A stretch of 64,000 bases of DNA from Methanoculleus frigidifontis (GTDB lineage Archaea > Halobacteriota > Methanomicrobia > Methanomicrobiales > Methanoculleaceae), in NCBI RefSeq assembly GCF_030464345.1, contig NZ_VCYH01000001.1, positions 248,001-312,000 of the forward strand, read 5' to 3'. The position numbers and the translations under genes are program-made. The notes under the pieces are model-generated. The model was given only the letters and a program-made list of their open reading frames with translations, ran no database searches and had not been told where the DNA came from. Below, one piece after another: positions 1 through 64,000 of this stretch; the first letter of the stretch is position 1; each line of letters begins with the position of its first letter.

Positions 1-876
1 ACTGCAGATCCCGGCGGTCACCGCCCAGATGGCGACGGCGACCACCCCGGCGTGGTCGCGCCTCCGCTCCGCCGCCAGCGAAAAGATCAGCCGGTAGAGG
101 TCTGCGAGGGTGATCCCTTCGTCGCTCTCGGTCTCTATGGTGATGGTCTCGGCAAACGGCCCGTCGAGGGTTACGTTGAACCCCGAATAGATCCTGACGT
201 CCCCCGTATCCTGCATCGCGTTCAGAAAATCCGGCGTGTCGTGACCGTCCGTCGGCAGCCAGACCATCGAGCCGTGGAGTGTGATCATCTCGCCGAGCAG
301 GGTCATCGCATCCGCCGCATTCTCCCCGAGCGCTCCGAGGCCGAGGGAGTATCCCGTGTCGGAGAAGCGCAGGGCATGGATCGCCGCTTCATCGATCCTG
401 GCGAAGAGGACGTCCTGAATACTGCCGGTCACCCGGAGCCTGCCCGGATCGCGTGAGGTGGTCTCGATCGAGTAGCGCACCCCGTCCCGCACCCGTGACG
501 GATTCTCGATCTCATGGAGCACAGAGAGACTGTCGCCGGAGGCGGAGCAGGCGTCGACCGCCGCATCGAGCGTCGGATACGAGAGGATAACGGTATGCAC
601 CCCCGCCATCTCCAGCACTTTTCGCGGGTAGTCGCCGACGCGGGCAAGAACAACGGTCCCGCCGCGCTCCTTCAGCCGCTTCTTCAGCGCGATGAAGATG
701 CGGATCCCGGCACTGCTGAGATAGGTCATCCTCTCGCAGTCGATCGCGATCGACCGGTCGTCGTCCTGCAGGGCTCCGGCGATGGCCTCTTCGAGGCGGC
801 CCGCCCCGTAGCCGTCGAGTCTTCCGGCAACCCCGGCGATCAGCACCCCGTTTCTTCTCTCGGTATGAATATCCAT
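1..876 (-). CDS. STAS-domain protein, 3' end outside window
   Basis: Reading the minus strand from an ATG at 876 gives 292 open codons up to the window edge, so the C-terminus is missing. Residues about 1-105 look like a STAS (anti-sigma-factor antagonist) domain: a beta start, then an acidic turn followed by YLSSAGIR, which matches the loop carrying the phosphorylatable serine in SpoIIAA-like proteins. Residues about 110-292 are a second region I do not recognise. STAS proteins act in partner-switching signalling with Ser/Thr kinases and PP2C phosphatases; such partners would lie beyond position 1, but this cannot be seen here. Confidence 0.7.
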   Translation of the reverse strand, partial: MDIHTERRNGVLIAGVAGRLDGYGAGRLEEAIAGALQDDDRSIAIDCERMTYLSSAGIRIFIALKKRLKERGGTVVLARVGDYPRKVLEMAGVHTVILSYPTLDAAVDACSASGDSLSVLHEIENPSRVRDGVRYSIETTSRDPGRLRVTGSIQDVLFARIDEAAIHALRFSDTGYSLGLGALGENAADAMTLLGEMITLHGSMVWLPTDGHDTPDFLNAMQDTGDVRIYSGFNVTLDGPFAETITIETESDEGITLADLYRLIFSLAAERRRDHAGVVAVAIWAVTAGICS

Positions 877-1030
877 TGCTGGTACGGTATCGGGGCGGCG
901 TCAGTTAAGCGTTGTCAAAGAGCACCCGCAAGCGCTCTTTCCGCCTCGCCGAGGTCTTGCGAATGCGCTACGTTTAACATGGATGAGCGTCCTTGACGAG
1001 ACAAACCGCCGATTCGCGGAGGAATGCATG

Positions 1031-1258
1031 ATGGTGAAAGTGACAATCGACCGGGAAGAATGTATCAGCTGCGAGGCCTGCTGGCTGCTCTGTCCGGAGT
1101 TCTTCGAACAGAATCCCGAGGACGAGAAGAGTCAGGTCGTCGAGGAATTCCGGACCGGCGGTGACCCGGCGGAGGGTGATGCTCCTGAGGGAAGCGAGGC
1201 GTGTGTCCGGGAGGCTGCCGATGAGTGCCCGGTGACGGTGATCTTTGTCGAGGACTGA
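1031..1258 (+). CDS. Ferredoxin, [4Fe-4S]
   Basis: A small acidic electron-transfer protein. The motif CISCEACWLLCP gives the C-x2-C-x2-C-x3-CP arrangement, and a later C...CP pair near the C-terminus (CVREA...ECPV) completes the single-cluster ferredoxin pattern seen in archaeal and clostridial-type ferredoxins. The upstream in-frame start at 983 is unlikely: GGAGGA at 1018-1023 is well spaced for the ATG at 1031 (an adjacent ATG at 1028 is also possible). It probably serves as a low-potential electron carrier for methanogen oxidoreductases; its specific partner is unknown. Confidence 0.85.
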   Translation: MVKVTIDREECISCEACWLLCPEFFEQNPEDEKSQVVEEFRTGGDPAEGDAPEGSEACVREAADECPVTVIFVED

Positions 1259-1297
1259 CGGTGCCCGGTAATGGACACGGTCATGGCCGACAAAAAT

Positions 1298-1305
1298 CTA
1301 TATAC
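1298..1305 (+). promoter_or_regulatory. TATA box of structured RNA copy 1
   Basis: CTATATAC is an archaeal TATA element. Its centre lies about 25 bases before position 1326, where the closing stem of the predicted RNA begins. The same element recurs at the same distance before copy 2. Confidence 0.6.
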
Positions 1306-1325
1306 TATAGAGTCTCTGGGGTGCT

Positions 1326-1468
1326 TGCCTGAGGGAGGGATCGCACCTGAAGGTGCATCGCCATGGTAGGGTGAATGCATAAGCCGAGCCGGTACAAGGC
1401 TTATGTGTGACAAAAACACCCTGCCACAGTCCGAAATGCACCCAGGGTATGTATTTCTCCCTCGGGCA
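1326..1468 (+). ncRNA. Structured RNA family 1, copy 1
   Basis: About 143 nt that folds into a four-way junction. P1 pairs 1326-1336 with 1458-1468 (11 bp, one G-U). P2 is GCACC-TGAA-GGTGC at 1343-1356, extended by GAT/ATC. P3 pairs 1365-1373 with 1417-1425 and 1375-1385 with 1398-1408, with loop GAGCCGGTACAA. P4 pairs 1434-1440 with 1450-1456. Copy 2 (1737-1879) keeps every helix with compensatory or wobble changes. No reading frame is conserved between the copies. I do not recognise an Rfam family; it is not tRNA, SRP RNA or RNase P RNA by motif. Confidence 0.75.
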
Positions 1469-1708
1469 CCCCGTTCTTCTTCGGTTCCAACCTATTTTGA
1501 CCGGCGATGTTGACGGACCCTGGGAGCATGCCGCATCGACCTTTGGTCGTGCACTGTATACGTTCTTCTCCACGGCCCGCCGTCCCGGAAGATATTCTCG
1601 TGCGAGCCTTCCAAAGCCGCACTCTTCACCGTTCGTTTGCCGTAATCGACGACGAGCGCGGCCGTTACACACCCGATTGTCATTGCTGCGGCAGTGGTAA
1701 AAGAATCA

Positions 1709-1716
1709 TTATATAC
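1709..1716 (+). promoter_or_regulatory. TATA box of structured RNA copy 2
   Basis: TTATATAC, followed by the same ACTATAGAGTCTCTGG context as in copy 1. Its centre is about 25 bases upstream of the P1 stem at 1737. Confidence 0.6.
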
Positions 1717-1736
1717 TATAGAGTCTCTGGAGTGCT

Positions 1737-1879
1737 TGCCTGAGGGAAGGATCATACCTGAAGGTGCATCGCCGCGATGGGGTGAATGCATAAACCGAGC
1801 CGGTACAAGGTTTATGCATGACAAAGACACCCCACCGCAGTCCGAAATGCACCCAGGGTATGCATTCAACCCTCGGGCA
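1737..1879 (+). ncRNA. Structured RNA family 1, copy 2
   Basis: The second copy starts 411 bases after copy 1 and has the same length and fold. The long P3 arm is a perfect 11-bp stem here (ATGCATAAACC/GGTTTATGCAT), whereas copy 1 has a G-C in place of one A-T and two G-U pairs. In the lower P3 stem an A-U pair of copy 1 is G-C here. In P4, G-U becomes G-C. These paired changes support the RNA as the conserved product. It lies between copy 1 and the convergent DUF421 gene. Promoter duplication suggests two independently transcribed genes. Confidence 0.75.
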
Positions 1880-1928
1880 CCGCTCTTCTTACGCCTCTCC
1901 TTTCATGACCGCAGGGTGTCGGTTTTCC

Positions 1929-2462
1929 TTATGGCCGTGGCCCCTTGACGTTCGAGAGCGATGTCACCTCTCCGTCCCCGCCCTGCGAGATGACGGAGAG
2001 GTTGCCGTTCGTCTCGAGAACGACTGCGTGCACGCTTTCCCGGCTGCCCGCCCCCTGGGCGCGGAGCGCCTGCTCGATCTCCGCCTCGGTGATCCGCTCG
2101 TCCTTCATGGCGTCCCGGAGCAGCGTGCCGTCGTAGTAGAGGAGGCGCGGTTCTGACTTGGCCATTCTCTCGACGAGGTTTATCCTGACCGAGAACCAGG
2201 TGACGACATACTGCAGGCCGACGAGGATGAGGAGTGCGAAGATCCCCTCGAGCAGCGATACGGTCGTGGACGTGATGACCGATGCGAGGGTCGACCCGAG
2301 GGCGACGGTGACGATGAAGTCGAAGGCGTTCATCGCGGCGAGCGTCCGTTTGCCCGAGACGCGAAGGATGATCACGAGTGCAAGATAGGCGAAGATGCCG
2401 ACGATGATGAGTCTGGCATAATCAAGCAGATTTCCGATGACAACGTCCTCGATCCAGGTCAT
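1929..2462 (-). CDS. DUF421/YetF-type membrane protein
   Basis: About 177 residues from the preferred ATG at 2462. Three hydrophobic helices occupy roughly the first 85 residues, with SGKRTLA between the first and second. A cytoplasmic DUF421-like domain follows, containing the family signatures SEPRLLYYDG and DERITEAEIEQALR. The family (YetF/YdfS/YrbG-like) has no settled biochemical role and is often linked to envelope or stress physiology. Transcription probably starts from the TATA-like sequence near 2521-2530. It is a monocistronic gene, convergent with the second structured RNA. Confidence 0.8.
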   Translation of the reverse strand: MTWIEDVVIGNLLDYARLIIVGIFAYLALVIILRVSGKRTLAAMNAFDFIVTVALGSTLASVITSTTVSLLEGIFALLILVGLQYVVTWFSVRINLVERMAKSEPRLLYYDGTLLRDAMKDERITEAEIEQALRAQGAGSRESVHAVVLETNGNLSVISQGGDGEVTSLSNVKGPRP

Positions 2463-2566
2463 ATACGTCCCCCCCACCCGGCGGATCCGGGCACTCGGCG
2501 GGGTTGCCTTCCCCCGTCCTGGTATATATGGCCTGCGCCCGGACGGATCTCCGGGACAAAAAAAAG

Positions 2567-3616
2567 TTACAGGTCAGGTCTGGTCTTCAGCGCCGCGACG
2601 AGCAGCCTGATACCTGCCTCGACGTCGGCGATGTCGATGACCTCGACGGGGGAGTGGATGTAGCGTGCGGCGATGGAGAGCGGGATGCTCGGGATACCGC
2701 CCCGCTCGAGGTGGATGATGGTGGCGTCGGTGTTCCCACCGGTCCCGACCTCGATCTGCACCGGAATATCGTTCTTCTCGCCGGTCTCCCGCAGCCACGC
2801 GGTCATCCGGGGGTCGGCCATCAGGCCGCGTCCGCCGGCGCTGACGATGACGAGCACCGGCCCGGCGCCCATCTCGATGCTCGCGTCCTTCTTCTCGATC
2901 CCGGGGTGGTCGCCCGGGATGGTGACGTCGGTTGCGATGGCGCAGTCGGGGTCGAGTGAGTACGCGCTGACCTTTGCGCCCTTCAGCCCGATCTCCTCCT
3001 GGACGGTGAAGACGCCGTAGATGGTGTGGGGGGACTGTGCCTGCTGGAGCGCCCGGATCAGCATGGCGACGCCCACCCGGTTGTCGAGCGCTTTCCCGGT
3101 CACCCGGGTGCCGGCGAGGTCGGCGAACTCGCGGTCGATGGTGACGGGCGTGCCGATATCAATCCCGAGAGCCGCCACCGCATCGCCGCTCGACGCCCCG
3201 ACGTCGATGAACATATCCTCGATCTTGACCTCCTTCTTGCGCTCCTCCTCTTTCATCACGTGCGGGGGCTTCGCACCGAGGACGCCGAGAACAGGGCCGT
3301 TCCTGCCGTGCAGGACGACGCGCTGGGTGTAGAGGACGGGCACGAACCATCCGCCGATCGGGATGACCCTGATAAATCCTCTCTCATCGATGTACTGCAC
3401 CATCAGGCCGATCTCGTCCATGTGCGCGGCGATCATGACCGAGAAGTCCCCGCCGCGCTTCACCGCGATCAGGTTGCCCGCGAGGTCTTCCCGCAGCTCG
3501 TCGACGTGGCCGTCGAGCTCCTCTCTGATGATAGCCCTGATTGCCCCTTCGCTGCTCGACAGCCCGTGGGCGTCCGAGAGCCTCTTGAGTAGTTCCTTTA
3601 CCATTTCCAAGTTCAC
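2567..3616 (-). CDS. M42 family metallo-aminopeptidase
   Basis: A 349-residue cytosolic aminopeptidase/endoglucanase-like protein. The dinuclear metal site is visible: H65 and D67 in AAHMDE, D179 in KALDNR, E208-E209 in QEEIGL, D231 in ATD, and H321 in YIHSP. The family forms tetrahedral dodecamers that trim peptides released by the proteasome. It starts at a GTG that overlaps the stop of the aminotransferase (GTGA), indicating translational coupling; an ATG four codons later (3604) is an alternative. It is the last gene of a three-gene operon with the aminotransferase and hexuloisomerase. Confidence 0.92.
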   Translation of the reverse strand: MNLEMVKELLKRLSDAHGLSSSEGAIRAIIREELDGHVDELREDLAGNLIAVKRGGDFSVMIAAHMDEIGLMVQYIDERGFIRVIPIGGWFVPVLYTQRVVLHGRNGPVLGVLGAKPPHVMKEEERKKEVKIEDMFIDVGASSGDAVAALGIDIGTPVTIDREFADLAGTRVTGKALDNRVGVAMLIRALQQAQSPHTIYGVFTVQEEIGLKGAKVSAYSLDPDCAIATDVTIPGDHPGIEKKDASIEMGAGPVLVIVSAGGRGLMADPRMTAWLRETGEKNDIPVQIEVGTGGNTDATIIHLERGGIPSIPLSIAARYIHSPVEVIDIADVEAGIRLLVAALKTRPDL

Positions 3617-4719
3617 TCCAGTATCGTTTTCAGCCTCTCGACAGCCCGCCGGAGGTTCTCCTGCGACGTTGCGTAGCTGAAGCGGGCATGTTCGGGCATA
3701 TTCGTGCCGAAGGCCTCTCCCGGCACGATGATCACTCCCTTCTCGATCGCCTGCCGTATAAGCGTTCGCCCCATCGGGACGAACATGTAGAATGCACCCT
3801 CCGGCCGCGGGAAGTCGAGCCCGATCTCCGTCAGGCCGTCGTAGAGGAGGTCACGGCGTGCCCGGTACTCGTCCCGCATCATCCGGACGGCTCCCTGGTC
3901 GCCGGTGTATGCGGCGAGTGCGGCGTACTGGGAGATGGAGGTCGCGCAGGCCTGGCAGTACTGGTGCACCTTCATGCACTGCTCGACGTACTCTTCCGGC
4001 GCTGCCAGGAACCCGACGCGCCACCCGGTCATGGCGTAGGTCTTGCTGGCGGCGTTGATGGTGATGACGTCTTCGCCGTAGCGGGCTGCGCTACAGTGCT
4101 CTTTTTCGTACACGAAGTGCTCGTAGACCTCGTCGCTCACCACGGTCACGCCGCGGTCGTTTGCGTATTCGACCAGCGCCCGGATTGCGTCGGGACTCTC
4201 GACAGCACCGGTCGGGTTTGCCGGCGAGTTGAGGATGAAGAGCCGGGCGCCGTCCATCTGCTCTTTCGCCTTCTCGATATCGATATGCAGCGCCGCATCG
4301 AGCGCGACACCCTCCGACCGGCCGCCGGCGACCGTTGCCAGCGCCTGGTAGGAGACGAACCCGGGGTCGGCGAAGAGGACGCGGTCGCCGTCGTCGACGA
4401 GGGCCTGCATGACGAGGTGGATCGCCTCGCTCCCGCCGGCCGTCACGATGAGCTCGTCCGGGGTGTACGTGAGGCTGTTCTCGCGGGAGAGTTTCTCGCA
4501 GATCGCGCTCCGCAGTCCCGGTATCCCCGCGTTCGGGGTGTAACCGGTCTTTCCCTCCCGGATCGCCCGGATCGCTGCCTCTTTGATGTGGGCGGGCGTG
4601 TCGAAGTCGGGCTGGCCGATGCCGAGGTTGATGGCGTCCGCCCCGCCCGCATCGAAGAGTTTCCGGATCCCGGATGCCCCTATCCGGGTGACCCGCCGGG
4701 CATATCTCCGCTCGTTCAT
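3613..4719 (-). CDS. Class I/II PLP aminotransferase
   Basis: 368 residues from an ATG at 4719, chosen because the family N-terminus (RRVTRIGASGIRK) begins there rather than at the far upstream in-frame start. Visible landmarks are NLGIGQPDFDTP, the substrate/PLP region NPTGAV, the aspartate and tyrosine of VVSDEVYEHF, and the Schiff-base lysine in ASKTYAMTGWR. Such archaeal enzymes transaminate aspartate, aromatic or other amino acids with 2-oxoglutarate; specificity cannot be read from sequence. It lies 16 bases after the hexuloisomerase and overlaps the M42 peptidase by 4 bases. Confidence 0.92.
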   Translation of the reverse strand: MNERRYARRVTRIGASGIRKLFDAGGADAINLGIGQPDFDTPAHIKEAAIRAIREGKTGYTPNAGIPGLRSAICEKLSRENSLTYTPDELIVTAGGSEAIHLVMQALVDDGDRVLFADPGFVSYQALATVAGGRSEGVALDAALHIDIEKAKEQMDGARLFILNSPANPTGAVESPDAIRALVEYANDRGVTVVSDEVYEHFVYEKEHCSAARYGEDVITINAASKTYAMTGWRVGFLAAPEEYVEQCMKVHQYCQACATSISQYAALAAYTGDQGAVRMMRDEYRARRDLLYDGLTEIGLDFPRPEGAFYMFVPMGRTLIRQAIEKGVIIVPGEAFGTNMPEHARFSYATSQENLRRAVERLKTILE

Positions 4720-4735
4720 CTTTGGCCTTCCTGCC

Positions 4736-5335
4736 TCACTCGATGTTGGCATGCCTGCACCGGAGTTCTTCCACGTCGCACTGCCGGATCTCCATGAGCC
4801 GGGAGATGATTGCGTCGGCAAAGACCATCGCGGTCGTCTCGAAGATCGTCCCGAGCGGTGCGAAGGATTTGTGCTCGCCCATCATCTGCCGGATCTCGAA
4901 CTCAGCCGACTCGTCGGCGACCTTGTCGCGCTGGCTCTCGATGATGACGACGCAGTCTGCCATGCGGCCGATCCGGGAGTCGCGTTTCGAGGTGATCAGG
5001 CAGACCTTGCCGCCGATGTCCTTGACCGTCTCGGAGATGTCCGCGACGGTCTTCGTCTCGCCCGAGCCCGAGAACGCGATGATGATGTCTCCTTCCTGCA
5101 TCGCCGGGGTGACGGTCTCCCCGACGACGAACGACTGCAGGCCAAGGTGCATGAGCCGCATGGCAAACGCCTTTGCCACGAGGCCGGAGCGCCCCGCGCC
5201 GATGGTGTAGACGCGGTCTGCGCTCTGTATCTCGGTGATCAGCGTGTCTATCTCCTCATCGGACATGACATCGGAGATGGTTCTGATTCTCGTTGCCATC
5301 AATCGCATCATGTCCTTTACCGGGTGATCTGTCAT
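4736..5335 (-). CDS. hxlB: 6-phospho-3-hexuloisomerase (SIS domain)
   Basis: A 199-residue SIS-domain isomerase interconverting 3-hexulose-6-phosphate and fructose-6-phosphate. In methanogens it works with hexulose-phosphate synthase in pentose synthesis or formaldehyde handling. Sequence marks are GAGRSGLVAKAFAMR, GETVTP and the sugar-phosphate loop FSGSGETK, followed by the C-terminal GTIFETTAMVFAD region. The start at 5335 is preceded by AGGAAG at good spacing; another ATG at 5371, also with AGGAAA upstream, would add 12 residues. First gene of the operon with the aminotransferase and M42 peptidase. Confidence 0.88.
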   Translation of the reverse strand: MTDHPVKDMMRLMATRIRTISDVMSDEEIDTLITEIQSADRVYTIGAGRSGLVAKAFAMRLMHLGLQSFVVGETVTPAMQEGDIIIAFSGSGETKTVADISETVKDIGGKVCLITSKRDSRIGRMADCVVIIESQRDKVADESAEFEIRQMMGEHKSFAPLGTIFETTAMVFADAIISRLMEIRQCDVEELRCRHANIE

Positions 5336-5371
5336 CGTACTTCCTGGTAAACATTTCACCAGATCATACAT

Positions 5372-5850
5372 TAGAATTTCCTGTTCTTCGCGGAAATTCA
5401 GCCGCATGGGCGTGCATGGGAGAGAATCGTGCGCGGTGCCGCGAGTGGCGTTGTATGGGTGAATATATGTCTGTAGTCTGTCCGGTTGCCTCTCGCCGTT
5501 CCGCCTTCTGCAGGAGCAGGGCGGTGGAACAAATACGGTCGAAATATTGCTCATATGCTCTCAAACTCCTGTTTATTTTCGGGAAAATGTTCGCGCGGCA
5601 TCCGGCGGATGCCTGCTGCGGCGAAAAGGTTATGCAATAGTATTTCTCAAATTATAGGTATTAGAGCGCAGCGCTATACGGTAGTTTTGCGGGGCAATCC
5701 TGAAAATAAAAGAAATGCTTGGTATATTCCCTGGCTTCTGAAGCATTGTTTGTTAATTCCCCGTCCTCTTTCCGGCAGCCCGTCGCCCGCCCGGACCCGG
5801 TGGGCAGACGCACGACAGCGAGATCGTTTCAGTAACAGGCAGTGAATTCC
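5372..5850. other. Intergenic region between divergent hxlB and lhr
   Basis: About 480 bases with no credible gene. The centre (about 5560-5760) is clearly richer in A+T than the flanks and holds TATA-like stretches. These could carry the promoters of the two divergent genes. I see no RNA fold that I can support. Confidence 0.4.
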
Positions 5851-8478
5851 ATGGACAGCACTACAGCAGCGGCAGGCGACGAGGCGATCCTCGACCTTCT
5901 GGACGAGAATGTCAGAGAATGGTGTATACGAACCTTCGGCGGGCGCGATGCGCTCTTCACCCCGCCGCAGCGGATGGCGGTCCCGCTCATCCACGACGGA
6001 CAGAACGTCCTGGTATGCTCGCCGACGGGTTCGGGGAAGACGCTCTCTGCGTTCCTCGCGATCATCGACGAGCTCGTGGCGCTCTCGCGGACCGAAGGCC
6101 TCGACGACAGCGTCTACTGCCTCTACGTCTCCCCCCTAAAGTCGCTCGCGAACGACATCCAGAAGAATCTCGCCGTGCCCCTCCGCGAGATCCGCGCCGT
6201 CATGGAAGAGCGCGGCGTTTCGTGCGGCGAGATCCGGCACGCCATCCGCCACGGCGACGTCTCACGCGCCGATAAGGCGAAGATGCGCCGCAAGCCCCCG
6301 CACATCCTCAACGTCACGCCCGAGACCCTCGGCATCCTCTTAAACTCCCCGCGGTTTTGCGAGAAGCTCAAGACCGTCCGCTGGGTCGTCGTCGACGAGA
6401 TCCACTCGCTCGCGGGCTCAAAACGGGGCGTGCACCTCTCGGTCAGCCTGGAGCGGCTCGAAGCGCTGATCGGAAAACCCGAGGGCGGGTTCGTCAGGAT
6501 CGGCTGCTCCGCGACGATCGAGCCGCTCGACGAGATCGCCCGGTTCCTCGTCGGCGCCGGGAGAGACGTCTCGATCGTCGACACACGGTTCGCCCGCGAG
6601 TTCGACCTGCAGCTCGTCTGCCCGGTCCCGGACCTGATCGAGGCCTCGCCCGAGGAGGTGAACCTCCGGCTCTACGATATCGTCCACCGGATGGTGCAGG
6701 AGCATAAGAATACCCTCATCTTCACCAACACCCGGAACGGCGCCGAGCGGGTGCTGCACAACCTCCGCGTCCGCTACCCGGGCTGCTACACCGAGGAGAA
6801 CTCGGGCTGCCACCACGGCTCGATGGGGAAGGAGGGGAGGCTTGCGATCGAGGAGAAACTCAAGTCCGGCGATCTCCGGGTGGCGACCTCCTCGACCTCG
6901 CTCGAACTCGGGGTGGATATGCCCCACATCGACCTCGTGCTGCAGATCGGCTCACCGAAGTCGGTCGCGGCGCTCCTCCAGCGGATCGGCCGTGCCGGCC
7001 ACCGCCTCGGCGAGGTGGTGAAGGGCAGGATCCTCGTCCTCGACCGCGACGAGCTCGTGGAGTGCGCGGTGATGCTCCGCGAGGGGCGGGACGGGTTTGT
7101 GGACCGGATCCACATCCCGGAGAACTGCCTCGACGTCCTCGCGCAGCACGTCTTCGGGATGGCGCTCGAGGGGCGGTGCAGCCTCGATGCCGTCCGCGCC
7201 GTGGTCCGCCGGTCCCACTGCTACCGCGACCTTGCCGAGGAAGACCTGATGAGCGTCGTCCGCTACCTCGCCGGAGACTACGCGGGGCTTGAGGAGCGGC
7301 ACATCTACGCGAAGATCTGGCACGATCCGGAGACCGGGATGATCGGCAAGCGCGGCCGGAATGCCCGGATGATCTATTTCCTCAATTCCGGGACTATTCC
7401 CGACGAGTTCTCCTGCGACGTCCTGACCCGCGACCAGCAGTGGGTCGGGACGCTCGACGAGAAGTACCTGGAGCGGATGAACAAGGGGGACGTCTTCGTC
7501 CTCGGCGGGCAGCGCTACGCCTTCGCCTACCGGCGCGGCGGGAAACTCTACGTCGACCCGACGACCGCCCGGCCGACGATCCCGAGCTGGTTCTCGGAAA
7601 AGCTCCCCCTCTCCTTCGACCTCGGACTCCACGTCCTCTCGTTCAAGGAGATGATGATCCGGCGGATGCAGGACTCCGAACCCGAGGCCCTCGTCGCCCA
7701 CCTCCTGGCGGAGTATCCGATCGACGAGAACTCCGCCCGGAGTATCTGCGAGATCTTCGCCCAGCAGGTGCAGTACCTGGGGGAGGATGCGATCCCGACG
7801 ACGGAGCGGATCGTCGTCGAGGAGCAGGCCGACCTGACGAACCGCCGCCGCCTCTACTACGTGATGGCCAACTACGGGCTGCGGTTCAACGACGGGTTCT
7901 CGCGGATCGTCGCCTACCTCATCTCGCAGGAGGTGACCACCAACGTCTCGGTCGGGATCAGCGATACCGGCTTTGCCGTCTCGCTCCCGCTGGAGAAAGA
8001 GGCCGACATTCCCGGGATCGTCGCCCGGCTCCACCCGGGGGGATGCGAGGCGATCCTGGAGACGGCGATCGACAACACCCAGCTCCTCAAGCGGATCTTC
8101 CGGATCAACGCCTCGCGCTCGTACATGATCCTGCGGAATTACCGCGGCAGGCGCAGGAGCGCCCGGCGGCAGCAGGTGAGCGCGGACATGCTCATCTCGT
8201 TTGCCCAGAGCCTCGAGGACTTCGCGGTGATGAAAGAGACCTACCGCGAGGTGATCGAGGACAAGTTCGAGGTGGCGAATATCAGGGCGATCGTGGAGGG
8301 CGTCCGGTCGGGCGCGATCGCGGTGGCGCCGACGCAGGCGCTCTCCCCAAGCCCCATGGCCTTCGGGATCGCCACGCTCGGGATCAGCGATGCCGTCTAC
8401 GTCAAAGACAAGCTCTCGATGCTCCGGGAGTTCCAGCGCCGGGTGATCTCCTCGATTGCAGGAGATGTTCCGGCGTGA
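5851..8478 (+). CDS. lhr: ATP-dependent helicase, Lhr core family
   Basis: About 875 residues; the ATG at 5851 is preferred, with an in-frame GTG at 5842 possible. A superfamily 2 helicase with Walker A SPTGSGKT (residue about 60), DEIH Walker B (about 184), SATI motif III, and motifs V/VI in LGVDMPHIDLV and QRIGRAGHR. The winged-helix and Lhr-specific C-terminal region follows. Archaeal Lhr acts on forked DNA and DNA:RNA hybrids in repair. Its stop overlaps the start of the phosphoesterase gene (GTGA). A second Lhr-like gene lies at 42560. Confidence 0.92.
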   Translation: MDSTTAAAGDEAILDLLDENVREWCIRTFGGRDALFTPPQRMAVPLIHDGQNVLVCSPTGSGKTLSAFLAIIDELVALSRTEGLDDSVYCLYVSPLKSLANDIQKNLAVPLREIRAVMEERGVSCGEIRHAIRHGDVSRADKAKMRRKPPHILNVTPETLGILLNSPRFCEKLKTVRWVVVDEIHSLAGSKRGVHLSVSLERLEALIGKPEGGFVRIGCSATIEPLDEIARFLVGAGRDVSIVDTRFAREFDLQLVCPVPDLIEASPEEVNLRLYDIVHRMVQEHKNTLIFTNTRNGAERVLHNLRVRYPGCYTEENSGCHHGSMGKEGRLAIEEKLKSGDLRVATSSTSLELGVDMPHIDLVLQIGSPKSVAALLQRIGRAGHRLGEVVKGRILVLDRDELVECAVMLREGRDGFVDRIHIPENCLDVLAQHVFGMALEGRCSLDAVRAVVRRSHCYRDLAEEDLMSVVRYLAGDYAGLEERHIYAKIWHDPETGMIGKRGRNARMIYFLNSGTIPDEFSCDVLTRDQQWVGTLDEKYLERMNKGDVFVLGGQRYAFAYRRGGKLYVDPTTARPTIPSWFSEKLPLSFDLGLHVLSFKEMMIRRMQDSEPEALVAHLLAEYPIDENSARSICEIFAQQVQYLGEDAIPTTERIVVEEQADLTNRRRLYYVMANYGLRFNDGFSRIVAYLISQEVTTNVSVGISDTGFAVSLPLEKEADIPGIVARLHPGGCEAILETAIDNTQLLKRIFRINASRSYMILRNYRGRRRSARRQQVSADMLISFAQSLEDFAVMKETYREVIEDKFEVANIRAIVEGVRSGAIAVAPTQALSPSPMAFGIATLGISDAVYVKDKLSMLREFQRRVISSIAGDVPA

Positions 8479-9191
8479 ACCTGCAGGCCGAGGCCGACCT
8501 GACCGGGCGGTTCGATTTCTACAAGAACGCACTCTACATCCGCAAAGAGCGCCTCTGCGTCGTCTCCGACATCCACATCGGCCTTGAGGAGGCGCTCTAC
8601 GCGGACGGGCTGCACTTCCCGCTCCACGAGGGCGAGACCCTGCTCGACCGGTTTGCATCCATCCTGGACCGTTTCTCGCCGCGGACGGTCGTCCTCGACG
8701 GTGACATCTTTCACTCCTTCGACCGGATCGCCCGCAGCGTGCAGCGGAAGTTCTCGGCGATCGTGCAGGCGCTCTCCGCCGAGTGCGAGGTGGTCTATGT
8801 CCGCGGTTCGCACGACACCATGCTCCCGTCGGTGATGGGCGGGAGCGTCGAGCGCTACGATGCCGGCGGGTTTACGATGATCCACGGCGACAAGGCGGTC
8901 ACCGATCACGGCTTCCTGGTGATGGGGCACGACCATCCGGTGCTCGAGATCGAGATGGAGCGGTTCCCCTGCTTCCTCTACGGCAGGGGCGTCGCGGGCG
9001 GGCAGGACCTTCTCATGATGCCCGCCTTCAACCCGCTCTCGCCCGGGGTGATCATCAACTACGCGAAGGGCCGCGACTTCCTCTCGCCGCTCCTCCGGCG
9101 GGTCGACACCGGCCGGCTCCAGCCGGTGGTGGAGGTCGACGGCGAGGCGGTGGTCTTCCCGGCCCTCGCGGAGATGCGCCGGCTGATGTGA
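8475..9191 (+). CDS. Calcineurin-like metallophosphoesterase coupled to lhr
   Basis: 238 residues from a GTG that overlaps the lhr stop codon. The metal-binding motifs of the family are present in order: SDIHIG, GDIFHSF, RGSHD and MGHDHP. The long open frame extending upstream through lhr is a shadow; only this part has protein-like composition. It is related to the COG1407-type phosphoesterases associated with DNA repair genes. Coupling to lhr suggests that it processes ends or intermediates made by the helicase (inference). A paralog at 41851 precedes the second Lhr gene. Confidence 0.88.
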   Translation: MNLQAEADLTGRFDFYKNALYIRKERLCVVSDIHIGLEEALYADGLHFPLHEGETLLDRFASILDRFSPRTVVLDGDIFHSFDRIARSVQRKFSAIVQALSAECEVVYVRGSHDTMLPSVMGGSVERYDAGGFTMIHGDKAVTDHGFLVMGHDHPVLEIEMERFPCFLYGRGVAGGQDLLMMPAFNPLSPGVIINYAKGRDFLSPLLRRVDTGRLQPVVEVDGEAVVFPALAEMRRLM

Positions 9192-9241
9192 GGGCGGCAA
9201 GCCCCTCACCGGGAGGAGAACTCAATGCCGGTCAAGCAACG

Positions 9242-9251
9242 CTTATATATT
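9242..9251 (+). promoter_or_regulatory. TATA box of structured RNA family 2, copy A
   Basis: CTTATATATT, centred about 25 bases before the start of the block conserved with 36582-36833. Copy B has TTTAAATATC at the equivalent position, inside a similar AGCAACG context. Confidence 0.55.
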
Positions 9252-9270
9252 AGGAATCCGGCCCCGTTCT

Positions 9271-9525
9271 GCCGAAATTTCGACCCTCACAGAAGCCCTC
9301 AGACGGACGATCTCGGGGCGAGCCATAGTAAACATCGACCGGAAAATTACTCCGGCTCATATCGCCGATATGCCCTTGCGATCCTGTCGTTTTACGCCAA
9401 TCGGAGCGATATTTTCCGGCGAATTTTTTGAGCGTGGCTTGGCCGCCGGAACTGTCGGTAAAACCGGGAAACGGACGTTGATTTGGCTTTCGTTTTGGGT
9501 GGGATGGGGGTGAGTACCCCTCGCC
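9271..9525 (+). ncRNA. Structured RNA family 2, copy A
   Basis: A roughly 250-nt block that recurs 27 kb away at 36582. The first 90 bases align without gaps to copy B at about 80% identity, and include the invariant cores CTCACAGAAGCCC and AGACGGACGATCTCGGGGC (with the hairpin CTCG-GGG-CGAG). A later conserved core is GCGATCCTGTCGTTTT. The block ends with a hairpin, GGGG-TGAGTA-CCCC, then TCGCC. No conserved reading frame spans the copies. Each has its own TATA box. The fold of the middle part and the 3' end are uncertain, and I recognise no known RNA family. Confidence 0.65.
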
Positions 9526-9674
9526 CGCAGGCGGTCGGATCCGTATACCCCGACGTGAGCCGCCCTTTCGGTGAGTGCCAATATCGCCATTCTGCGCCAG
9601 ATTCTGGGGAAATGGCTGTTATAATACACGTATTCCCAAATCAATCGGTCAGACGAACGGCCGACCGTGGCAAT

Positions 9675-9684
9675 GTATTTATAC
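9675..9684 (+). promoter_or_regulatory. TATA box upstream of the first PepSY-like gene
   Basis: TATTTATACC lies about 70 bases before the ATG at 9750, which is preceded by GGAGG. It would give an mRNA with a leader of about 45 bases. Confidence 0.4.
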
Positions 9685-9749
9685 CGTGAAGATCTTCTTC
9701 CCCTCGTAGGGTCGGGGGTTTGACGTCTGCCGGGCAGGAGGGAGAAGCG

Positions 9750-10688
9750 ATGAGGAAAAATGTGTTCTTAGCGGTATTTGCGGTCATTGTGCTGGGAATC
9801 ATCGTCGCAGGCGTCGGGCTGCCCTATCTGCACCAGGCAGCGCCGGGAACAGACGCCATCGGCATCCCTTCGACTCCGAATATCATCGGTTCATCCGGGC
9901 CGTACGTCCTTGCCGCGCCGTTTCCGGACGTGAACGACTCCTACCCGGTCTACCGGACGGTTCTCCCCGACACCAGCACCGAGGAGAAACGACGCATCGG
10001 CGATCTGTTTGGGGTATCGGAAGGCGTGGAAAAGCCTGAAAGAACCGATGGTAGGTTATATTATTACACGAACTCCGGGGCGTTCCAGTATATCATCCCG
10101 GCAAAGGCGTACCCCTATGCTACCGACAGGCAGCCAGACCTCCCGTCCGATGAAGAGGCTCGTGCGATTGCGACGACCTACCTGAAGGAGCGAGGCCTTT
10201 TTCCCGCCGACGTATACTTTGAGTATGTGAAAATCGGATCTTCATGTGAAAACAGAAGCCCGACCTCTGTCACGGTATATAACCTTACCAAACATGTGCA
10301 TTTCATAAAGAAAATTCAAGATCTTCGTGTGCATACCGCAGGTATTACAGTATCGATCGGAGAAAATGGCGAGGTGGTAGCTGTCTCGAATTCCCTCAGG
10401 GAGTTCGATCCGAAACCGGTCCGCGATGTGAAGATCATAACCCCGGAACAGGCATACCAGCGACTCTCTGCGGGGGACGTCATGATCCAACCGCTTCAAG
10501 AGGACTACGATAAAATCGTAGTGACCAACATCTCGCTCGGTTACTGGATGGAGACACAAACCGAGCCCCAAGAATATATTGTGCCGGTGTACGTCTTTTC
10601 ATGCAACGCAATGTGGGACGGCAAATCGGAAGAAGTCTTCCGATACGTACCGGCAGTCGATCCGACAGAGATGGAGGGCCTCACCTGA
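9750..10688 (+). CDS. Membrane-anchored secreted protein, PepSY/YycI-like
   Basis: 312 residues from the ATG at 9750, which follows GGAGG. One N-terminal hydrophobic helix (residues about 5-25) acts as a signal anchor, and the rest lies outside the cell. The C-terminal part contains HVHFIKKIQ, GITVSIGENGEVVAVSN and PEQAYQRL, a pattern like PepSY or YycI-type domains in which a beta sheet is followed by a helix that begins PEQA. The function is unknown. It is followed 77 bases later by a close paralog with near-identical N-terminus, so the pair arose by tandem duplication. Confidence 0.7.
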   Translation: MRKNVFLAVFAVIVLGIIVAGVGLPYLHQAAPGTDAIGIPSTPNIIGSSGPYVLAAPFPDVNDSYPVYRTVLPDTSTEEKRRIGDLFGVSEGVEKPERTDGRLYYYTNSGAFQYIIPAKAYPYATDRQPDLPSDEEARAIATTYLKERGLFPADVYFEYVKIGSSCENRSPTSVTVYNLTKHVHFIKKIQDLRVHTAGITVSIGENGEVVAVSNSLREFDPKPVRDVKIITPEQAYQRLSAGDVMIQPLQEDYDKIVVTNISLGYWMETQTEPQEYIVPVYVFSCNAMWDGKSEEVFRYVPAVDPTEMEGLT

Positions 10689-10765
10689 ATCATTTTTTAT
10701 CGCAGCCATGACGTTCGCCGCTTGAGTGGATGTCCGAGTGCCATGATGATTACGAGGGAAGAGCG

Positions 10766-11701
10766 ATGAGGAAAAATGTGTTCTTAGCGGTATTCGCGGT
10801 CATAGTGCTGGGTATCGTCGTCGCAGGCGTCGGGCTGCCCTATCTGCACCCGGCAGCGCCGGGAGCAGACACCATCGGCATCCTTTCGATTCCGAATATC
10901 GTCGGATCGTCCGGACCGTACGTCCTTGCCGCGCCGTTCCCGGACGTGAACGAGTCCTACCCGGTCTACCGGACCGTTCTCCCCGGCAATGGCACCGGGG
11001 AAAAACGGCGCCTCGACAATCTGTTCGGGGTATCGGGAGACGCGAAAACGCCCGAACCTTCCGCTGGAAGCGTGTACTATTACGTGAACTCCGGAGCGTT
11101 TCAGTACATTATCCCGGAAAAGGCGTACCCCTACACCACTCACCAGCAACCGGACATTCCGTCCGACGAAGAGACCCGTGCGATTGCGACGGCCTATCTG
11201 AAGGAGCGAGGTCTCCTTTCCGATGGCGTATACTTTGAGGATGTGAGTGTCGGATCTTCATGTGGAAGCATAGGCCCGACCGTCACGGAATATATTCTTA
11301 CCAAACATGTGCATTTCATAAAGAAAATTCAAGGCCTTCGTGTCTATAACGCAGGTATTACGGTATCGATCGGCGAAAACGGCGAGGTGGTAGCAGTCTC
11401 GAATTCCCTCAGGAAGTTCGATCCGAAACCGGTCCGCGATGTGAAGATCATAATGCCGGAGCAGGCATGCCAGCGGCTGTGCTCGGGGAACCTGACGAAA
11501 GATCCACTCCCATGGGAGTACGATAAAATCATGGTAACCGACATCTCGCTCGGGTACTGGATGGAGATACAAACAGAACCGCAGGAATATATCGCGCCGG
11601 TGTATGCGTTTTCGTGCACTGCCACCTGGAACGGCAAATCGGCAGAAGTCGTCCGATACGTACCGGCGGTCGATCCGGCAGAGATGGAGGGCCTCACCTG
11701 A
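10766..11701 (+). CDS. Tandem paralog of the PepSY-like secreted protein
   Basis: 311 residues, starting at an ATG preceded by GGAAGAG. The first 25 residues are almost identical to the preceding protein at both DNA and protein level, and similarity continues to the shared C-terminal PAVDP...EMEGLT. Divergence is greatest in the middle, at the variable loop after DLFGVS/NLFGVS and around the NLTK/ILTK region. It has one N-terminal membrane helix and an extracellular domain. The role is unknown. Confidence 0.68.
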   Translation: MRKNVFLAVFAVIVLGIVVAGVGLPYLHPAAPGADTIGILSIPNIVGSSGPYVLAAPFPDVNESYPVYRTVLPGNGTGEKRRLDNLFGVSGDAKTPEPSAGSVYYYVNSGAFQYIIPEKAYPYTTHQQPDIPSDEETRAIATAYLKERGLLSDGVYFEDVSVGSSCGSIGPTVTEYILTKHVHFIKKIQGLRVYNAGITVSIGENGEVVAVSNSLRKFDPKPVRDVKIIMPEQACQRLCSGNLTKDPLPWEYDKIMVTDISLGYWMEIQTEPQEYIAPVYAFSCTATWNGKSAEVVRYVPAVDPAEMEGLT

Positions 11702-11801
11702 TCCTTCCTCTCCGCTTTTTCTGCAGACCGCATCCGAAAGAGCCTTACCCATTGGGCGGTCGTAGAGACGGCACCACCCCCTCCACGATCCCCGCCGCTC
11801 A

Positions 11802-11810
11802 TTTTATATC
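11802..11810 (+). promoter_or_regulatory. TATA box of the sorbosone-dehydrogenase-like gene
   Basis: TTTTATATC, about 30-35 bases before the ATG at 11841, placing transcription start near 11832 and giving an almost leaderless mRNA. Confidence 0.5.
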
Positions 11811-11840
11811 CCTTCACCCCGATACCGGCGTTTGATAGCC

Positions 11841-12983
11841 ATGCGGCACAGGACTCTCGTCATTCTGCTGACGGCGGTGGTTTTCGTCGTCCTGGCGGTC
11901 TTCGTCGTCACCTCCCTGCCGACCGGGACGGCCGGCGGCGATCTGCCCCTCGACACCATCAGCCTCCCGCCCGGCTTTGCCATCGACGTCTACGCAGCGA
12001 ACGTCACCGGCGCCCGCTCGATGACGCTCTCGCCGGAGGGGACGCTCTACGTCGGCAGCCGGGGAGCGGGCGCCGTCTACGCCATCCCGGACCGCGACCG
12101 GGACGGGCAGGGCGACGAAGTGATCGTCGTTGCGGACGGCCTTGACTCCCCGAACGGCGTCGCATTCCGGAACGGCTCGCTCTACGTCGCCGAGATCGAC
12201 CGCGTCATCCGTTACGACGAGATCGAGGCGAACCTCGATAGCCCACCCGAGCCGGTCGTGGTGAACGACGACTTCCCGGACGACCCTACCCACGGCTGGA
12301 AGTTCATCGCGTTTGGCCCCGACGGAAAACTCTACGTCCCGGTCGGGATGCCCTGCAACGTCTGCAATCCCGACGACGAGCGGTTCGGCACGATCATGCG
12401 GATGAACCCGGACGGCTCGGACCTCGAGATCTTCGCCCGCGGCATCCGCAACACCGTGGGCTTTGACTGGAACCCTGAGACCGGCGTCCTCTGGTTCACC
12501 GACAACGGCGCCGACTGGATGGGCGAGAACATCCCGCCGGACGAGCTCAACCGGGCGCCTGTGCCCGGGATGCACTTCGGCTTCCCCTACTGCCACGCCG
12601 GCACCATCCCGGACGCCGAGTTCGGGGCGGGCAACCCCTGCAGCGACTACACGGCGCCGGTCCAGAACCTCGGGCCGCACGTCGCGGCGCTCGGGATGCG
12701 GTTTTACACCGGGCAGCAGTTTCCGGAGGAGTATCAGAACCAGATCTTCATCGCCGAACACGGGTCATGGAACCGCGCCGTCCCGATCGGCTACCGGGTG
12801 ACCCTGGTGCGGCTCGATGAGAACAATACGCCGATCGGCTACGAGGTCTTTGCCGATGGCTGGCTGCAGGGCCGGGAAGCCTGGGGGCGCCCGGTCGACG
12901 TGCAGGTGATGCCGGACGGCGCGCTGCTTGTCTCCGACGATAGCGCGAACGCGATCTACCGGATCTCCTCCGCCGGGCAGTGA
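11841..12983 (+). CDS. PQQ-type sugar (sorbosone) dehydrogenase-like beta-propeller
   Basis: 380 residues. An N-terminal membrane helix or signal (residues about 5-25) precedes a six-bladed propeller of the glucose/sorbosone dehydrogenase family. Characteristic stretches are LPPGFAIDVYA at the start, LDSPNGVAF, GIRNTVGFDW, TDNGADW and the late blade EHGSWNRA. Bacterial relatives oxidise sugars with PQQ; archaeal members may lack the cofactor and use other acceptors, so the reaction is uncertain. The product is probably on the outer face of the membrane. An in-frame TTG at 11832 is an alternative start. Confidence 0.82.
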   Translation: MRHRTLVILLTAVVFVVLAVFVVTSLPTGTAGGDLPLDTISLPPGFAIDVYAANVTGARSMTLSPEGTLYVGSRGAGAVYAIPDRDRDGQGDEVIVVADGLDSPNGVAFRNGSLYVAEIDRVIRYDEIEANLDSPPEPVVVNDDFPDDPTHGWKFIAFGPDGKLYVPVGMPCNVCNPDDERFGTIMRMNPDGSDLEIFARGIRNTVGFDWNPETGVLWFTDNGADWMGENIPPDELNRAPVPGMHFGFPYCHAGTIPDAEFGAGNPCSDYTAPVQNLGPHVAALGMRFYTGQQFPEEYQNQIFIAEHGSWNRAVPIGYRVTLVRLDENNTPIGYEVFADGWLQGREAWGRPVDVQVMPDGALLVSDDSANAIYRISSAGQ

Positions 12984-12992
12984 CGTGGGGCC

Positions 12993-13589
12993 TCACTTCC
13001 CCTTCCGTACACCCTTTCCGAGGAAGAACGGCGCCGGGCGCGGTGCTACGACCGGAAATGTCCCCTCATAGGCATTTCGGACGTCTTCGATGGAGTAGAA
13101 CGCCTTCGGGTTGTACTGGTGGACGGCATCCACGACGGCCGGGATGTTCTTGCGCTTGATGACGGTGAAGATGATCTTGCCTGGCCCGATCTTTCCCTGG
13201 GCGTCGATGACGGTCACCCCGTATCCCGATCCCCGGAGATGGCTGATGAGGTTGGTCGCGTCCCGCTGGGTGATGATCCGCACCAGGGTGAGCCCCATGG
13301 CGAGCCGTTCCTCAATGACCATGCCGATGTAGTTGCCGGCCGCAAAACCCCCCGCATATGCGAAGTAGTTGACCGGGTTCGTCACGTCCTGGAAGATCTG
13401 CCCGATCGCGACGATCCAGATGAAGACCTCGATGAATCCCAGCACCGGCGCGATCAGTTTCATGCCCCGCGAGATGAAGATGATCCGCATCGTGCCGACG
13501 GTGACGTCGCAGATCCGGGCGAAGAATATGGCTACCGGGAGAATTATGAGCGAGAGAAGCTCGGGATCGGTTGCCGGGATCGGGATCAT
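12993..13589 (-). CDS. UPF0316/DUF2179 membrane protein
   Basis: 198 residues. About three N-terminal membrane helices (residues 12-95) carry the family marker [13 protein letters not shown] cytoplasmic DUF2179 domain follows, with [14 protein letters not shown] and FTVIKRK. The family is widespread and of unknown function, sometimes linked to nucleotide or ion sensing. A TATA-like sequence near 13633-13645 on the minus strand would drive it. It is convergent with the propeller gene, with only 9 bases between the stop codons. Confidence 0.85.
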
Positions 13590-13737
13590 TGCTGATCAGG
13601 ATTACTCTCCCGGTGATTTAATTTTATCTGTGGGGTAAATATATTTCTCAGGATCAATAATTCATTTCCGGGCTTTTCCGGCTTTTTTCCGGATCCACGC
13701 CGGCACTGCTCTCCCCGGAGCGGCAAAAAATGGGTGC

Positions 13738-14049
13738 TTATGACCGGGAGGCCAGCTTCTCGATCTCTTCCTCGACCTCGGCCACGCCCTCCTGGTAGTA
13801 CTCACCCTCCTTCGGGTCGAGCTCCATGAGGAGGCGGTAGAACTCGCCGGCGTGGACCTTCTCTTCGTTCGCGATGTCGATGAGGACCTCTTTTGCGAGC
13901 GGGTCGTCGGTGGCGTCCGCAAGCTGCATGTAGAGCTGGATCGCCTCGAACTCCGCAGCCATGTTGTAGCGGATGGCGCGGACGAGTTCGTCCTTCGTCA
14001 GCTTGCGGTCGAGATTGTTTCCTGCAAAGGGATTTGCGAATTCGGGCAT
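13738..14049 (-). CDS. Small ferritin-like protein (encapsulin-type), copy 1
   Basis: 103 residues forming two predicted helices with the iron-binding pattern E...E in AAEFEAIQLY and EEKVHAGEF. This half-ferritin layout, with the N-terminal NPFAGNNLDRKLTKDE and the C-terminal E-rich tail, resembles the encapsulated ferritin-like domain fused to encapsulin in Pyrococcus, and would dimerise to make a ferroxidase centre. No encapsulin shell gene is in the window. A T-rich stretch after the stop may terminate transcription, and a minus-strand TATA lies near 14114-14124. A paralog lies at 15078. Confidence 0.82.
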   Translation of the reverse strand: MPEFANPFAGNNLDRKLTKDELVRAIRYNMAAEFEAIQLYMQLADATDDPLAKEVLIDIANEEKVHAGEFYRLLMELDPKEGEYYQEGVAEVEEEIEKLASRS

Positions 14050-14203
14050 GTTTCTGTTCCTCCTGTCGGGTCTGCAGCCGCATCAGCGGCTACAATGAGT
14101 GGTGTTTGTCAAAAGAGGATATAAGGGAGACGGTATTGCTCTACGGAGCCGCGGCAGGGGTCGGTTCGGGTGCGCCTGCGGCGGGGCGGTCATGTGCCTG
14201 CCC

Positions 14204-14593
14204 CTACCGGCCGGCCCGCGTGAGGAGGTCGTCGAGAGAGGCCGGCTGCTGCCGGCGTTTCATGTCCTGCCAGACCCTGCGCTGTTTGTGGAGCCAGAAG
14301 TCGAGACCTTCCGGGTCCTCTGCGTAGACGACGTGGTGGTGCTCGAGGATCCGGCCCCGTAAGTACCAGGGGATCTCGTCATAGACGACGATGTCGTACT
14401 GCGGCTCCGCGTTCAGGATGCTGGTGTAGACGGCGGTTCGGTCCGCATTGTCGTGCAGGATGAGGCAGAGGTCGGTATCAGACGTGCTATCCGCATAGCC
14501 GCACACCCTTGACCCGTAGAGCAGGATGCCGCGGACCGATCCCAGGACGCCACGGAATTGGTTTATGATTTCGTCTTCTGCTCTTTCAGCCAT
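14204..14593 (-). CDS. mntA: MntA-type nucleotidyltransferase antitoxin
   Basis: 129 residues with the minimal nucleotidyltransferase signature GSRVCGYADSTSDTDL (GSxxxG...SDxD) and a further aspartate in YDIVVYDE. MntA enzymes AMPylate the HepT RNase partner and so neutralise it. The gene starts inside the end of hepT (31-base overlap), the usual order for this module. The pair sits between two ferritin-like paralogs. Confidence 0.85.
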   Translation of the reverse strand: MAERAEDEIINQFRGVLGSVRGILLYGSRVCGYADSTSDTDLCLILHDNADRTAVYTSILNAEPQYDIVVYDEIPWYLRGRILEHHHVVYAEDPEGLDFWLHKQRRVWQDMKRRQQPASLDDLLTRAGR

Positions 14594-14991
14594 GTCGTTA
14601 TCTCCTGTGCGAACGTCCGCAGCACGGGGAGCAGCCGGTGCATGGCGGTGTAAGCGATTGTATCGTCGACTCCGTCGTACTCGTGGACGAGCCGGTTTCG
14701 AAGTCCGTTTGCGGTCTTTGCGTCCCGGCCGGTCTCCGGCGTGAGAATCCCGAGCCTGACGAGTTCGTCGATGGTGCTGTAGTCGTCCTGTGCCGACGCA
14801 TGCATGCTGCGCCGCGCCAGGGCACCGATGTCCATCATGATCTCGACTGCTTCCTGCAGCTCCTTGTAGAGAGCCTTTCGGAGAATTCGGTCGTGCAGCA
14901 TCTCGTCGGAGATATGCTGCTCGATGAATTCGCTGCGGTCGATGAGCATCTCTATCTTCTGGACGATGCGCTCCTCGGGTCCGGGCATCAT
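14563..14991 (-). CDS. hepT: HepT-like toxin RNase (DUF86)
   Basis: 142 residues, all helical by composition. The HEPN active-site motif RNRLVHEY (RN-x3-H with the adjacent tyrosine targeted by AMPylation) is near residue 105. HepT toxins cleave RNA and are controlled by the MntA nucleotidyltransferase encoded by the overlapping downstream gene. Two consecutive ATG codons begin the frame, so the start is certain within one codon. The pair is a type VII toxin-antitoxin system. Confidence 0.87.
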   Translation of the reverse strand: MMPGPEERIVQKIEMLIDRSEFIEQHISDEMLHDRILRKALYKELQEAVEIMMDIGALARRSMHASAQDDYSTIDELVRLGILTPETGRDAKTANGLRNRLVHEYDGVDDTIAYTAMHRLLPVLRTFAQEITTWLKEQKTKS

Positions 14992-15077
14992 TGGTTGAGG
15001 TATTCGCTGTCCCGACTATTCAAACCGATCGCCCGGCATGCCGGCGCAGGGTCTGCCGTGAAAAAACAGGCGGCGGG

Positions 15078-15392
15078 TTACTTCCCGCCCTTTTTGACTT
15101 CTTCGATCATCTCTTCGACTTCTTTGTGGCCGTGGTCGTAGTAGTCCATCTCCTCCGGCGCAAGTTCGCGGAGCAGGCGCAGGAACTCGCCGGCGTGCTC
15201 TTTCTCTTCGTTCGCCACGTCGACCATCACCTTTCTGACGAGTGCGTTGTCCGTGGACTCGGCGATCTGCATGTAGAGCTGGATCGCCTCGTACTCGGCG
15301 GCGACAGAGAAGCGGATCGCACGCAGGATCTCGCCGTGGGTCAGCTTGCGGCCGAGGTTGTTCCCGGCAAAGGGGTTGGCAAATTCGGGCAT
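15078..15392 (-). CDS. Small ferritin-like protein (encapsulin-type), copy 2
   Basis: 104 residues from an ATG at 15392 that follows GGAGGAAA. It shares the exact N-terminus MPEFANPFAGNNL with copy 1 and keeps the metal-binding glutamates and histidine in AAEYEAIQLY and EEKEHAGEF. The C-terminal tail differs and ends in lysines. The two copies are separated by the HepT/MntA pair, so either the toxin module was inserted between tandem duplicates or the duplication spanned it. It is expected to bind iron as a multimer. Confidence 0.82.
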   Translation of the reverse strand: MPEFANPFAGNNLGRKLTHGEILRAIRFSVAAEYEAIQLYMQIAESTDNALVRKVMVDVANEEKEHAGEFLRLLRELAPEEMDYYDHGHKEVEEMIEEVKKGGK

Positions 15393-15514
15393 GGTTGGTT
15401 TCCTCCTGAAACGATCGAACCGGAATGGCCGGTCCGTATCGGTGCGGTTCAGGACGGCGGGAGGCAAAAAGTATTCGGTGGCGGGGATCGGCGGGGCTGT
15501 GAAGAAGAGGAGGA

Positions 15515-15739
15515 TCAGCGCCCTTCGTCGGATCGGCGGGTTTCACTATCTGTGACCCGTATTTCAATGCACCCGCTGCCGGTGCAGCCCTGCAGATCCA
15601 GGTAGGCCTCTATCGCCTCTCTGGTGCGGGAAGAGAGCTCATCCAGACTCTTTGCCTGGGTATGGCATCCCGGGAGCGACGGAATGGTCGCGACGAAGTA
15701 GCCGTCTTCGTCCTTCTCGACAAAAACGTTGTATTTCAT
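15515..15739 (-). CDS. HicB-like antitoxin, solitary
   Basis: 74 residues of the HicB/UPF0150 fold: MKYNVFVEKDEDGYFVATIPSLPG at the start gives the RNase-H-like sheet, followed by a helix with LDELSSRTREAIEAYL. HicB proteins neutralise the HicA mRNA interferase. No HicA frame is seen on either side, so this is either an orphan antitoxin or a regulator acting with a distant partner. Confidence 0.72.
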   Translation of the reverse strand: MKYNVFVEKDEDGYFVATIPSLPGCHTQAKSLDELSSRTREAIEAYLDLQGCTGSGCIEIRVTDSETRRSDEGR

Positions 15740-15879
15740 TTCTTCCAGAGCCTCTTCACAGATATATTCCTGCGGCTATCCTATCAATCTTCCCGAAGCG
15801 TGGTATGCTGGAGATGCCCTTCCACACTCAGAGGGCCGGGATGACGGGTTGCAGAGCGGCACGATGCCGCCATCCCCCT

Positions 15880-16077
15880 TTACAAATGGCTCCACGCCGC
15901 ATCCTCCTCGGGCGTCAGCCAGTCCTTCCCCAGCGCAGACTCGCTGGCTATGGCGGCCTTGCGGGTGTCCCTGCGGTGCCGGGTTTTGAGGAACCGGATG
16001 AAGTCGAGAACCTCCTCGCATGCCTGTTCGGGCAGACCGTTCAGTTCGGTAGTTATCTGCTCTTTTACCTGACTCAT
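15880..16077 (-). CDS. Small DUF2281-like antitoxin
   Basis: 65 residues. The pattern ITTELNGLPEQACEEVLDFIRFLK is typical of DUF2281 antitoxins, in which a short DNA-binding helix precedes a toxin-wrapping tail (here ALGKDWLTPEEDAAW). No PIN or RelE toxin follows it; the next gene downstream is the HicB-like antitoxin. It is probably an orphan. Confidence 0.62.
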   Translation of the reverse strand: MSQVKEQITTELNGLPEQACEEVLDFIRFLKTRHRRDTRKAAIASESALGKDWLTPEEDAAWSHL

Positions 16078-16133
16078 GCCGTCTCTCCCATACGTGCGTT
16101 ACCGTGACTACAAATCCCTGCGGTGGATAGCCC

Positions 16134-16421
16134 TCATTGGTTCTCGTGAAAAATAATGGTATCGCCGGCTGTTGCACCCAAGGCTATGGCAGGTCGCCGG
16201 TTCCAATTCCCGGAAACCCTTTTGAACGGCCGGCATTGGCCGGCATGCATGTCGGCGATGCTCTCCTCGATCCTCTGCAGTGTCTCCTCGCTCAAGGGCT
16301 CCGGATCGTATGCAGCGTCCAGGAGACGGCCGACCACGTCGTCGTAGCTCTCCTGCGGGTGCACCTTCTCGGCATCCGGGCGGGCTTTTGTCTCCCGGCG
16401 GAGCCGGATCGTCGTTGCCAT
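16134..16421 (-). pseudogene. Decayed VapB-type antitoxin
   Basis: From ATG 16421 the frame reads as a typical archaeal antitoxin: ATTIRLRRETKARPD, then ESYDDVVGRLLDAA and PLSEETLQRIEESIADM. After KRVSGN the sequence loses family character, while a shifted frame at the same place reads FREL, as expected for the normal ending. This indicates a small indel and loss of the C-terminus. No toxin gene follows. An arginine-proline substitution in KARPD is also unusual for this family. Confidence 0.55.
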
Positions 16422-16501
16422 GGATCTCTCTGCGAGGCCGTGGAACATGACCTTTTCTCCTGGCCTACGCCGTCATCGACGGCCGGGACGGCACGGAGTG
16501 C

Positions 16502-16660
16502 ATGGACGCGGCGATCTGGGACTACTGTACCGCCCGTCTGCGGGAGGAGGCGGAACCCCTGTCCGTTGCGACGGCCGATACCGACGCCTGGGTTGTCGGC
16601 GAAGCCTCGTCGGACCCTGATGCGGAGCAGACGTACAGAACTTTCGGAGCGGGGGTGTGA
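16502..16660 (+). CDS. Short ORF upstream of the DUF3467 gene
   Basis: 52 residues from ATG 16502 (MDAAIWDYC...). The same frame is open from 16451 without a standard start, so the gene may have lost its 5' end, possibly when the antitoxin on the opposite strand decayed. Its composition is protein-like and its stop lies 3 bases before the next start. Function unrecognised. Confidence 0.35.
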   Translation: MDAAIWDYCTARLREEAEPLSVATADTDAWVVGEASSDPDAEQTYRTFGAGV

Positions 16661-16663
16661 CGG

Positions 16664-17014
16664 TTGGCAGAGGAGAAGCGAGAGCGGAAGGGGCCGGGTG
16701 CGATCGACCTTCGGGAGCGGTACCGGTTCGAGCCGGAAGAACTGCAGCCCGATATCACGCAGACCGCCTACTCGAACCTTGCGTACGTCCAGGTGACGCA
16801 CCGCGACGTCTTTATCGACTTTCTGGAGATGCCCGGCCTGCGCCGGGACGACCGGGTGTTCGTGAAGGGCACGCGCATCTCTATGTCGCACGCTGCCGCA
16901 CAGCGGCTTGCCGAAGCTCTGGCCGGGATTCTCGAAAAAGTGCATACGGAGGACGGCATGGAGCAGTACGTTCCGAAGGGTGCGAGGCGGAAACCCGGGG
17001 ACGATTCGGCCTGA
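16664..17014 (+). CDS. DUF3467 protein
   Basis: 116 residues, starting at TTG 16664. The conserved DUF3467 core is visible: QTAYSNLAYVQVTHRDVFIDFLEMPG, then a basic strand and the helix SMSHAAAQRLAEALAGILEKV. Family members are short cytosolic proteins of unknown function, common in bacteria and some methanogens. A weak AGGAGAAG lies just inside the frame rather than before it, so the start is uncertain; homologs usually begin near the IDLRERYRF segment. Confidence 0.7.
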   Translation: MAEEKRERKGPGAIDLRERYRFEPEELQPDITQTAYSNLAYVQVTHRDVFIDFLEMPGLRRDDRVFVKGTRISMSHAAAQRLAEALAGILEKVHTEDGMEQYVPKGARRKPGDDSA

Positions 17015-17564
17015 CACTGTGCCGAAGACCTGCCTCTCGTGCTGCACGTCCGGCACGGATGGCGCCCTTACGCGCCGGATGGCGCCCTTACGCGCCCGGC
17101 CGGTGGGCGGGCGCCATGCTTCATCGATGAGGAGTGTGGAGGCCACGGATCGAAGACCGCGAACGTTCCCCGGCTCCTGATGCGATCCATGTCCCGGGTT
17201 AACCGTTGGTTCTTTTCGGTCTCGACACGTTCGCCCTGCAGAACATCGAACGACTGGTCGGGGTGCTGCACTGCGATGGCTTTTTCTGACGGCTCTTCTG
17301 GCACCGGGACGAACCCGGGCGTCGTCATTTTGGGAGCATGTGTGCTGAAGGTGTATCTATGCTCGGTCATGATGCTGCAGGGTGCGATACGTTCTGCGCT
17401 GAAGATGCAGGGAGCACCCTGAGAGCAGCCGGCCGCCGTTCCGGTGCGAAGGACGCTACCACCCCCGGCCCTGCACTCCGGGCGTGACGCTGGCAGCACT
17501 TTCAGCCGGGTTTTCAGCATCTGCTGCCCGTTGTCGTCAACCATCACTTATGCCGGCCGATAGA
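17015..17564. other. Region without a confident gene
   Basis: About 550 bases between the DUF3467 gene and the pilin. Near 17060-17097 a 20-base unit (CGGATGGCGCCCTTACGCGC) is repeated twice in tandem. A minus-strand open frame (about 17130-17370) has a protein-like middle with VPVPEEPSEKAIAV but no start signal or family match, so it may be a gene remnant. Confidence 0.35.
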
Positions 17565-17957
17565 TCAGATCGTTCTGTCGAGGAGCACCTGCTCGGTCCC
17601 GTCGTAGAACCTCCCGACGACGACGACCCGGTCGGGGCCGGCGGTTCCATAGGTGTTGACGGCGGTGGAGCCGGGTTCGGTACCGAGGGTGACGTTGTGG
17701 TGAACCCCGGGCGTCGTCCCGCCGACCCAGCACGTAATCTCCTGGATCTCGTCGAACCCGGCGCCGCCGTGGTTCGTGAAGGTGATGTCTGTCCCCGACC
17801 GCTCGGCGGTGACGGCCGTCGCCCCGAACCCCGGTATCCACGCAAGCCCGAAGATGAGCGAGGCGATGATCGCCGCGATGATGACGGTGATGGCGACCAT
17901 GAGCACGGTGCTGATGACTTCGGAGACGGCGGTGTCGTGCATACCTGATCTGGTCAT
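17565..17957 (-). CDS. Archaeal type IV pilin-like protein
   Basis: 130 residues from ATG 17957. The class III signal peptide is DTAVSEVISTVLMVAITV: a short basic leader, then the AVSEV box and a long hydrophobic helix. An extracellular domain of beta strands follows, with ERSGTDITFTNHGG, and the protein ends in RVVVVGRFYDGTEQVLLD. Similar proteins are pilins or adhesins processed by a prepilin peptidase (PibD/EppA), which is not in the window. Divergent from a second pilin at 18234 across about 280 bases. Confidence 0.8.
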   Translation of the reverse strand: MTRSGMHDTAVSEVISTVLMVAITVIIAAIIASLIFGLAWIPGFGATAVTAERSGTDITFTNHGGAGFDEIQEITCWVGGTTPGVHHNVTLGTEPGSTAVNTYGTAGPDRVVVVGRFYDGTEQVLLDRTI

Positions 17958-18233
17958 GACCTTTCCTGATACAGACATTTTCTCGAACCGTTATATAGGA
18001 GCTGGATTCTTTCCCGTGCTACGATTGGGTTTTTCAGGTGAGAGGCCATCGCCGGGTGGTGTGTGCCCGTCCACGACCGATGGCTTGGAAGTGCCGCCCG
18101 GAAACGATTGTTATTTTTATTCAGGCTCCTGGAAAATATGTTTAACGTTTGAAATTTTACATATACGGTTCATTTCATCGCCGTTTGCAATGTGCCGGCT
18201 ATTTATGCGAGAACCGGTAATGCTTCATTAGAT

Positions 18234-18626
18234 ATGGCCTCTATACGAGCCCCGGAGGATGCTGTCTCGCCGGTCATCGGGGTGATCCTGATGGTCGCCA
18301 TCACCATGATCCTTGCCACAGTCGTCGCCGCGACCACATTCTACATCGGCACGGACCTCGAAGATGCGAGGCATGTCGTCGTGACGGCGGAGCGGATGGG
18401 AACCGATGTTGTCTTCACCAACCACGGCGGGTCGGATATCGATGCGACGACGCTGATCACCTGTTACGTCGGCGATCCGTCGCTCGGTCAGTCGGTGAAC
18501 CTCGATACCGCGGTCGGTTCGTCGGCGATCAATCCGCACGGTCAGCCGAATACGCAGGAGCGAGTTATGGTCGTGGTGTCGTTCGTCGATGGGAGGAGTC
18601 AGGTCGTGCTGGATGTGCAGATGTGA
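18234..18626 (+). CDS. Archaeal type IV pilin-like protein
   Basis: 130 residues from ATG 18234. The N-terminus EDAVSPVIGVILMVAIT is the archaeal pilin motif. The extracellular part closely parallels the divergent pilin at 17565 (ERMGTDVVFTNHGG, ITCYVGD, and the ending VDGRSQVVLDVQ), so the two are paralogs. An upstream in-frame start at 18192 would add a non-conserved leader and is less likely. Confidence 0.82.
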   Translation: MASIRAPEDAVSPVIGVILMVAITMILATVVAATTFYIGTDLEDARHVVVTAERMGTDVVFTNHGGSDIDATTLITCYVGDPSLGQSVNLDTAVGSSAINPHGQPNTQERVMVVVSFVDGRSQVVLDVQM

Positions 18627-18697
18627 TGTCTTTTTCTAATCAAGGATCAGAAGTAGTTATGATCACTGTATAAATACTTCGCTGAAGGGGCTTTGCA

Positions 18698-19237
18698 ATG
18701 GTATCGTGTATCCGTTCTTTTTTGTTACTTGTCTTCTCTCTGTTTGCGCCGATTAATTTCTACCTTATTGGAGATTCGAGCGGTTTTGGGATCCAGAGTT
18801 TCTTCTTTCGCTACCAGAAGACCTACATGGGCGACAACTTCATCACGATTGTCCGGGATGCGGAGTATGTTATCGGTGGGATTGTTACCGGGAAGACAGC
18901 AATAGCATATAGCATCTGGGTTATCGGAGCTCTCATTATAGTTACTTCACTCATCCTTCTGTTTTCCGATCAGGAAGATGAACACTCTCATCTGGCACGG
19001 ATGTCTGGTTTTTTCATTATGGGTTCAGGAGCACTTTTCCTGTTCTCGTGCATTGTGCAGTACGGGCTTCTCTTTTATGGTTCTTCAGGGCTTTCAATTC
19101 CTTTCGGTGTCCCACTGGTAATTTTTATTGGGTATCTGTTCTATGCGGATTTTCCGGGTACCGCGCAAAATGGTGTGAATAGAATTAATTCCGAGAGTGT
19201 GATCCTGTCAACCAGAACCATAGAGGAAGAAACATAG
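18698..19237 (+). CDS. Small polytopic membrane protein of unknown function
   Basis: 179 residues with about four hydrophobic helices (near residues 5-25, 68-88, 101-121 and 130-150). No recognised family. The DNA is visibly less GC-rich than most of the window. Its last 30 bases overlap the end of the convergent large membrane protein gene. The position between pilin genes suggests a surface-related role, but this is only context. Confidence 0.55.
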   Translation: MVSCIRSFLLLVFSLFAPINFYLIGDSSGFGIQSFFFRYQKTYMGDNFITIVRDAEYVIGGIVTGKTAIAYSIWVIGALIIVTSLILLFSDQEDEHSHLARMSGFFIMGSGALFLFSCIVQYGLLFYGSSGLSIPFGVPLVIFIGYLFYADFPGTAQNGVNRINSESVILSTRTIEEET

Positions 19238-21079
19238 CCCTTCATAAAGATGATTGGTGAATGGAATCCAGAATTCATATTCATAAAATCGGCGGCAACC
19301 GAAATAAATCACCATATCGATCTGCCAGATCAACGGGAGAAGAAGCAGTATGGCAAGCGGGATCGAAAGCCAGCTAACCGGTATTCTTCTTCGATACGCC
19401 AGAATAGCCGTTATGATAACTGCTGATGCGGCCATAATTACAAGTTTTGTGAAGTAGCTGGTATCGATATCCAGCATTCTCTCGATGGGTTGCAGGATGA
19501 CCGGCAGGAGGAGCACGGGCAGGAGTACCGGGAAGAGGCATAGCATACTCTTCAGCGTACGGCGGGCGAATGATTCTGCTGTGAGTATTGGTTTGAGCAT
19601 AAGAAGGCCGAAGAACGACCCAGGAATATACAGCGGGGAGAGGTATCGCATATCGGGGACAATTCCGTGACTGTGATTTAATCCGCTGAATCTGTAGGTG
19701 AATACCAGAAGCGTGCAGAGGATCAGAATTGTTGTGAATATGATGATGTTCCTCTCCGATGGTGAGAATGCTGTAGTCCTTGTTGCCAAGAGATAGGCTG
19801 CCAGCACGATGCCGAGCAAGATGAGCGGATCTGCTCCGAGCAGTCCCATGCTACCTGACGCGGGATCGAAAAAGATCCCTGCCGCGTTCTGCAGGAAGGC
19901 GGTTATGGAATGGATTGCATCCGTCGGGAGCGCTCCAGGAACATAACTGTGCATTACGGTGTCCAGCATGGCATCGCTCACCTGTCCGGCACCGCCAGTT
20001 TCGATTACGTTCTCGCTGTCGAGAGAGAATTTCAGAAAGTACACCGGAACCAGGGGTTGGCCAGTTGTGATAATATTATTCACAAAAAACGGCAGAGCGC
20101 CCACTGCTGTAAAGAGCGGTGAGAGCAGATATGCGGCTGACTGTGACTGCTTCCTTTCCGTCTGTGTGGTGAAGTAGTTATATCCTGTCCAGATGAGGAG
20201 CGCTGCCGTTGTGGCAAGGCCTACGTCGGGTCTCGCCCACACCACAAGGCCGGACATGAGAAATGCAGCATACAGGTATGTGTCCTTTCCGTTCTTTATG
20301 TGGCGAACCATGAGCAGCACAAGGAGTGCAACGAGCGTTCCGACCAGCATATGATCTTTTCCCGCTCCAGCCCAGACAATCCAGGAAGAGCAGCAGATGG
20401 TGGCGGCGGTGCAGAGAAGTACAGCGGAAGTTCGCTCAAAAATATCCTTATATGTTGTAAATGTGATCACAGCGAATGAGGCAAATAACAGATGGTTCGT
20501 GAAGATGACGGCCGCCGTCTCGAGTGGAGCAGTGCCCGGCAGCCAGCGCTCGGGATTAAAGAGGAAAAGGTTGTAGAAGAACAGGGCGAAGATCAGAATC
20601 ATTGCGAAGATCTTCAAGATCCTGAAATGTCGGAGCTTCTCGTTTGACGAGTACTGAATATACAGGCGCTGCATTCCATTGATGACGAATATTCCGAGAC
20701 ATGTCCAGAGTGCTATGACTGCATACCCGAAGAAGTCGCCCCACAGCGAGATCCCGACAAGTGATGGCAGTGCGGTAATCGGGAGCATGAGCGAATACAT
20801 GAGCACATTGTTTCGTACTTCAAAATAGGTGAATGGAGTTCTGTTATAGAAGGCACCGTATTTCCCTTCACTAAATGTTACCTGATGGCCTTCGGCGAGC
20901 TGATGGAGCTGGTTGACCGTGATCCATGAATCGTTAATCAGCAGGTTGGGAGCTGATATTGTAATTATTCCAAAAAGGCTCGCCGCAAATAAGAAGATGT
21001 AGATATAGTTTTCGTTCAGAAGATGGGATATGGATTGCCACATTTCACGATATAATTTTGAATGAGGCTCTAGAGGCAT
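19208..21079 (-). CDS. Large polytopic membrane protein, possible GT-C glycosyltransferase
   Basis: 623 residues with about a dozen membrane helices. After the first helix an external loop begins LLINDSWITVNQL, which resembles the acidic first loop of GT-C enzymes that use lipid-linked sugars, but no diagnostic motif is certain. It ends with a short tail after the last helix. The gene lies between pilin genes, so it could modify surface proteins (inference). Its G+C content is lower than that of the neighbouring housekeeping genes, which hints at acquisition. Confidence 0.55.
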   Translation of the reverse strand: MPLEPHSKLYREMWQSISHLLNENYIYIFLFAASLFGIITISAPNLLINDSWITVNQLHQLAEGHQVTFSEGKYGAFYNRTPFTYFEVRNNVLMYSLMLPITALPSLVGISLWGDFFGYAVIALWTCLGIFVINGMQRLYIQYSSNEKLRHFRILKIFAMILIFALFFYNLFLFNPERWLPGTAPLETAAVIFTNHLLFASFAVITFTTYKDIFERTSAVLLCTAATICCSSWIVWAGAGKDHMLVGTLVALLVLLMVRHIKNGKDTYLYAAFLMSGLVVWARPDVGLATTAALLIWTGYNYFTTQTERKQSQSAAYLLSPLFTAVGALPFFVNNIITTGQPLVPVYFLKFSLDSENVIETGGAGQVSDAMLDTVMHSYVPGALPTDAIHSITAFLQNAAGIFFDPASGSMGLLGADPLILLGIVLAAYLLATRTTAFSPSERNIIIFTTILILCTLLVFTYRFSGLNHSHGIVPDMRYLSPLYIPGSFFGLLMLKPILTAESFARRTLKSMLCLFPVLLPVLLLPVILQPIERMLDIDTSYFTKLVIMAASAVIITAILAYRRRIPVSWLSIPLAILLLLPLIWQIDMVIYFGCRRFYEYEFWIPFTNHLYEGLCFFLYGSG

Positions 21080-21155
21080 GTTCGCTCCAAATTTGCTGGT
21101 TTAAAGGATTAGTGAATTTGGCGTCTTATCTTTAAAAAGAGAGGAGTTTGGTTAC

Positions 21156-21542
21156 TTATACGTAGGTGTCGAGAATTACCTGTTGGCTCCCGTCAGAGAA
21201 TGTTGCCGTTACAACAACATGATCTTTATCGGTTGTACCGCCTGCAAGTGTCCATGAAGTCCCTACTGAAGGAACACTCGTTGTACTTTCTGTAGCGGTT
21301 GTGCCAGCAGATATTCTAAGGCCTGTTAGATCATCCGAATCGGGCCCACCCTGATATGTAACGATGATGTTTGTAGAACCCTGTTGTTTCGCCGTAGCAG
21401 CAACACTCTTTGTTGTTTCAACATTCCCAGCCATCCCGAACACAAACGCCGCGATGACCGCGGCGAGGATCACCGTGATGGCGACCATTAAGATCACACC
21501 GATAACCGGTGAGACTGCATCTTCATTCTCTCTGAAGTTCAT
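21156..21542 (-). CDS. Archaeal type IV pilin-like protein
   Basis: 128 residues. The N-terminus MNFRENEDAVSPVIGVILMVA is a short leader plus the class III signal and hydrophobic helix. The extracellular domain is rich in Ser/Thr/Gly and ends in VVTATFSDGSQQVILDTYV, parallel to the other two pilins. A TATA-like element near 21611-21625 on the minus strand lies about 75 bases upstream. Confidence 0.82.
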   Translation of the reverse strand: MNFRENEDAVSPVIGVILMVAITVILAAVIAAFVFGMAGNVETTKSVAATAKQQGSTNIIVTYQGGPDSDDLTGLRISAGTTATESTTSVPSVGTSWTLAGGTTDKDHVVVTATFSDGSQQVILDTYV

Positions 21543-21867
21543 GGTTTAATCACCTTCTGTGTCTTCCGCCCGGCATCGGGCGTTCTCTTGACAATAACGA
21601 CTGATTTTCGAAAATATATATTTATTGCGCTACGGTTTTTGTCGGAAAGATTTTATACCGATCTTCCGGCACTCATGAAATATCCTTTTATTCTATTAAA
21701 ACATGCCGAATAAATTTGCTGACGCTCCGTTGAGATAATGGGAAAAGGGTTGTTTTAACGAATGAAAGGGGGTTCGCGAAACAATGTTCGTTGAACCCGC
21801 CTGCGGCCGCCCCTGCGGGCGTGCCGCCCCGCTGCAGTCCCGCCCCGCGGGCACGCGCTCTACCGCC
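21543..21867. other. Pilin promoter region and GC-rich spacer
   Basis: About 325 bases without a gene. The left part is AT-rich and holds the minus-strand pilin promoter (AAATATATATTTATT near 21611-21625) and an imperfect inverted repeat (GGAAAGAT...ATCTTCC, about 21642-21668). The right part (about 21797-21860) is very GC-rich and lies just after the stop of the next minus-strand gene, where it may terminate transcription. Confidence 0.4.
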
Positions 21868-22314
21868 CTACCCGGGCAGGGAAAAATCGATGGTAAACCC
21901 GCCCTCGCTCTCCCGGAAGGATGCGTCGGGGGCGATTGCGCCGACGTAGCCCTTCAGGTAGGGGATGGCGATCCGTTCGTCTGCAAAGGCGTCCGCAAGG
22001 GCCGTGGTGTTCGCCGTGATCACCGTCAGCCGCGTGCCGTCGTCCAGGTCCTCGAGCTCCGATGCGATCCCCCACATCAGGAGGATCCCCTCCATCAGGG
22101 TCGCAGGCTCCATCCGCTCGCTCGCGTGGTCCCGCAGCGCCGCACCGTCCTCGGCGCCGAGGTCGTGGGCGAGCGATGCGATGTCGCGCGAGAGTTCCAT
22201 CGTCCCCCGGTCGAGAAGCCGCCGGAGGATCGGGGTCGCGACCGTGTGGCGCCGAATGGAGCGGGCGAGCTTGATCAGCTGCCAGTCCTTTGCAAACGAA
22301 ACTCCTGTCCGCAT
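21868..22314 (-). CDS. Conserved hypothetical protein
   Basis: 148 residues, helical in the first two thirds (HTVATPILRRLLDRG, MELSRDIASLAHDLG) with a beta-rich C-terminal third (TRLTVITANTTALADAF, GGFTIDFSLPG). I do not recognise the family. It starts one base after the stop of the small membrane gene upstream (TGA-G-ATG), so the two are translated together. Confidence 0.6.
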   Translation of the reverse strand: MRTGVSFAKDWQLIKLARSIRRHTVATPILRRLLDRGTMELSRDIASLAHDLGAEDGAALRDHASERMEPATLMEGILLMWGIASELEDLDDGTRLTVITANTTALADAFADERIAIPYLKGYVGAIAPDASFRESEGGFTIDFSLPG

Positions 22315-22315
22315 C

Positions 22316-22594
22316 TCACCCTCTCAGTACGCCGTAGGCCATCACGCCGAGGCCGATGATCACCACCAGCCGCGAAAAGACCGTCGCCCAGAGGACGACG
22401 AACGCGTCCGGCGTGAATATGCTCACGAGATCGGCGAACGCAATACCGACGATCAGCGTGAACAGCCCGTAGATGAAGTAGAGCAGGGTCTGCTGCCTGA
22501 CGATCCGGTAGGCGTTGTAGATGATGCCGATCAGCAGCCCGCCCAGCAGAAACGAGACGACCGCGAGCATCTGTTGAATCTGTTCGATCTCCAT
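22316..22594 (-). CDS. Small three-helix membrane protein
   Basis: 92 residues, from ATG 22594 (MEIEQIQQMLAVVSF). Three hydrophobic helices separated by short basic turns (NAYRIVRQQ; VFSRLV) resemble the DUF7521-like small membrane proteins of euryarchaea. The track of sequence upstream of this ATG overlaps the Lrp gene's end in poor composition and is not coding. It forms a two-gene unit with the following hypothetical gene. Confidence 0.6.
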   Translation of the reverse strand: MEIEQIQQMLAVVSFLLGGLLIGIIYNAYRIVRQQTLLYFIYGLFTLIVGIAFADLVSIFTPDAFVVLWATVFSRLVVIIGLGVMAYGVLRG

Positions 22595-22610
22595 ACCTGT
22601 ATCTTGCCCC

Positions 22611-23051
22611 CTAACCGTTCTGAACCTGTTCCTTGACCTTCCGGACGGCGATGATCGTCTGGATGTCCCGGACGCCTGCAAGCCCCGAGAGCGGGATGAG
22701 CACCTCGCGCTTCAGTTCGGTGATGCTCTGCACCCGCACCTTGACGAAGAAGTCTCCCGGCTCCAGCACCTCATAAAGCTCGAGGACGCTCGGCAGCTCC
22801 ATCATGAAGGCTTCGACGTCTGTCTTCTTCTCAGGCGTCACCCGGACGTTCAGAAAAGCGATGAGCGTGTGCTCGAAGCACTTCTGATTGATGACGATCG
22901 TAAACCGCTCGATGATCCCGGCGTTCTTCAGTTTCTCGATCCGCTTAAAGACCGTTGATGGTGCGATGCCGAGCTGGGAGCCGAGCTCTGCCATGGACAT
23001 CCGCCCGTCCCGCTGCAGTTCCCGGAGTATCGCACCGTCAATATCATCCAT
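22611..23051 (-). CDS. Lrp/AsnC family transcriptional regulator
   Basis: 146 residues from ATG 23051. An N-terminal winged helix-turn-helix (IDGAILRELQRDGRMSMAELGSQ...PSTVFKRIEKL) is followed by the RAM ligand-binding domain (VLELYEVLEPGDFFVKVRVQ). Lrp proteins form octamers and respond to amino acids. The AT-rich upstream region contains GGTTATATC about 30 bases before the start, suggesting a leaderless mRNA. Its targets cannot be inferred. Confidence 0.9.
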   Translation of the reverse strand: MDDIDGAILRELQRDGRMSMAELGSQLGIAPSTVFKRIEKLKNAGIIERFTIVINQKCFEHTLIAFLNVRVTPEKKTDVEAFMMELPSVLELYEVLEPGDFFVKVRVQSITELKREVLIPLSGLAGVRDIQTIIAVRKVKEQVQNG

Positions 23052-23222
23052 TTGACATATAGTTGCAAAAACATCGATATAACCATTTCGTTTTTCTATA
23101 GAAGGTAAATCAAACACTTATCCGGTTTTTAGAATTAAATGTCGGACGTTTGAGCCGTACCCTGCGTTGGTGCAGTATTGCTCCCGGGTGCAAGATCGTG
23201 TAGATCTCCCGAAGCGCCCCTC

Positions 23223-24029
23223 TCATCCCGTATCGGGATACAAGAGGGTGCCGCCGGGGTTGACGATCCTCGATCCCCCCGGCGCACCCGCGGCCGACGC
23301 GATCGCCGCCTCCACAAACGCCCGCGCAGCGGCCGCCGCCTCCCGGACGCCAAGGCCGCGGGCACGATATGCCGCCAGCGCCGCGGCGAAGCAGCAGCCG
23401 GAGCCGTGCACCGAATAGGGGTACATCCGCCCCGAGAACTGCCGGACGCCGGCCGCGTCCACCAGGACGTCGACCGCCCGCTCGCCCGCAAGGTGGCCGC
23501 CCTTCACTACGACGGCGCCGGCGCCGAGGTCCCGTATCCTCCGGCCCGCCTCCGCCATATCCTCGGGCGACGCGATCCGCATCCCTGCCAGCACCTCCGC
23601 CTCCGGGATGTTCGGCGTGACGATCTCGGCGCGGGGGATCAGCAGCCCGACGAGGTCGGCGACGGCGTCCCCGGCGAGGAGGCGGTGGCCCGAGGTCGAG
23701 ACCATCACCGGGTCGACGACCACCGGCACCCCGGCGGGTAAACTCTCAGCAACCGTCCGGATGATCGCGGCGGTGCCGAGCATCCCGGTCTTGAAGGCGC
23801 CGATCGCAAAATCGTCCCGGACGGCGGCAAGCTGTGCGGCGACCGCCTCCGCCGGCAGCGTCCAGCTCCCCCGCACCTCCCGGGTGTTCTGGGCGGTGAC
23901 GGCGGTGATCACCGTCAGCCCAAAGACTCCGATCGCCGTGAACGTCTTGAGGTCCGCCTGGATGCCCGCCCCGCCGCCCGAGTCCGACCCGGCGATACTG
24001 CAGGCCGCGATCATCTGCGATCCGCTCAT
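23223..24029 (-). CDS. thiD: Hydroxymethylpyrimidine/phosphomethylpyrimidine kinase
   Basis: 268 residues of the ribokinase fold. It carries [17 protein letters not shown] near the N-terminus, the [10 protein letters not shown] strand and the anion-hole motif [11 protein letters not shown]. It phosphorylates HMP and HMP-P in thiamine synthesis. Many archaeal ThiD proteins carry a ThiN domain; this one ends at kinase length and does not. It is divergent from the AIR-synthase-like gene. Confidence 0.92.
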
Positions 24030-24082
24030 GCTTCATGCGTTGGCGCTCCCCGGCAAGAACCTTTCCGCCCGGCCGGACGGCG

Positions 24083-24090
24083 CTTTTATC
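24083..24090 (+). promoter_or_regulatory. TATA box of the AIR-synthase-like gene
   Basis: CTTTTATC, centred about 30 bases before the ATG at 24117, implying a leaderless or near-leaderless transcript. Confidence 0.45.
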
Positions 24091-24116
24091 ATGCTCCCGC
24101 ACCGACCTCTTAATCA

Positions 24117-25454
24117 ATGGACGTAGAAGAATTTGGCCGCCGGCACCTTGCCGCCGGCACCCCCGACGACGAGATCGTGCGGCTGATGCAGGGCGAGATC
24201 CTGGACGTGAAGTGCTGCCGCGTATCCGCGTCGTATGCTGAGTCGTTCGCCCGCGCCGTTCTCGCCGAGGTGAAGAACTCCACTGGCCTCTCCGGCGACC
24301 TCTACGAATTCGAACCCTCGGGATCGACGATGGGCGAGTTCGGCGTCGGCTCCCGCGGCTCCGGCGACTTCTTCGCGCACAGGGAGCTCGCCCGGATCAT
24401 CGGCAGCACCGATGCGGCCGTCGGCGTCGACGAGATGGACGACGCCGGCGCCGTCCGGGCAGGGGGCACCTATATCATCACCACCGTCGACGGGATGCAC
24501 TCCCGCCTCTCCGACTTCCCGTTCCTCGCGGGCTTTCACGTCACCCGGGCGACCCTCCGGGACGTCTACGTCATGGGAGCGCGGCCGATCGCCCTCCTCT
24601 CCGATATCCACGTCGCCGACGACGGCGATGTGGCGAAGATCTTCGACTACACCGCAGGCGTCAGCGCCGTCGGCGAGGCGATGGGCGTCCCGCTCGTCAC
24701 CGGCTCGACGCTCCGGATCGGCGGCGACATGGTGCTCGGGAACCGGCTGACCGGCTGCGTCGGCGCGGTCGGGGTCACCGACCACCTCACCGCCCGGAAA
24801 CAGATCCGGCCCGGCGACGTCCTCCTCATGACCGAGGGCGCGGGCGGGGGCACCATCGCCACCGCCGCCATCTACTCCGGGTTCCCCGAGGTCGTCGAAG
24901 AGACGATCAACCTCCACTTCCTCAAGGCCGCCGAGGCGCTGATCGCGGCCGATATCCTTCCCGCAATCCACGCCATGACCGACGTCACCAACGGCGGGCT
25001 GCGCGGCGACGCCTACGAGATGGCCGAGACCGCGGGCTGCCGGATCGTCGTCGTCGAGGACGATCTGCGCACCCTCGTCCAGCCGCAGGTGCTCGCAATG
25101 CTCGATGCTCTCGAGATAGACTACCTGGGCGTCTCGCTCGACGCCCTGCTCGTCGTCGCGCCCCGCGAGGCTGCGCCGGCGATCGTCCGGGTGGTCGAGG
25201 CGGCGGGCGTGCGGATGCGCGAGATCGGCTACGTGGAGGAGGGAACGCCCGAGTCGGTCCTCTCCATCGGCGGCGAGATCCACGACTTCACGCCCCGGTT
25301 CCGTGAGTCGGCCTATACCCCGGTGAAGAAGGTCGTGGATGAGGAGAAGCGTGATTTCGAGGAGATGAAAACCGGGGTCGAGCGGGCGGCGACTGCGGCG
25401 CTCGCAAAGAAAGAGCGGATCCTCGAGCGGCTCCGGAAGGAGTACTCCTCCTAA
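24117..25454 (+). CDS. AIR synthase-related protein (PurM/HypE superfamily)
   Basis: 445 residues. The PurM-type ATP-binding core is seen as [29 protein letters not shown] and [13 protein letters not shown], with a C-terminal domain containing [16 protein letters not shown] helical, lysine- and glutamate-rich extension ends the protein. PurM relatives in methanogens include HypE, SelD, ThiL and methanogenesis-marker proteins; the exact substrate is unknown. Its stop overlaps the stop of the convergent methyltransferase gene. Confidence 0.8.
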
Positions 25455-26167
25455 CGCTCCGGCTTTTTTGCAGAAGCGCAGAGATTATAGGCCAGGTACG
25501 GGATCTTCTCCTCGACGAACGGCTCCACCAGCCTTGCAGCCTTGAATACCGGGCCGCGGAGCGCGAGGTGGGCGAACGAGCAGCGTTTCGTGGAGATGTC
25601 GACGAACCCGGCGCTCTCTAACAGATCGCAGATCTCCGCCTCGTTATAGTAATGCTCGTCGAAGTCGCCGACGCCGACCTTCTTTAAGCCCACCTTCTCC
25701 CCGACCTGGTAGATGAACGGGACGGCGCTCGTGAAGACATTGTGCCCGAGCGTGCAGAGGGCGAGCGACCCGCCGGGGCGCAGGATCCGGTAGACCTCGT
25801 CCAGCATAGCCGCGGGGCGGGGGACGTAACTGAAGGCGAGGAGGCTTGCGGCCGCGTCGAACGTCCCGTCGCAGAACGGCAGCACGTCGGCGGTGCCGAC
25901 GACGAACTCGCTCTGCCGGTAGCGCTCCTTCCCTTTCGCGACCATCTTCGGGCTGATATCAAGGCCGATCGCCCTGCCCCCGTCGGCGACGTACTGGCGG
26001 ATAAAGAGGCCGGTCCCGCACCCGAGGTCGAGGAGGAACCCGCCCTTCGGGAGCCGGGAGGCTATCTGCTCCCGGATGTGCGCGTGGTAGTAGCGCCCCT
26101 GGTCGCGGTCGTAGCGGTCGTCGTAGATCTCGGCGACGTCGTCATAGTGCTGCTGAACTTTCTTCAC
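25451..26167 (-). CDS. Class I SAM-dependent methyltransferase
   Basis: 238 residues, UbiE/Methyltransf_11 type. Motif I is LLDLGCGTGLF (residue about 46), followed by GLDISPKMV, then SLLAFSYVPRP and RILRPGGSLAL. The substrate is unknown. It is the last gene of the long minus-strand operon, and overlaps the end of rfcS2 by 26 bases. A C-terminal Cys-containing tail is unremarkable. Confidence 0.85.
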   Translation of the reverse strand: MKKVQQHYDDVAEIYDDRYDRDQGRYYHAHIREQIASRLPKGGFLLDLGCGTGLFIRQYVADGGRAIGLDISPKMVAKGKERYRQSEFVVGTADVLPFCDGTFDAAASLLAFSYVPRPAAMLDEVYRILRPGGSLALCTLGHNVFTSAVPFIYQVGEKVGLKKVGVGDFDEHYYNEAEICDLLESAGFVDISTKRCSFAHLALRGPVFKAARLVEPFVEEKIPYLAYNLCASAKKPER

Positions 26168-27158
26168 CGAATCCCCTCCTGATAATGTCTGCGAGCAGTG
26201 CGTCTATCTGCACGAACTCATTTGCGGCGTGGCCGAGCCGGTGGTCCGCCCGGGCGAGCTCGATCGCGATCCCGGGGTGGTTGTACTCCCGTTTTGCCGC
26301 CGCCCGCAGCTCCCGGACGACCTCGCGCCCGGAGAGGCCGTAGTCGATCATCATTGATTCGGCGATCCTCCGGGCGGTGTCGTAGTCCCCCTTTCGCAGC
26401 GCCGCGAAGGCGGAGCCGGTCACGGTCTCGATCTCGGAACCGGAGATCTCGGCAAGATCGATCTCCCGGCCCGACTCCGCCGCGACCTGCAGATACAGGA
26501 TGGCTTTGCGGAGGTCGCCCTGCGCCGCGTGGGCGATCAGGTCGCGGTCGTCGGGCTGCACCCGGTCGCCTGCGCCTTCCTGCGCGAGGATCTTCTCCAG
26601 GCAGGAGCGGATGATATCGGTCTCGATCGGGAGGTAGGAGAGCGGCAGGCACCGGGAGGCGATCGCCGGGATGATCGCCGAGGGGTTGGTGGTGACGAAG
26701 ACGAACCGGCAGGTGGTGCTGTAGCGCTCCATGATCCGGCGGAGCGCCTGCTGCGCCTCGAAGGTGAGCGCCTGCGCGTCCTCAAAGACCATCAGTTTGA
26801 ACTCGGCGTTCAGCGGACGCATCGAAACATACCACCGGATGATCTGCTTGATGTTGGTGATCAGGCTCTGGTCTTTCCGGAAGATATGCGCGAACCGCTC
26901 GTCCGCCTCGAGATAGGTCTTGCCCATGCTGAAGAGCTCCGCGGCGTTGAAGATGCTGGTGTTCTCCCGCCAGTCCTCGCCGTAGAGAACGTTCGCAAAA
27001 CACTCGACGCTCGCGCTCTTGCCGGTGCCGTGCGGCCCGCAGAGCAGCAGGTGCGGGACCGACCCGGAGCGGGCGAAGGAGACGAGGTGGCGGATCACCT
27101 GCTCCTGGCCGACGATATCACTGCAGTCCTTCGGCCGGTATTTTTCAATCCAGAGCAT
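26142..27158 (-). CDS. Second replication factor C small subunit (RfcS2)
   Basis: 338 residues with the RFC layout: WIEKYRP start, Walker A CGPHGTGKSAS, RFC box with RRIMERYS, and the Arg-finger SRC motif. The Walker B is FEDAQ rather than LDEAD as in the canonical subunit at 40024, so ATP hydrolysis may be weakened. Methanosarcina and haloarchaea have a three-type clamp loader (RfcL, RfcS1, RfcS2), and this gene fits the second small subunit. It sits in a CoA-synthesis operon, overlapping the phosphopantothenate synthetase gene by 14 bases. Confidence 0.82.
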   Translation of the reverse strand: MLWIEKYRPKDCSDIVGQEQVIRHLVSFARSGSVPHLLLCGPHGTGKSASVECFANVLYGEDWRENTSIFNAAELFSMGKTYLEADERFAHIFRKDQSLITNIKQIIRWYVSMRPLNAEFKLMVFEDAQALTFEAQQALRRIMERYSTTCRFVFVTTNPSAIIPAIASRCLPLSYLPIETDIIRSCLEKILAQEGAGDRVQPDDRDLIAHAAQGDLRKAILYLQVAAESGREIDLAEISGSEIETVTGSAFAALRKGDYDTARRIAESMMIDYGLSGREVVRELRAAAKREYNHPGIAIELARADHRLGHAANEFVQIDALLADIIRRGFGEESSAAL

Positions 27159-27876
27159 GCTCGAGCCTCTTCTGTATCTCAGTTATTGCCGCCCGGAGAA
27201 GATAGGTATTGTCCAGCGAGCCGATGAGGTCTGCGGCGGCAGCGGAATCGAGGCCGGCGCAGGCGGTGGTGATGTTCGGGAGCGCACGGGTCAGTTCGTC
27301 GACGATGGTGAGCGTCGCCGTCCGCGCCGTCCGGGAGAGCGGGTTTATATCGATGGTGATCACCTGCTTGCCCATCGCCCGGAGCGCCGCGCAGCGGTCG
27401 CCGTCCTCGAGCGGCACGAGCACCACGTCGGCGCTGCCGATGCCGTCCGGGAGGCAGAGCGCCCGGTCGTGCGAGAGCGGGACGAGCCGCTCCGCCCGGC
27501 CGGCCAGCACGTTGACCCCGTGCTCCTCGAGAAGCGCGGTGATCCGGTGGATACGCGTCTCGGTCCGGTGGAAGAGGTTCACCTCGACGAGGGCGCCGGA
27601 CGCCTTCTGCAGGTCCGCGATCTCTCCTGCGGCGAGAGCGGCGGTGTTCCCGTTCACCGAGATGACCGGGCAGTGTGCGGTGGTGAGGAGAGCCGCGGCG
27701 GTCCGGGCAGCGAGGAGCGCGCTCTCGGTCGTCCGCTCGCCGATCAGGTAGTCGAACGCCTCGCCCCGGCCGTGGGCGGTCAGGCCTTCCAGGGCGACGA
27801 TCCCTTCCCGGGCGGCATCGGCAAGCCGTTCCCGGGCTGCCAGGGAGCGGTAGCGCGGGTGGTCTTCCGGTATCAT
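27145..27876 (-). CDS. 4-phosphopantoate-beta-alanine ligase (phosphopantothenate synthetase)
   Basis: 243 residues from ATG 27876. It matches the archaeal DUF137/COG1701 enzyme, with HGRGEAFDYLIGE, PVISVNGNTAAL, EVNLFHRT, DVVLVPLEDGDR and IDINPLSRTAR. It joins 4-phosphopantoate to beta-alanine, replacing the bacterial PanC route. Its start overlaps the pantoate kinase stop (ATGA), so the two steps are translationally coupled. Confidence 0.9.
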   Translation of the reverse strand: MIPEDHPRYRSLAARERLADAAREGIVALEGLTAHGRGEAFDYLIGERTTESALLAARTAAALLTTAHCPVISVNGNTAALAAGEIADLQKASGALVEVNLFHRTETRIHRITALLEEHGVNVLAGRAERLVPLSHDRALCLPDGIGSADVVLVPLEDGDRCAALRAMGKQVITIDINPLSRTARTATLTIVDELTRALPNITTACAGLDSAAAADLIGSLDNTYLLRAAITEIQKRLEHALD

Positions 27877-28736
27877 CTTCCTTCCTCCAGGAGGCGGACG
27901 CCGCGTTCGGCGCACCGCAGGCGGTAGATCTCGCCGAAGGGCGCGAGGGCCTCGTCCGCCCCGTCGCCGCAGGCGAAGACACCGTTGCCGAGCATGGTCA
28001 TGCTCGCCGGAACTCCCTGCCGGTCGCAGGCGTCGAGGACCGCCCGGACGTCGGGCGAGACGAGCCCGCTCTTCTCCGCGAACCGGCGCGAGAGCCTGCA
28101 GAACTCCTCAAGCGATCCCGGACAGCCCTCCGGGAATGCGGCCGCGATCGCCTGCATCCTCTCCGGCGAGGCGAGGACCGACGCCGTGGAGAGCGGGCGG
28201 AGCGTCACCGCGGCGATCCCGGCCTCCGGGTCGATGAGCCGGACGATCTCGGCGTGGATCCCTGGCCCCTTCCGGCAGACGATCCCCCCGCCCCGGCAGG
28301 CGGCGACGTCGCCGAGGCCGGTCCGGTGGACGACCTCAGCCTCGTGGGCGAGCGCCGCCACCTCGTCGGCGGAGAGGGCGAGGTCGCAGGCGCTGTTCAC
28401 CGCCGTGGTTGCAGCGAGGAGCGCCGCTGCGCTCATCCCGAACCCGGCGCCGATGGGAAGCCGGCACGCGGTGGTGATCGCCGCCGTCACCCCGAGCCTT
28501 TCGAGGACGTACTCGATCGGGGGCGAGCCGGTCATCGTCTCGATGACGGCGCCGGACCGGTCTCTTCGGAGTACCGTTACCCGGGTGGCATCCGCACACG
28601 CCGCCTCGGCGCGGACGCCCTCGTGGACGACGATTCCGGCGCCGATGCTCCCGGTTGCCGCGTATGTCTCCCCCTCGATCCGCCGGAAATAGCCGGAGAT
28701 GTGCCCCGGGCAGAAGGCTACCGCAGTCGCGCCCAT
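27873..28736 (-). CDS. Pantoate kinase (GHMP superfamily)
   Basis: 287 residues from ATG 28736. The start FCPGHISGYFRR and the glycine-rich ATP loop PIGAGFGMSAAAL identify the archaeal pantoate kinase (COG1829). It makes 4-phosphopantoate for the next enzyme. The start lies inside the end of coaBC (19-base overlap), and the long frame running upstream is a coaBC shadow. With its neighbours it gives the archaeal pantoate-to-4'-phosphopantetheine route. Confidence 0.9.
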   Translation of the reverse strand: MGATAVAFCPGHISGYFRRIEGETYAATGSIGAGIVVHEGVRAEAACADATRVTVLRRDRSGAVIETMTGSPPIEYVLERLGVTAAITTACRLPIGAGFGMSAAALLAATTAVNSACDLALSADEVAALAHEAEVVHRTGLGDVAACRGGGIVCRKGPGIHAEIVRLIDPEAGIAAVTLRPLSTASVLASPERMQAIAAAFPEGCPGSLEEFCRLSRRFAEKSGLVSPDVRAVLDACDRQGVPASMTMLGNGVFACGDGADEALAPFGEIYRLRCAERGVRLLEEGR

Positions 28737-29857
28737 ATGGCCGCCGCCACCTCCTCTTTGCTCCCTGTGACCGGTTCCCGGCCGTCCTTCGTCACCAGGA
28801 CGAACGAGCCCTCCGCCGCGCCCATCGCCGGCGGCGTGTTGGCGACGACCATCGCCGCCCCCTTCCCGAGCATGGCCGCTGCCTGCTCCTCGGCGTCCCA
28901 TCCGAGTTTGAAGGCGACCGTGACCGGCCGGCAGGCTCTGATCACCGCGTCGAGGAGCTTCGGGAGCGGATTGAGCCGGATATTTTGCGCCTCGCCGCTC
29001 GGGATCTTCCCCTCCCGGCGCTCGGGCGCGTAGTCGGAGATCGCCGCCGCGCTGATGTAGATGTCGACTCCCTCCTCGTGGCACTGCCGGAGCACCGCCT
29101 CGCGCATCTCCGCGGCGGTCGATACCGGGATGTTCCGGACGGCCGGAGCAGAGCCGCTGTGCACCACCGTCACCTCCGCCCCCAGGCGATAGGCCTCGCG
29201 GGCGAGGGCACGCCCCATCATCCCGGTCGACCGGGTGGTGAGCACCCGGACGTCGTCGACCGGCTCGGCGCAGGCGCCGCTCGTGATCAGCACCTTCCGG
29301 CCCGCGAGCGGTTTTCCTGACAGCGCCCGCTCGGCGGCGAGGACGATCCGGTCGGTCTCGGCGATCTTCGCCTTCCCCTCCTCGATCCGCGGGTCGACGA
29401 TATCGATCCCCCAGTTCTTCAGCCGCTCCAGATTCCCGGCGACCGCCGGGTGGCGGTACATGCTCTCGTGCATCGCCGGCACCAGGACCACCGGCATTCC
29501 GCGGCCGAGCGCCGTGGTCGCGAAGGTGGTAACGGCCGTGTCGTCGATCCCGCAGGCGATCTTGCCGATGGTGTTCGCGGTGCAGGGCGCGATCAGCAGC
29601 AGGTCGGCCTCGCCGCCCTCGCCGCAGTAGACGACGTGCTCCACAAGGCCGGTGCAGCGCGTGATCGCGGGGCGGCCGGTGGCGTAGGTGAGCGCCTCCG
29701 GGCTGATGATTCCGGCGGCGGCCTCGCTCAGCACCGCCTGCACGACGGCGCCCCGGCGGCGCAGGGCGTGGGCGCATTTCACCGTCTCAACGGCCGCGAT
29801 GCTCCCGGTCACCGCGAGTATGATTGTCTTTCCCTCAAGGGTCTGCGGTATCGTCAC
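28718..29857 (-). CDS. coaBC: CoaBC: phosphopantothenoylcysteine synthetase/decarboxylase
   Basis: 379 residues from a GTG that overlaps the previous gene's stop (GTGA). The N-terminal flavin decarboxylase half has VTGSIAAVE, LIAPCTANTIGK and PAMHESM. The C-terminal ligase half (from about 190) has ITSGACAEPVDDVRV, SAAAISDYAP and KLGW. The enzyme couples cysteine to phosphopantothenate and decarboxylates the product. Together with the next two genes it covers the archaeal CoA pathway from pantoate. Confidence 0.93.
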   Translation of the reverse strand: MTIPQTLEGKTIILAVTGSIAAVETVKCAHALRRRGAVVQAVLSEAAAGIISPEALTYATGRPAITRCTGLVEHVVYCGEGGEADLLLIAPCTANTIGKIACGIDDTAVTTFATTALGRGMPVVLVPAMHESMYRHPAVAGNLERLKNWGIDIVDPRIEEGKAKIAETDRIVLAAERALSGKPLAGRKVLITSGACAEPVDDVRVLTTRSTGMMGRALAREAYRLGAEVTVVHSGSAPAVRNIPVSTAAEMREAVLRQCHEEGVDIYISAAAISDYAPERREGKIPSGEAQNIRLNPLPKLLDAVIRACRPVTVAFKLGWDAEEQAAAMLGKGAAMVVANTPPAMGAAEGSFVLVTKDGREPVTGSKEEVAAAIWARLR

Positions 29858-30723
29858 GAGATCGTCACATCCTGCACCATGTGCCAGGCGCGGGGCGCGT
29901 ACTTCTTCACCCGGTGGACGGTTATCGTCCCGGCACGTCCCGCGTCCTGCAGGTGCCGCCGGATCTCGGTCTCGGCCGGCCCGATGCTGTGGACGTGCAG
30001 GACGCTTCCCCTGCGCACGTGGGCGAGCGCCGCCGGGAGAAAACCCGGGGCGTCGAAGTGCCCCATGATCACCCGGTCGTAGTACCCGGCGAGGAGGTTG
30101 CGGCAGTCGCCGTGCTCCGCCCGCACGCGGCCTTCCACATGGTTTTCTATACTATTGCGCTCCAGATATTCAAATGCTGCCCGGTTCAGTTCCATCGCAT
30201 GCACCTCCGCGCCGCTGCATGCCGCCGGGACGGTGAAGTAGCCGATCCCGGCGAACATGTCTGCGACCCGCTCACCGGGGCGTACCAGGGCGGCCATCCG
30301 GACCTTCTCGGTGCGGTTGCCCTGCGCAAACATCACGACTGCGGGGTTGAGGTGAAAGGTGTAGCCCTGCTCGCGGTGGACGGTCTCGCCGACGGTGCCG
30401 GAGAGCACCTCGATCTTTGGGATCCTCTTTTCGCCCGCGAGCCCCGCCACCCGGATGACCCCGCGGGGCCGGCAGTGGGCGATAATCGCGGCGAGTTCGG
30501 CCTCGGTCGGCGCCGGGCCGTGGAGGACGGCGATCTCGCCGATCAGGTGGTAGCCCCGGCCGGTATAGAGCGCCCGCTCCGGGAGATCGCCATCCGCCGG
30601 ATACCCCTCCCGCACCGGCACCCAGGCGACGCCATCCCGGACGTAGGGCCGGCGCGAGCGGTCGACCCAGTCGGCGTCCCGAAGCCCTGCCAGTGCCTCC
30701 TGCGGAACCTTTCGCGCTCTCAT
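29854..30723 (-). CDS. Trm5/TYW2-family tRNA modification enzyme, probably Taw2
   Basis: 289 residues. The N-terminal part has the Trm5/TYW2 fold, with VMFAQGNRTEK, and the SAM-binding motif ADMFAGIGYFTVPAA (residue about 155). In the position where Trm5 has an NPP-type catalytic motif, this protein reads MGHFDAPGF, which is closer to TYW2/Taw2, an aminocarboxypropyl transferase of wyosine synthesis. It could still be a methyltransferase. It starts 2 bases after the NMD3 stop and overlaps coaBC. Confidence 0.75.
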   Translation of the reverse strand: MRARKVPQEALAGLRDADWVDRSRRPYVRDGVAWVPVREGYPADGDLPERALYTGRGYHLIGEIAVLHGPAPTEAELAAIIAHCRPRGVIRVAGLAGEKRIPKIEVLSGTVGETVHREQGYTFHLNPAVVMFAQGNRTEKVRMAALVRPGERVADMFAGIGYFTVPAACSGAEVHAMELNRAAFEYLERNSIENHVEGRVRAEHGDCRNLLAGYYDRVIMGHFDAPGFLPAALAHVRRGSVLHVHSIGPAETEIRRHLQDAGRAGTITVHRVKKYAPRAWHMVQDVTIS

Positions 30724-30725
30724 GC

Positions 30726-31769
30726 TCACCCGACGATGACCAGCTGCTCGGTCTCCTCGTCGCGGAGGACCCGGAGCGGCGCCCCCTCCGCCGGGAAGAG
30801 CCAGGGGACGACGTTGACCTCCCGGGTGTCGTAGGTCTTCGGGTCGAGGAGGCCGATCAGGTTCCCCTGGGTGAAGGCGACGAGCGCCTCCTCCGCCTCC
30901 CGCACGTTCCCGATCTTCCGGTCGATCTCGGCCTCCTGCAGTGTCCGCCCCACTCCGGCCGCAAGGTCGAAGACCGACAGGTGCGGCGAATCGACGTTCC
31001 GGATCTCGTAGTAACGGTTTTTGCTGGCGACGACGTCGCCTTTCTGGTAGTAGGGGAGGCGGATCGAGTAGGTGACCCGGTAGAGCGCCTTTCCGTCCTT
31101 CTCGCCGACCAGCTTCGGGTGGGTGGTATATTTTCCGCCGAGGGCTCCGGTGATCATCTGGGAGATCACCTGGCCGATGTGCTGCGACCCGACGACGATA
31201 TCGATCCCGTCCCGGGTCTCGTCGATGCTGGAGACGAACGAGAGCCGCTCGCCGCCCTCCTGGAGGTTCTCCTCGGCCTGGTAGGCGATGCTCGCCGCAA
31301 CCTCCCGCTCGTAGGCGTTCGGCTTCCTGCCCGTCGCCCGGATCTGCACGATCCCCTCGTAGTAGCCGCCGCTGATCCGGCTGCACCGGTCGCACTGCTC
31401 CCGCTGCCAGACGATCTCCACCCGGCAGAGGGCGTTGACCGGCAGGGTGTAGAGGGTCGCGTCGATCTCGACCGTCGCGTAGGTCCGGTTCGGGGTCGGG
31501 TCTTCGGAACCGACGGTGATATGAACCCCTTTGACGTCCTCGTGGAGGCGGACTGCCGAGACCGCAAGCTCGGAGATGATCTCGCTCCGCTCGGCGTGGA
31601 CGTCCGACCAGGTCCTGCCCCGTTTCTGGGCATCGCAGGTCGGGCAGTAGACGGCGGTGACCCTCGGTTCGCAGAGGATCCACTCGGTCTCGGCCACCCG
31701 GCACCGCGGGCAGAGCCCCTCCTCGGTCGGCTCCCCGCATCGGGGGCAGATTGTCTTCTGGATGTCCAT
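30726..31769 (-). CDS. NMD3-related protein
   Basis: 347 residues from ATG 31769. Two zinc-ribbon pairs near the N-terminus (CPRCGEP..CPRC and YCPTC) and a third pair CDRC further on, followed by GGYYEGIVQIR, identify the archaeal NMD3 family. Eukaryotic NMD3 is the 60S export adaptor; archaeal versions are thought to act in large-subunit biogenesis. Its position next to a tRNA-modification gene and DUF424 fits a translation-related operon. Confidence 0.88.
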   Translation of the reverse strand: MDIQKTICPRCGEPTEEGLCPRCRVAETEWILCEPRVTAVYCPTCDAQKRGRTWSDVHAERSEIISELAVSAVRLHEDVKGVHITVGSEDPTPNRTYATVEIDATLYTLPVNALCRVEIVWQREQCDRCSRISGGYYEGIVQIRATGRKPNAYEREVAASIAYQAEENLQEGGERLSFVSSIDETRDGIDIVVGSQHIGQVISQMITGALGGKYTTHPKLVGEKDGKALYRVTYSIRLPYYQKGDVVASKNRYYEIRNVDSPHLSVFDLAAGVGRTLQEAEIDRKIGNVREAEEALVAFTQGNLIGLLDPKTYDTREVNVVPWLFPAEGAPLRVLRDEETEQLVIVG

Positions 31770-31773
31770 GCTG

Positions 31774-32067
31774 TTAGATCCTGAATATCTGGGCATGGGG
31801 AACGTCGCCGATCATGATGCAGTTCTCCGCACTGACCAGCCCCATGTCGATGGCGATTGCTACGACACGCTTCCCCATAAGATTGACGTTCGCTGCTCCC
31901 TTGAGAGCGCTCCGGACTTCCTCCTCGGTGGCGGTCTCTCTGCCGTAGAACCCTTCGGTGATGCAGATCTCCACGTCGCCGCGGCGCAGGGTCGTGTTCA
32001 GCAGTTCACGGTCGCAGACTGCCACCACATCTCCGGCATTCGGGGTGTGGTGCACTTTTAAATACAT
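31774..32067 (-). CDS. DUF424 protein
   Basis: 97 residues of the archaeal DUF424 family: VAVCDRELLNTTL at the start, then GFYGRE, ANVNLMGKRVVAIA and a C-terminal IGDVPHAQIF. The function is unknown; the gene is usually next to translation genes. It ends 4 bases before the NMD3 start. A minus-strand TATA-like sequence overlaps its start region. Confidence 0.85.
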   Translation of the reverse strand: MYLKVHHTPNAGDVVAVCDRELLNTTLRRGDVEICITEGFYGRETATEEEVRSALKGAANVNLMGKRVVAIAIDMGLVSAENCIMIGDVPHAQIFRI

Positions 32068-32115
32068 CGCAGATCCGTTTGGCGGGATGGGTGAAAAAGG
32101 TGAGCAGGCCGTCGA

Positions 32116-32946
32116 TCAGGGCAGGTCGATCGTGACCCCGTATGTCCGTGCCGGGGTCTCGGCATGGATCCGCCAGGCGTCCTCCTCGCCGATCAGCCCC
32201 TCCTCCAGGTAACGGCGGGTGAACCGCGGCACCGACTTCGGGCCGACGACGGCGCCGGGCCTGCTGTTTTCGTCCATGTAGTCGCTCTCCATGGTGAACC
32301 GGCGCCCGGCGCGGGCGAGGTCCGGGATGCCCTCGTGCTTCGCGATGAGGGAGGGCATCAGCGGGGTGTCGGGGGTGGCAAAGTGCTTCACGACCCGTTC
32401 TATCGGTATCCCGGCCTTCTGCGCCATCGCGACGACGTCGGTGCAGGGGCCGCTCTCGGCGTGGAGCTGGACGGCGCAGCCGAGTTCGGCGCCGAGGGAG
32501 AGGGCGTGGGCGAGGACGCCGTTCGAGGCCTCCCAGACGTCGGGCGCCACTTCGTAGTGCGGCCTGCCGCTCTTGAGGCCGACCGCCCGGCCGTCCCGGA
32601 CGTATTCGGCGGCGACGTCGAGGCCGGCCCGCATCACGGCGGCGGCCCCCGCGATCCCGAGCCGGTCGGTCATCCGGGTGAGCTCGGCCGGGTGGACGCC
32701 GAGCACCGGGAAGACGACGAGCCCGGTCTCCCGCACGAGCTCAGCAGTCCTGAGTGTCGCTGCGAAGACCTCGCGGTAGTCCTCGCCCGAGGAGGGTTCG
32801 ACGCCGTGCGACCAGGAAGGCTTGGTGACCAGGAAGATGTGGGTGCCGCCGGAGCGGCGGAAGTCCTTCGCTGCCTCGACCCCCCGGCCGTTCACCGGGT
32901 CGATGTGGATGTGATCGTCAGTGATCGGGATTGCCGGCAGTTTCAT
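32116..32946 (-). CDS. TatD-like metal-dependent hydrolase (COG1099)
   Basis: 276 residues forming a TIM-barrel amidohydrolase-like enzyme. The first metal motif is DDHIHID, then VLGVHPAEL, LHAES, VVKHFA and MESDYMDE with the late aspartate. COG1099 members in methanogens are uncharacterised relatives of TatD nuclease. The start lies inside the end of the MptD gene (29-base overlap), so the two are likely co-translated. Confidence 0.82.
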   Translation of the reverse strand: MKLPAIPITDDHIHIDPVNGRGVEAAKDFRRSGGTHIFLVTKPSWSHGVEPSSGEDYREVFAATLRTAELVRETGLVVFPVLGVHPAELTRMTDRLGIAGAAAVMRAGLDVAAEYVRDGRAVGLKSGRPHYEVAPDVWEASNGVLAHALSLGAELGCAVQLHAESGPCTDVVAMAQKAGIPIERVVKHFATPDTPLMPSLIAKHEGIPDLARAGRRFTMESDYMDENSRPGAVVGPKSVPRFTRRYLEEGLIGEEDAWRIHAETPARTYGVTIDLP

Positions 32947-33271
32947 GGATCTCGGTTATCTGCATCATGGGATAGTCGTCTTCGAGCCGGAGAGTCGCCT
33001 TGCAGGAGGCCGTGCCGACCTCGGTCCGGATCGCCACGTCGAACATCTTTCCGGCGAGCTCGGAGTAGCCGAACCGGTTCGAGACCATCATCTCGCGATT
33101 CAGCCGGACGGTGATCTCCTGCACGAACGGCTGGAGGCCGACGGCTCCCTCGATGGCGGTCTCGACGGTGCCGGCGGTCTCCCGTGCGATCGGCGTCCCC
33201 ACGAACTGATGGTAGAGCGCCCCGAGTTTGATTCCTGCTTCGAAAGCCGCCTTTTCGCGGTCGGTGATCAT
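32918..33271 (-). CDS. mptD: Archaeal dihydroneopterin aldolase
   Basis: 117 residues from ATG 33271. The sequence MITDREKAAFEAGIKLGALYHQ and the GYSELAGKMF segment match the archaeal MptD family (DUF372), which splits dihydroneopterin to 6-hydroxymethyl-dihydropterin and glycolaldehyde in methanopterin synthesis. It is the first gene of the long minus-strand run. Its presence supports a methanogen host. Confidence 0.88.
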   Translation of the reverse strand: MITDREKAAFEAGIKLGALYHQFVGTPIARETAGTVETAIEGAVGLQPFVQEITVRLNREMMVSNRFGYSELAGKMFDVAIRTEVGTASCKATLRLEDDYPMMQITEIHETAGNPDH

Positions 33272-33392
33272 GGATACAGGTACGCACTTTCCAGGTAAAT
33301 ACGATTTCCGGTGGTTCCGGAGCGATCTATCTTCTCTTTGCCCATCGGCGCGAAACCAAAACCGTTTATGGGATTTTGGTGCATCCCCATAT

Positions 33393-33741
33393 ATGTTCCT
33401 GGTGCTGTTCTTTTTTATCGTCAGCATTCCGCTCGCGGCGGTTGCGACGGCGCTGTATCTCCTGGTGCGGCGCATCCGCCCGACCGTTCTGCAGGTGCTC
33501 GTCCCCGCAGCCCTTCATCTCGGCCGTGTTTGTCTTCACGATACTGTTCGCCATGGGCGCCGGCGCAGGGCAGTTTGCATCGGGGATGGCATACGTACCC
33601 CCTCCGTTGCTCCTGCAGGAGACGGTCGATTCCCTGCTGACAGGACTGCGGGACATGGCGCTCGCGCTTCTGCTGTCTGTCGCCTTCTTTCTCCTCGACG
33701 TGGCGCTTCGGCCCGAGCAGGGGGACGGTTACGGGGAATGA
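33393..33741 (+). pseudogene. Frameshifted small membrane protein gene
   Basis: The first half (ATG 33393, MFLVLFFFIVSIPLAAVATALYLL...) and the second half (FISAVFVFTILFAMGAGAG to the stop at 33741) are in different frames. The switch occurs near 33500-33530 around CCCCGCAGCCC and needs one base removed. Joined, they make a three- to four-helix membrane protein of about 115 residues with no break in hydrophobic pattern. It may be a real mutation or a sequencing error. Function unknown. Confidence 0.55.
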
Positions 33742-34092
33742 ACCGGTTCTCGGCCTTGCCGGGCCGGCCAGGCGGCTTTTCGCGATTGCTGTCGCGATGT
33801 GCCAGATGATACCTCGCAATGATCGACGGCCCGCCCTCCTTGCACGGGCGAGTGCCGTATGCCGCCGATTGATTACATTATGCAATCATGTGATTACAAT
33901 ACATCATCAACCCGGCAGTACTGGTTTGCCGTGTTTCCACCGTGCGAAAAAGTATCCGGAACGGTTTTCCTGTTGCAGGCGTGCCAGGCCGCTGCCGCCC
34001 TCCCGGAGCGTGCGTTCCCGCATCGGGGCGCCGAAAGAAACCGGAAAGGCCAAGTGCCGCCTTGAATAATCGATCTTTCAGGAGTGTTATTC
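33742..34092. other. Intergenic region before the S41 protease
   Basis: About 350 bases with no convincing gene. It contains the 19-base palindrome listed separately and a second TGATTACA just after it. GC-rich stretches on both sides have open frames in several phases, but none has a start signal or family match. Confidence 0.4.
33870..33888. promoter_or_regulatory. 19-bp palindrome, candidate operator
   Basis: TGATTACATTATGCAATCA is a dyad: its outer TGATT/AATCA arms and inner CAT/ATG match, with only the pairs at positions 6 and 14 and the central base imperfect. A further TGATTACA half-site follows at 33891. It is AT-rich within a GC-rich genome and lies about 200 bases before the S41 protease, typical of a dimeric regulator's site. 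Confidence 0.45.
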
Positions 34093-35745
34093 ATGCACCG
34101 CGGACCTTTGAGCGGAGTGAGTACCGGAATGCTCGCTCTGTTCCTGCTCTTTCTCCTCGTGCTGCCGGCATCCGCCGGACAGTACACCGATTCGTGCGGG
34201 ATGGTGTGGACCGATACCTGCATACCGTTCGAGCGGAACAACGAAACGGCTTATAACGAAGAACTGGCAGCCTCCTGGGCATCTATCGCCGCAAACATCA
34301 CCGAGGAGTGCCCTGACTTCAGCACCATGTCCTGGACCGATGCCTTTGCTGCATCCTCTGCCTACATGGCAGAGCGTTATGCCTTCACGGAGTGGCGCGG
34401 CATCGACTGGGAAGAACTCTCTCTGACGTATGCACCGAAGATTGCGGATGCCGAGAAGAGGGACGACTCCGCCGCCTACTACCGGGCGCTGCGCGAGTTT
34501 TCCGCCGCCATACCGGACGGGCACGTCATGGTTCTATCCCGCGACGATTTCGGGGCGAAGTATGCCGACGTGGGCGGGGGCTACGGGCTTGCCGTCGGCA
34601 GGCTCGACTCAGGGAAGGTCATCGTGACCTACGTCGCGAACGGGAGTGCTGCCGAAAAGGCGGGAGTCCGGTTCGGCGACGAAGTGGTCGCGTGGAACGG
34701 CCGGCCGATCGGGGAGGCGATCAATGCGACGCCGATCATCTGGGCTCCGATCAAGCCGTCGACCGAAGAGGGGGCGTTCCTCCAGCGGCAGCGGTTCCTG
34801 ACCCGGGCGCCCGTGGGCACTGCCGCGACGGTCGGGCTTGCCGGCCGGCCGGGCCCGGTCACCCTGACCGCGGCGGACGACGGCTACGACACCCTGACGC
34901 GGACGAGCACCTTCCTCGGCCGGCAGGTGAACGACGTGGGCGCTGCAACGTTACCAGAGCTCAGGGCCATGGTCTCGAACGAGACCGTGACCTACCGGAC
35001 CCTGCCGGGAGGCTATGCCTACATCGCGGTCTACGAAGAGGCATACGGCGTCTATCAACCCTTCAGGGCGGCGGTGAAGGATGCCATCGCACGGGACGTC
35101 CCCGGCATCGTCATCGATCTCAGGTATAACGGGGGCGGAGACGACAACCTGGCATCCGCCTACGGCGGATGGTTTGTGAACAGCACGGTCTTCTATGAAT
35201 ACGGCACCTTCTATGATCCCGGGACCGGCACGTTCCCGATCCTCTGGGAGGCCTGGACGCAGCCCCGGCCCGACCGGTACAGAGGCCCGGTCGCCCTCCT
35301 CGTCAGCCCGTACACCCTCAGTTCGGGCGAGGGTCTCCCCATGGTCTTTACACGGTCGGGGACGGGCGCGATCGTCTCGTGGTACGGGACGAACGGAGCG
35401 TTCGGGATGGAGGATATCGGACCGAAACTTCCTCTCGGCATTGTCCTTCTCTTCCCTACGGGAGCGTCGCTCGACGAGAACGGCACAGTCCAGGTGGACA
35501 GCAATGCATCGCTGATCGGCGGGATAGCCCCGACGGTGCGGGTGCCGATCGACGAGGATACCGTCGCGCGGTCGATGGCCGGCGAGGACGTCCAGCTCTC
35601 GTATGCGGTCGCCTGGCTCGAAGAGCAGGCAGCGAGCGGATCTGCGCAGGCCTCCGCCGCCGCCCCGACGCAGAAAGCGGCGTCGGGCTTGTTCCTCCCG
35701 CTCGCGGCGGTCGCGATCTTCGCAGTGTATCTCGGCCGGAGGTGA
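34093..35745 (+). CDS. S41-type (tail-specific) protease with PDZ domain, membrane-anchored
   Basis: 550 residues from ATG 34093, which follows AGGAG. A signal peptide (residues about 8-28, ending PASA) leads to an extracellular domain. A PDZ-like region (about 160-225: GLAVGRLDSGKVIV, AEKAGVRFGDEVVAWNG) precedes the peptidase core: VPGIVIDLRYNGGGDDNL and the serine motif SPYTLSSGEG, followed by the lysine-containing strand. A Ser/Ala-rich linker and a final hydrophobic helix with LGRR anchor it, in the manner of archaeal C-terminal sorting tails. It probably cleaves or processes surface proteins. Confidence 0.85.
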   Translation: MHRGPLSGVSTGMLALFLLFLLVLPASAGQYTDSCGMVWTDTCIPFERNNETAYNEELAASWASIAANITEECPDFSTMSWTDAFAASSAYMAERYAFTEWRGIDWEELSLTYAPKIADAEKRDDSAAYYRALREFSAAIPDGHVMVLSRDDFGAKYADVGGGYGLAVGRLDSGKVIVTYVANGSAAEKAGVRFGDEVVAWNGRPIGEAINATPIIWAPIKPSTEEGAFLQRQRFLTRAPVGTAATVGLAGRPGPVTLTAADDGYDTLTRTSTFLGRQVNDVGAATLPELRAMVSNETVTYRTLPGGYAYIAVYEEAYGVYQPFRAAVKDAIARDVPGIVIDLRYNGGGDDNLASAYGGWFVNSTVFYEYGTFYDPGTGTFPILWEAWTQPRPDRYRGPVALLVSPYTLSSGEGLPMVFTRSGTGAIVSWYGTNGAFGMEDIGPKLPLGIVLLFPTGASLDENGTVQVDSNASLIGGIAPTVRVPIDEDTVARSMAGEDVQLSYAVAWLEEQAASGSAQASAAAPTQKAASGLFLPLAAVAIFAVYLGRR

Positions 35746-35904
35746 ACTCCTTCCTCCCTCCGGCAATCCTTTTTCTGCAGCGCGATCGTCGTGAAGTGAT
35801 CGAGAGTCGATCTTCCTGCTCCTCAGCGATTCGTGCTACCGGAAGGTCTTCGAGGCAACACACCGCAAAAGGCGATATACACACATACATACACATACAC
35901 GGGT

Positions 35905-36143
35905 ACGGGGACTCGGACGATCAGCATCAGCGATGACGCATATGAGAGGCTTTCACGGCTGAAAGGCCCTTCGAAGATGAGTTTTTCTGAAGTGATCCTG
36001 AAGTACACCCCCCTAAGAAGAAACTCTCGGAGATCCTCAAGGAGATCGGGCCGAATCCCGGACTGGCCGATGCAATCGAAGAAGCCTCACGCGAGATGAG
36101 GAAGGCTTCGATGCGCGAGGTAAATTTCAATGCCGACACTTGA
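35905..36143 (+). pseudogene. vapB: Broken vapB-type antitoxin
   Basis: The frame [20 protein letters not shown]... is a typical VapB DNA-binding start. After LKYTP the sequence continues in another frame ([12 protein letters not shown], then [11 protein letters not shown]) to a stop at 36143 that overlaps vapC by 14 bases. The switch is at a run of six C (about 36005-36012), where a seventh C would restore the frame. The expected start codon reads ACG (35905), next to ACATACACATAC repeats; only a distant in-frame GTG at 35833 is available. Either a decayed antitoxin or a hypervariable switch. Confidence 0.65.
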
Positions 36144-36522
36144 TACGTCCCTGTTCGTCGACCTGATCCGGCACGACCCGGAGGCGATGCGAACGCTCGA
36201 ATCAATGGAGCAGGACGGGCTACCCCTTGCAACCATGTCGATTACCATCCTCGAGCTCTACCGCGGAGCGTTCCTCTCGGCATCGGTGCAGGAGAACCTC
36301 CGGAAGGTTGAAAGCGTTATCAAGGCGCTGATAGAGCTTGGAATAACCGACGAGACATACCGGATCTTCGGCACGCTCGCCGCCGGGCTTCGGGGGAGTG
36401 ACAGACCGATTGGGGACTTCGACGAGGTGATCGCCGCAATCACGCTTGCAAATGACGGTGAGATCGCCACACGCGACCGTCACTTTACCCATGTTCCCGG
36501 GCTGAAGGTCCGGACGTATTAG
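36130..36522 (+). CDS. vapC: VapC-type PIN-domain toxin
   Basis: 130 residues. PIN-domain acidic residues are visible: [10 protein letters not shown] at the start, the glutamate in ILELYRG, and later [15 protein letters not shown] with DRHF. VapC toxins are Mg-dependent RNases held by VapB. The start overlaps the broken vapB by 14 bases, so translation would normally be coupled. With vapB frameshifted, the toxin may be poorly expressed or controlled by a distant antitoxin. Confidence 0.85.
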
Positions 36523-36581
36523 GCGGTCCACTTCCGCTTCGGTTCAGCAACGTTTAAATATCAGTAATCCGGGCGAAATCC

Positions 36582-36833
36582 GCCGGGATTTGGACTCTCA
36601 CAGAAGCCCGTAGACGGACGATCTCGGGGCGAGCTATTGTAGACATCCCTGGAACATTACTGCCCTCATATGGCCGTTCTGGCCCCGCGATCCTGTCGTT
36701 TTTCAGGAATCGGGGTGAAATGCTTCGATTAACTTTAATGCCGGGATCTGCCCTCTGAAACCTTCGGCAAAATAGGAAATGGGCGGTAATTCGGCCTTCC
36801 TTCTGGACGAAGAGAGGGTGGGTTCCCCTCGCC
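36582..36833 (+). ncRNA. Structured RNA family 2, copy B
   Basis: The second copy of the element at 9271-9525, preceded by the TATA-like TTTAAATATC at 36552-36561. It keeps the invariant cores CTCACAGAAGCCC, AGACGGACGATCTCGGGGC and GCGATCCTGTCGTTTTT. Here CGAT-CCTG pairs with CAGG-A-ATCG around a T-rich loop, forming a clear hairpin. It ends with GAGGG-TGGGTT-CCCCTC then GCC, the same terminal hairpin shape as copy A. It stops exactly at the 3' end of the convergent mcm gene. Confidence 0.65.
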
Positions 36834-39800
36834 TTACCCGATGACCTTCAAAAACCCGTGCCGGGGCTCCAGCACCTCGCCGCCGCGGCGGAGCTGCTCG
36901 ATGGCGTTCTCGATCTTGTCGCGGGCAAAGCCCTGCTGGATGAGTGTCTCGACAACCTGGTCGGCCTTCGCCTGGCCGCCGCCGTCTTTCGCGAGGTCGC
37001 GGATGACCTCCTTGACCGTCCGGATGATATCGCGCTGCGACTTGGAGACGCCGGTCACCAGCTTGTCGATATCGAAGCTGCCGCTCTCGGCGTCGTAGGC
37101 GACCTGGCGCAGGCAGGTGTCGACGATCCGCAGCACCCGGTCGGTGTCGGTGGTGTCGACGGTGTTCGCGAGCCGCATCCGCGCACTCGCTTCGGCGAGG
37201 CGGACGAGCGCTTCGAGCTGCCGGGCGGTGACCGGGACCGGCTTGTTCCCGCTCGCGAGGTTTCGCAGTTTCATATAGTACTGGATCAGCGCCTCCTTCG
37301 CGCCGTCCGAGAGGATGGGAAAGCAGGTCCGCTTTGCATACGCGATGTACTTCCGCAGGAGCGTAGGATCGATGTCCGGGATGACCGGCGCGAGCGCCCG
37401 CTGGATGTATGCCTCGTCGACGTCGGGGAGGGGCTCGTACGCGTGCTGCTTAATGAGCTCGCCGACGGCGTGGGTCTTGACGATGTGGTTCGCGATCGCG
37501 CCGTCGCGCTGGACCTCGGGCTGGTCGGTCATCACGAAGATCAGGTCGAACCGCGAGAGGAGCGACGGGGGCATGTTGATCTGCTCGGCGATCGGCACGA
37601 ACTGGTCGAACCGCCCGAGTTTCGGGTTCGCCGCACCGAGGAGGGCGCACCGCGACTTCAGCGTCGCGGTGATCCCGGCTTTTGCGACCGAGATCGAGTT
37701 GCCGCACCAGACCGGTATCCCGCTTCTCCTGACGTAGAGCATGTGGTTCGGAACCTCAAGGCAGTAGATCATGCCCCTATAGGGCCGCCGCTCGATATGC
37801 CGCTGTCCGTTCGTGTTGATGTTCGGTTCGTTCTGGCCGTCGCGGATGAAGGTCACCTGGTAGGTGTCGTGGCTTGCCGTCGAGGTCCCGCCCCGCGGAT
37901 TAGACGCGACCGTCCCTGCTTCCCGCATGATGCGGGCGTTTCCGGACCAGCCCTTCTTCAGCAGGAGCTCGGTGACGTCGTCGGCGAGCCTCTTCGAGGA
38001 AGTGGTGTACACCGAGACCCCGGTCGTTTTGTGGACGTATCCGTCACCGAGCATGAGCGCGTCGAGCAGCACCCCGATCTGCTTGGGGGGGAGCCGCTTG
38101 GCATAGTCGGGGACGTACTTCTCGTGGCATTTGCCGAAGGGCGCGAGGTGCTCTGCAAGCTGCTTTGCGTTGATCGCGAAGTTCTTGCCGTCGTAGGAGA
38201 AGCGGAACGGCAGCCGCTCAAGACACTGCCGGATCTTCTCGGCCGACTCGGGGATCGTCTGCGAGAGAACCACGCGGTAGGGAACGGCCGTCTGGTAATG
38301 CCGCTGCACCGACCCTTCGGAGAGGAAGTAGCCAAGGAACTCAAGCCAGTCGTCCATCCCGATGTGGATGGGATCGGTGAGCCGGCCTTCGGCATTCTGG
38401 TTCGCGAACTTAACGACCGGCGGAATCTCGTAGATCTCCTGCCGCTTCCCCGTCCATACGGCGTTCCTTTTGAACCGCATCCGCTTGTGAACCGGGATCT
38501 CGTCCATGCGAATGAACCGGAACCCCTCCCACTCGTCGGCGCGGCGGTTCAGGTTGACGTACATCCGGTGGTTCGGCGTGACCGCAAGGTCGACCTGCCG
38601 TGATTTGACGTAGTACAGCTCGCCGTCGTACTCCGAGGCCGTGAAACCCGACGGCGATGCGTACTCGAGCCTGCCGTCCGGGGAGAGCGTCGCGACACGG
38701 TCGTCCGCGGTTACGTCCCGGAAGAGCTTCCACCCCCTCTCCGTGAGCACCTCGGTCTCGTCGTCGTAGCACTGTTGTTCCATCGCCTCGTGCAGCGCGC
38801 TCCGATCCTCCTTCGCCATCTTGTCCATCTCGTCCACGGCCGCAATACCCATATCCGCGAGGACGAGAGCACCGGCCTCGAGCGTCCAGCGGCCGTCGCC
38901 GAACTCGTCCTTGACCGCCGTCGCCGTCAGACCGGCCGAGGTCGAGGACTTGCCGCTCGTGTAGATCCCGCGGGGCGAGAGCTTGACGACGTAGCGGAGG
39001 ATCTGCGACTTCGCGATACCCGGGTCGCCGACGAGCAGGAGGTGGATATCGCCGCGGAGCCGGGAGCCGTCCGGCATCTCCTTGGCGATCCCGCCGAAGA
39101 GCTGCAGCGCGATCGCCTCCTTCACGTCGTCGGTGCCGTAGATCGTCGGGGCGATCGAGCGGGCGATCTTCTTGTAGATCGCACCGTCACGGGCGAGCCC
39201 CTTGATGGCGGCCTCATCCTCCTCCGAGATCGAGACCTCCTCGAACTCCTTCTCCGCGACCTCGATCGAGTTGCACTCGAGGTAAATATCGAAGAGGGTG
39301 CTTTTCTGCCCGTAGTTCACCCGCTGGATCGAGCGGAGGATGCCGTTGACGACGATCCGGTCGCCGGGCGCGACCATTCCGGTAAGGTCGTCGGTGGCGT
39401 CGATATCGAGCGTCTGCGGCTGTTCGCCGCCGCGGAGACCCTCCGGCGACTCCTGGATCCGGAGCTTCTGGGCGTCGACGAAGATGCACCGGTTCAGGAC
39501 GAGGTCCATCCGGCTTTTGCGCTCGCAGTGCGGGCAGAAGTCAGGCTCCTCGAACCTGCTGTAGTTCTGCGGGATCGGGTCGGTGTTCTTGTTGCAGGAC
39601 TTGCACCGGAAGACCGCATCCACGAGCCGAGGCCGGACCTCGGTGGTCTTGCGCAGGATCCCCTCGATACTGACAAAGGTGTTGATCTGCTCCGCCCGGA
39701 TATCGCGGACGTTCACTTTCTGGGGCAGGTTGGTGAACCGGATGCTGATCCCGGTCGGCTCCTGCCCGTTCTTCAGCTTGATCAGCCGGTTCTGGACTAT

Positions 39801-40013
39801 CGCGTCGCGGATGTCCCCGATGACCTTGCCCGGCCGTTTCAGGAGCTCGAACGCCAGGGTGTTGTTGAGGATCGTCCGGTAATCGATGGAGAGCGACCGC
39901 TTGTGCGGATATTCCCGCGCAAGTTCGGCGAGCTCCCGCTTGTAGCGCTTCTTGAGAAACTTCGTCCACTCGGTGACGACGTCGGTGACTTCGACCTCTA
40001 CTTCTTCGGGCAC
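36834..40013 (-). CDS. mcm: Replicative helicase MCM with an intein
   Basis: 1059 residues, of which about 701 are MCM. From GTG 40013: N-terminal domain with zinc motif CKSC...CPHC (residues 137-163), AAA+ Walker A GDPGIAKSQ (329-337), Walker B AAVDEMDKM, then after the intein the sensor and arginine-finger region (LLSRFDLIF) and a C-terminal winged helix. It unwinds DNA at replication forks as a hexamer. An intein of 358 residues interrupts the helicase after MEQQ. It lies directly downstream of rfcS, with a short 10-base gap, forming a replication operon. Confidence 0.95.
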   Translation of the reverse strand: MPEEVEVEVTDVVTEWTKFLKKRYKRELAELAREYPHKRSLSIDYRTILNNTLAFELLKRPGKVIGDIRDAIVQNRLIKLKNGQEPTGISIRFTNLPQKVNVRDIRAEQINTFVSIEGILRKTTEVRPRLVDAVFRCKSCNKNTDPIPQNYSRFEEPDFCPHCERKSRMDLVLNRCIFVDAQKLRIQESPEGLRGGEQPQTLDIDATDDLTGMVAPGDRIVVNGILRSIQRVNYGQKSTLFDIYLECNSIEVAEKEFEEVSISEEDEAAIKGLARDGAIYKKIARSIAPTIYGTDDVKEAIALQLFGGIAKEMPDGSRLRGDIHLLLVGDPGIAKSQILRYVVKLSPRGIYTSGKSSTSAGLTATAVKDEFGDGRWTLEAGALVLADMGIAAVDEMDKMAKEDRSALHEAMEQQCYDDETEVLTERGWKLFRDVTADDRVATLSPDGRLEYASPSGFTASEYDGELYYVKSRQVDLAVTPNHRMYVNLNRRADEWEGFRFIRMDEIPVHKRMRFKRNAVWTGKRQEIYEIPPVVKFANQNAEGRLTDPIHIGMDDWLEFLGYFLSEGSVQRHYQTAVPYRVVLSQTIPESAEKIRQCLERLPFRFSYDGKNFAINAKQLAEHLAPFGKCHEKYVPDYAKRLPPKQIGVLLDALMLGDGYVHKTTGVSVYTTSSKRLADDVTELLLKKGWSGNARIMREAGTVASNPRGGTSTASHDTYQVTFIRDGQNEPNINTNGQRHIERRPYRGMIYCLEVPNHMLYVRRSGIPVWCGNSISVAKAGITATLKSRCALLGAANPKLGRFDQFVPIAEQINMPPSLLSRFDLIFVMTDQPEVQRDGAIANHIVKTHAVGELIKQHAYEPLPDVDEAYIQRALAPVIPDIDPTLLRKYIAYAKRTCFPILSDGAKEALIQYYMKLRNLASGNKPVPVTARQLEALVRLAEASARMRLANTVDTTDTDRVLRIVDTCLRQVAYDAESGSFDIDKLVTGVSKSQRDIIRTVKEVIRDLAKDGGGQAKADQVVETLIQQGFARDKIENAIEQLRRGGEVLEPRHGFLKVIG
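37698..38771 (-). mobile_element. MCM intein with LAGLIDADG homing endonuclease
   Basis: Encodes residues 415-772 of the precursor. Splicing block A starts CYDDETEVLT; block B is AVTPNHRMYV; the C-terminal blocks are YCLEVPNHMLYV and VWCGN, followed by Ser as the first C-extein residue. The penultimate residue is Gly rather than the usual His. Two dodecapeptide motifs (LEFLGYFLSEGS and VLLDALMLGDGYV) show an apparently intact homing endonuclease. The insertion point MEQQ/SISVAKAG, next to Walker B, is a known MCM intein site. Confidence 0.92.
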
Positions 40014-40023
40014 GTCTCCGTCC

Positions 40024-40992
40024 TCATGTATACTTCTCTGCGGCGAGGACGAACCGTGCGATCATCGCCTCCATCTGTATCTCGCTGCTCGCCCCCTCGC
40101 TCAGTCGGAAATCGGTCTCCCCAAGGGCGTCGATGAGCTCGACCTTCAGCCCCCGGTCCATATCGCGCTTGACCAGCGTCCGGTAACACTGCGTGATCAG
40201 TTCGTTCGGGGCGATCCCGCGGCCGCGGACGAGATCATCGAGGAGCCGTTCGGCACCCTCAAAGTCGCCGCCGACAGCAAGGTTGAGGAGGTCATTGATC
40301 TCCTCGGGCCTGGCCGTCGAGGTGATCTCGTAGATCTTCGCCGCATCGATCGCCGCGCTCAGGATCGCCGCTCCCTGAAGGGCGTTGATGGCTTTTCGCA
40401 TATCTCCCTGTGCGACGTAGGCGATGGCGTCGAGGGCGTCTTTGGTGACCGTCAGCCCCTCGGCCGCCGCTATCCGCTCGACCTCAAGCGCGATCGCCTC
40501 CCGGTCGAGCGGCCGGAACCGGTAGATGGCGCACCGGCTCTGGATCGGGTCGATGATCTTTGAGGAGTAGTTGCAGGAGAGAATGAATCTGCAGGTATGT
40601 GCATACGTCTCCATCGTCCGGCGGAGCGCCGCCTGCGCGTCCGTCGTCAGCGCGTCTGCCTCGTCCAGGAAGAGGACCTTGAAGGAGGCGCCGGCGAGCG
40701 GGGAAGTGCGGGCGAACTGCTTTATCTGGTTCCGCACGACGTCGATCCCGCGCTCGTCGGATGCGTTCATCTCCCGGAAGTTCATCTGCCACGCATCGCC
40801 GAAGAACTCGCGGGCGAGAGCGACCGCCGCCGTGGTCTTCCCGATGCCTGCGCTTCCCGTGAAGAGGAGGTGCGGGAGGCTGCCGCTCTTCACGTACGAC
40901 TGAAGGCGCACCACGATGTCGGTCTGCCCCACGATATCCGCGAGTTTCCTGGGCCGGTACTTCTCAATCCAGATCGTGTGGTTACCTTCCAT
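40024..40992 (-). CDS. rfcS: Replication factor C small subunit
   Basis: 322 residues, the canonical clamp-loader subunit: [10 protein letters not shown] start, Walker [11 protein letters not shown], Walker [22 protein letters not shown] box, and SRC arginine finger in PIQSRCAIY. It loads PCNA onto primed DNA together with RfcL and the RfcS2 at 26142. It is upstream of mcm in the same operon and divergent from the RPA-associated gene. Confidence 0.95.
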
Positions 40993-41081
40993 TTGTATGA
41001 GATATTGGGTCTTGTGAATCGTAAAGCCATCGCCGGAGGGGGAAAGTGTTCCCGGTGATCCCTTTTAGAGGTCCGGCGGCA

Positions 41082-41091
41082 GATATATACT
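41082..41091 (+). promoter_or_regulatory. TATA box of the RPA-associated gene cluster
   Basis: GATATATACT, about 50 bases before the ATG at 41136. Transcription would start near 41112, leaving a short leader with AAGGA directly before the ATG. Confidence 0.5.
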
Positions 41092-41135
41092 ATCACACGG
41101 GTGCGGGATGCCGCACCCCCGGAGGCGTGGAAGGA

Positions 41136-41840
41136 ATGGAACCGGCAGTGCGGGTATTTGCCCGGGAGTTTAACGGATCGCGGTCAACAGCAGACGCCGG
41201 CGATGCGCTCGCCGGCAGGGCGGTCGTCACGCCGAGCGGTGCGCACTGCCGCCGGCTCTTCCTCGTCGGCGCCCTGACCGAACGGAAGGGGTCCGGTGAC
41301 GACGTGATGCACGCGCGGCTCGCCGACCCCACCGGCACCTTCGCCCTGACGGTCGACCGGCGCAGCCCGGATGCCGCCGCCACACTGGAGTACATCGACC
41401 CCCCGGCGTTCGTGGCCGCGGTCGGGGAGGCGGTTGCCGCCGGCACCGGCACGCGGATGCGCACATCGATCGCGGTGGAGACGATCACCGTCGTCGACCG
41501 CACCGTCCGCGATCTCTGGGTTCTCCGGACCGCCGAAGCGACCCTCGAGCGGCTCGAAGCTGTGGGGGACACCGGCGACCTCGCGGCGATGGTCACGACG
41601 GCGCTCGAGAGCGTCCGGCCCGATCTCGACGTGGGGCCGCTCGAGCCCGTGAATGCCGCAGAGATCCTCCGCTCGGCCCTCGAGGAGGGGAACGGCCCGC
41701 GCGGCCTCTCCCGCCGCGACGCGATCGCCCGGGGCGTCGCCGCCGGATTGGCTGCCTCGGCGGCCGGGCAGGCGATCGACGACCTCCTCCTCGCCGGGGA
41801 GTGCTACTCGCCTTCGGCAGGAATGCTCCGACTGATCTGA
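41136..41840 (+). CDS. RPA-associated OB-fold protein (COG3390-like)
   Basis: 234 residues from ATG 41136. The N-terminal part fits an OB fold: REFNGSRST, GRRLFLVGALTE-like strand, ARLADPTGTFALTV and PPAFVAAVGE. The C-terminal third is helical and ends RDAIARGV. This is the layout of the COG3390 proteins found next to RPA genes and a COG1407 phosphoesterase in haloarchaea and methanogens. Here the same phosphoesterase follows after 10 bases, then Lhr2. It is likely a subunit or partner of single-strand DNA binding protein. Confidence 0.75.
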   Translation: MEPAVRVFAREFNGSRSTADAGDALAGRAVVTPSGAHCRRLFLVGALTERKGSGDDVMHARLADPTGTFALTVDRRSPDAAATLEYIDPPAFVAAVGEAVAAGTGTRMRTSIAVETITVVDRTVRDLWVLRTAEATLERLEAVGDTGDLAAMVTTALESVRPDLDVGPLEPVNAAEILRSALEEGNGPRGLSRRDAIARGVAAGLAASAAGQAIDDLLLAGECYSPSAGMLRLI

Positions 41841-41850
41841 CATCACGCAA

Positions 41851-42612
41851 ATGCACCTTCACTTCATCGAATCGGGCCCCGCGCTCCTCGTCGAGAACAC
41901 CCGGCGCGTGCTGGTCGTCGCCGACCTGCACATGGGCATCGAGTCGGGCCTCGCACGCCACGGGGTACACGTCGGAAGCAGGAGCGCTTCCCGGGCAGAA
42001 AGGGTGCTCTCCTGCATCGGCGAGACCGACCCGGACATCCTGCTCCTCCTCGGCGACGTGAAGCACAACGTCCCGGTGACGAGCAGGCAGGAGTATGCCG
42101 AACTGCCGGGAACGTTTTCACGGCTCCGCAAAGCCGTGCCCCTGCTGGTCGCGCCCGGCAACCACGACGGCGGCATCGATCGGTTCCTGCGGGAGGGCGA
42201 GCTGCTGCCCCCTGCCGGGGCGGTCGTCGACGGCGTCGGCTACCTGCATGGGCACACCTACCCCGATCCCGATCTCCTCGGCCGCCTGGTCGTCCTCGGC
42301 CACCACCACCCGGTCGTCTCGCTCCGGGACGAAGTCGGGTGCGCCGCCCGGGCGCAGCCGGCCTATCTCTACGCGAGCCTCGACGAGGAGTGCCTGCTCG
42401 GGAAGAGGCGGCCGGAGACGAATGAGCCGACGCGGCTCCTCTTCGCCCCGGCCTTCAACGAATTCTGCGGCGGCATCGACGTCCTCCGGATAAAGAACGA
42501 CGGCCTCGGGCCGCTCTCCCGCTGTATGAACGATACAACCGCTGAGGTGTTTCTGGCAGATGGAACCTATCTCGGAACCCCGACGACTCTCCGACCGGCG
42601 GACGGCGATTGA
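41851..42612 (+). CDS. COG1407-type metallophosphoesterase
   Basis: 253 residues, with motifs VVADLHMGIE, LLGDVKHNV, APGNHDGG, GHTYPDP and LGHHHP providing the dinuclear metal site. It belongs to the ICC-like phosphoesterases tied to RPA and Lhr genes in archaea. The end overlaps the Lhr2 start by 53 bases, indicating coupled translation. It is a paralog of the phosphoesterase at 8475, which is coupled to lhr in the opposite order. Confidence 0.88.
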   Translation: MHLHFIESGPALLVENTRRVLVVADLHMGIESGLARHGVHVGSRSASRAERVLSCIGETDPDILLLLGDVKHNVPVTSRQEYAELPGTFSRLRKAVPLLVAPGNHDGGIDRFLREGELLPPAGAVVDGVGYLHGHTYPDPDLLGRLVVLGHHHPVVSLRDEVGCAARAQPAYLYASLDEECLLGKRRPETNEPTRLLFAPAFNEFCGGIDVLRIKNDGLGPLSRCMNDTTAEVFLADGTYLGTPTTLRPADGD

Positions 42613-45289
42613 TCTCCTCGAGCCGGAGGTCCGCGAGGTCGTCCGGAAACGGGGGTTTGCCAGCCTCTCCGACGCCCAGGAGCAGGCGATCCCCCTCCTC
42701 CTCGAGAACCGGAACCTGGTGCTGATCGCCCCGACCGGCACCGGCAAGACCGAGAGTGCGATGCTGCCGGTCTTCAGCCGGCTCCTTGCGACACCCGGCC
42801 AGGGGTTCAAGGCGATCTACGTCACGCCGCTGCGCTCCCTCAACCGCGACATCCTCGCCCGGATGGAGTGGTGGTGCGCCGAGCTCGGGCTCTCGGTCGG
42901 GGTGCGCCACGGGGACACGCCCCAGAACGAGCGGCGGCGCCAGGCGCTCTCGCCGCCCGACCTCCTCATCACGACGCCGGAGACGCTGCAGGCGCTCTTC
43001 ATGGGCAGCCGCCTCAAAAAGCACCTCGCAAACGTCCGGTTCGTGATCATCGACGAGGTGCACGAGCTCGCCGGCAGCAAACGCGGGGCGCAGCTCTCGG
43101 TCGCTCTCGAACGCCTCGCCGCGCACGCCGGCGACTTCCAGCGGATCGGCCTCTCCGCGACCGTCGGCAACCCGGACGAGATCGGCCGGTTCCTCTGCGG
43201 CGCCCGGCCGTTCTCGCTCGTCGAGGTGCCGGTGGCGGCGCACCTGGATATATCGGTCCGTTTCGCGGGCGAGGATTTCTCCGGCCAGACCCGCTCGGTC
43301 GAAAAATGCCTCGACCGCCCCGGCTCCACCCTGGTCTTCGTCAACACCCGGGTGACTGCCGAACTCCTCGGCCACGAGCTCTACGCCCGTGGCGACGTCG
43401 AGGTGCACCACGGCTCGCTCTCAAAAGACGTCCGCGTCGATGCCGAGGAGCGGTTCCGCCGCGGTGCCGTCCGGACGCTGATCAGCACCTCCTCGATGGA
43501 GCTCGGGATCGATATCGGGCATATCGAGCACGTCCTCCAGTTCGGCTCGCCCCGGGAGGTCTCGCGGCTCGTTCAGCGGGTCGGCAGGGCCGGCCACCAG
43601 CTCGACACGATCTCGCGCGGCGTCGTCCTCGCGACCGGCTTTGATGACCTCCTCGAGTCGATGGTGATCACCCGGCGGGCGCAGGCGAACGAGTGCGAGA
43701 ACGTCCTCCCGCCGATGAACGCCGCCGACGTCATGGCGAACCAGGTGGCGGCGATCGCCGTGGAGTATGGGGAGATCGAGATCTCCCGGATCCAGGCGCT
43801 GATCGAGCGGTCGGGCTGCTTTTCGGACTCGGAGGGCCTCCTCGAGAAGGTCTCTGCGCAGATGGCGGAGCACCGGCTCATCCGGCGGGACGGCAGCCGG
43901 ATCATCAGGACGGGGCGGGCGCGGCGCTACCTCACCGAGAACCTCTCGATGATCCACGACGAGCGCAAAGTCGAGGTCTTCGACATCGTCTCCCGCCGGA
44001 CGGTCGGGACGCTCGACGAGTCGTTCGTCATCGGCTGGGTGCACACCGGCGCGGTCTTCATCACCAAAGGGCAGCTCTGGCGGGTGCTCGATATGGAGGG
44101 TGGCAGGATCTCGGTCGAACCGGCGACGAAGGCCAGGGGCGAGATCCCCTCCTGGGAGGGCGAGCAGATCCCGGTGCCCTTCGCGGTGGCGGACGAGGTC
44201 GGCCGGCTCCGCCGCACCCGGGAGTTTTCCGGCTATGCTGCGGGGGAGCGGAGCCTCCGCTACGCCGAGAGATTCATCGGCCGGATGGACGCCGGCCGTT
44301 TCCCGGTGCCGTCGGACCGGCTCATCACCCTCGAGAACACCGCCGAGGGCGTCGTCGCGAACGTCTGCGGCGGGCACAAGGCGAACGAGGCGCTCGCCCG
44401 GGCGCTCTCGATCCTGCTCTCTGCCCGGTTCGGGACGACGGTCGGGATCGAGGTCGGGGCATACCGGATCCTCTTCCGGCTTCCCGCAGGGGTGCGGGCG
44501 CTCGAGGTGCAGGAGAGCCTTTCCGGGCTCGACCCGGCCCACATCGAGGGCGTCTTAAAGCTCGCCCTGAAGCGGACGGCGCTCTTTAAGTGGAAACTCG
44601 TGCAGGTCGCCAAAAAGTTCGGCGCCATCGACGCCGACGCCGACTACGAGCGGATCAGCATCCACCGGCTCATCGACCTCTTCGACGGGACGGTCATCGC
44701 CGAGGAGGCCTACCGCGAGCTCTTCAGCGACTACATGGACGTCCGGGAGGCGGCGGAGATCCTCGCCGCCGTCCAGGACGGGCGGGTCGGGATCGCCGTC
44801 GGGGTCATGAGCCCCCTCGGGAGCGAAGGCCTCTCCTCCTCACGGGACACCATCGCTCCCCTGACGGTTGACCAGGCGGTGATCGGCACCCTGATGCGCA
44901 GGCTCGAGAAGGAGGAGGTGATCCTCTTCTGCATGCACTGCCGGAAGTGGAAGAGCAGGACGGTGGTCGAGCGGGTGCCGGACCGCCCTGTCTGTCCGGT
45001 CTGCAACGCCCGGCTGATCGCGGCCGTAAAGCCCTGGGATGAGCCGATGATCGCGGCCGCAAAGAAGCAGAAGAAGACTGAAGAGGAGCGGGCTGCCGAG
45101 GTGCGGATGCTGCGCAGCGCCAATATCGTGCTCTCGAGCGGGAAGAAAGCGGTGATCGCGCTTGCAGGACGCGGGGTCGGGCCCGAGGTCGCATCGCGCA
45201 TTCTGGCTACGCTATCGGAAGGAGAGGCGTTTTACCGGGAGATTCTCAAAGCCGAGCGAAACTACGTGCGGACGCACCGCTACTGGTGA
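42560..45289 (+). CDS. Lhr-like helicase 2 with C-terminal zinc ribbon
   Basis: 909 residues. Walker A IAPTGTGKTESA (residue about 56), DEVHELAG Walker B, SATVG, SSMELGIDIGHIE and QRVGRAGH define the Lhr-family helicase. Winged-helix and DUF-type C-terminal regions follow, and a zinc ribbon FCMHC...CPVC lies near residue 800, absent in the Lhr at 5851. It closes with a helix-hairpin-helix-like LAGRGVGPEVASRIL. The gene cluster suggests action in repair with RPA and the phosphoesterase. Confidence 0.9.
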   Translation: MEPISEPRRLSDRRTAIDLLEPEVREVVRKRGFASLSDAQEQAIPLLLENRNLVLIAPTGTGKTESAMLPVFSRLLATPGQGFKAIYVTPLRSLNRDILARMEWWCAELGLSVGVRHGDTPQNERRRQALSPPDLLITTPETLQALFMGSRLKKHLANVRFVIIDEVHELAGSKRGAQLSVALERLAAHAGDFQRIGLSATVGNPDEIGRFLCGARPFSLVEVPVAAHLDISVRFAGEDFSGQTRSVEKCLDRPGSTLVFVNTRVTAELLGHELYARGDVEVHHGSLSKDVRVDAEERFRRGAVRTLISTSSMELGIDIGHIEHVLQFGSPREVSRLVQRVGRAGHQLDTISRGVVLATGFDDLLESMVITRRAQANECENVLPPMNAADVMANQVAAIAVEYGEIEISRIQALIERSGCFSDSEGLLEKVSAQMAEHRLIRRDGSRIIRTGRARRYLTENLSMIHDERKVEVFDIVSRRTVGTLDESFVIGWVHTGAVFITKGQLWRVLDMEGGRISVEPATKARGEIPSWEGEQIPVPFAVADEVGRLRRTREFSGYAAGERSLRYAERFIGRMDAGRFPVPSDRLITLENTAEGVVANVCGGHKANEALARALSILLSARFGTTVGIEVGAYRILFRLPAGVRALEVQESLSGLDPAHIEGVLKLALKRTALFKWKLVQVAKKFGAIDADADYERISIHRLIDLFDGTVIAEEAYRELFSDYMDVREAAEILAAVQDGRVGIAVGVMSPLGSEGLSSSRDTIAPLTVDQAVIGTLMRRLEKEEVILFCMHCRKWKSRTVVERVPDRPVCPVCNARLIAAVKPWDEPMIAAAKKQKKTEEERAAEVRMLRSANIVLSSGKKAVIALAGRGVGPEVASRILATLSEGEAFYREILKAERNYVRTHRYW

Positions 45290-45295
45290 AAAAGG

Positions 45296-45850
45296 TTACA
45301 TGATGCTCTCGAGCCGCTGCTCGAGGAAGTCCAGGCCCCGCTTGATATCTTCCATATTTTTGCCGCCGGTGAGGATGATCTTGCCGGAACTGAAGAGTAG
45401 AGCCACGATCTTCGGGTTTTCGATCCGGTAGACGAGCCCCGGAAACTGTTCGGGCTCGTACTCGATGTTCTCGAGGTTCAGGGTGATGACGACCTTGTTC
45501 AGATTGATGTATTTCCCCATGTCGTAGGAGCAGACGATATTGGTGATGGCAACCTTCGGCTCGTCGAAGGCGTCGACGCCCGCCTCTTTCAGCGACCCGA
45601 TGATGATCTTCAGGCCGTCCTGGAGGTCCTGTTTGTTCCGGATGCCGGTGAGGACCACTTTGCCGGATGAGAAGATCAGGGATGCAATCTTCGGGTTTTC
45701 AATCCGGTAGACCGCGCCGGGGAACCGCTTGGTATTCAGCTCGCAGTTTTTCACGGTTTCGGAGACTTTCGCGAGGTCTATTGAGTCAGCAATAACGCCG
45801 GAGGCCACGATGTTCTCGATTTTCAGTGACTCGTATCCCTTGTCATCCAT
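45296..45850 (-). CDS. tbp: TATA-box binding protein
   Basis: 184 residues made of two direct repeats of the saddle fold (about 8-95 and 98-184). The repeats share FPGAVYRIENPKIASLIFSSGK and FPGLVYRIENPKIVALLFSSGK, respectively. It recruits TFB and RNA polymerase to the TATA boxes seen throughout this window. It is divergent from the acyl-CoA synthetase gene across 117 bases; a TTTTAAAC element on the minus strand lies close to the start codon. Confidence 0.97.
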   Translation of the reverse strand: MDDKGYESLKIENIVASGVIADSIDLAKVSETVKNCELNTKRFPGAVYRIENPKIASLIFSSGKVVLTGIRNKQDLQDGLKIIIGSLKEAGVDAFDEPKVAITNIVCSYDMGKYINLNKVVITLNLENIEYEPEQFPGLVYRIENPKIVALLFSSGKIILTGGKNMEDIKRGLDFLEQRLESIM

Positions 45851-45923
45851 CGATATGAGTATCGTCTTTTAAACCATAATACTAATGGAAAATCTTTATG
45901 GGTACCTGACGGCGCACCCCCGG

Positions 45924-45938
45924 CTATATACTTAAAAG
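45924..45938 (+). promoter_or_regulatory. TATA region of the acyl-CoA synthetase gene
   Basis: CTATATACTTAAAAG provides one or two overlapping TATA elements, 30-44 bases before the ATG at 45968. Confidence 0.5.
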
Positions 45939-45967
45939 CCTGGAGACCAAAGGTTATTGATCGAATT

Positions 45968-47653
45968 ATGGGCAAGAATGAGCAGGGTGCCTTCGATTAC
46001 GACGAGTGGTACGCGAATTATTCCATCGAGGTTCCTGAATACTATAATTTCGGGTTCGACGTCATCGATGCATGGGCGAAGAAAGACAGAAACAAGCTCG
46101 CCATGATCTGGACGGACCAGCAGGGCGGCGAGAAGAAGTTTACCTTCTACGACCTGATGCGGCTCTCCAACCAGGCGGCGAATATGTGTCTGAAGTACGG
46201 CATCAAGAAGGGCGACCGCGTCATGATCATGCTGCCGCGGGTGCCGGAGTGGTGGATCTTCACGATCGCCCTCATCAAGCTCGGTGCGGTCTACTGCCCG
46301 GCCCCGACGATGCTGACGCCGAAGGACTTGAAATACCGGATAAAGGCCGCCGATATCAAGATGATCATCACCTCCGAGGAGCACGCCGGCAAGATCGAGG
46401 AGATCCGCGAGGAGTGCCCGTCGCTGACCGTCAGGCTCTCGGTCGACAGCAGGCGCGAGGGCTGGGTCAGCTACCCGGTCGAGCTCGACTACCCGGCGCC
46501 GGTCTCCCACAAACTCATCAACCTGCCCGGGATGCACCGGACGAAGGCGACCGACCCACTCGTCATCTTCTTCACCTCCGGGACGACCGGCGAGGCGAAG
46601 ATGGTGCTCCACGAGCAGAGCTACCCGCTCGGGCACCTGGTCACCGCCGGGATCTGGCACGACCTGAAAGAGAACGACCTGCACTTCACCCTCTCGGACA
46701 CCGGCTGGGCGAAGAGCGCCTGGGGCAAGTTCTACGGCCAGTGGCTCATCGGCGCCTGCATCTTCGTCTACGATATCCGCGGCCGGTTCAACGCGACCGA
46801 GATCCTCCCCCTGATGGAGCGCTACGGGATCACGACCTTCTGCTGCCCGCCGACGATCTACCGGATGCTGATCCTCGCCGACCTCGACAAATTCGATCTC
46901 TCGGAGCTGCGCCACAGCGTGAGCGCCGGCGAGCCCCTCAACCCCGAGGTGATCCGGGCCTGGAAGGAAGGCACCGACAACACCATCTACGAGGGCTACG
47001 GCCAGACCGAGACGATCCTCTGCATCGGGACGTTCCCGGGGATGGAGCCGAAGTTCGGGTCGATGGGCCGCCCCTCGCCCGGCTGGGTGATTGAGCTCCA
47101 CGACGAGGACGGCAATCCGGTCGGACAGCATAAGGAGGGGAAGATCGCGATCAAGCTCGACCCGCGACCGGTCGGGCTCTTCCGCGAGTACCTGGACAAC
47201 GAGGAGGAGAACCGGAAGGTCTTCCAGAACGGCTTCTACTACACCGGTGACAAGGCCTACATGGACGAAGACGGCTACTTCTGGTTCATCGGCCGCGACG
47301 ACGACGTCATCAAGTCGTCCGGCTACCGGATCGGCCCCTTTGAGGTCGAGAGCGCCATCGTCGAGCACCCGGCCGTCCAGGAGGCTGCGGTCGTCGGCTC
47401 CCCCGACGTCATCCGCGGGCTGATCGTCAAGGCGTTCGTCGTCCTAAAGCCGGGCTACAAGCCCTCGGAGTCGCTGATCAAGGAGATCCAGAGCCACGTG
47501 AAGCAGACGACGGCGCCCTACAAGTACCCGCGGACGATCGAGTTTACCGATGCGCTCCCGAAGACCATCTCCGGCAAAATCCGGCGGAACGAGCTGCGTG
47601 AACTGGAGATGAAGCGTTTCATCGACTCCAACAATAAGGCCGGCTCCCCCTGA
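45968..47653 (+). CDS. AMP-forming acyl-CoA synthetase (medium-chain type)
   Basis: 561 residues of the ANL superfamily. The P-loop-like motif is FFTSGTTGEAKM (residue about 199), followed by EGYGQTET, the hinge aspartate in YYTGDKAYMD, GRDDDVIKSSGYRIG, and the C-terminal catalytic lysine in TISGKIRRNELRE. It activates a carboxylic acid to its CoA thioester via an acyl adenylate; methanogens use it to assimilate organic acids such as acetate or branched-chain acids. Exact specificity cannot be told. Monocistronic, upstream of the tRNA-Leu region. Confidence 0.92.
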   Translation: MGKNEQGAFDYDEWYANYSIEVPEYYNFGFDVIDAWAKKDRNKLAMIWTDQQGGEKKFTFYDLMRLSNQAANMCLKYGIKKGDRVMIMLPRVPEWWIFTIALIKLGAVYCPAPTMLTPKDLKYRIKAADIKMIITSEEHAGKIEEIREECPSLTVRLSVDSRREGWVSYPVELDYPAPVSHKLINLPGMHRTKATDPLVIFFTSGTTGEAKMVLHEQSYPLGHLVTAGIWHDLKENDLHFTLSDTGWAKSAWGKFYGQWLIGACIFVYDIRGRFNATEILPLMERYGITTFCCPPTIYRMLILADLDKFDLSELRHSVSAGEPLNPEVIRAWKEGTDNTIYEGYGQTETILCIGTFPGMEPKFGSMGRPSPGWVIELHDEDGNPVGQHKEGKIAIKLDPRPVGLFREYLDNEEENRKVFQNGFYYTGDKAYMDEDGYFWFIGRDDDVIKSSGYRIGPFEVESAIVEHPAVQEAAVVGSPDVIRGLIVKAFVVLKPGYKPSESLIKEIQSHVKQTTAPYKYPRTIEFTDALPKTISGKIRRNELRELEMKRFIDSNNKAGSP

Positions 47654-47697
47654 GGGACAATCACCTTTATTTTGTTGAAGGTACAACACTTTAAGGC

Positions 47698-47743
47698 GCG
47701 AGGGTTGCCGAGCCAGGTCAAAGGCGATAGGTTCAGGGCCTTT
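47698..47743 (+). pseudogene. Truncated tRNA-Leu copy (5' half)
   Basis: The first 29 bases are identical to the tRNA-Leu that starts 72 bases downstream, and the anticodon loop GGTTCAGGGCC is kept, but the anticodon stem is changed (GCGATA/TATCGC) and there is no T arm. It is a partial duplication, as left by tandem duplication or by an element that integrated at the tRNA. Confidence 0.7.
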
Positions 47744-47769
47744 ATCGCGAATTACACCATAGATCCCGT

Positions 47770-47854
47770 GCGAGGGTTGCCGAGCCAGGTCAAAGGCGCT
47801 GGGTTCAGGGCCCAGTCTCGTAGGAGTTCACCGGTTCGAATCCGGTCCCTCGCA
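47770..47854 (+). tRNA. tRNA-Leu (anticodon CAG)
   Basis: An 85-nt class II tRNA. The acceptor stem is GCGAGGG/CCCTCGC with discriminator A. The D arm is GCC...GGC, the anticodon arm CTGGG-TTCAGGG-CCCAG reads CAG, the variable arm is CTC-GTAG-GAG and the T arm is ACCGG-TTCGAAT-CCGGT. CCA is not encoded. No intron. Confidence 0.95.
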
Positions 47855-47976
47855 CATTCTCTCTTATGAAATGTTATTCTGGTAGCCTTTGGTAGATCGC
47901 ATTTTTCGCTGCAGTTGTCGGGGCTCTGGTTTGAGTGCTGTGTAAGGTTACGTACTCGTGGTGCCCCACACGTGGG

Positions 47977-48061
47977 GCGAGAGTTGCCGACCCGGGCCAA
48001 AGGCGCTGGATCTGGGATCCAGGTTCATAGGAGTTCTTCGGTTCGAATCCGGCCTCTCATG
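47977..48061 (+). pseudogene. tRNA-Leu-like sequence, probably decayed
   Basis: Aligned base by base with the tRNA-Leu upstream and of equal length. Damage is visible: a C-A mismatch in the acceptor stem, a disrupted T stem (TTCGG/CCGGC), C at the invariant U33 and an anticodon region that folds into CTGGATC-TGG-GATCCAG. If read as a tRNA the anticodon would be TGG (Pro) on a leucine body. The next minus-strand gene ends inside its last 5 bases. Confidence 0.6.
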
Positions 48062-48302
48062 TACTGTGCTTGAGATAATCTTGTTCCGCTTCTAGAATTT
48101 TTTCCATGACCCATTCTGGAGCTTCGTCTAAGGAATCGATCTCCCGGACGACCTTGTAGAATTCACGCCTCATGCCGTCTAGAACACGGGAGTTGATAAT
48201 CCGCCCGACCCGCCGGCTCTCCTCCGGAGGTAATCCTCTCATAATCTCATTGCCTCGGTCTGTATCTGTCCACGTATGATTTACCACTATCGTCCGGGTC
48301 AT
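48057..48302 (-). CDS. Small hypothetical protein
   Basis: 81 residues, charged and mainly helical (PPEESRRVGRIINSR, REFYKVVREID, VMEKILEAEQDYL). No family recognised. It ends within the tRNA-like sequence, and reads away from the element's replication genes. It may be a small regulator of the integrated element. Confidence 0.5.
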   Translation of the reverse strand: MTRTIVVNHTWTDTDRGNEIMRGLPPEESRRVGRIINSRVLDGMRREFYKVVREIDSLDEAPEWVMEKILEAEQDYLKHST

Positions 48303-48677
48303 GCGAGGGGCGTCCGCATTCGGTTTCGGGTATGCTCATTACCTCCTTGCCATCTTTCTGACATTCCTTCCGCGATCTTCGAGCTAGCACACAGCCGCTA
48401 AACCAAATTCACCGAGCGCGGTTCTTCCTTTTATCTCCCCTCATCAATCTCTTTTCCGTGCGGGAACCTGCTGACGGTGAGGCGCCCGAACCAGGGCATC
48501 CACCACCCTTCTCAGCACCGATCGCTTTTTGATCCGCCCGCACTGGAGCAGACCATGAGAGAAGCATTCCAGGAAGTACCCAGCCACGTCCCGGACCCGA
48601 CAGCAAAGGCCCGTCCGGGAGAAACGGATCGCCGACGGCAAAGTCAGACCGATACACCAACACAGCGAGGAAACGAA
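48303..48677. other. Upstream region of the element's replication operon
   Basis: About 375 bases. A TATA-like CCTTTTATC lies near 48427-48435. A frame in phase with the 92-residue ORF is open from 48477 and has an ATG at 48555, so part of this region could be coding if translation starts earlier. Confidence 0.35.
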
Positions 48678-48956
48678 ATGCAAAGCACAGACAGAACAGA
48701 CGGCAGCCCCCGGAATGAAGCGTGCGCCAACATCGGTTCATGCGGGACTGCCCAGAGATCTTCTGCACCGGAGGGGATAAGACCGACGGCGGTCCGCACC
48801 CTCGACCCGGTGCCGATCTACCTGGTCCCGCAGGCGCTCTCGGCTGCGATCCGCCGGCACGGCAGATCGATCGTTGATATCCGGGCGAAGCTGAACGGCC
48901 ACAACCTCTTCGCGATCACCATCACGCTCCAGGAGGCGGGCGGCAATGAATACTGA
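48678..48956 (+). CDS. Small protein of the integrated element
   Basis: 92 residues from ATG 48678, chosen because GAGG lies 7 bases before it. The N-terminal half is disordered and polar; the C-terminal half (VPIYLVPQALSAAIRRHGRSIVDIRAKLNG) looks folded. Family unknown. It overlaps the next ORF by 11 bases and so belongs to the replication operon. Confidence 0.5.
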   Translation: MQSTDRTDGSPRNEACANIGSCGTAQRSSAPEGIRPTAVRTLDPVPIYLVPQALSAAIRRHGRSIVDIRAKLNGHNLFAITITLQEAGGNEY

Positions 48957-49290
48957 GCCCGGGACGATCTCCTACGGCCTCGGCGGGGTGCTCCACATCC
49001 TCGTCGACGCCGAGCGTTACCGGATCGAGCCGGAAGACGTGAAGGCCCTGCTCTTCTCCGGCCGGGTGGTGCCGATCACCCAGGACTGCTCGAAGGCCAA
49101 GCGGGAGGATTACCTGATCTGCGACGTCGCCATCGCGGGGCACGCCGCGATCAACCGTTCCGGTAAGGCCGTGGCGGTCCACACCCGCGTCGGCTCGTAC
49201 ATCGTCCCGGTGGTCAGCCTGCAGCGGGTGGCGCGGGGCGAGGCCGCGAGCGCCCCGCTCTTCCCGATCATCCCGGGGGAGACGGAATGA
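48946..49290 (+). CDS. Hypothetical protein of the replication operon
   Basis: 114 residues, beta-rich (ISYGLGGVLHILVDAERYRI; VHTRVGSYIVPVVSLQRV). Unrecognised. Its stop overlaps the start of the primase/helicase gene (ATGA), so the two products are probably made together, and it may be an accessory replication or regulatory protein. Confidence 0.55.
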   Translation: MNTEPGTISYGLGGVLHILVDAERYRIEPEDVKALLFSGRVVPITQDCSKAKREDYLICDVAIAGHAAINRSGKAVAVHTRVGSYIVPVVSLQRVARGEAASAPLFPIIPGETE

Positions 49291-52166
49291 AAGACGAGTT
49301 CCTCCGGGCGGTGGAACTGATCGCCCCGGAAGGCGTGGTGGAGATCCGTGCACTGGCAGACAGCGCCGTTCACTCCGGCTACTTCGAGGACCGTGCCGAG
49401 CTCGCCGGCAGAGTCGAAGTCCTCGACGCCGATCCGTCGGTCAGCGGGATCTACGTCACCCTCAACCCCGTCAACCCGGCGCTCCTCTCCCGCCGGGCGA
49501 ACCGGATCAAGATGCGTCTTTCCAGGAAGGACGCGACCACGGCCGACGCCGATATTGTGCAACGCCGCTGGCTGCCGATCGACATCGACCCGGTCCGGCC
49601 AAGCGGGGTGTCGTCCACCGACGCCGAGCACAAACGCGCTCTCGACACGGCCGGCCTGATCGCCGCCTGGCTCGCGGAGGCGGGGTTCCCGGCGCCGATC
49701 ATCGCCGACTCGGGCAACGGCGCCCACCTCCTCTACCGGATCAGCCTGCCGAACACCGAGGCGGCGACGGACCTTGTGAAGGGGTGTCTCGCTGTCCTCG
49801 ACGCCCTCTTCTCCACCGAGCAGGTCACCGTCGACACCGCGAACTTCAACGCCGCCCGGATCTGGAAGCTCTACGGCACGGTCTCCCGGAAGGGCGACAA
49901 CACGCCCGAGCGGCCGCACCGGCGGGCGCAGCTTCTCTCCGTGCCGGAGGACGTGGGCATCGTTCCGGTGGAACCGCTCCGGCACCTCGCCGGGCTGCTC
50001 CCGGGCGAAGAGCCGGCGCCGAAGCGGTCGAACGGCAACGGCTCTGCCATCGACCTCGCCGGCTGGCTCTGCGACAACGGGATCGGTGTCCGGTCGACGC
50101 GGCCCTACCGCGGCGGCACGCTCTACGTCCTCGATGACTGCCCGTTCTCCTCGGCGCACAAGGACGGCGCGTTTGCGATCCAGTTCGCGAACGGCGCGAT
50201 CTTCGCCGGCTGCCATCACCAGAGCTGCGGCGGCGGTGCGCAGCGCTGGCCGGAGCTCCGCGACCGCTACCGGCCCCGGGAGAAGCGGACGCTGGTGCCG
50301 AAGAGGAAGGAGGACAAATCCGACCCTCCTCCTGCTCCGCCGGAGGACGAGCACCACCGCCGGGCGATGGAGATCCTCAGCCAGGGCGACCCGCTCGGGT
50401 TTCTGCTCGAGACCTTCTACAGGTCCCACGTCGGCGACCGGATCGTCGCGGAATGCCTGATTATGTCGGTCGCTTCGCAGAGTATCGAGAACACGAAGGG
50501 CCTGCACGTCGCGATCTCCGGCAACTCCGGCAAGGGCAAGAGCCACGCCTGCTCGACGATGCTCACCCTGATCCCGGAGGCCTACAAGATGACCGGCACT
50601 GTCTCCAACAAGGCGCTCTACTATGCCGACGACCTGCGGCCGGGCACGGTGATCCTCTTCGACGACACGACGCTCTCGGACGACCTGCAGGAGGTTCTGA
50701 AGTCCGCGACCTCCTCGTTCCACGACCCGATCGAGCACCGGACGCTCACCTCGGACCGGCAGCTCCGGGTCTGCAGCATCCCGGAGCGGTGCGTCTGGTG
50801 GCTCGCCAAGGTCGAGAACCCGGGCGACGACCAGGTGATGAACCGGATGCTGACGGTCTGGATCGACGACTCGGCCGAGCAGGACCGGGCGGTGCTCGAG
50901 CACCTCAAGCGGGTTGAGGCCGGCGAGCAGCCGGAGGGCGATGGCCCGGACGTCCTGACTGCCCGGGCACTCTGGGCAGCCATCAAGCAGCGCCGGATCT
51001 TCGTCCGGATCCCGTTCGCCCGGCGGATCCAGTTCTCCAGCGCCGCGAACCGCCGCAACCCGGCGATGCTCTTCGACCTGATCAAGTGCCACGCGGCGCT
51101 GCGGTTCCTGCAGCGGGAGCGGCGCGAGGCCGGTGGCATCACCCAGATCGAGGCGACGCGGCAGGACTTCGAGGCCGCTGCCCGGCTCTACGGCGCGATC
51201 AACCAGGAGGGCGGTGGACAGGACTCGAAGATGACTCGCAACGAAGCGGCGGCGCTCGCCACGATCGCCCGGATGGGCTGGGAGACGTTCACGGTCCGGA
51301 TGCTACAGCAGGCGACCGGATTGTCGTACCACCAGGTCCGGCGGATCCTGCAGGGCTACTCCGCCCGGGGCCTGACCTACTGCGGCCTCCTGGAGAAGTG
51401 CCCGGCGATCAGCGTGGTGGACGCGACAGTCATCGACGAGAGCACCGGGACGACCATCCGGCGGCACGAGCACCACTTTCAGTTCGATATCGAGCGTTAC
51501 CGGGAGTGGGTGGCAGAGCTCGCGGTCTGGCTGGAAGACGAGGATGCGGACCCCGGGGAGGATGACTCCCCGCCGCCTCCGGACGGGTGTTGCAACACCG
51601 GTTGCAAACAGGAGTGCAAAGGGGTGTGCAAAGGGGTGTGCAAAGAGATCGAGGAGGAGTGTTCGGGGCATTCCGGCGATGAATCCGGAAATAACGAAGA
51701 TCTGGTCGAGATCGATCGCGACGATTCGAGGTCGTTTGCAACAATTTCCGGATCGCACGGCACGCCCGATCTAACTCCACCGGAAGAGCAGCCTGATCGC
51801 GTGCACGAACCCTCGAAGCTGTGCGTTTTCGGATCTGTTGCAAACGAAAAAATCGAAAATGGCAATGTATCGAGGAATCTAAATTTCCCTGACGTATCAA
51901 AGAGTTCGCTCGCGAAAAGTGTTTGCACTCATGTTTGCACACCCCTTTGCAACACCATGTACAACAGTGTTGCAACACCCGTCCGGCCGCTGCCCGGACT
52001 GCTCGATCACCGGACGTTCGAGCGAGTGAAGATCGAGCTCGGCCGGTGCGATATCTGCGATACCGGGAAGGTGGCCTACCGCTCCCGCGAGGCGCAGGCG
52101 AATATCTGCGAGAGGTGTTATGCCCGGCTCGTGCGGGAGGGGAACGCGAGGGAGGGGGTGCGATGA
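49287..52166 (+). CDS. Primase/helicase replication protein of a mobile element
   Basis: 959 residues. Residues about 95-230 resemble an archaeo-eukaryotic primase domain (LPIDIDPVRPSG with paired aspartates; IADSGNGAHLLYRI). A zinc-like segment has CPFSSAHKDGAF and CHHQSC (about 290-315). An ATPase domain follows, with Walker A SGNSGKGKSHA (about 412) and VILFDDTTL, then winged-helix-like sequence. A long linker rich in Cys (near 768-795 and 875-890) is coded by the TGCAA repeats, and a C-terminal zinc ribbon (CDICDTG...CERC) ends it. Such fusions replicate plasmids and proviruses. Confidence 0.78.
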   Translation: MKDEFLRAVELIAPEGVVEIRALADSAVHSGYFEDRAELAGRVEVLDADPSVSGIYVTLNPVNPALLSRRANRIKMRLSRKDATTADADIVQRRWLPIDIDPVRPSGVSSTDAEHKRALDTAGLIAAWLAEAGFPAPIIADSGNGAHLLYRISLPNTEAATDLVKGCLAVLDALFSTEQVTVDTANFNAARIWKLYGTVSRKGDNTPERPHRRAQLLSVPEDVGIVPVEPLRHLAGLLPGEEPAPKRSNGNGSAIDLAGWLCDNGIGVRSTRPYRGGTLYVLDDCPFSSAHKDGAFAIQFANGAIFAGCHHQSCGGGAQRWPELRDRYRPREKRTLVPKRKEDKSDPPPAPPEDEHHRRAMEILSQGDPLGFLLETFYRSHVGDRIVAECLIMSVASQSIENTKGLHVAISGNSGKGKSHACSTMLTLIPEAYKMTGTVSNKALYYADDLRPGTVILFDDTTLSDDLQEVLKSATSSFHDPIEHRTLTSDRQLRVCSIPERCVWWLAKVENPGDDQVMNRMLTVWIDDSAEQDRAVLEHLKRVEAGEQPEGDGPDVLTARALWAAIKQRRIFVRIPFARRIQFSSAANRRNPAMLFDLIKCHAALRFLQRERREAGGITQIEATRQDFEAAARLYGAINQEGGGQDSKMTRNEAAALATIARMGWETFTVRMLQQATGLSYHQVRRILQGYSARGLTYCGLLEKCPAISVVDATVIDESTGTTIRRHEHHFQFDIERYREWVAELAVWLEDEDADPGEDDSPPPPDGCCNTGCKQECKGVCKGVCKEIEEECSGHSGDESGNNEDLVEIDRDDSRSFATISGSHGTPDLTPPEEQPDRVHEPSKLCVFGSVANEKIENGNVSRNLNFPDVSKSSLAKSVCTHVCTPLCNTMYNSVATPVRPLPGLLDHRTFERVKIELGRCDICDTGKVAYRSREAQANICERCYARLVREGNAREGVR
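51588..51980. repeat. Iteron-like TGCAA repeats flanking an AT-rich segment (candidate origin)
   Basis: At 51588-51645 there are five spaced TGCAA units (including three GTGCAAAGGGGT-like copies), and at 51921-51980 four or five in the opposite orientation (TTTGCAC, CCCTTTGCAACACC, GTTGCAACACC). Single copies lie near 51736 and 51838. The segment between is AT-rich; one 60-base line at 51841 is about 35% G+C. The repeats sit inside the replication protein gene, as many plasmid origins do. Confidence 0.55.
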
Positions 52167-52411
52167 TCTCTGTCGATCCCCTACAGGGGCCGGCGGTGGT
52201 GCTCGGGATGGCCGGGGCGGTGCTGGTGGCGTCGCGGTCGCAGGGCATCCGGCGGGCAGGGTTTGGGTGTTGGGTAGTGGGGAACTTACTCTGGGTGCTG
52301 TATGCGTCATACCAAGAGAATACTTATCAGCTAAGTCTCTTTGGGTTCTATTGGCTAACAGCAGTTATAGGATTGGTAAACCTGCAAGAAAACCGGAAAG
52401 ATGAAGGTTAA
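52163..52411 (+). CDS. Small three-helix membrane protein
   Basis: 82 residues from an ATG that overlaps the primase stop (ATGA). Hydrophobic segments VVLGMAGAVLVAS, FGCWVVGNLLWVLYA and LFGFYWLTAVIGLV make three helices. Similar short proteins accompany other archaeal genes, but I assign no function. Last gene of the element's operon. Confidence 0.55.
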   Translation: MISVDPLQGPAVVLGMAGAVLVASRSQGIRRAGFGCWVVGNLLWVLYASYQENTYQLSLFGFYWLTAVIGLVNLQENRKDEG

Positions 52412-52751
52412 CGTGCTTCGTATTTCAGGAAAATTGCTTTGTGCTTAACATTCTCGGTGGAGCACATGCTTATTCCTATAGCACCTGCTTTCCACACTGC
52501 GAAAAGCTTTGAGTACGGGAGAATGTGTCAGTGGGGTGTTACATCTGGTCCGTGTAGACGTGGGACAAATGAGGGGTGTTGGTCTACCTTAACCACTCCT
52601 GAATGATGTATAATGAGCATTGCGGATTTGTTTTACAGGTTTTAATGAATTTTCAGCAATTTAGTGCATATAATACGCTTATTCTCATTTTAACCAAATA
52701 ATATGGACTTATTTCGACAAATTTAAGCCCTCCGGTTAACGATCTGAAAAC
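52412..52751 (+). promoter_or_regulatory. AT-rich promoter region of the restriction-like operon
   Basis: 340 bases without a gene and much more AT-rich than the genome. A TATA-like GCATATAATAC lies at about 52667-52676, placing transcription start near 52698. No repeats, att site or RNA fold could be supported here. Confidence 0.45.
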
Positions 52752-55502
52752 ATGGAACAACCCTGCTCTCCAATTACTCAAAGAATACTCAGCGAACCCA
52801 AGCCCCTATCAGATCCCCAGAAACTAGCCGTACTCTGTAAACGCAATCACATTCGGATTATCGCAGGAGCAGGGGCTGGTAAAACGGAGACCCTGACCCG
52901 ACGGATCGTTTACCTCCTTCTCGAGAAGCAAGTGGAACCTTCTGCTATCGTGGCATTCACGTTCACAGAGAATGCGGCGGAGAGTATGAAAAGCCGCATC
53001 TACGAACGGGTAAAACATCTTGGTGGAGAGGAGATTTGCGCACGTTTGGGCGATATGTACGTTGGGACAATCCATGGATACTGCTCTCGGATTCTCGAGG
53101 AACATTTTGGATACGGCGATTATGGGGTGCTTGATGAACGCCAGGAAATGGCGTTCATCATGCGTGTAGGTTGGAGCCTGGGTCTCGGCAAAAATGGATT
53201 TTATTCGGCTAATTGTGAGGCGTTTCTCAATACTCTCAGTGTGGTCTATGGAGAGATGCTACCTCAAAATAGGTTAGAAAGCCATGCTCCCGATTTTTAC
53301 AGAATGTTCCGGTCGTATGAGCAGCTACTCGATGAGCACAAGCGGCTCACGTTCGATCGTATGATCAGCATATCCGTGGAGAAACTCGCTGAGAATCCTG
53401 AAGTTCTCAATAGCGTCACCCACCTTATCGTCGATGAGTATCAGGACATCAACCGGGCCCAGGAACGTCTTATTCAGCTTATCGGAAATGGCGCATCGAT
53501 TTTTATCGTCGGTGATCCGAGGCAGACGATTTATCAATGGCGTGGTTCTGATGAGCAGTGTTTTGATGATTTCAAGCATAATTACGCTGACTGTGCCACC
53601 ATACCAATCACCGAAAACCGCCGGAGTACACGGCAAGTCATCGATCTTGCTAACAGTTTTTCCGATACCTTCCGGGGTGACGAAGAACCCCACATGGATA
53701 AGGTCAGGGAGGAGGAAGGTGCCACGTACGGAATCGCATTGGAGAATGATACCGCTGAAGCGGTGTGGATATGCGACCAGATTGAGCGGTATGTCAATGG
53801 AGGTATCTGTTCGTTCAAAGATATCGCTCTGTTATTCCGGAGTGTGACGACCTCCGCCCCACCCTTCATTGATGAAATGCGCCGCAGAGGGATTCCCTGC
53901 ATAGTCGGCGGTAAGGTGGGGTTGTTCCGGAGACCCGAAATTCGATCACTTGGCCAGATCTTTTGCTGGCTCTCTGAAGACGGGTTCTGGCAGGAAAATC
54001 GGTGGGACTGGAAAAACCGGATCACTGGTGACGAGATACTCACAGCGGCAATCCGAAATTGGCAAGAGGGTTTCCCGGCTGGGATCGAGAATGCAGAGCT
54101 GCTTGAGAGGTCTATTCGTTTATGGAAGGAATCGGTCCTTAAGGGTGGTTACGAAAACTTCACCGAGGCGTACTACCAGCTCCTCACAACTCTCGGCTAT
54201 CACTTCCTTGATCCGGCGGATCCCGTTCACGCTGCTGTTATGGCAAATGTCGGTAATTTCGGCAACATTCTCACCGATTTTGAGACTGCAAACAGGCTTG
54301 GTGGCCGGGGGGCGGATTGGCCACGCGATCTCAAAAATCTCTGTTGGTACATCAACATGTTTGCAAGCTCAAAATACGAGGAACACCCAGGCGATGAGAT
54401 GGACGTAGTCAATGCGGTGAACGTGTTCACAATTCACCAGAGCAAAGGTCTGGAGTGGCCCCTGGTCTTCATTCCCTCCATGGTCACCCGGCGCTTTCCC
54501 TCCTCAATGGTCGGGCGTCAGCGCGATTGGTTCATTCCCAGGAATCTGTTCGATGCCGTGAAGTACGAAGGCGATCTGGAAAGCGAACGTAAACTGCTGT
54601 ACGTGGCACTTACCCGGGCAAAGGACGTGGTTGTGGTCAGCAGGTTCACCTCGGCCGGGGGGCAAAACCGGGGTAGCAGCGAATTCATGGATGACCTTGA
54701 TGAGCTTAACCTTCAGGAATGGAATCCGGCGACTTCTTTGCCCCTCTATCCTCTACGGGTCAGCGAGGCTTCGGATGAACTCCGGACATACGCGGCCACA
54801 GAGATTGTCGATTATGGGAAATGTCCGCACTTCTACCGACTACGCCATCTCTGGGGGTATCAGCCGGGGTTGAGCAAGTACCTTGGCTACGGATCGACGC
54901 TTCACTTCTGCATGCGAACGGCCGCGGAGCTGATGCGTGAGGAAGGGTACTCCGTGCGTAGCGCTGTCTCAACGGCCATCGGCCGTAACTTCTACATGCC
55001 CTTTATGCCGCCAAAGCGGATGGAGGAGATCAAACTGAATGCAAGGCGAAACTTGATTCGTTTCGTGCATGCGTGTGAAGAGGATATGCACAGAATCCGG
55101 GAGGTGGAGACACGGATTGAATTTCCACTGCAGAACGCGATTGTCGCTGGGAAGGCCGATGTGATTCTGCATGATGGCTATGGGGTTGAGATCAGGGACT
55201 ACAAAGCGACGGACGCAGCAACGACGACTGAGGAGGTGGCAACCCAAATTCGGTTATACGCACACGGGCTGTCAACATTGGGCGAGACGGTACGCAATGG
55301 ATCGGTTGGTTTCCTTGAAGAAGCGTTGGTGGAAGCGGTCGATGTGGGGCAGGAGACTGTTGCCGAAACCGTCAGGCGCACTGAAGAGCGTATCAGCGAT
55401 ATAGAAAGCGGCAGGTTTACGCCCTGCCCGGGGCAATTTTGTAAACGTTGTGATTACAGCATTATCTGCAGGTGGAAAGCATGCCACGACGAGAGACACT
55501 AG
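52752..55502 (+). CDS. UvrD-like helicase fused to Fe-S PD-(D/E)XK nuclease
   Basis: 916 residues. Helicase motifs in order: SDPQKLAVL (Q motif), AGAGAGKTETL (residue about 38), AFTFTENAAESM, VDEYQDINRAQ, VGDPRQTIYQWRGS, ENRRSTRQVI, FTIHQSKGLEWP and YVALTRAKD. The C-terminal part is a RecB/AddB-like nuclease: an early Cys in YGKCPHFYRLRHLWGY, then VAGKADVIL, EIRDYKAT, QIRLYAHGL, and CKRCDYSIIC, which together give the four cysteines of an Fe-S nuclease. It overlaps the methyltransferase gene by 22 bases. It probably degrades or remodels DNA in a defence system. Confidence 0.88.
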   Translation: MEQPCSPITQRILSEPKPLSDPQKLAVLCKRNHIRIIAGAGAGKTETLTRRIVYLLLEKQVEPSAIVAFTFTENAAESMKSRIYERVKHLGGEEICARLGDMYVGTIHGYCSRILEEHFGYGDYGVLDERQEMAFIMRVGWSLGLGKNGFYSANCEAFLNTLSVVYGEMLPQNRLESHAPDFYRMFRSYEQLLDEHKRLTFDRMISISVEKLAENPEVLNSVTHLIVDEYQDINRAQERLIQLIGNGASIFIVGDPRQTIYQWRGSDEQCFDDFKHNYADCATIPITENRRSTRQVIDLANSFSDTFRGDEEPHMDKVREEEGATYGIALENDTAEAVWICDQIERYVNGGICSFKDIALLFRSVTTSAPPFIDEMRRRGIPCIVGGKVGLFRRPEIRSLGQIFCWLSEDGFWQENRWDWKNRITGDEILTAAIRNWQEGFPAGIENAELLERSIRLWKESVLKGGYENFTEAYYQLLTTLGYHFLDPADPVHAAVMANVGNFGNILTDFETANRLGGRGADWPRDLKNLCWYINMFASSKYEEHPGDEMDVVNAVNVFTIHQSKGLEWPLVFIPSMVTRRFPSSMVGRQRDWFIPRNLFDAVKYEGDLESERKLLYVALTRAKDVVVVSRFTSAGGQNRGSSEFMDDLDELNLQEWNPATSLPLYPLRVSEASDELRTYAATEIVDYGKCPHFYRLRHLWGYQPGLSKYLGYGSTLHFCMRTAAELMREEGYSVRSAVSTAIGRNFYMPFMPPKRMEEIKLNARRNLIRFVHACEEDMHRIREVETRIEFPLQNAIVAGKADVILHDGYGVEIRDYKATDAATTTEEVATQIRLYAHGLSTLGETVRNGSVGFLEEALVEAVDVGQETVAETVRRTEERISDIESGRFTPCPGQFCKRCDYSIICRWKACHDERH

Positions 55503-58500
55503 AAGAATATGAACACAAAAAGATGGAGGAGCACAAGAAGAACCTGAAGAAAGTCCTTCGCGAGCTCTTCCAGATTGAGGATGCAGCTGAACTTGACCAT
55601 GGCATGTACCGGATCATGAAGTTGAGACGGGAGCAGGTCGAGGAGTTTATCAACAACGGATTGATTGAAGAGGTTGATGCGGTCTTCGGCGAGTACACTG
55701 CTCAGCAGCGGGAAATGGCAGAGCGGGACAAACAGGCGCTTGAAGAGGAGATCCTGCACAAACTTGGAGATAAAGCACTCGCGAAGGATAGTATTCGGGA
55801 GGATCTACTTATTACCCCTATAGCTCAGGAACTCAATGAGCGTTACCTGGCTGTCTGCAATCGCGTACGGGCATGTGCCATGAGCGACCAGCACAAAGGT
55901 GAAGTATTCTCCCGCATCGCCGACTTTTTCGGCAGGTACTATGATGACGGGGATTTCATGTCGCTCCGCCGCTACTCGGCCGATGGGAAGTACGCCATCC
56001 CCTATAACGGTGAGGAAGTGCTGCTCCACTGGGCAAACAAGGATCAGTACTACATCAAGACGGAGCGGCACCTGAAGAATTATGGATTTGAGGTCGGGGA
56101 AAATACTACTGTTCGATTTGAAGTTGTGAAGGCGGAATCAACTAAAAATAATAACAAGACCGAAAAACGGCATTTGGTTCTTGCTCCCGAGACGGAAGCA
56201 AACGATGAAAGTGAGGCAATCATCCCCGTAGAATGGAAGGAAAATGCCCGGGAACTCATCATTCGCTTCCAGTTCATCACCCTCGATGATGTAGCCCTAA
56301 ACGAGTATACGGAATTTATTCCTAGGGGGGCAAAACGCAAAAACCCGAACCGTGACGATGTGATCAAGGGAGTCGCCACCAAGATTCTCGAACAAGTTCC
56401 CGGATCCGATCTGAAGGCGAGTCTAAGTCTGGGAAAACCAGGTGATAATAAACCACTGCTTGAAAAGCACATCACCCGCTTTTCCTCGCAGCATACGTCC
56501 GACTACTTCATCCACAAGAATCTACACAAGTTCCTTGCACAGGAGCTCGACTTCTACATCAAGAATGAGGTCTTCCGCCTCGATGATCTGACAGCCGATA
56601 ACGAGCGACAGATGCAGCACTACGTTGCGTGTGCCCGTGTGATGAAGACGATCTGTCTTCGTATCATCGACTTTCTCGCTCAGATGGAGGAGTTCCAGAA
56701 GAAACTCTGGGAGAAGAAGAAGTTCGTACTCTCAACGAATTACTGCATGACGCTTGATATGATCGATGAGGAATTCTTCGCGGAGCATTTTGAGGAGATT
56801 GTTGTTGGGATGAGAGATAATTGGGAAGAATTGCTCGAGTTCAATTTAGATAGCAGCAGGCAGGCTAGCCTTTCATCGTTTTTAGTAGAAGAACCTAACT
56901 TGTTCCAAGAAGCAAATCCCTACTTAATACTCGACACAAAAAATTTTGATGCAGTATTTGTCGAAAAATTGCTCAGCACTTTTGAAAATTTAGAAGAAGA
57001 TACATCTGGTTTAATTATAAAATCAGAGAACTGGCAAGCATTGAATTTGCTGAAAAACAGATTCGCGGAAAGCATCAATTGCATTTATATCGATCCACCT
57101 TACAACACGGTTGAAGGCACGTTTGTCTATAAGAACGATTATAAGAATTCTTCTTGGCTATCTATGATGGCAGACAGATTGCTATTGGCTAGAGATTTGC
57201 TACCGAAGTCAGGGACGCTTTCCGTTGCTATCGACGATACTGAAACATCCTACTTGAGGATCATTTCAGACAGCATCTTCGGAGTTGAAAACTACATAGC
57301 GACTTTTGCGATTGAGATTAATCCTGCAGGTCAAAATTTGAAGCCAAATGCCCCTGCACTAAGCCACGATTATTGTCATGTTTTTGCGAAAGACATTTCC
57401 GAATCTGAATTACTATTAAGAGAATTAACGCCTGAAGAGATCGCACAATATACAGAGACAGACTCTAAAGGACTCTATCTCTGGGATAATCTGCGAAGAA
57501 GAGGAGGAAATTCCCGCCCAGCAGACAGACGCAGACAATGGTATCCTTTATACATAAATTTAGCTGATAAACGGGTGAGTACTGAACCTTTTGAGAATTC
57601 GACTGAAATTTGGCCAATAGACCCTAAAGGGGAGAATAGAATCTGGAGATTGGAGACTGAAAGCGCAAAACGTGATATCGCAAATGGAGAAATATCAGTA
57701 ATCGAGAAAGCTGGTCGTGCAGAGATCGTGAAAAAAACTCGGATGCCAGATGGGAAAAAGCCCAAAACACTATGGGCTGACGCAAAATATTCTGCGACTA
57801 CCTATGGCACAAAATATTTGAATAAATTTTTTAGAGAAAACGAATTTAGCTACCCAAAATCGATATTTTTGGTCCAGGATTTAATTAAACATTGGGCAAA
57901 TCCTGACGATATAGTGTTGGACTTCTTCGCCGGTTCCGGTACGACGGCTCATGCTGTTCTTAACCTTAACAAGGAAGACGGAGGCGATCGGAAGTACATT
58001 CTCGCTGAGATGGGTAACTACTTCGATACTGTAACAAAGCCCCGCATCCAGAAAGTGATGTACTCTGATAGTTGGAAAGATGGCGAACCGGAACCGGATG
58101 GCACTGGTCAGAGCCACATGTTCAAGTACATCGAGCTGGAGCAGTACGAGGACACTCTCGACAATATAGTACTTGAGCAGCGGACGCTTGACCAGTTTGA
58201 CGACTATCTCCTTCACTACATACTCGACGTCGAATCACGTGATAGTTTGTGCCGGGTGAACCTAGACGCCTTCCGCAATCCATTTGAGTACAAACTTCGT
58301 ATACGCCGGGCTGATGGCAAGGGTCACGAAGACAGGACTGTAGACCTTGTTGACACCTTCAACTATCTCCTTGGATTGCGAGTAAAGCAGCTCGTTCCCT
58401 TTGACAACGAGGCAACCAGCACTCACTATCAGGTCGTCCACGGCACTCTCCCCTCCAAACAGTCAGCAACGATTATCTGGAGGAAATGCACCACTGATGA

Positions 58501-58645
58501 AGTATTCCTTAAAGCTGATAAGGCCTTTATCGAGGAGCATGTCCTTACGGAACTTCCTGCCGACGTGGTGTACGTGAACGGCTACTGCTTCGTTGACGGA
58601 GCCCGCCCCATTGAAAAGGAATTCAAGGATCTCATGGGGGCGTGA
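55481..58645 (+). CDS. Large type III-like adenine DNA methyltransferase (Mod)
   Basis: 1054 residues from ATG 55481 (a GTG at 55472 is possible). A long N-terminal extension of about 500 residues, charged and with coiled-coil-like stretches, precedes a beta-class MTase: DPPYNT (residue about 538), then the target-recognition region (about 560-800), then VLDFFAGSGTTAHAV (about 815). DPPY predicts N6-adenine methylation. Typical type III Mods are about 600-700 residues, so the extension is notable. The middle (about 56870-57900) is much more AT-rich than both ends. The stop is followed by the Res gene after 7 bases. Confidence 0.88.
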   Translation: MPRRETLEEYEHKKMEEHKKNLKKVLRELFQIEDAAELDHGMYRIMKLRREQVEEFINNGLIEEVDAVFGEYTAQQREMAERDKQALEEEILHKLGDKALAKDSIREDLLITPIAQELNERYLAVCNRVRACAMSDQHKGEVFSRIADFFGRYYDDGDFMSLRRYSADGKYAIPYNGEEVLLHWANKDQYYIKTERHLKNYGFEVGENTTVRFEVVKAESTKNNNKTEKRHLVLAPETEANDESEAIIPVEWKENARELIIRFQFITLDDVALNEYTEFIPRGAKRKNPNRDDVIKGVATKILEQVPGSDLKASLSLGKPGDNKPLLEKHITRFSSQHTSDYFIHKNLHKFLAQELDFYIKNEVFRLDDLTADNERQMQHYVACARVMKTICLRIIDFLAQMEEFQKKLWEKKKFVLSTNYCMTLDMIDEEFFAEHFEEIVVGMRDNWEELLEFNLDSSRQASLSSFLVEEPNLFQEANPYLILDTKNFDAVFVEKLLSTFENLEEDTSGLIIKSENWQALNLLKNRFAESINCIYIDPPYNTVEGTFVYKNDYKNSSWLSMMADRLLLARDLLPKSGTLSVAIDDTETSYLRIISDSIFGVENYIATFAIEINPAGQNLKPNAPALSHDYCHVFAKDISESELLLRELTPEEIAQYTETDSKGLYLWDNLRRRGGNSRPADRRRQWYPLYINLADKRVSTEPFENSTEIWPIDPKGENRIWRLETESAKRDIANGEISVIEKAGRAEIVKKTRMPDGKKPKTLWADAKYSATTYGTKYLNKFFRENEFSYPKSIFLVQDLIKHWANPDDIVLDFFAGSGTTAHAVLNLNKEDGGDRKYILAEMGNYFDTVTKPRIQKVMYSDSWKDGEPEPDGTGQSHMFKYIELEQYEDTLDNIVLEQRTLDQFDDYLLHYILDVESRDSLCRVNLDAFRNPFEYKLRIRRADGKGHEDRTVDLVDTFNYLLGLRVKQLVPFDNEATSTHYQVVHGTLPSKQSATIIWRKCTTDEVFLKADKAFIEEHVLTELPADVVYVNGYCFVDGARPIEKEFKDLMGA

Positions 58646-58652
58646 ATGGATC

Positions 58653-61600
58653 ATGGCTCTCCATGAGTGGCTCATCCTCAACGACTACGTGCTCCACCAA
58701 TTCGGGATAACTAGCAAAGAGAAATACCGGGATGTTCGAGCACTCCTCTCCAGCACTGAGGGCAAGGACTCTGAAGAACGCGAAGCGGAGCAGCGGCAAG
58801 ACGGGATCAGCTCATTCTGCGATGCCCTCTTGAAGTGGTTAGAACTTGAGCGGATTGGTGGTGAACCCGGATTACTCATTGATCCTGATGATCTTGAAAC
58901 CTATGACCTGCGGATCAGTGCTCATCTGGCTCACATAAACCAAAGACGCGAAACACCTGTCCGGCTCAAGTACTTCCAGTGGCTCGCGGCCCTCTTCACC
59001 GAATACTATCTGCACCGCTTTTTTACTGACCGCGTTGTGCTCCTTAACAGTCTCAACGATCACGTGGAGGTCTTTGTTAATCAAAGCGTATCCGGAACTG
59101 CCAGGAGAGAAAGAGCTTATGATCGGTTTGATTTCAGCGTTGATGACCTTCGGAAACTCGCATTCTGGATGGCAACAGGGTCGGGCAAAACATTCCTCAT
59201 GCACCTCACCTATCTTCAGTTCCTCTATCACAACCGGAATGCTGTCCCGAAATATCAACTCAAGATCGACAACATTTTACTTATCACGCCCGGGGAAGAC
59301 CTTACCAACCAGCATCTCCACCATCTCAAAGAAAGTTCCATCCCCTGCGAACGTTTCCAAGCTCAGAACCCCGGCGGGCTCTGCGCATTTGAGTCGTCTG
59401 ATACTATCAAGGTCATTGAGATCCAGAAGATAGTTGAGCAGAAAAAAGGGAGCGGTGCCTCCGTTGATATTGAGAGCTTCGGAAAGAAGAACCTCATCTT
59501 TGTCGATGAAGCGCACAAGGGGAGTGGTGGGAATACCTGGAGGGCTAACCGGAATTGGTTGGCAGAGCAAGGATTTGCCTTTGAGTATAGTGCAACCCTT
59601 GGCCAAGCCGTCGGTTCTGGAAACGGAAGAAACGGTGCCAATGACCTTCTCGCTGAGTACGGTAAATCTATCCTCTTCGACTATTCGTACCGTCACTTCT
59701 ACGATGATGGTTATGGGAAAGAGTATCGCCTTCTCAATGTCCGAGATGACGCATACGATGAAGACGTTCGAGATACGCTCTTTCTTGCAAACCTGCTCTC
59801 ATTCTACCAACAGAAGGCAGTCCACCGTGATTATCCATTCATGGTTCGGGATTACAATCTCGCGGATCCACTCTGGTTATTCGTCGGAAGTCAGGTGAAC
59901 GTATCCGAGGAAGAATCCGACGTTTTTAAGATCATTTCCTTCCTCAACCGTGTAGTTACCGAACGGGGCTGGGTCATTGAAACGATCCAGCGTTTTCTTG
60001 ATGGCAACTCGGGCATCAAAACAAAAAACGATCATGATCTCTTTGGGCCGATGTTTCAGGAACGGCGCTTCTCCTATATCCGACAGCAGGGAAAGAACGC
60101 AGTTGATCTGTACACGGATATCCTCAAAGAAGTCTTTCACGTCAGGGAAGGCGGCTCAATTGTCCTAACGCCGTTGAAAGGAGCAGCTGGGGAGATATCG
60201 GTTTCCTGCGGGGGCAATCCATTCTTTGCTCTAATTTATGTTGGAGATCGCAACAAGTTCCTAGAACTCGTGGAGGAAGCCGAAACCGCCCTCCAAGTAG
60301 GTCCCGCCATAGATCACCCCTCGTTATTTGCCTCCATCAACAGTCATGCATCGGCAGTAAATATTCTAATCGGGGCAAAAAAATTCCTCGAAGGTTGGGA
60401 CTGCTACCGCGTCAGTGCCATGGGTCTCCTCGATATTGGGCAGAGTGAGGGAACTCAGATCATTCAGCTCTTCGGTCGCGGCGTGCGGCTGAAAGGAAAG
60501 GACGGATCATTGAAAAGGAGCACCAGCAGTTTCGGGGATCATCCTACCCACCTTCCCATCCTTGAGACGCTAAATCTTTTCGGTGTCAAGGCAGATTATC
60601 TCAAGAAATTCGAAGACTATCTTAGACAGGGTGGCATGAATACGGATCTCCGTGTCCCATTTGAGATTCCAATTACCATACAACACGATACTCTTGAACG
60701 TGGGCTCAAGGTTCCGTCTATTGAGCGATCCGGATTCAAGCGGCAGATACAATTCGTCCTCGACTCCGCAGCGGTACGCACCATATCTGCTGACCTATCG
60801 GTGAAGGTTGACCTCAAGCAGAGCAGTTATTATGAGAACATGTCGCTTGAAGCGGATCAGCGGGAAGAACCGGTGGCTATTCCAGCAGAACTCCTTGATC
60901 TGCTCGACTGGAACCGAATCTACTTTGTTCTCCTTGATTACCGAGCCTTGAACGGATGGTCAAACATTGTTTTTGACAAAAAGGAACTGAAAAAGATCAT
61001 CGAAGATGGAAATTATGCCCTTACTTGCCCGAAGCATATGGTTCGTCCAACAAAGTTTGCCGACATCGAAAAAGTGGAAAACATCGCCATTACCATCTTG
61101 AAGAAGACCCTCAAGGCGACCTATGCGGATCGGCAGAGCAAATGGTTCCATGAAAACGCCCGTATGGGGACTTTGACCGAAGGTCATGGCAACTTTGCCT
61201 TTGAGAAGTACATTGTTGAGGTTGACGAATCCGCATCTGATATCATCCAACAGGCGAAAGAAATAGATTCAAACATTGACCTGTTCATCGTTTCCAACGG
61301 TGGCAGATTCATTGCCAATGCATTTTATGAGCGCCATCTTTTCCAGCCGCTTCTTACAAAAGAGGCTCAAGAGAGCAAATTCTCGATTACTCCACAGGAA
61401 TTAAACTCCGGTGAAAGGATCTTTGTCGAACGATTAAGGGAGTATGTGGAAAGCCACGAGGCCGAACTCACCGATAAGACAATATATCTCCTCCGTAATC
61501 GCCCTAACGATAAAGGCGTCGGCTTTTATAAGACAGCATGGTTCTACCCTGATTTCATTCTTTGGGTGGTCGACAACCAGACAAACTATCAGAGGATTGT

Positions 61601-61874
61601 TTTCGCCGATCCAAAGGGTATCATCCATCTGAACGGATTTGAAGACGAGAAAGTTCAACTATGCAATGACATTCAGGAAGTCGAAAGACGAATTAAATCC
61701 AGAACCGGGATAGATGATTTTTCGCTTGATTCGTTCATAATCTCAAGGACAAAACGGGTAGATGCTGACAAAAAATTTCAGAACCCTGGAAGGAATCGTT
61801 ACGATGAGCTTCACATCCTCTTCCTCGAGGACGGTATGAGGTTTGTTGAAAAGATGCTTGGGATTGAAGGCTGA
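58653..61874 (+). CDS. Type III Res-like helicase-nuclease
   Basis: 1073 residues from ATG 58653. SF2 helicase motifs: WMATGSGKTFLM (residue about 172), FVDEAHKG, YSATLGQ, GWDCYRVSAM and IIQLFGRGVRLKG. The C-terminal endonuclease motif is FYPDFILWV followed by IVFADPKG, a PD...DxK site. This is the layout of type III restriction Res subunits and their relatives, which translocate and cut DNA with the Mod subunit. It is the last gene of the three-gene unit. Confidence 0.9.
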   Translation: MALHEWLILNDYVLHQFGITSKEKYRDVRALLSSTEGKDSEEREAEQRQDGISSFCDALLKWLELERIGGEPGLLIDPDDLETYDLRISAHLAHINQRRETPVRLKYFQWLAALFTEYYLHRFFTDRVVLLNSLNDHVEVFVNQSVSGTARRERAYDRFDFSVDDLRKLAFWMATGSGKTFLMHLTYLQFLYHNRNAVPKYQLKIDNILLITPGEDLTNQHLHHLKESSIPCERFQAQNPGGLCAFESSDTIKVIEIQKIVEQKKGSGASVDIESFGKKNLIFVDEAHKGSGGNTWRANRNWLAEQGFAFEYSATLGQAVGSGNGRNGANDLLAEYGKSILFDYSYRHFYDDGYGKEYRLLNVRDDAYDEDVRDTLFLANLLSFYQQKAVHRDYPFMVRDYNLADPLWLFVGSQVNVSEEESDVFKIISFLNRVVTERGWVIETIQRFLDGNSGIKTKNDHDLFGPMFQERRFSYIRQQGKNAVDLYTDILKEVFHVREGGSIVLTPLKGAAGEISVSCGGNPFFALIYVGDRNKFLELVEEAETALQVGPAIDHPSLFASINSHASAVNILIGAKKFLEGWDCYRVSAMGLLDIGQSEGTQIIQLFGRGVRLKGKDGSLKRSTSSFGDHPTHLPILETLNLFGVKADYLKKFEDYLRQGGMNTDLRVPFEIPITIQHDTLERGLKVPSIERSGFKRQIQFVLDSAAVRTISADLSVKVDLKQSSYYENMSLEADQREEPVAIPAELLDLLDWNRIYFVLLDYRALNGWSNIVFDKKELKKIIEDGNYALTCPKHMVRPTKFADIEKVENIAITILKKTLKATYADRQSKWFHENARMGTLTEGHGNFAFEKYIVEVDESASDIIQQAKEIDSNIDLFIVSNGGRFIANAFYERHLFQPLLTKEAQESKFSITPQELNSGERIFVERLREYVESHEAELTDKTIYLLRNRPNDKGVGFYKTAWFYPDFILWVVDNQTNYQRIVFADPKGIIHLNGFEDEKVQLCNDIQEVERRIKSRTGIDDFSLDSFIISRTKRVDADKKFQNPGRNRYDELHILFLEDGMRFVEKMLGIEG

Positions 61875-61883
61875 CTTAGCCTT

Positions 61884-63011
61884 TCACCCGCACACCTCCC
61901 GCACCTTCTCCGGCTCGTACCGGAGCACGATCTCGTTTGTCCGGTCGCTCGACCGCACCCGAATCATGTCGACCAGCCGCAGGGAGTTGAGCTTCTGCAG
62001 CCGCTTGAAGAACACCGTGTAGCCTATCTTCGCAGTATCCTTCACCGCCGCATAGATGTTTTTTGAGATCAGCGGCTCGGTCTGCTCCTGCGACAGCTCC
62101 GCGATCTGTCGGAACAGCAGCCGCTCGCCCGCCGAGAGCGCCCGGACGGTACAGACGAGATGTACATGCCTAGCCTGCTCGTAGGCGGCCATGATATCCT
62201 CCCGGACGACCTCTGTCCGGGCGGCACGCTCCGCATGCATGGCCGCCCGCTTCACCAGGTCGAGCCCCACCCGTACGTCCCCCGACTCCATCGTCTGCTC
62301 CACGATGATATCGAACATCTCCGGCGAGAGCACCTTCGGGTAGAGCCCGGCGCGCACCCGTTCGCGGAGGATGCCCCGGATCTCGTCGGCATCGTAGGGC
62401 GGGAAGTAGATCATCGTCGGCCGGAAGACAGAGACTACCCAGGGATCGAGATCCGTTACCAGGTCCAGGTCGATATCGCTGATGGTCGCAAAGACGCCGG
62501 TCCGCACGCCCGGGTAGTCCTGGTGCAGCCGGAGCAGGGAGTTTAAGACATCGCCCAGCACCCCGTCGTAGTGCAGCAGGTTTGCGTCGTCCAGGCAGAC
62601 GACCAGGCTGAGCTTCCGCTTCTGCAGGCTATCACCAATCGCGTCCATCACCGACAGGATCGAGAGCCCGGTCCGCGGCGGCGTGTGGCCGAAGAGCGTC
62701 GCGTAGACCCGCGAGTAGACCATGTACTTCGTCCGGTCGGTCTGGCAGTTCACGTAGACCGGCAGAACCTTCCCGCGGAACTGCTCGAGTTCGGTGAAGA
62801 CCCGGAGCACGCTCGTCGTCTTCCCGGTGCCGGGCAGCCCCGTGCAGATGGCGTTCAACGCCCGCCCGCCCCGGAGCGCCGGGCTGATCTGGTAGGCGAG
62901 TTCGCTCATCTGTGGTTCGCGGTAGTTGAAGAACTCGGGGACGTAGTCGATCTCAAAGACGTCAACGTCCCGAAAGAGGGTCTGGTCGGAGAGAAGGAAC
63001 TGCTTTGCCAT
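61884..63011 (-). CDS. Orc1/Cdc6 family replication initiator
   Basis: 375 residues from ATG 63011. AAA+ Walker A GLPGTGKTTS (residue about 59), a Walker B reading VVCLDDANLL where DE is usual, and a C-terminal winged helix (AAVKDTAKIGYTVFFKRLQKL). Orc1/Cdc6 proteins mark origins. The DD Walker B and divergence suggest a second-type Orc1/Cdc6, perhaps tied to the neighbouring island. I see no convincing ORB element next to it. The gene is convergent with the Res-like gene. Confidence 0.9.
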   Translation of the reverse strand: MAKQFLLSDQTLFRDVDVFEIDYVPEFFNYREPQMSELAYQISPALRGGRALNAICTGLPGTGKTTSVLRVFTELEQFRGKVLPVYVNCQTDRTKYMVYSRVYATLFGHTPPRTGLSILSVMDAIGDSLQKRKLSLVVCLDDANLLHYDGVLGDVLNSLLRLHQDYPGVRTGVFATISDIDLDLVTDLDPWVVSVFRPTMIYFPPYDADEIRGILRERVRAGLYPKVLSPEMFDIIVEQTMESGDVRVGLDLVKRAAMHAERAARTEVVREDIMAAYEQARHVHLVCTVRALSAGERLLFRQIAELSQEQTEPLISKNIYAAVKDTAKIGYTVFFKRLQKLNSLRLVDMIRVRSSDRTNEIVLRYEPEKVREVCG

Positions 63012-63030
63012 GCAAGGATCGTCGTGTTCT

Positions 63031-63040
63031 GGATATATAG
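63031..63040 (-). promoter_or_regulatory. TATA box of orc1/cdc6
   Basis: CTATATATCC on the minus strand, centred about 25 bases before the ATG at 63011, so the mRNA is expected to be leaderless. Confidence 0.6.
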
Positions 63041-63150
63041 TAAAGAACCCCGCGCAGGGTGAAAATGTACATGACGAGGAGACCGGCCCTGCCTGGCTCC
63101 GTGACGGCCTGCCGAAAGCCGGCCGAACCGCGACCGGCGGCAGGGACAAA

Positions 63151-63160
63151 GTTATATGTC
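63151..63160 (+). promoter_or_regulatory. TATA box of the small two-gene envelope unit
   Basis: GTTATATGTC, about 40 bases before the ATG at 63194. Confidence 0.4.
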
Positions 63161-63193
63161 CGTGCCTCGAAATTGAAAACGAGGCACGAAAGA

Positions 63194-63448
63194 ATGCATC
63201 CGAGAGATCGCGAAGCGCTGCAGTTGCGGAATATCTGGCCGGCGATGGCGGTCATCGCGAGTTTCTGCGGCATATGGGTCGTCTGTGACATTGCGTCGGC
63301 GAACAGGTCTCTGATCCCCCCGCTGACGCCGGTCTATTACGGGTTGACCGCTGCAGTCTACGTCTTCTTTGTGCTGTATCTCATCGTGGGGGCGCGAATG
63401 CTCCTGAAGTGGCGGCGCGAAGATAGAGAACTCGCCGCCGGAGCATGA
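63194..63448 (+). CDS. Small two-helix membrane protein
   Basis: 84 residues from ATG 63194, just after GAAAG. Two membrane helices (WPAMAVIASFCGIWVV and GLTAAVYVFFVLYLIVGARML) are separated by a polar loop, and the tail is basic then acidic. Unknown family. Its stop overlaps the next gene's start (ATGA). Confidence 0.6.
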   Translation: MHPRDREALQLRNIWPAMAVIASFCGIWVVCDIASANRSLIPPLTPVYYGLTAAVYVFFVLYLIVGARMLLKWRREDRELAAGA

Positions 63449-63861
63449 CGCGCCTCTCCCGCAACCTCGTCCTGCTGCTCCTCGCGGGATGCGCCCTCAC
63501 CGGGGTCCTCGTCATCTCATACGGGATCCTGCTGGCTGCAGGAACGGCAGACCTGGCGATCTCGTTCGGCCCGGCAGAGTCATACGATTATCTGGGACCC
63601 GACGACATCGGCGTTCTCCCGACCCCGGTGTATTCCCGGAACTTTACGATAACGAACGAGGGGGCGGCTCCGGTGGAGAACGTCAAGGTGACGTATACGT
63701 TCTCCGACCCGGCAGGCAGCCTGATCATCGACGCGGGTTCCTACCGGATACCAAAACTCGCGCCCGGGGAGGGCAGGACGTTCTGTGCGGAGTACAGCAA
63801 TGTTCGCGAAAAGGCGTTCGACCTGACGGTGAAATGCCGGTATGTGCGGAAGGTCGTGTAG
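63445..63861 (+). CDS. Secreted or membrane-anchored protein with CARDB-like domain
   Basis: 138 residues. A hydrophobic N-terminal helix (residues 8-32, containing AGCALTG) is followed by one beta-sandwich-like domain: FTITNEGAAPVENVKVTYTF, LAPGEGRTF, LTVKCRYVR. The NEGAAPVENVKV pattern is typical of CARDB/immunoglobulin-like adhesion modules of archaeal surface proteins. It is translationally coupled to the preceding membrane protein. The Cys in the helix could be a lipobox, but the motif is weak. Confidence 0.6.
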   Translation: MTRLSRNLVLLLLAGCALTGVLVISYGILLAAGTADLAISFGPAESYDYLGPDDIGVLPTPVYSRNFTITNEGAAPVENVKVTYTFSDPAGSLIIDAGSYRIPKLAPGEGRTFCAEYSNVREKAFDLTVKCRYVRKVV

Positions 63862-64000
63862 TTCAGGCGTCGCTTTACCCTTTTCACTGTCCAATACTGA
63901 GCATTGCGCTGTGTGACAGCTCTTCCAGCGGCGATCGGATTTGTCATTGAGAAACGGTCGAAGTTCAAAGTGGGCTGCATTTTCGAAAAAGCCGTGTATT

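Follow-up and report, generated by a model that had tools for sequence, protein, structure and literature searches.

We have very little doubt that the sequence found twice between positions 1326 and 1879 of the window (the whole 64,000-nucleotide stretch of archaeal DNA analyzed here) is a functional structured RNA. It forms a new RNA family, which lies in none of the Rfam families tested, and this novelty is not that of a proven new kind of mechanism. We lean somewhat toward the fuller reading that it is a stand-alone, trans-acting RNA of the Methanomicrobiales, which has its own TATA promoter, is built from a closing helix (P1) and one or three modules, and has a scaffold or titrating role. 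Our computations show the gene family and where it occurs, the RNA strand, the secondary structure with its modules, and the promoter pattern; the transcript, pseudoknot, partner, and function are what we infer. The first-pass annotation of the window had proposed an unrecognized functional structured RNA, and this proposal is now supported by homologs, by covariation above controls, and by the absence of an Rfam match.

Two RNA Copies in the Window

The two copies show 87% identity across 143 nt in a pairwise comparison within the window. They lie where the first-pass annotation had placed them, at 1326–1468 and 1737–1879, and the TATA box that it described ahead of each copy is present in the sequence. 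Measured from helix start to helix end, the RNA body is 141 nt in both. The features are as follows (R3 is the module model described below).

983–1258, plus strand: gene for a single-cluster ferredoxin (Fer4_15/Fer4_13 by Pfam), upstream, syntenic in the window's family
1297–1304, plus: TATA box of copy 1, TCTATATA, by sequence; an A-rich BRE-like stretch (1292–1296) precedes it
1327–1467, plus: copy 1, one-module form (covariance-model match 150.7 bits, rough E 1e-30; fold z = -6.5, equaled by no shuffle)
1327–1337, plus: 5' strand of P1, GCCTGAGGGAG, partner 1457–1467; pairing conserved in homologs
1352–1357, plus: 5' strand of P3, GGTGCA, long-range partner 1437–1442 (TGCACC); covariation UA/CG/UG and GC/AU
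1359–1439, plus: inner module of copy 1, with P4, P5, loop, A-rich bulge, and CCGAA tail (covariation; R3 match, rough E 8e-13, the copy being among the sequences from which R3 was built)
1367–1373, plus: 5' strand of P4, partner 1417–1423; 12 of 12 P4 pairs of the module model changed on both sides
1375–1385, plus: 5' strand of P5 (11 bp), partner 1398–1408; 10 of 11 pairs changed on both sides, 89% of cells paired
1390–1393, plus: CGGT, invariant core of the apical loop (family form CGGY); 2.0, 1.8, and 2.0 bits at C, G, and G
1409–1416, plus: A-rich asymmetric bulge GACAAAAA (family: GACAAAGA), unpaired yet conserved, 1.2–1.8 bits at A, A, G, and A
1457–1467, plus: 3' strand of P1, CTCCCTCGGGC, partner 1327–1337; pairing conserved in homologs
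1468–1482, plus: probable terminator of copy 1, pyrimidine/T-rich, ACCCCGTTCTTCTTC; T-run interrupted
1708–1715, plus: TATA box of copy 2, ATTATATA, by sequence and homolog TATA pattern
1738–1878, plus: copy 2, one-module form (covariance-model match 163.4 bits, rough E 1e-33; fold z = -7.4, equaled by no shuffle)
1770–1850, plus: inner module of copy 2 (R3 match, rough E 1.5e-14, this copy likewise being among the R3 sequences)
1879–1893, plus: probable terminator of copy 2, T-rich, ACCGCTCTTCTTACG; T-run interrupted
1929–2477, minus: DUF421/YetF gene, downstream and convergent (Pfam; synteny)

We rejected the tandem pair as an ancestral state: the paired matches of family f5 are parts of one longer RNA (see below), whereas the two copies in the window are distinct genes that each have a promoter of their own. 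A coding function was also rejected: the lengths of the homologs (136–145 nt) differ by single nucleotides, so there is no shared reading frame. A search of the whole window with Rfam 15 (4,227 families) at the gathering threshold matched only the tRNA-Leu at 47770. At E ≤ 10 the RNA region gave one chance miRNA match far below threshold and nothing else, and at E ≤ 1 seven homologous loci gave no match within the RNA; the first-pass annotation likewise could name no known family. No relevant paper on structured RNAs of methanogens or Methanomicrobiales was found in the open-access literature searched.

Homologs and Distribution

The first-pass annotation had suggested a covariance-model search of Methanomicrobiales genomes, and such searches did find homologs with covarying helices, the covariation of which exceeds both shuffled and slid controls. 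The model R1, built from six sequences and searched against 199 genomes of the order, matched in 34 of them; a second model, R2, matched in 49 genomes; and the module model R3 matched in 77 of 232 Methanomicrobiales genomes, i.e., a third. The class-level search covered the same 232 genomes as the order search, and R3 had no match outside the Methanomicrobiales in a 393-genome sample of the phylum, all matches lying within the order. Viral contigs contained no match to one exact 18-nt pattern taken from the three-module form. Genome G098 (L176) falls in family f2 with the multi-module form and was probably misnamed when it was deposited as Methanoculleus sp. SpSt-1212.

In a DNA search, the sole other genome of the window's genus yielded two copies, and two genomes of genus g3 (Methanoculleus) yielded fragments at the same place, between the single-cluster ferredoxin gene and the DUF421/M42 peptidase genes. 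Detectable RNA was absent from two near-complete Methanoculleus genomes (G012 and G032) in the R3 search, indicating that the RNA is not essential everywhere. There is usually one RNA gene per genome, while the window's genome has two and its sister species three, one of them at a different site. This third copy (G037, L004:1508–1648) lies away from the ferredoxin locus and has kept its TATA box. Such copy numbers might suggest that the sequence is a MITE-like palindromic repeat or small mobile element and not an RNA gene. However, the usual state is a single gene per genome, syntenic across the family, with compensatory changes at most pairs and a fixed distance to the TATA box, and we regard a mobile element as extremely improbable.

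Secondary Structure of the One-Module RNA

Copies 1 and 2 each fold as a single long rod. In copy 1 the predicted helices are P1 (1327–1337/1457–1467), P2, P3 (1352–1357/1437–1442), P4 (1367–1373/1417–1423), and P5 (1375–1385/1398–1408), and the homologs favor this rod over the four-way junction (P1 to P4) of the first-pass annotation, which we rejected. Among 36 one-module homologs, the competing long-range helices are paired in 78% of cells, against 59% for the two local hairpins that we took the junction model to require, and the key long-range pairs covary (UA in 17, CG in 11, and UG in 5; GC in 20 and AU in 10). The compensatory changes that had been reported between the two copies are real, and the homologs bear them out. 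In the R1-derived alignment, 38 of 49 pairs have a compensatory change, and double changes occupy 175 cells against 57 after shuffling (0 of 500 shuffles as high), counts that lean toward the model because the alignment was fitted to it.

The nine outer pairs of P1 are 98.5% paired in the 36 homologs, four of them with compensatory change. P1 had been described as an 11-bp closing stem of copy 1; the stem is there, while its restriction to copy 1 does not stand, as P1 is conserved in all full-length homologs. One U-G pair of P1 is kept in 35 of the 36 homologs, and this nearly invariant pair, together with many G-U exchanges, establishes the plus strand as the RNA strand.

Modular Organization and the Three-Module Form

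Judging from the sequence comparisons, the RNA is modular: P1 encloses one inner module in the window's family and two or three recognizable ones elsewhere, with a length of ~140 nt in the former and about 315–340 nt in the other families. In family f5, R3 matches occur ~100 nt apart, three per RNA. Reading of the loci resolved the apparent tandem pairs of R2 matches in f5 into modules within one longer RNA. The f5 RNA is a single unit of 335–340 nt consisting of a TATA box, GCCTCAG, three modules ~100 nt apart, and GGGGCA; one f5 genome has a contig in common with a Methanolinea record (G111 with L082), and the 340-nt form is that of the Methanolinea group. This layout is shared by families f4 and f2, where two or three modules can be recognized; the RNA measures 314 nt in two of the f4 genomes.

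We aligned 40 modules, taken from RNAs of both the one-module and the three-module form, using only their sequences. In this alignment 22 of 23 pairs changed on both sides, with 250 double-change cells against 81 in shuffles; 85% of cells pair (62% shuffled), and the covariation score is 0.70 (0.27 shuffled; 0.08–0.14 in slid controls). By the number of pairs that show a double change, the alignment is only weakly above its shuffles (29 of 500 reach as many), while no shuffle among 500 reached the other measures. For the 340-nt form, a MAFFT alignment of 13 RNAs, which was fitted to no model, gave 41 of 76 pairs with compensatory change, 143 double-change cells (52 shuffled), and a covariation score of 0.46 (0.21 shuffled), figures that are favored by the fact that the structure under test came from the same alignment. 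In all three covariation sets the main measures lie above 500 shuffles and above every slid control. Both copies in the window carry the covarying P4–P5 module with the CGGY loop and the A-rich bulge, and both have a P1 that starts with GCCU(C/G)A and ends near GGGCA, with a TATA box at about -32.

Conserved Unpaired Core

In the module, unpaired positions are more conserved than paired ones (1.05 and 0.67 bits, respectively). The most conserved positions are the CGG of the apical loop, the bulge AAAGA, and the tail G..CCGAA. The loop GAGCCGGTACAA had been called nearly invariant in the first-pass annotation, but only its CGGY core is; the flanks differ between families, and CGG alone is fixed. 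The apical loop of copy 1 (1386–1398) is similar to the D-arm of the tRNA-Leu encoded in the window (47770–47855). Mimicry of this D-arm (GCCGAGCCGGTACAAGGC), striking in copy 1, was rejected, as the sequence in other families is YCNAAACGGC..AAGR, without the D-arm pattern.

The loop CGGT (1390–1393) of copy 1 is complementary to CCG at 1431–1433, and 69 of 78 modules allow CGGY to pair with RCCG, the variable fourth position included. A loop-tail pseudoknot would probably form in the module. The sole informative change is an exchange of U-A for C-G between families, essentially one clade-level event, and the covariation has a shuffle p of about 0.03 overall and 1.0 within clades, which makes the pseudoknot a proposal. 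Part of its CCGAA tail competes with the end of P3.

A short RNA with its own promoter and an exposed conserved loop could be a base-pairing regulator, the loop or bulge of which pairs with mRNAs while the rest is a scaffold for stability. Indeed, many archaeal small RNAs act by base pairing. The unpaired conservation spans loop, bulge, and tail, however, as expected of a tertiary or protein-binding core, and the loop flanks vary between families around a fixed CGG, so that we consider this reading unlikely. A catalytic RNA or the RNA of a core RNP, with the pseudoknotted module as its active unit, would fit the pseudoknot-compatible conserved core and the strict covariation across the order. 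It matches no Rfam ribozyme, however, and is present in a third of the genomes rather than in all, and we think such a role rather improbable.

Promoter and Neighboring Genes

In 50 of 52 homologous genes, the best TATA-like 8-mer begins between -34 and -30 relative to the GCC of the RNA, and its match score is at least 6/8 in 34 of the 52, compared with ~2% of random sites. TTTT occurs ≤35 nt downstream in 37 of the 52 (7% background). The TATA box at a fixed distance, usually with a T-run after the RNA, points to a putative stand-alone transcription unit.

The ferredoxin gene lies directly upstream of the RNA in the loci examined in the window's family, except for the extra copy of G037 (L010), and there is no ferredoxin match at some loci of this family (e.g., L038, at a contig end). 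In G002 the ferredoxin gene and the RNA were co-duplicated as a unit ~3.8 kb apart (L040:1678–2160 and 5527–5994). The M42 peptidase locus of G012 (L172) has neither an adjoining ferredoxin nor a DUF421 gene, and a different gene is found there instead. We rejected the ferredoxin as a functional partner: synteny, the co-duplication in G002, and the joint absence in G012 argue for linkage within one family only, and f5 neighbors differ. A gene with a DUF5591 domain, a domain of archaeosine synthase, is near the RNA in several f5 genomes (L043:146–838, L044:515–1213, L051, L054, L055, L056, and L059).

The gene downstream of the RNA is convergent in those loci of the window's family that have an identified downstream gene, and also in the f5 locus L048, indicating that the RNA is not the leader of that gene. 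This bears on a ligand-binding cis-regulatory RNA that controls an adjacent gene, i.e., a riboswitch-like element with tandem aptamers in the three-module form. An aptamer would resemble the conserved unpaired core, the possible pseudoknot, and the tandem modules, and in one family the RNA comes after the ferredoxin gene and shares its strand. A riboswitch lies upstream of a same-strand gene, however, and the next gene is convergent in the window and at L048; the RNA is also preceded by a TATA box of its own and in most cases followed by a T-run, and its neighbors vary from family to family. We therefore judge cis-regulation to be highly unlikely.

Proposed Mode of Action

In the proposed mechanism, each locus would be transcribed from its own TATA promoter, with likely termination at the T-rich stretch directly past the closing helix. 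P1 would hold the ends of the RNA together around one module in the window's family or three in sister families. Each module would consist of stacked P4 and P5, the apical CGGY loop, the A-rich bulge GACAAAGA, and the 3' CCGAA tail; loop, bulge, and tail would form a compact core, probably with the CGGY/RCCG pseudoknot, and this core may bind the same partner once per module. The partner would most likely be a protein, and the RNA an RNP scaffold or a protein-titrating RNA, as is suggested by the stand-alone nature of the RNA and by a module that recurs in it and exposes an invariant core. We put forward this scaffold or titration mechanism tentatively, at somewhat less than even chances. We would only speculate that the module is the core of a new RNP or RNA machine specific to Methanomicrobiales, which would use one active unit in relatives of Methanoculleus and as many as three per molecule in sister families.

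To our knowledge, few structured non-coding RNAs have been found in methanogenic archaea beyond the universal tRNA, rRNA, SRP RNA, RNase P RNA, and guide RNAs. The present family spans an environmentally important order with very strong covariation, and methanogen transcriptomes may contain an unannotated, possibly abundant RNA. The finding is also larger than the first-pass annotation supposed; the three-module version lies in sister families, beyond its view. Because the number of modules varies naturally from one to three, copy-number-dependent binding is directly testable.

Comparison with Known RNAs

The RNA resembles archaeal box C/D and H/ACA guide RNAs, SRP RNA, and RNase P RNA in being a short structured archaeal RNA, but unlike these, its copies are unmatched in Rfam, both at the gathering threshold and at E ≤ 10. 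Box C/D, H/ACA, and kink-turn identities were rejected, as visual inspection located neither a kink-turn nor an ACA box. Inspection of the homolog and module alignments revealed no conserved RUGAUGA/CUGA pair of the box C/D kink-turn, and P4 and P5 are separated by an 8-nt bulge on one side only. The one-module form, a long rod with internal bulges and its own promoter, is reminiscent of bacterial 6S RNA; however, it has no Rfam match, the polymerase is archaeal, and the three-module form is branched, and we rejected a 6S-like rod for this last reason.

In RNAs of the CsrB/RsmZ type, repeated hairpins titrate a protein. Likewise, the repeated hairpins with an invariant loop core described here would offer several sites for one protein, but they lack GGA loops, have a much stricter long-range structure, and are not homologous to CsrB/RsmZ by Rfam search. 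We know of no CsrA in this setting. OLE, GOLLD, and ROOL are large ornate non-coding RNAs, the functions of which are obscure or reside in the RNA alone, with cryo-EM structures (PMC12286853). The present RNA is, like them, stand-alone, strongly covarying, and structured, without coding function; unlike them, it is archaeal, smaller (140–340 nt), built on a repeated module, and without Rfam similarity. By the tests made it is a member of neither group, and it appears to work most like these large ornate non-coding RNAs or the protein-titrating RNAs.

What the first reader, a model, noticed from the sequence alone, without database searches (positions are those of the whole stretch)
13738..15392. 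Encapsulin-type half-ferritins without a shell, flanking a HepT/MntA module
Two small ferritin-like paralogs share an identical 13-residue N-terminus and keep E...EE..H, matching the cargo domain of archaeal encapsulins. No encapsulin gene is present. The toxin-antitoxin pair sits exactly between them. Either the proteins work as free iron stores or target a shell encoded elsewhere, and the toxin module may stabilise the duplication.
Basis: partly seen in the sequence, partly recalled or inferred. Interest (0 to 1): 0.5.

Follow-up and report, generated by a model that had tools for sequence, protein, structure and literature searches.

The report
Half-ferritins that lost their shell
Two small iron-oxidising proteins of a kind usually locked inside a virus-like protein shell occur here, in a probable methane-making archaeon, with no shell gene found and no shell-docking tag, and in two relatives the shell gene is seen decaying, so these proteins probably work free in the cell.

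Summary
Observation confirmed: two EncFtn-type half-ferritins (13738-14049 "A" and 15078-15392 "B", both minus) flank hepT-mntA.

What is there: free-standing encapsulated-ferritin homologues. The genome (99% complete) has no detectable family-1 encapsulin. In 150 genomes of the order, EncFtn matches in 124 and encapsulin in 28. All 26 EncFtns beside an intact shell gene end in a T[IV]G[SA][LM][KR] cargo-loading peptide; none of 109 shell-less ones shows it. Ferroxidase residues are invariant in both sets. In two genomes the shell gene is broken and a stop codon ends EncFtn just before a decayed loading peptide, with the core open: escape from the shell caught in progress. Shell-less genes often carry oligo-T ends (59 of 107, against 0 of 26).

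The "identical N-terminus" is a family-wide motif; A and B are old paralogues. hepT-mntA is an old, selected neighbour of B in this family, but near full length at only 9 of 30 B loci, and a same-genus genome keeps A and B without it; so it does not stabilise the pair.

Likely function: a soluble ferroxidase ring (inferred), not an iron store; the genome has ferritin-like and Dps genes. Shell-less EncFtn relatives are in print (Non-EncFtn, s-FLP).

The parts
13738..14049 (-). EncFtn-like half-ferritin, copy A (103 aa), no cargo-loading peptide; probably its own promoter and oligo-T end
15078..15392 (-). EncFtn-like half-ferritin, copy B (104 aa), the type found in most genomes of the window's family; no cargo-loading peptide
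14563..14991 (-). hepT, HEPN RNase toxin of a type VII TA pair; RNRLVHEY fits Rx4HxY (motif recalled)
14204..14593 (-). mntA-like nucleotidyltransferase antitoxin, overlaps hepT by 31 bp; GSx10DxD present (motif recalled)
15061..15089 (-). hairpin over B's stop codon (15089-15072) followed by T6 (15066-15061): probable terminator between B and hepT
13725..13730 (-). T6 run 7 nt after A's stop codon: probable archaeal terminator
14117..14127 (-). TATA-like CTTATATC about 70 nt before A's ATG, kept in the same-genus genome G080: probable promoter of A, separate from the TA pair (read by eye)
12993..13589 (-). DUF5698/DUF2179 protein; also lies just downstream of 5 of the 10 other A-type copies of the family that I examined; function not established

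Best explanation
A and B are free-standing encapsulated-ferritin (EncFtn) proteins: two-helix half-ferritins that pair face to face to build a di-iron ferroxidase centre, most likely in the open ten-subunit ring known for the family, working in the cytosol because the organism has neither a detectable encapsulin shell nor a cargo-loading peptide on the protein. Most likely job: a soluble ferroxidase/oxidase ring that turns over Fe2+ with O2 or peroxide during oxidative exposure of an anaerobe and passes the iron on to the separate ferritin-like protein and Dps. Shown here: family identity, predicted fold (of A), intact iron ligands, absence of a detectable shell and of the loading peptide, strict shell/peptide association in the order, two loci with a dead shell gene and a cut-off peptide, transcription signals of single genes. 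Inferred: ring assembly, the reaction, the hand-over of iron. hepT-mntA is an old neighbour of copy B, probably transcribed apart from it in this genome (inferred from the oligo-T run), and is not needed for either ferritin gene to persist.
For: Family and fold. No shell in own genome. Order survey: EncFtn match in 124 of 150 genomes, PF04454 in 28 of 150. Loading peptide in 26 of 26 EncFtns beside an intact shell and 0 of 109 without (one of these, L123, runs off its contig, so its tail is unseen), 0 of 2 beside a broken shell; E33, E35, Y40, E63, H66 invariant in all 135 of the two main sets. Dead shells: L124 (G053, 99% complete) and L131 (G050, 62% complete) keep an open EncFtn core ending at 103 and 101 aa, with a decayed loading peptide in frame after the stop and a fragmented shell gene. 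Oligo-T within 60 nt after the stop: 59 of 107 shell-less, 0 of 26 shell-linked, 284 of 4360 random windows. Ferritin-like gene and Arch_DPS elsewhere in the genome. dN/dS of B-type genes median 0.133 over 440 pairs.
Against: No biochemistry: ferroxidase activity, oligomer and partner are not tested. In He 2016 an EncFtn without its shell aggregated when iron was added (passage), a problem for a free bulk ferroxidase. A second metal site is altered: the residue that I align with R. rubrum Glu31 is Ala in 109 of 109 shell-less and 9 of 26 shell-linked proteins. The shell/peptide association is strongly clustered on the tree: only 3-4 independent pairs, sign test p 0.25, and one clade of all shell-less proteins is not rejected (AU p 0.06). 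With bacterial relatives added, the direction of change for the main shell-less group is open (7 changes, many unresolved forks), and no shell remnant lies at its loci (0 of 107). Searches for PF19307 and PF08967 were empty in own genome, but no control rang.
Confidence: 0.6

Rival explanations
1. A and B are cargo of an encapsulin encoded elsewhere (in trans) or of a shell too divergent to detect.
For: Eren 2024 (PMC11202242, section 3 read) notes that tail-less s-FLPs could in theory still be encapsulated; the PF19307 and PF08967 searches had no ringing control.
Against: No PF04454 hit (controls rang), no PF05065 hit (controls rang), no match to an order shell protein at E <= 10 (no control). 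In the 150 genomes every intact shell lies beside an EncFtn that has the peptide, and no shell-less EncFtn shows it.
Confidence: 0.05
2. They are free iron stores.
For: Intact iron ligands; a published EncFtn decamer binds up to 48 iron ions (PMC5012862, passage).
Against: He 2016: EncFtn oxidises but cannot mineralise iron without the shell (abstract and passages). The genome has a ferritin-like gene and an archaeal Dps.
Confidence: 0.1
3. The half-ferritin ring has been repurposed as another di-metal enzyme (peroxide or NO reductase-like, or a metallochaperone).
For: Strict conservation of the di-iron site without a store; best Pfam family is Rubrerythrin, over its cut-off; the residue aligned with the entry-site Glu31 is Ala in all 109 shell-less forms.
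Against: The protein is too short for a rubredoxin domain, and no fixed partner gene was seen nearby (capped list). The catalytic ligands are those of the ferroxidase.
Confidence: 0.25
4. hepT-mntA between the copies stabilises the ferritin duplication.
For: The TA pair sits exactly between A and B here; a hepT-mntA homologue follows B in several other genomes of the family, with dN/dS medians 0.165 and 0.18.
Against: G080 has A and B 266 bp apart with no TA. G139 keeps two copies around a hepT/mntA in pieces, though a distant full-length HepT-like frame is there too. Both genes near full length at only 9 of 30 B loci with enough downstream sequence, window included, while B persists.
Confidence: 0.03

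Closest known systems
Encapsulated ferritin (EncFtn / FLP-TP: R. rubrum Rru_A0973, H. ochraceum, M. xanthus EncB/EncC)
   Same: Two-helix half-ferritin, same iron ligands (E32, Y39, E62, H65 in R. rubrum numbering correspond by my alignment to E33, Y40, E63, H66); the predicted fold of A matches 7s8t, 5da5, 5n5f
   Different: No shell gene found in the genome, no C-terminal disordered tail or loading peptide; the predicted last helix (80-102 of 103) runs almost to the C-terminus
P. furiosus fusion EncFtn (PFC_05175; PDB 5n5e, 2e0z)
   Same: Closest solved structure by sequence and by predicted fold
   Different: There the domain is fused to its encapsulin; here it is a separate protein and no encapsulin was found
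s-FLP (Eren 2024) / Non-EncFtn (He 2016), e.g. N. europaea NE0167, PDB 3k6c
   Same: Short half-ferritin without targeting peptide; the same kind of protein
   Different: Only about 22% identical to 3k6c; in archaea; absence of a shell from whole genomes and shell/peptide decay are shown here, whereas for s-FLPs it was stated to be unclear whether the short tail holds a binding sequence
HepT-MntA type VII toxin-antitoxin
   Same: Profile matches and catalytic motifs
   Different: MntA scores below the NCBIfam cut-off; a long-kept neighbour of an EncFtn gene in this family, a linkage for which I saw nothing in the one listing searched

Membership tests
EncFtn-like half-ferritin | Sequence profile above curated cut-off | tested here: met
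   NF058679 109.4 and 101.3 bits, cut-off 90. PF22277: B 31.6 (met), A 26.5 against 27 (just missed). The narrower TIGR04535 (82.6 and 87.4, cut-off 125) is not met
EncFtn-like half-ferritin | Ferroxidase ligands E, Y, E, H on two helices | tested here: met
   E33, Y40, E63, H66 invariant in 109 of 109 shell-less and 26 of 26 shell-linked; ligand roles from PMC5012862 passages
EncFtn-like half-ferritin | Two-helix fold | tested here: met
   A only: mean pLDDT 91; best PDB match 5n5e, TM 0.78; a prediction, not a structure
EncFtn-like half-ferritin | D5 decamer and ferroxidase activity | not testable with these tools
   needs purified protein
Encapsulin nanocompartment system (family 1, Flp cargo) | Encapsulin shell gene | tested here: not met
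   no PF04454 in own genome, controls rang
Encapsulin nanocompartment system (family 1, Flp cargo) | Cargo-loading peptide on the ferritin | tested here: not met
   absent in A and B; present in 26 of 26 shell-linked relatives of the order
s-FLP / Non-EncFtn | Short EncFtn relative without targeting peptide | tested here: met
   103 and 104 aa, no tail
s-FLP / Non-EncFtn | Close kin of the example NE0167 | tested here: not met
   22% identity, Foldseek E 0.039, profile E 1.7e-5: same fold, distant; no tree with it was built
HepT-MntA TA | HepT profile and Rx4HxY | tested here: met
   65.9 bits, cut-off 60; RNRLVHEY
HepT-MntA TA | MntA profile and GSx10DxD | tested here: inconclusive
   38.2 bits against cut-off 60; motif present; Pfam Polbeta over its cut-off

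The most novel reading that the evidence does not exclude
The EncFtn ring is a stand-alone enzyme in its own right, and the encapsulin shell is an optional addition that has been gained and lost repeatedly: the shell-less form is common through anaerobic archaea and bacteria, and shell loss leaves the ferroxidase core open while the loading peptide and the shell gene decay. In this family the ring gene also became a long-term neighbour of a HepT-MntA pair, which might respond to the same iron or redox stress.
Probability: 0.45. Interest if true: 0.65.

Novelty: new variant of a known kind. Interest (0 to 1): 0.45.

Why it matters
EncFtn was reported to have an absolute requirement for compartmentalisation (He 2016, passage), and the 2024 review leaves open whether tail-less forms are encapsulated. 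In a sample of 150 genomes of one order, 96 have an EncFtn match and no shell hit, 26 have EncFtn beside an intact shell, and two have a dying shell. This gives matched relatives in which one can ask what the ring does without its shell and what changes when the shell is lost. Shell-less relatives also turned up in many anaerobes, so if free rings are active, a share of proteins annotated as encapsulin cargo are not cargo.

Tried and rejected
Recent duplication read from the shared N-terminus: rejected, the N-terminus is family-wide and A and B are old paralogues. TA inserted only in this genome: my first reading; rejected after one search showed hepT-mntA beside B in other genera of the family, so its absence in G080 is more likely a deletion. 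Shell remnants beside the shell-less genes of the order: none (0 of 107 loci, flanks up to about 2 kb, some cut by contig ends); decayed peptides after the stop: 111 tails tested, one match, in L131; the L124 vestige was too decayed for the pattern and was read by eye. One origin of all shell-less forms: not rejected by the AU test (p 0.06), so I rely on the two dead loci for direction. One search used a peptide pattern that missed GIGSLK; the printed tails were then read by eye. PF19307, PF08967 and the direct shell search had no ringing control and count as weak. Rows dropped: L023 (leading N) and L123 (cut by contig end) from the tree (135 of 137 used); B loci L070, L092, L123 from the TA count for lack of downstream sequence; near-identical rows from the tree. 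G042 counts as an EncFtn match on a 26-residue hit only and is not among the 123 genomes.

Full report
Observation. A and B are EncFtn-type half-ferritins by profile, by solved relatives (P. furiosus EncFtn, E 2.1e-16 and 1.2e-15), by the predicted fold of A (mean pLDDT 91, best PDB match 5n5e) and by the iron ligands. They are the only two copies found in the genome (E <= 1). PF22277 (EncFtn-like) is just missed by A (26.5 against 27) and met by B (31.6); Rubrerythrin (PF02915) is over its cut-off for both. The narrower TIGR04535 cut-off is missed by both.

No shell. Own genome (3.17 Mb, 30 contigs, 98.99% complete): no PF04454 and no PF05065, both with ringing controls; PF19307 and PF08967 also empty but without a ringing control; no match to an order shell at E <= 10 (no control). 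It does have a ferritin-like gene (well over the PF00210 cut-off, below the NCBIfam non-heme-ferritin equivalog cut-off) and an archaeal Dps over its cut-off.

Order survey. Of 150 genomes sampled from the order, 124 have an EncFtn match (E <= 0.001) and 28 a PF04454 match; all 28 lie in two families (f3, f5) and all are among the 124. I extracted 137 EncFtns from 123 genomes (the 124th, G042, has only a 26-residue match). Beside an intact shell gene: 26 of 26 end in T[IV]G[SA][LM][KR] and are 118-132 aa. Without a shell: 0 of 109; 104 of these are 99-105 aa, three have longer lysine-rich tails (L029, L120, L122), one is 107 aa, and one (L123) is cut by a contig end. Beside a broken shell: 0 of 2. 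Positions E33, E35, Y40, E62, E63 and H66 are invariant in both sets. The targeting peptide described in print is of this kind (PMC11202242, section 3).

Escape caught in progress. In L124 (genome G053, 99% complete) and L131 (G050, 62% complete) the shell gene is a string of fragments, EncFtn ends at 103 and 101 aa, and a decayed loading peptide can be read in frame just after that stop (in L124 by eye). The EncFtn core is open in both. Neither genome has another shell match, though G050 is too incomplete for that to mean much, and sequencing error cannot be excluded there. L127 (G117) is a third shell-less case nested among shell-linked proteins, without remnants. These argue that, at least here, the change went from shell to free, with the core kept. 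For the large shell-less clade (106 rows, SH-aLRT 98) there are no remnants (0 of 107 shell-less loci) and the direction is not settled. The statistics are modest: 3-4 independent contrasts, all in the expected direction, p 0.25; one clade of all shell-less forms has AU p 0.06.

Beyond the order. A scan of named genomes kept the best 80 of 520 confirmed relatives (a capped sample, biased towards proteins like the query): 73 have no shell in the DNA held (up to 3 kb each side), 7 do; by eye on the printed tails, 5 of the 7 end in GIGSLK and none of the 73 does. They include Methanothrix, Thermoanaerobacter, Desulfosporosinus, Coprothermobacter, Desulfovibrio and many metagenome bins. In a joint tree of 130 rows the shell state changes at least 7 times and the main shell-less group of the order is mixed with bacterial and other archaeal rows (half the forks are open). 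In 294 genomes of the phylum, the 14 genomes outside the order with a strong match (E <= 1e-40) have no PF04454 hit.

Single genes. A T5 run lies within 60 nt after the stop in 59 of 107 shell-less genes with enough sequence, 0 of 26 shell-linked and 284 of 4360 random windows. In the window both copies are followed by T6; a hairpin-plus-T site overlaps B's end (where 4 such sites were found against 2.4 expected, so the T run rather than the hairpin is the argument). A has its own TATA-like box, kept in G080 (by eye).

The toxin-antitoxin pair. G080 (same genus) has B and A 266 bp apart, with about 152 bp where the window has 913 bp holding hepT-mntA. But hepT-mntA homologues (about 60% identical) lie just after B in other genera of the family. 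Of 30 B loci with enough downstream sequence (29 plus the window) 10 have a near-full hepT and 9 have both genes near full length; three more have pieces (G052, G028, and a weak 45-aa match in G132). dN/dS medians: HepT 0.165 (34 pairs), MntA 0.18 (36 pairs), B 0.133 (440 pairs). DUF5698 follows A-type or B-type copies in several genomes of the family, so the window's order B-hepT-mntA-A-DUF5698 may be old; G139 has two EncFtns (both in A's clade) around a hepT/mntA in pieces plus a distant full-length HepT-like frame, then DUF5698. The TA pair is therefore an old, selected, often-lost neighbour. It does not hold the ferritin pair together. Related hepT genes also occur away from EncFtn in some genomes.

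Literature. He 2016 (PMC5012862; [quoted passage not shown] Eren 2024 (PMC11202242; section 3 and passages) names s-FLPs, says they are mainly bacterial, and leaves their encapsulation unclear. Andreas and Giessen 2021 (PMC8346489; passages) surveys encapsulin systems; I saw no orphan cargo in the passages shown. I did not find methanogen shell-less EncFtns in print: searches (listings only for the papers not named above; no preprints and few subscription papers are held).

Mechanism. Shown: EncFtn core with intact ligands, no detectable shell, no loading peptide, purifying selection on B-type genes. Inferred: iron-induced ring of ten, Fe2+ oxidation with O2 or peroxide in an anaerobe, iron passed to ferritin/Dps. 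The weak point is the reported iron-induced aggregation of a shell-less EncFtn; a lower-throughput or different di-metal role remains possible (rival 3). Verdict: a free half-ferritin of a kind already named, in a lineage where I found it undescribed, and with the loss of encapsulation unusually well documented.

Noticed in passing
window 15794-17565: About 1.4 kb more here than at the matching place in same-genus G080 (about 342 bp there): small TA-like or unknown genes (DUF2281 match below cut-off at 15880-16077, a DUF3467 protein at 16664-17014), so this spot looks like a collector of small modules.
   Followed up: partly
window 15515-15739: HicB-like antitoxin gene upstream of B, with no HicA noticed beside it (not searched for); a 68% identical copy is in G080.
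   Followed up: partly
L120 (G127), L122 (G087), L170: Shell-less EncFtns with long Lys/Ala/Pro-rich C-terminal tails (117-168 aa in all), unlike a loading peptide; perhaps nucleic-acid binding (guess).
   Followed up: no
L164 (Pelobacter sp.) and L174: EncFtn beside a shell gene but without a recognisable loading peptide (tails ending NIYGK and LGLQDK).
   Followed up: no
tree: Copy A groups with proteins of family f6, genus g10 (75-81% identical; Methanocalculus-like) more closely than with the A-type copies of its own family's main genus (69-72%): possible gene transfer between families.
   Followed up: partly
window 9750-10688 and 10730-11701: Two neighbouring similar proteins (about 310-320 aa) whose best match in G080 is the same gene (60-66%): probably a local duplication.
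   Followed up: no

What the first reader, a model, noticed from the sequence alone, without database searches (positions are those of the whole stretch)
52752..61874. Three-gene restriction-like system: UvrD/Fe-S nuclease, giant Mod and Res
Three large genes are coupled (22-base overlap, then a 7-base gap) and share a single promoter region. Standard type III restriction has only mod and res. Here a UvrD-like helicase fused to an Fe-S PD-(D/E)XK nuclease is added, and Mod carries an extra N-terminal extension of about 500 residues that might dock the helicase-nuclease. All catalytic motifs are intact. I know of no named defence system with this exact trio; it lacks the PglZ, DrmB, BrxC or PLD components of BREX and DISARM.
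Basis: partly seen in the sequence, partly recalled or inferred. Interest (0 to 1): 0.78.

Follow-up and report, generated by a model that had tools for sequence, protein, structure and literature searches.

The report
Restriction operon with a DNA-degrading helicase
A methanogen-like archaeon carries a three-gene DNA-defence operon in which a type III-like restriction-modification pair travels with a helicase fused to a DNA-cutting domain; the pairing is real and conserved across archaea and bacteria, but it was described in print in 2017, so this is a well-formed new example rather than a new kind of system.

Summary
UvrD-nuclease (52752-55502), giant Mod (55481-58645) and Res (58653-61874) overlap by 22 bases and are spaced by 7, with all catalytic motifs present. 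The trio is a conserved unit. In the window's class (232 genomes searched) 9 genomes have the giant Mod and 8 of the 9 have the UvrD-nuclease in the same operon. The same order occurs on an Athalassotoga (Thermotogota) plasmid. In 15 trios the UvrD-nuclease, Res and the outer parts of Mod diverge together, while the target-recognition part of Mod is swapped independently. Selection on all three genes is purifying. However, the association is already in print: Hudaiberdiev et al. 2017 (PMC5704561) report that the commonest neighbourhood of UvrD-Cas4 fusions is type III Mod plus Res. The long Mod N-terminus belongs to a general giant-Mod subfamily (PADLOC PDLC03646), equally present where the helicase is SNF2 or absent, so it is not a UvrD dock. 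Most likely mechanism: methylation-guided type III-like restriction plus RecB/AdnB-like degradation of the cut DNA. Co-function is well supported; the degradation step is inferred. Novelty: new member of a known, unnamed and untested kind. Less described: the same giant Mod-Res pairs alternatively with a DrmD-like SNF2 helicase.

The parts
52752..55502 (+). Gene 1, 916 aa: UvrD-like SF1 helicase fused to a C-terminal Fe-S PD-(D/E)XK (Cas4/RecB-type) nuclease
   Evidence: Pfam hits; AF2 model pLDDT 89, best solved matches UvrD/PcrA, then AdnB, AddA, RecB
52866..52886 (+). Helicase Walker A (GAGAGKT)
   Evidence: motif position 39; G41, G43, K44, T45 invariant in 22 sequences
55197..55205 (+). 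Nuclease D816-Y-K818
   Evidence: D816 and K818 at least 90% conserved in 22 sequences
55440..55469 (+). C-terminal Cys triplet C897-x2-C900-x5-C906 (with C691: probable Fe-S cluster ligands)
   Evidence: invariant in 22 sequences; Fe-S role recalled from Cas4/AddB
55481..58645 (+). Gene 2, 1054 aa: giant type III-like Mod (beta-class N6 adenine methyltransferase)
   Evidence: PADLOC MTase_III PDLC03646 591.6 bits, residues 21-1042; residues 410-1045 superpose on EcoP15I Mod
55481..56710 (+). N-terminal extension of Mod (about residues 1-410), of unknown function, general to the giant-Mod subfamily
57092..57103 (+). Mod catalytic motif DPPY
   Evidence: position 538
57158..57850 (+). Probable target-recognition region of Mod (about residues 560-790), exchanged between close relatives
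   Evidence: identity collapse in the middle of Mod between close trios; not correlated with Res divergence; GC3 0.36
57923..57946 (+). Mod AdoMet motif FFAGSGTT
   Evidence: position 815
58653..61874 (+). Gene 3, 1073 aa: type III-like Res (SF2 helicase plus C-terminal PD-(D/E)XK nuclease)
   Evidence: ResIII; PADLOC REase_III PDLC03654 507.4 bits; only copy in the genome
59172..59192 (+). Res Walker A (ATGSGKT)
61545..61616 (+). Res nuclease motif Y-P-D-F ... D-P-K (D967, D986, K988)
52167..52751 (.). Stretch before gene 1 (after the 959-aa frame), presumed to hold the operon promoter
   Evidence: position only; promoter not shown

Best explanation
The locus is a three-component, type III-like restriction-modification operon. 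Mod methylates adenine in an asymmetric target set by its exchangeable recognition domain. Mod plus Res (ATP-dependent SF2 motor with a PD-(D/E)XK nuclease) cuts DNA that lacks the mark. The UvrD-nuclease is a dedicated RecB/AdnB-like partner that loads on the cut ends, unwinds them 3'-5' and degrades the strands, so that invading DNA cannot be re-joined or repaired. Shown here: gene content and motifs, conservation of the operon, co-divergence of the three genes, purifying selection, specificity-domain exchange. Inferred: methylation, cutting, and the order and division of labour between the two nucleases.
For: Operon conservation: 8 of the 9 giant-Mod genomes among 232 of the class; 8 of 14 giant-Mod genomes among 392 of the phylum, one of them (G233) with a broken Mod; same order with overlaps on Athalassotoga plasmid pATS1 and with a divergent UvrD-nuclease on a Priestia plasmid. 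Res tree of 44 rows: the window sits in a 13-row clade that is UvrD-linked throughout, support 98/93. Co-divergence over 15 trios: UvrD-Res Spearman 0.77, UvrD-ModN 0.79, UvrD-ModC 0.90, 0 of 2000 permutations as high; recognition region against Res 0.09, 548 of 2000. dN/dS 0.07-0.16 for UvrD-nuclease, its nuclease domain and Mod N, 0.08-0.19 for Res and its C-terminal domain. Between four close trios the outer Mod is 70-100% identical per 60-column block while the middle falls to 6-58%, with Res 92-93%. Structure: helicase like UvrD/AdnB/AddA/RecB. The window's genome has no RecC match and AddB only far below cut-off (24.2 against 903.7 bits), so a dedicated end-degrading enzyme would fill a gap. 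Haloarchaeal giant Mod-Res plasmids carry next to them a divergent AddAB-like triad (UvrD-like, PDDEXK, UvrD+PDDEXK), a separate pairing with helicase-nucleases.
Against: No experiment was found. The UvrD-nuclease family is not tied to type III: of 80 loci of its relatives 43 showed no methyltransferase of three tested types within 5 kb (many contigs are short, and L093's Mod lies just outside), and others pair with another large methyltransferase, with a TnsA-type protein or with a reverse transcriptase. Giant Mod-Res exists without it: 14 of 44 Res rows are SNF2-linked and 14 have neither, so it is not essential to restriction. Priestia presumably has AddAB already (recalled). No docking surface was identified.
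Confidence: 0.6

Rival explanations
1. The UvrD-nuclease is an autonomous defence enzyme (Gabija- or RT-associated-helicase-like) that merely sits beside the restriction pair in a defence island.
For: The family occurs alone or with other partners; best PADLOC matches of the helicase part are GajB and RTasHel; the window's genome has a second, NERD-fused copy without Mod-Res.
Against: Fixed order and gene overlaps across domains, a 13-row clade all linked, and co-divergence with Mod and Res exceed island clustering.
Confidence: 0.13
2. Division of labour is reversed: Mod-Res acts mainly as sensor and motor, and the UvrD-nuclease is the main cutter.
For: In many relatives the Res nuclease Lys is His: 9 of 16 UvrD-linked and 7 of 14 without a found helicase (2 of these 14 unreadable), against 0 of 14 SNF2-linked.
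Against: The window's own Res keeps D-P-K. Independent-pair test: no association of His with UvrD linkage. His may still be catalytic, as in Vsr (recalled). Res C-terminal domain under purifying selection, dN/dS 0.08-0.19.
Confidence: 0.14
3. The UvrD-nuclease is a repair partner that processes breaks made by self-restriction in the host chromosome so they can be recombined.
For: RecB/AddA-like architecture; no RecBCD/AddAB over cut-off in the genome by the RecC and AddB models; the 2017 paper suggests a RecB/AddB-like recombination role.
Against: Linkage to a GC-atypical restriction operon rather than to repair genes; found on plasmids.
Confidence: 0.1

Closest known systems
UvrD-Cas4 (pfam12705) fusions with type III Mod and Res, Hudaiberdiev et al. 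2017, BMC Evol Biol 17:232 (PMC5704561)
   Same: Same domain fusion and same partners; the paper calls Mod+Res the most common neighbourhood of the fusion and infers a defence role (section 8).
   Different: Unnamed and untested there. Section 8 does not mention the long Mod N-terminus, the SNF2 alternative, or exchange of the Mod recognition region.
Type III restriction-modification (EcoP15I, EcoPI, Mbo45V)
   Same: Beta-class Mod core superposes on EcoP15I Mod (Z 28.0, rmsd 14.9 over 384 residues) and 6k0w (Z 28.3, rmsd 3.2 over 341); mod followed by res; SF2 motor plus nuclease in Res.
   Different: Mod is 1054 aa with about 410 extra N-terminal residues; Res has no solved relative by sequence at E 0.001; a third gene is present.
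SNF2 (DrmD-like) + giant Mod + Res operons on E. coli, Klebsiella, Aeromonas and Blastomonas plasmids
   Same: Same giant Mod (PDLC03646) and Res (PDLC03654) families, helicase gene usually directly upstream.
   Different: The helicase is SF2/SNF2 (DrmD model 652.6 bits for the E. coli plasmid protein), not SF1 plus nuclease.
AdnAB / AddAB / RecBCD
   Same: SF1 3'-5' helicase with C-terminal PD-(D/E)XK nuclease; AdnB Z 30.2, rmsd 3.7 over 582 residues, helicase part.
   Different: No second subunit next to it; embedded in a restriction operon.
Gabija (GajAB)
   Same: UvrD-type helicase (GajB models up to 184 bits).
   Different: No GajA among the genes tested; GajB lacks the fused nuclease (recalled).

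Membership tests
Type III restriction-modification | Mod is a beta-class adenine methyltransferase with DPPY before the AdoMet motif and a central recognition domain | tested here: met
   exchange of the central region
Type III restriction-modification | Res has an SF2 motor and a C-terminal PD-(D/E)XK nuclease, gene next to mod | tested here: met
Type III restriction-modification | Two subunits only | tested here: not met
   a third gene is conserved in the window's clade, 13 of 13 Res rows; hence 'type III-like with a third component'
Type III restriction-modification | One-strand methylation and cleavage from two inversely oriented sites | not testable with these tools
   needs biochemistry or a methylome
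UvrD-Cas4 restriction-associated fusion (Hudaiberdiev 2017) | UvrD SF1 helicase fused to a pfam12705 nuclease | tested here: met
   PF00580, PF13361, PF12705
UvrD-Cas4 restriction-associated fusion (Hudaiberdiev 2017) | Encoded with type III Mod and Res | tested here: met
UvrD-Cas4 restriction-associated fusion (Hudaiberdiev 2017) | Falls in the paper's monophyletic fusion clade | not tested
   the paper's sequences were not retrieved
Gabija | GajA (OLD ATPase/TOPRIM) partner | tested here: not met
   no GajA model among the three genes and two neighbours; for gene 1 only the best 25 of 58 and for gene 2 the best 25 of 36 families were shown
DISARM | DrmB, DrmA and DrmC present | tested here: not met
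   none shown for the three genes and two neighbours (same display limit)
BREX | PglZ and BrxC present | tested here: not met
   none shown for the three genes and two neighbours (same display limit)
AddAB / RecBCD | AddB or RecC partner | tested here: not met
   RecC 0 matches; AddB best 24.2 bits against a cut-off of 903.7 in the whole genome

The most novel reading that the evidence does not exclude
Giant-Mod type III-like systems form a distinct restriction subtype with a third 'motor slot', usually the gene directly upstream of mod. It is filled by a UvrD-Cas4 helicase-nuclease (mainly archaea, plus Athalassotoga, Poribacteria, Priestia), by a DrmD-like SNF2 helicase (bacteria), or by a neighbouring AddAB-like triad (haloarchaea). 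Lineages without RecBCD/AddAB would carry their own end-degrading enzyme with the restriction system.
Probability: 0.35. Interest if true: 0.55.

Novelty: new member of a known kind. Interest (0 to 1): 0.36.

Why it matters
Restriction in model bacteria relies on host RecBCD or AddAB to destroy cut DNA (recalled). An operon that brings its own helicase-nuclease, conserved across domains and co-evolving with Mod and Res, would let one test whether restriction needs a dedicated degradation step. It would also extend the type III definition from two to three components. The published association has no name and no experiment in the papers I could search, and the PADLOC 2023 library showed no specific model for the third gene.

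Tried and rejected
Docking by the Mod N-terminus: rejected as specific, because N-terminal residues stay invariant in 18 Mods that include SNF2-linked and helicase-less ones, and an SNF2-linked E. coli plasmid Mod matches PDLC03646 over 1-1056 of 1057. The extension itself was barely tested by the fold search, since VIA rows span mostly residues 450-968; I make no claim about its fold.

Res Lys-to-His as a mark of UvrD taking over cutting: the first sample looked strong (10 of 13 against 0 of 6, in which L166 was wrongly labelled UvrD-linked through its AddA-like neighbour). The larger sample weakened it (9 of 16 UvrD-linked, 0 of 14 SNF2-linked, 7 of 14 with neither, 2 unreadable), with no support in independent pairs. 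Kept as an oddity.

Integration at tRNA-Leu (47770-47855): no repeat of 16 bases or more of the stretch 47700-47900 was found in 79 kb. Phage relatives: partial matches only, 0 of 16 records cover 80%. PHROGs gave nothing specific for the neighbours.

Literature: seven searches led to one description of UvrD-Cas4 with Mod/Res, PMC5704561 (passages; section 8 whole). PMC2292703, PMC12839542, PMC12707154 and PMC12988326 were read as passages only, and the passages shown do not describe this trio; the other listed papers were seen in the search listing only. For the SNF2 + giant Mod + Res trio searches listed nothing that evidently describes it, which is weak evidence of absence.

Rows dropped: in the 44-row Res tree I left out duplicates of the same record, loci without a Res of 750 aa or more (such as L203, L205, L213) and short repeat fetches L175-L188. 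'None' is uncertain where little upstream DNA is held: L204 1 base, L209 2048, L194 2845, L031 3775.
Full report
1. What is there. Three long frames lie head to tail: UvrD-nuclease 52752-55502, Mod 55481-58645, Res 58653-61874, with a 22-base overlap and a 7-base gap from the ATG starts. Domain scans give UvrD helicase plus PDDEXK_1/Cas4, N6_N4 methylase, and ResIII. PADLOC names the second a type III methyltransferase (PDLC03646, 591.6 bits, nearly full length) and the third a type III restriction enzyme (PDLC03654, 507.4 bits), but for the first it showed only generic GajB/RT-associated helicase models. All expected motifs are present. The operon has 41-55% GC in a mostly richer surrounding with GC3 0.52-0.58 against 0.85-0.86 in both neighbours, so it was probably acquired. 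It sits between a 959-aa gene without Pfam match and an Orc1/Cdc6 gene.

2. Is it a unit? In 232 genomes of the class, 12 match the Mod at E <= 1e-30; 9 of these match over most of the giant Mod and 3 over the catalytic core only. In 8 of the 9 the UvrD-nuclease lies on the same strand before Mod with Res behind it. In G052 a 981-aa NB-ARC/TPR gene stands between UvrD-nuclease and Mod. The ninth, G054, has Mod-Res alone on its contig and a UvrD-nuclease elsewhere. In 392 genomes of the phylum 14 have the giant Mod; 8 of 14 have the UvrD-nuclease, 6 do not. Outside archaea the trio occurs, in the same order and tightly spaced, on Athalassotoga plasmid pATS1 and, with a divergent UvrD-nuclease, on Priestia plasmid p6. 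A Poribacteria contig has it behind Res, with a GmrSD gene between Mod and Res.

3. Do the three evolve together? Over 15 trios, pairwise identity of the UvrD-nuclease correlates with Res (0.77) and with the N- and C-terminal parts of Mod (0.79, 0.90), 0 of 2000 permutations reaching these values. The middle of Mod does not follow Res (0.09, 548 of 2000). Among four close trios the outer parts of Mod are 70-100% identical per 60-column block, the middle 6-58%, Res 92-93%. That is the signature of exchange of a target-recognition domain with the rest of the machine kept. Pairwise dN/dS in these four is 0.07-0.16 for the UvrD-nuclease, its nuclease domain and the Mod N-terminus, 0.08-0.19 for Res and its C-terminal domain, and 0.18-0.24 for the Mod C-terminus. 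In a Res tree of 44 rows (16 UvrD-linked, 14 SNF2-linked, 14 neither) the window lies in a 13-row clade that is UvrD-linked throughout (98/93); labels need 8 changes against a shuffled mean of 21.1 (0 of 200 as low). Priestia falls among the SNF2-linked half, which suggests a second, separate pairing.

4. What are the proteins like? The predicted Mod (mean pLDDT 73) superposes from about residue 410 to the end on type III Mods: 6k0w Z 28.3, rmsd 3.2 over 341 residues; EcoP15I 4zcf Z 28.0, rmsd 14.9 over 384. The first 410 residues are a general feature of the giant-Mod family. The UvrD-nuclease (pLDDT 89) matches UvrD/PcrA best, then AdnB (Z 30.2, rmsd 3.7 over 582), AddA and RecB. Res has no sequence relative of solved structure at E 0.001.

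5. A helicase slot. Giant Mod-Res pairs on enterobacterial, Aeromonas and Blastomonas plasmids have an SNF2 helicase just upstream; the E. coli one scores 652.6 bits with a DISARM DrmD model. On Hymenobacter it is several genes upstream and on Conchiformibius downstream. Haloarchaeal plasmids carry an AAA ATPase upstream and a divergent UvrD-like / PDDEXK / UvrD+PDDEXK triad next to it. Conversely, UvrD-nuclease relatives pair with other methyltransferases: of 80 loci, 7 were scored as giant Mod, 20 as another large methyltransferase, 10 as further types, 43 as none within 5 kb. On Phaeobacter, Yoonia and Nitrosomonas plasmids the operon is UvrD-nuclease, short Mod, TnsA-N protein.

6. Known or new? 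Hudaiberdiev et al. 2017 (PMC5704561; section 8 read) state that UvrD-Cas4 fusions occur most commonly with type III Mod and Res, and also with Dcm/Vsr, and infer an ancillary defence role. The trio is therefore a known but unnamed and untested association, and the window is a new, intact member. What I did not find described in the passages and sections I read: the giant-Mod subfamily as the partner, the SNF2 alternative, and the swap of Mod specificity against a co-diverging remainder.

7. Mechanism. Best supported: methylation-guided restriction by Mod-Res with RecB/AdnB-like degradation by the UvrD-nuclease. The genome lacks RecC and any AddB over cut-off, which makes such a partner useful. 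Steps inferred only: methylation, cutting, end loading, degradation. Against: the pair works or at least persists without the partner in other lineages, and the partner occurs without the pair. His instead of Lys in the Res nuclease of many relatives leaves open which nuclease does the cutting there; the window keeps Lys.

Noticed in passing
G000:C12:61536-64265 (L065:8537-11995 -): The window's own genome holds a second UvrD-nuclease, 1153-aa frame with an N-terminal NERD domain, without Mod or Res next to it; similar NERD fusion in L070.
   Followed up: partly
L069:2673-8787 (genome G207): A UvrD-nuclease homologue (45% identity) overlaps by 20 bases the next gene on the same strand, a reverse transcriptase matching PADLOC RT_UG5-nitrilase (675.6 bits): a possible DRT-type pairing of the same helicase-nuclease.
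   Followed up: partly
L224:7648-15992 (Haloprofundus plasmid), also L167, L221, L222: Giant Mod-Res preceded by an AAA/DUF4143 ATPase and flanked by a divergent AddAB-like triad (UvrD-like without N-terminal helicase match, PDDEXK, UvrD+PDDEXK).
   Followed up: partly
L024:9217-12159 -, L093:3240-5018 +, L165:11120-12897 +, L092:8907-11132 +: Extra genes nested inside the operon in relatives: an NB-ARC/TPR (STAND-like) gene, a GmrSD gene, an AAA ATPase plus DUF4276 pair, and a weak AAA_23 gene.
   Followed up: partly
L171, L172, L173 (Phaeobacter, Nitrosomonas, Yoonia plasmids): Alternative three-gene operon: UvrD-nuclease, short Mod, and a roughly 890-900-aa protein with weak ResIII and TnsA-N endonuclease matches (scanned in L171 only).
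   Followed up: partly
window 61545-61616 and the same site in relatives: The Res nuclease Lys is His in 16 of 42 readable rows, with at least 6 changes on the tree; never in the 14 SNF2-linked ones.
   Followed up: yes
window 36834-40013 -: MCM helicase gene whose MCM domain is interrupted and which holds a LAGLIDADG_3 match: an intein by appearance.
   Followed up: partly
L174:4552-16185 (G000:C1, mostly just beyond the window): A protein kinase gene, an N6_Mtase gene of 425 aa beside a 239-aa frame without Pfam match, and a CHAT (caspase-like) gene with a similar-looking second frame, downstream of the trio: possibly a wider defence island.
   Followed up: partly
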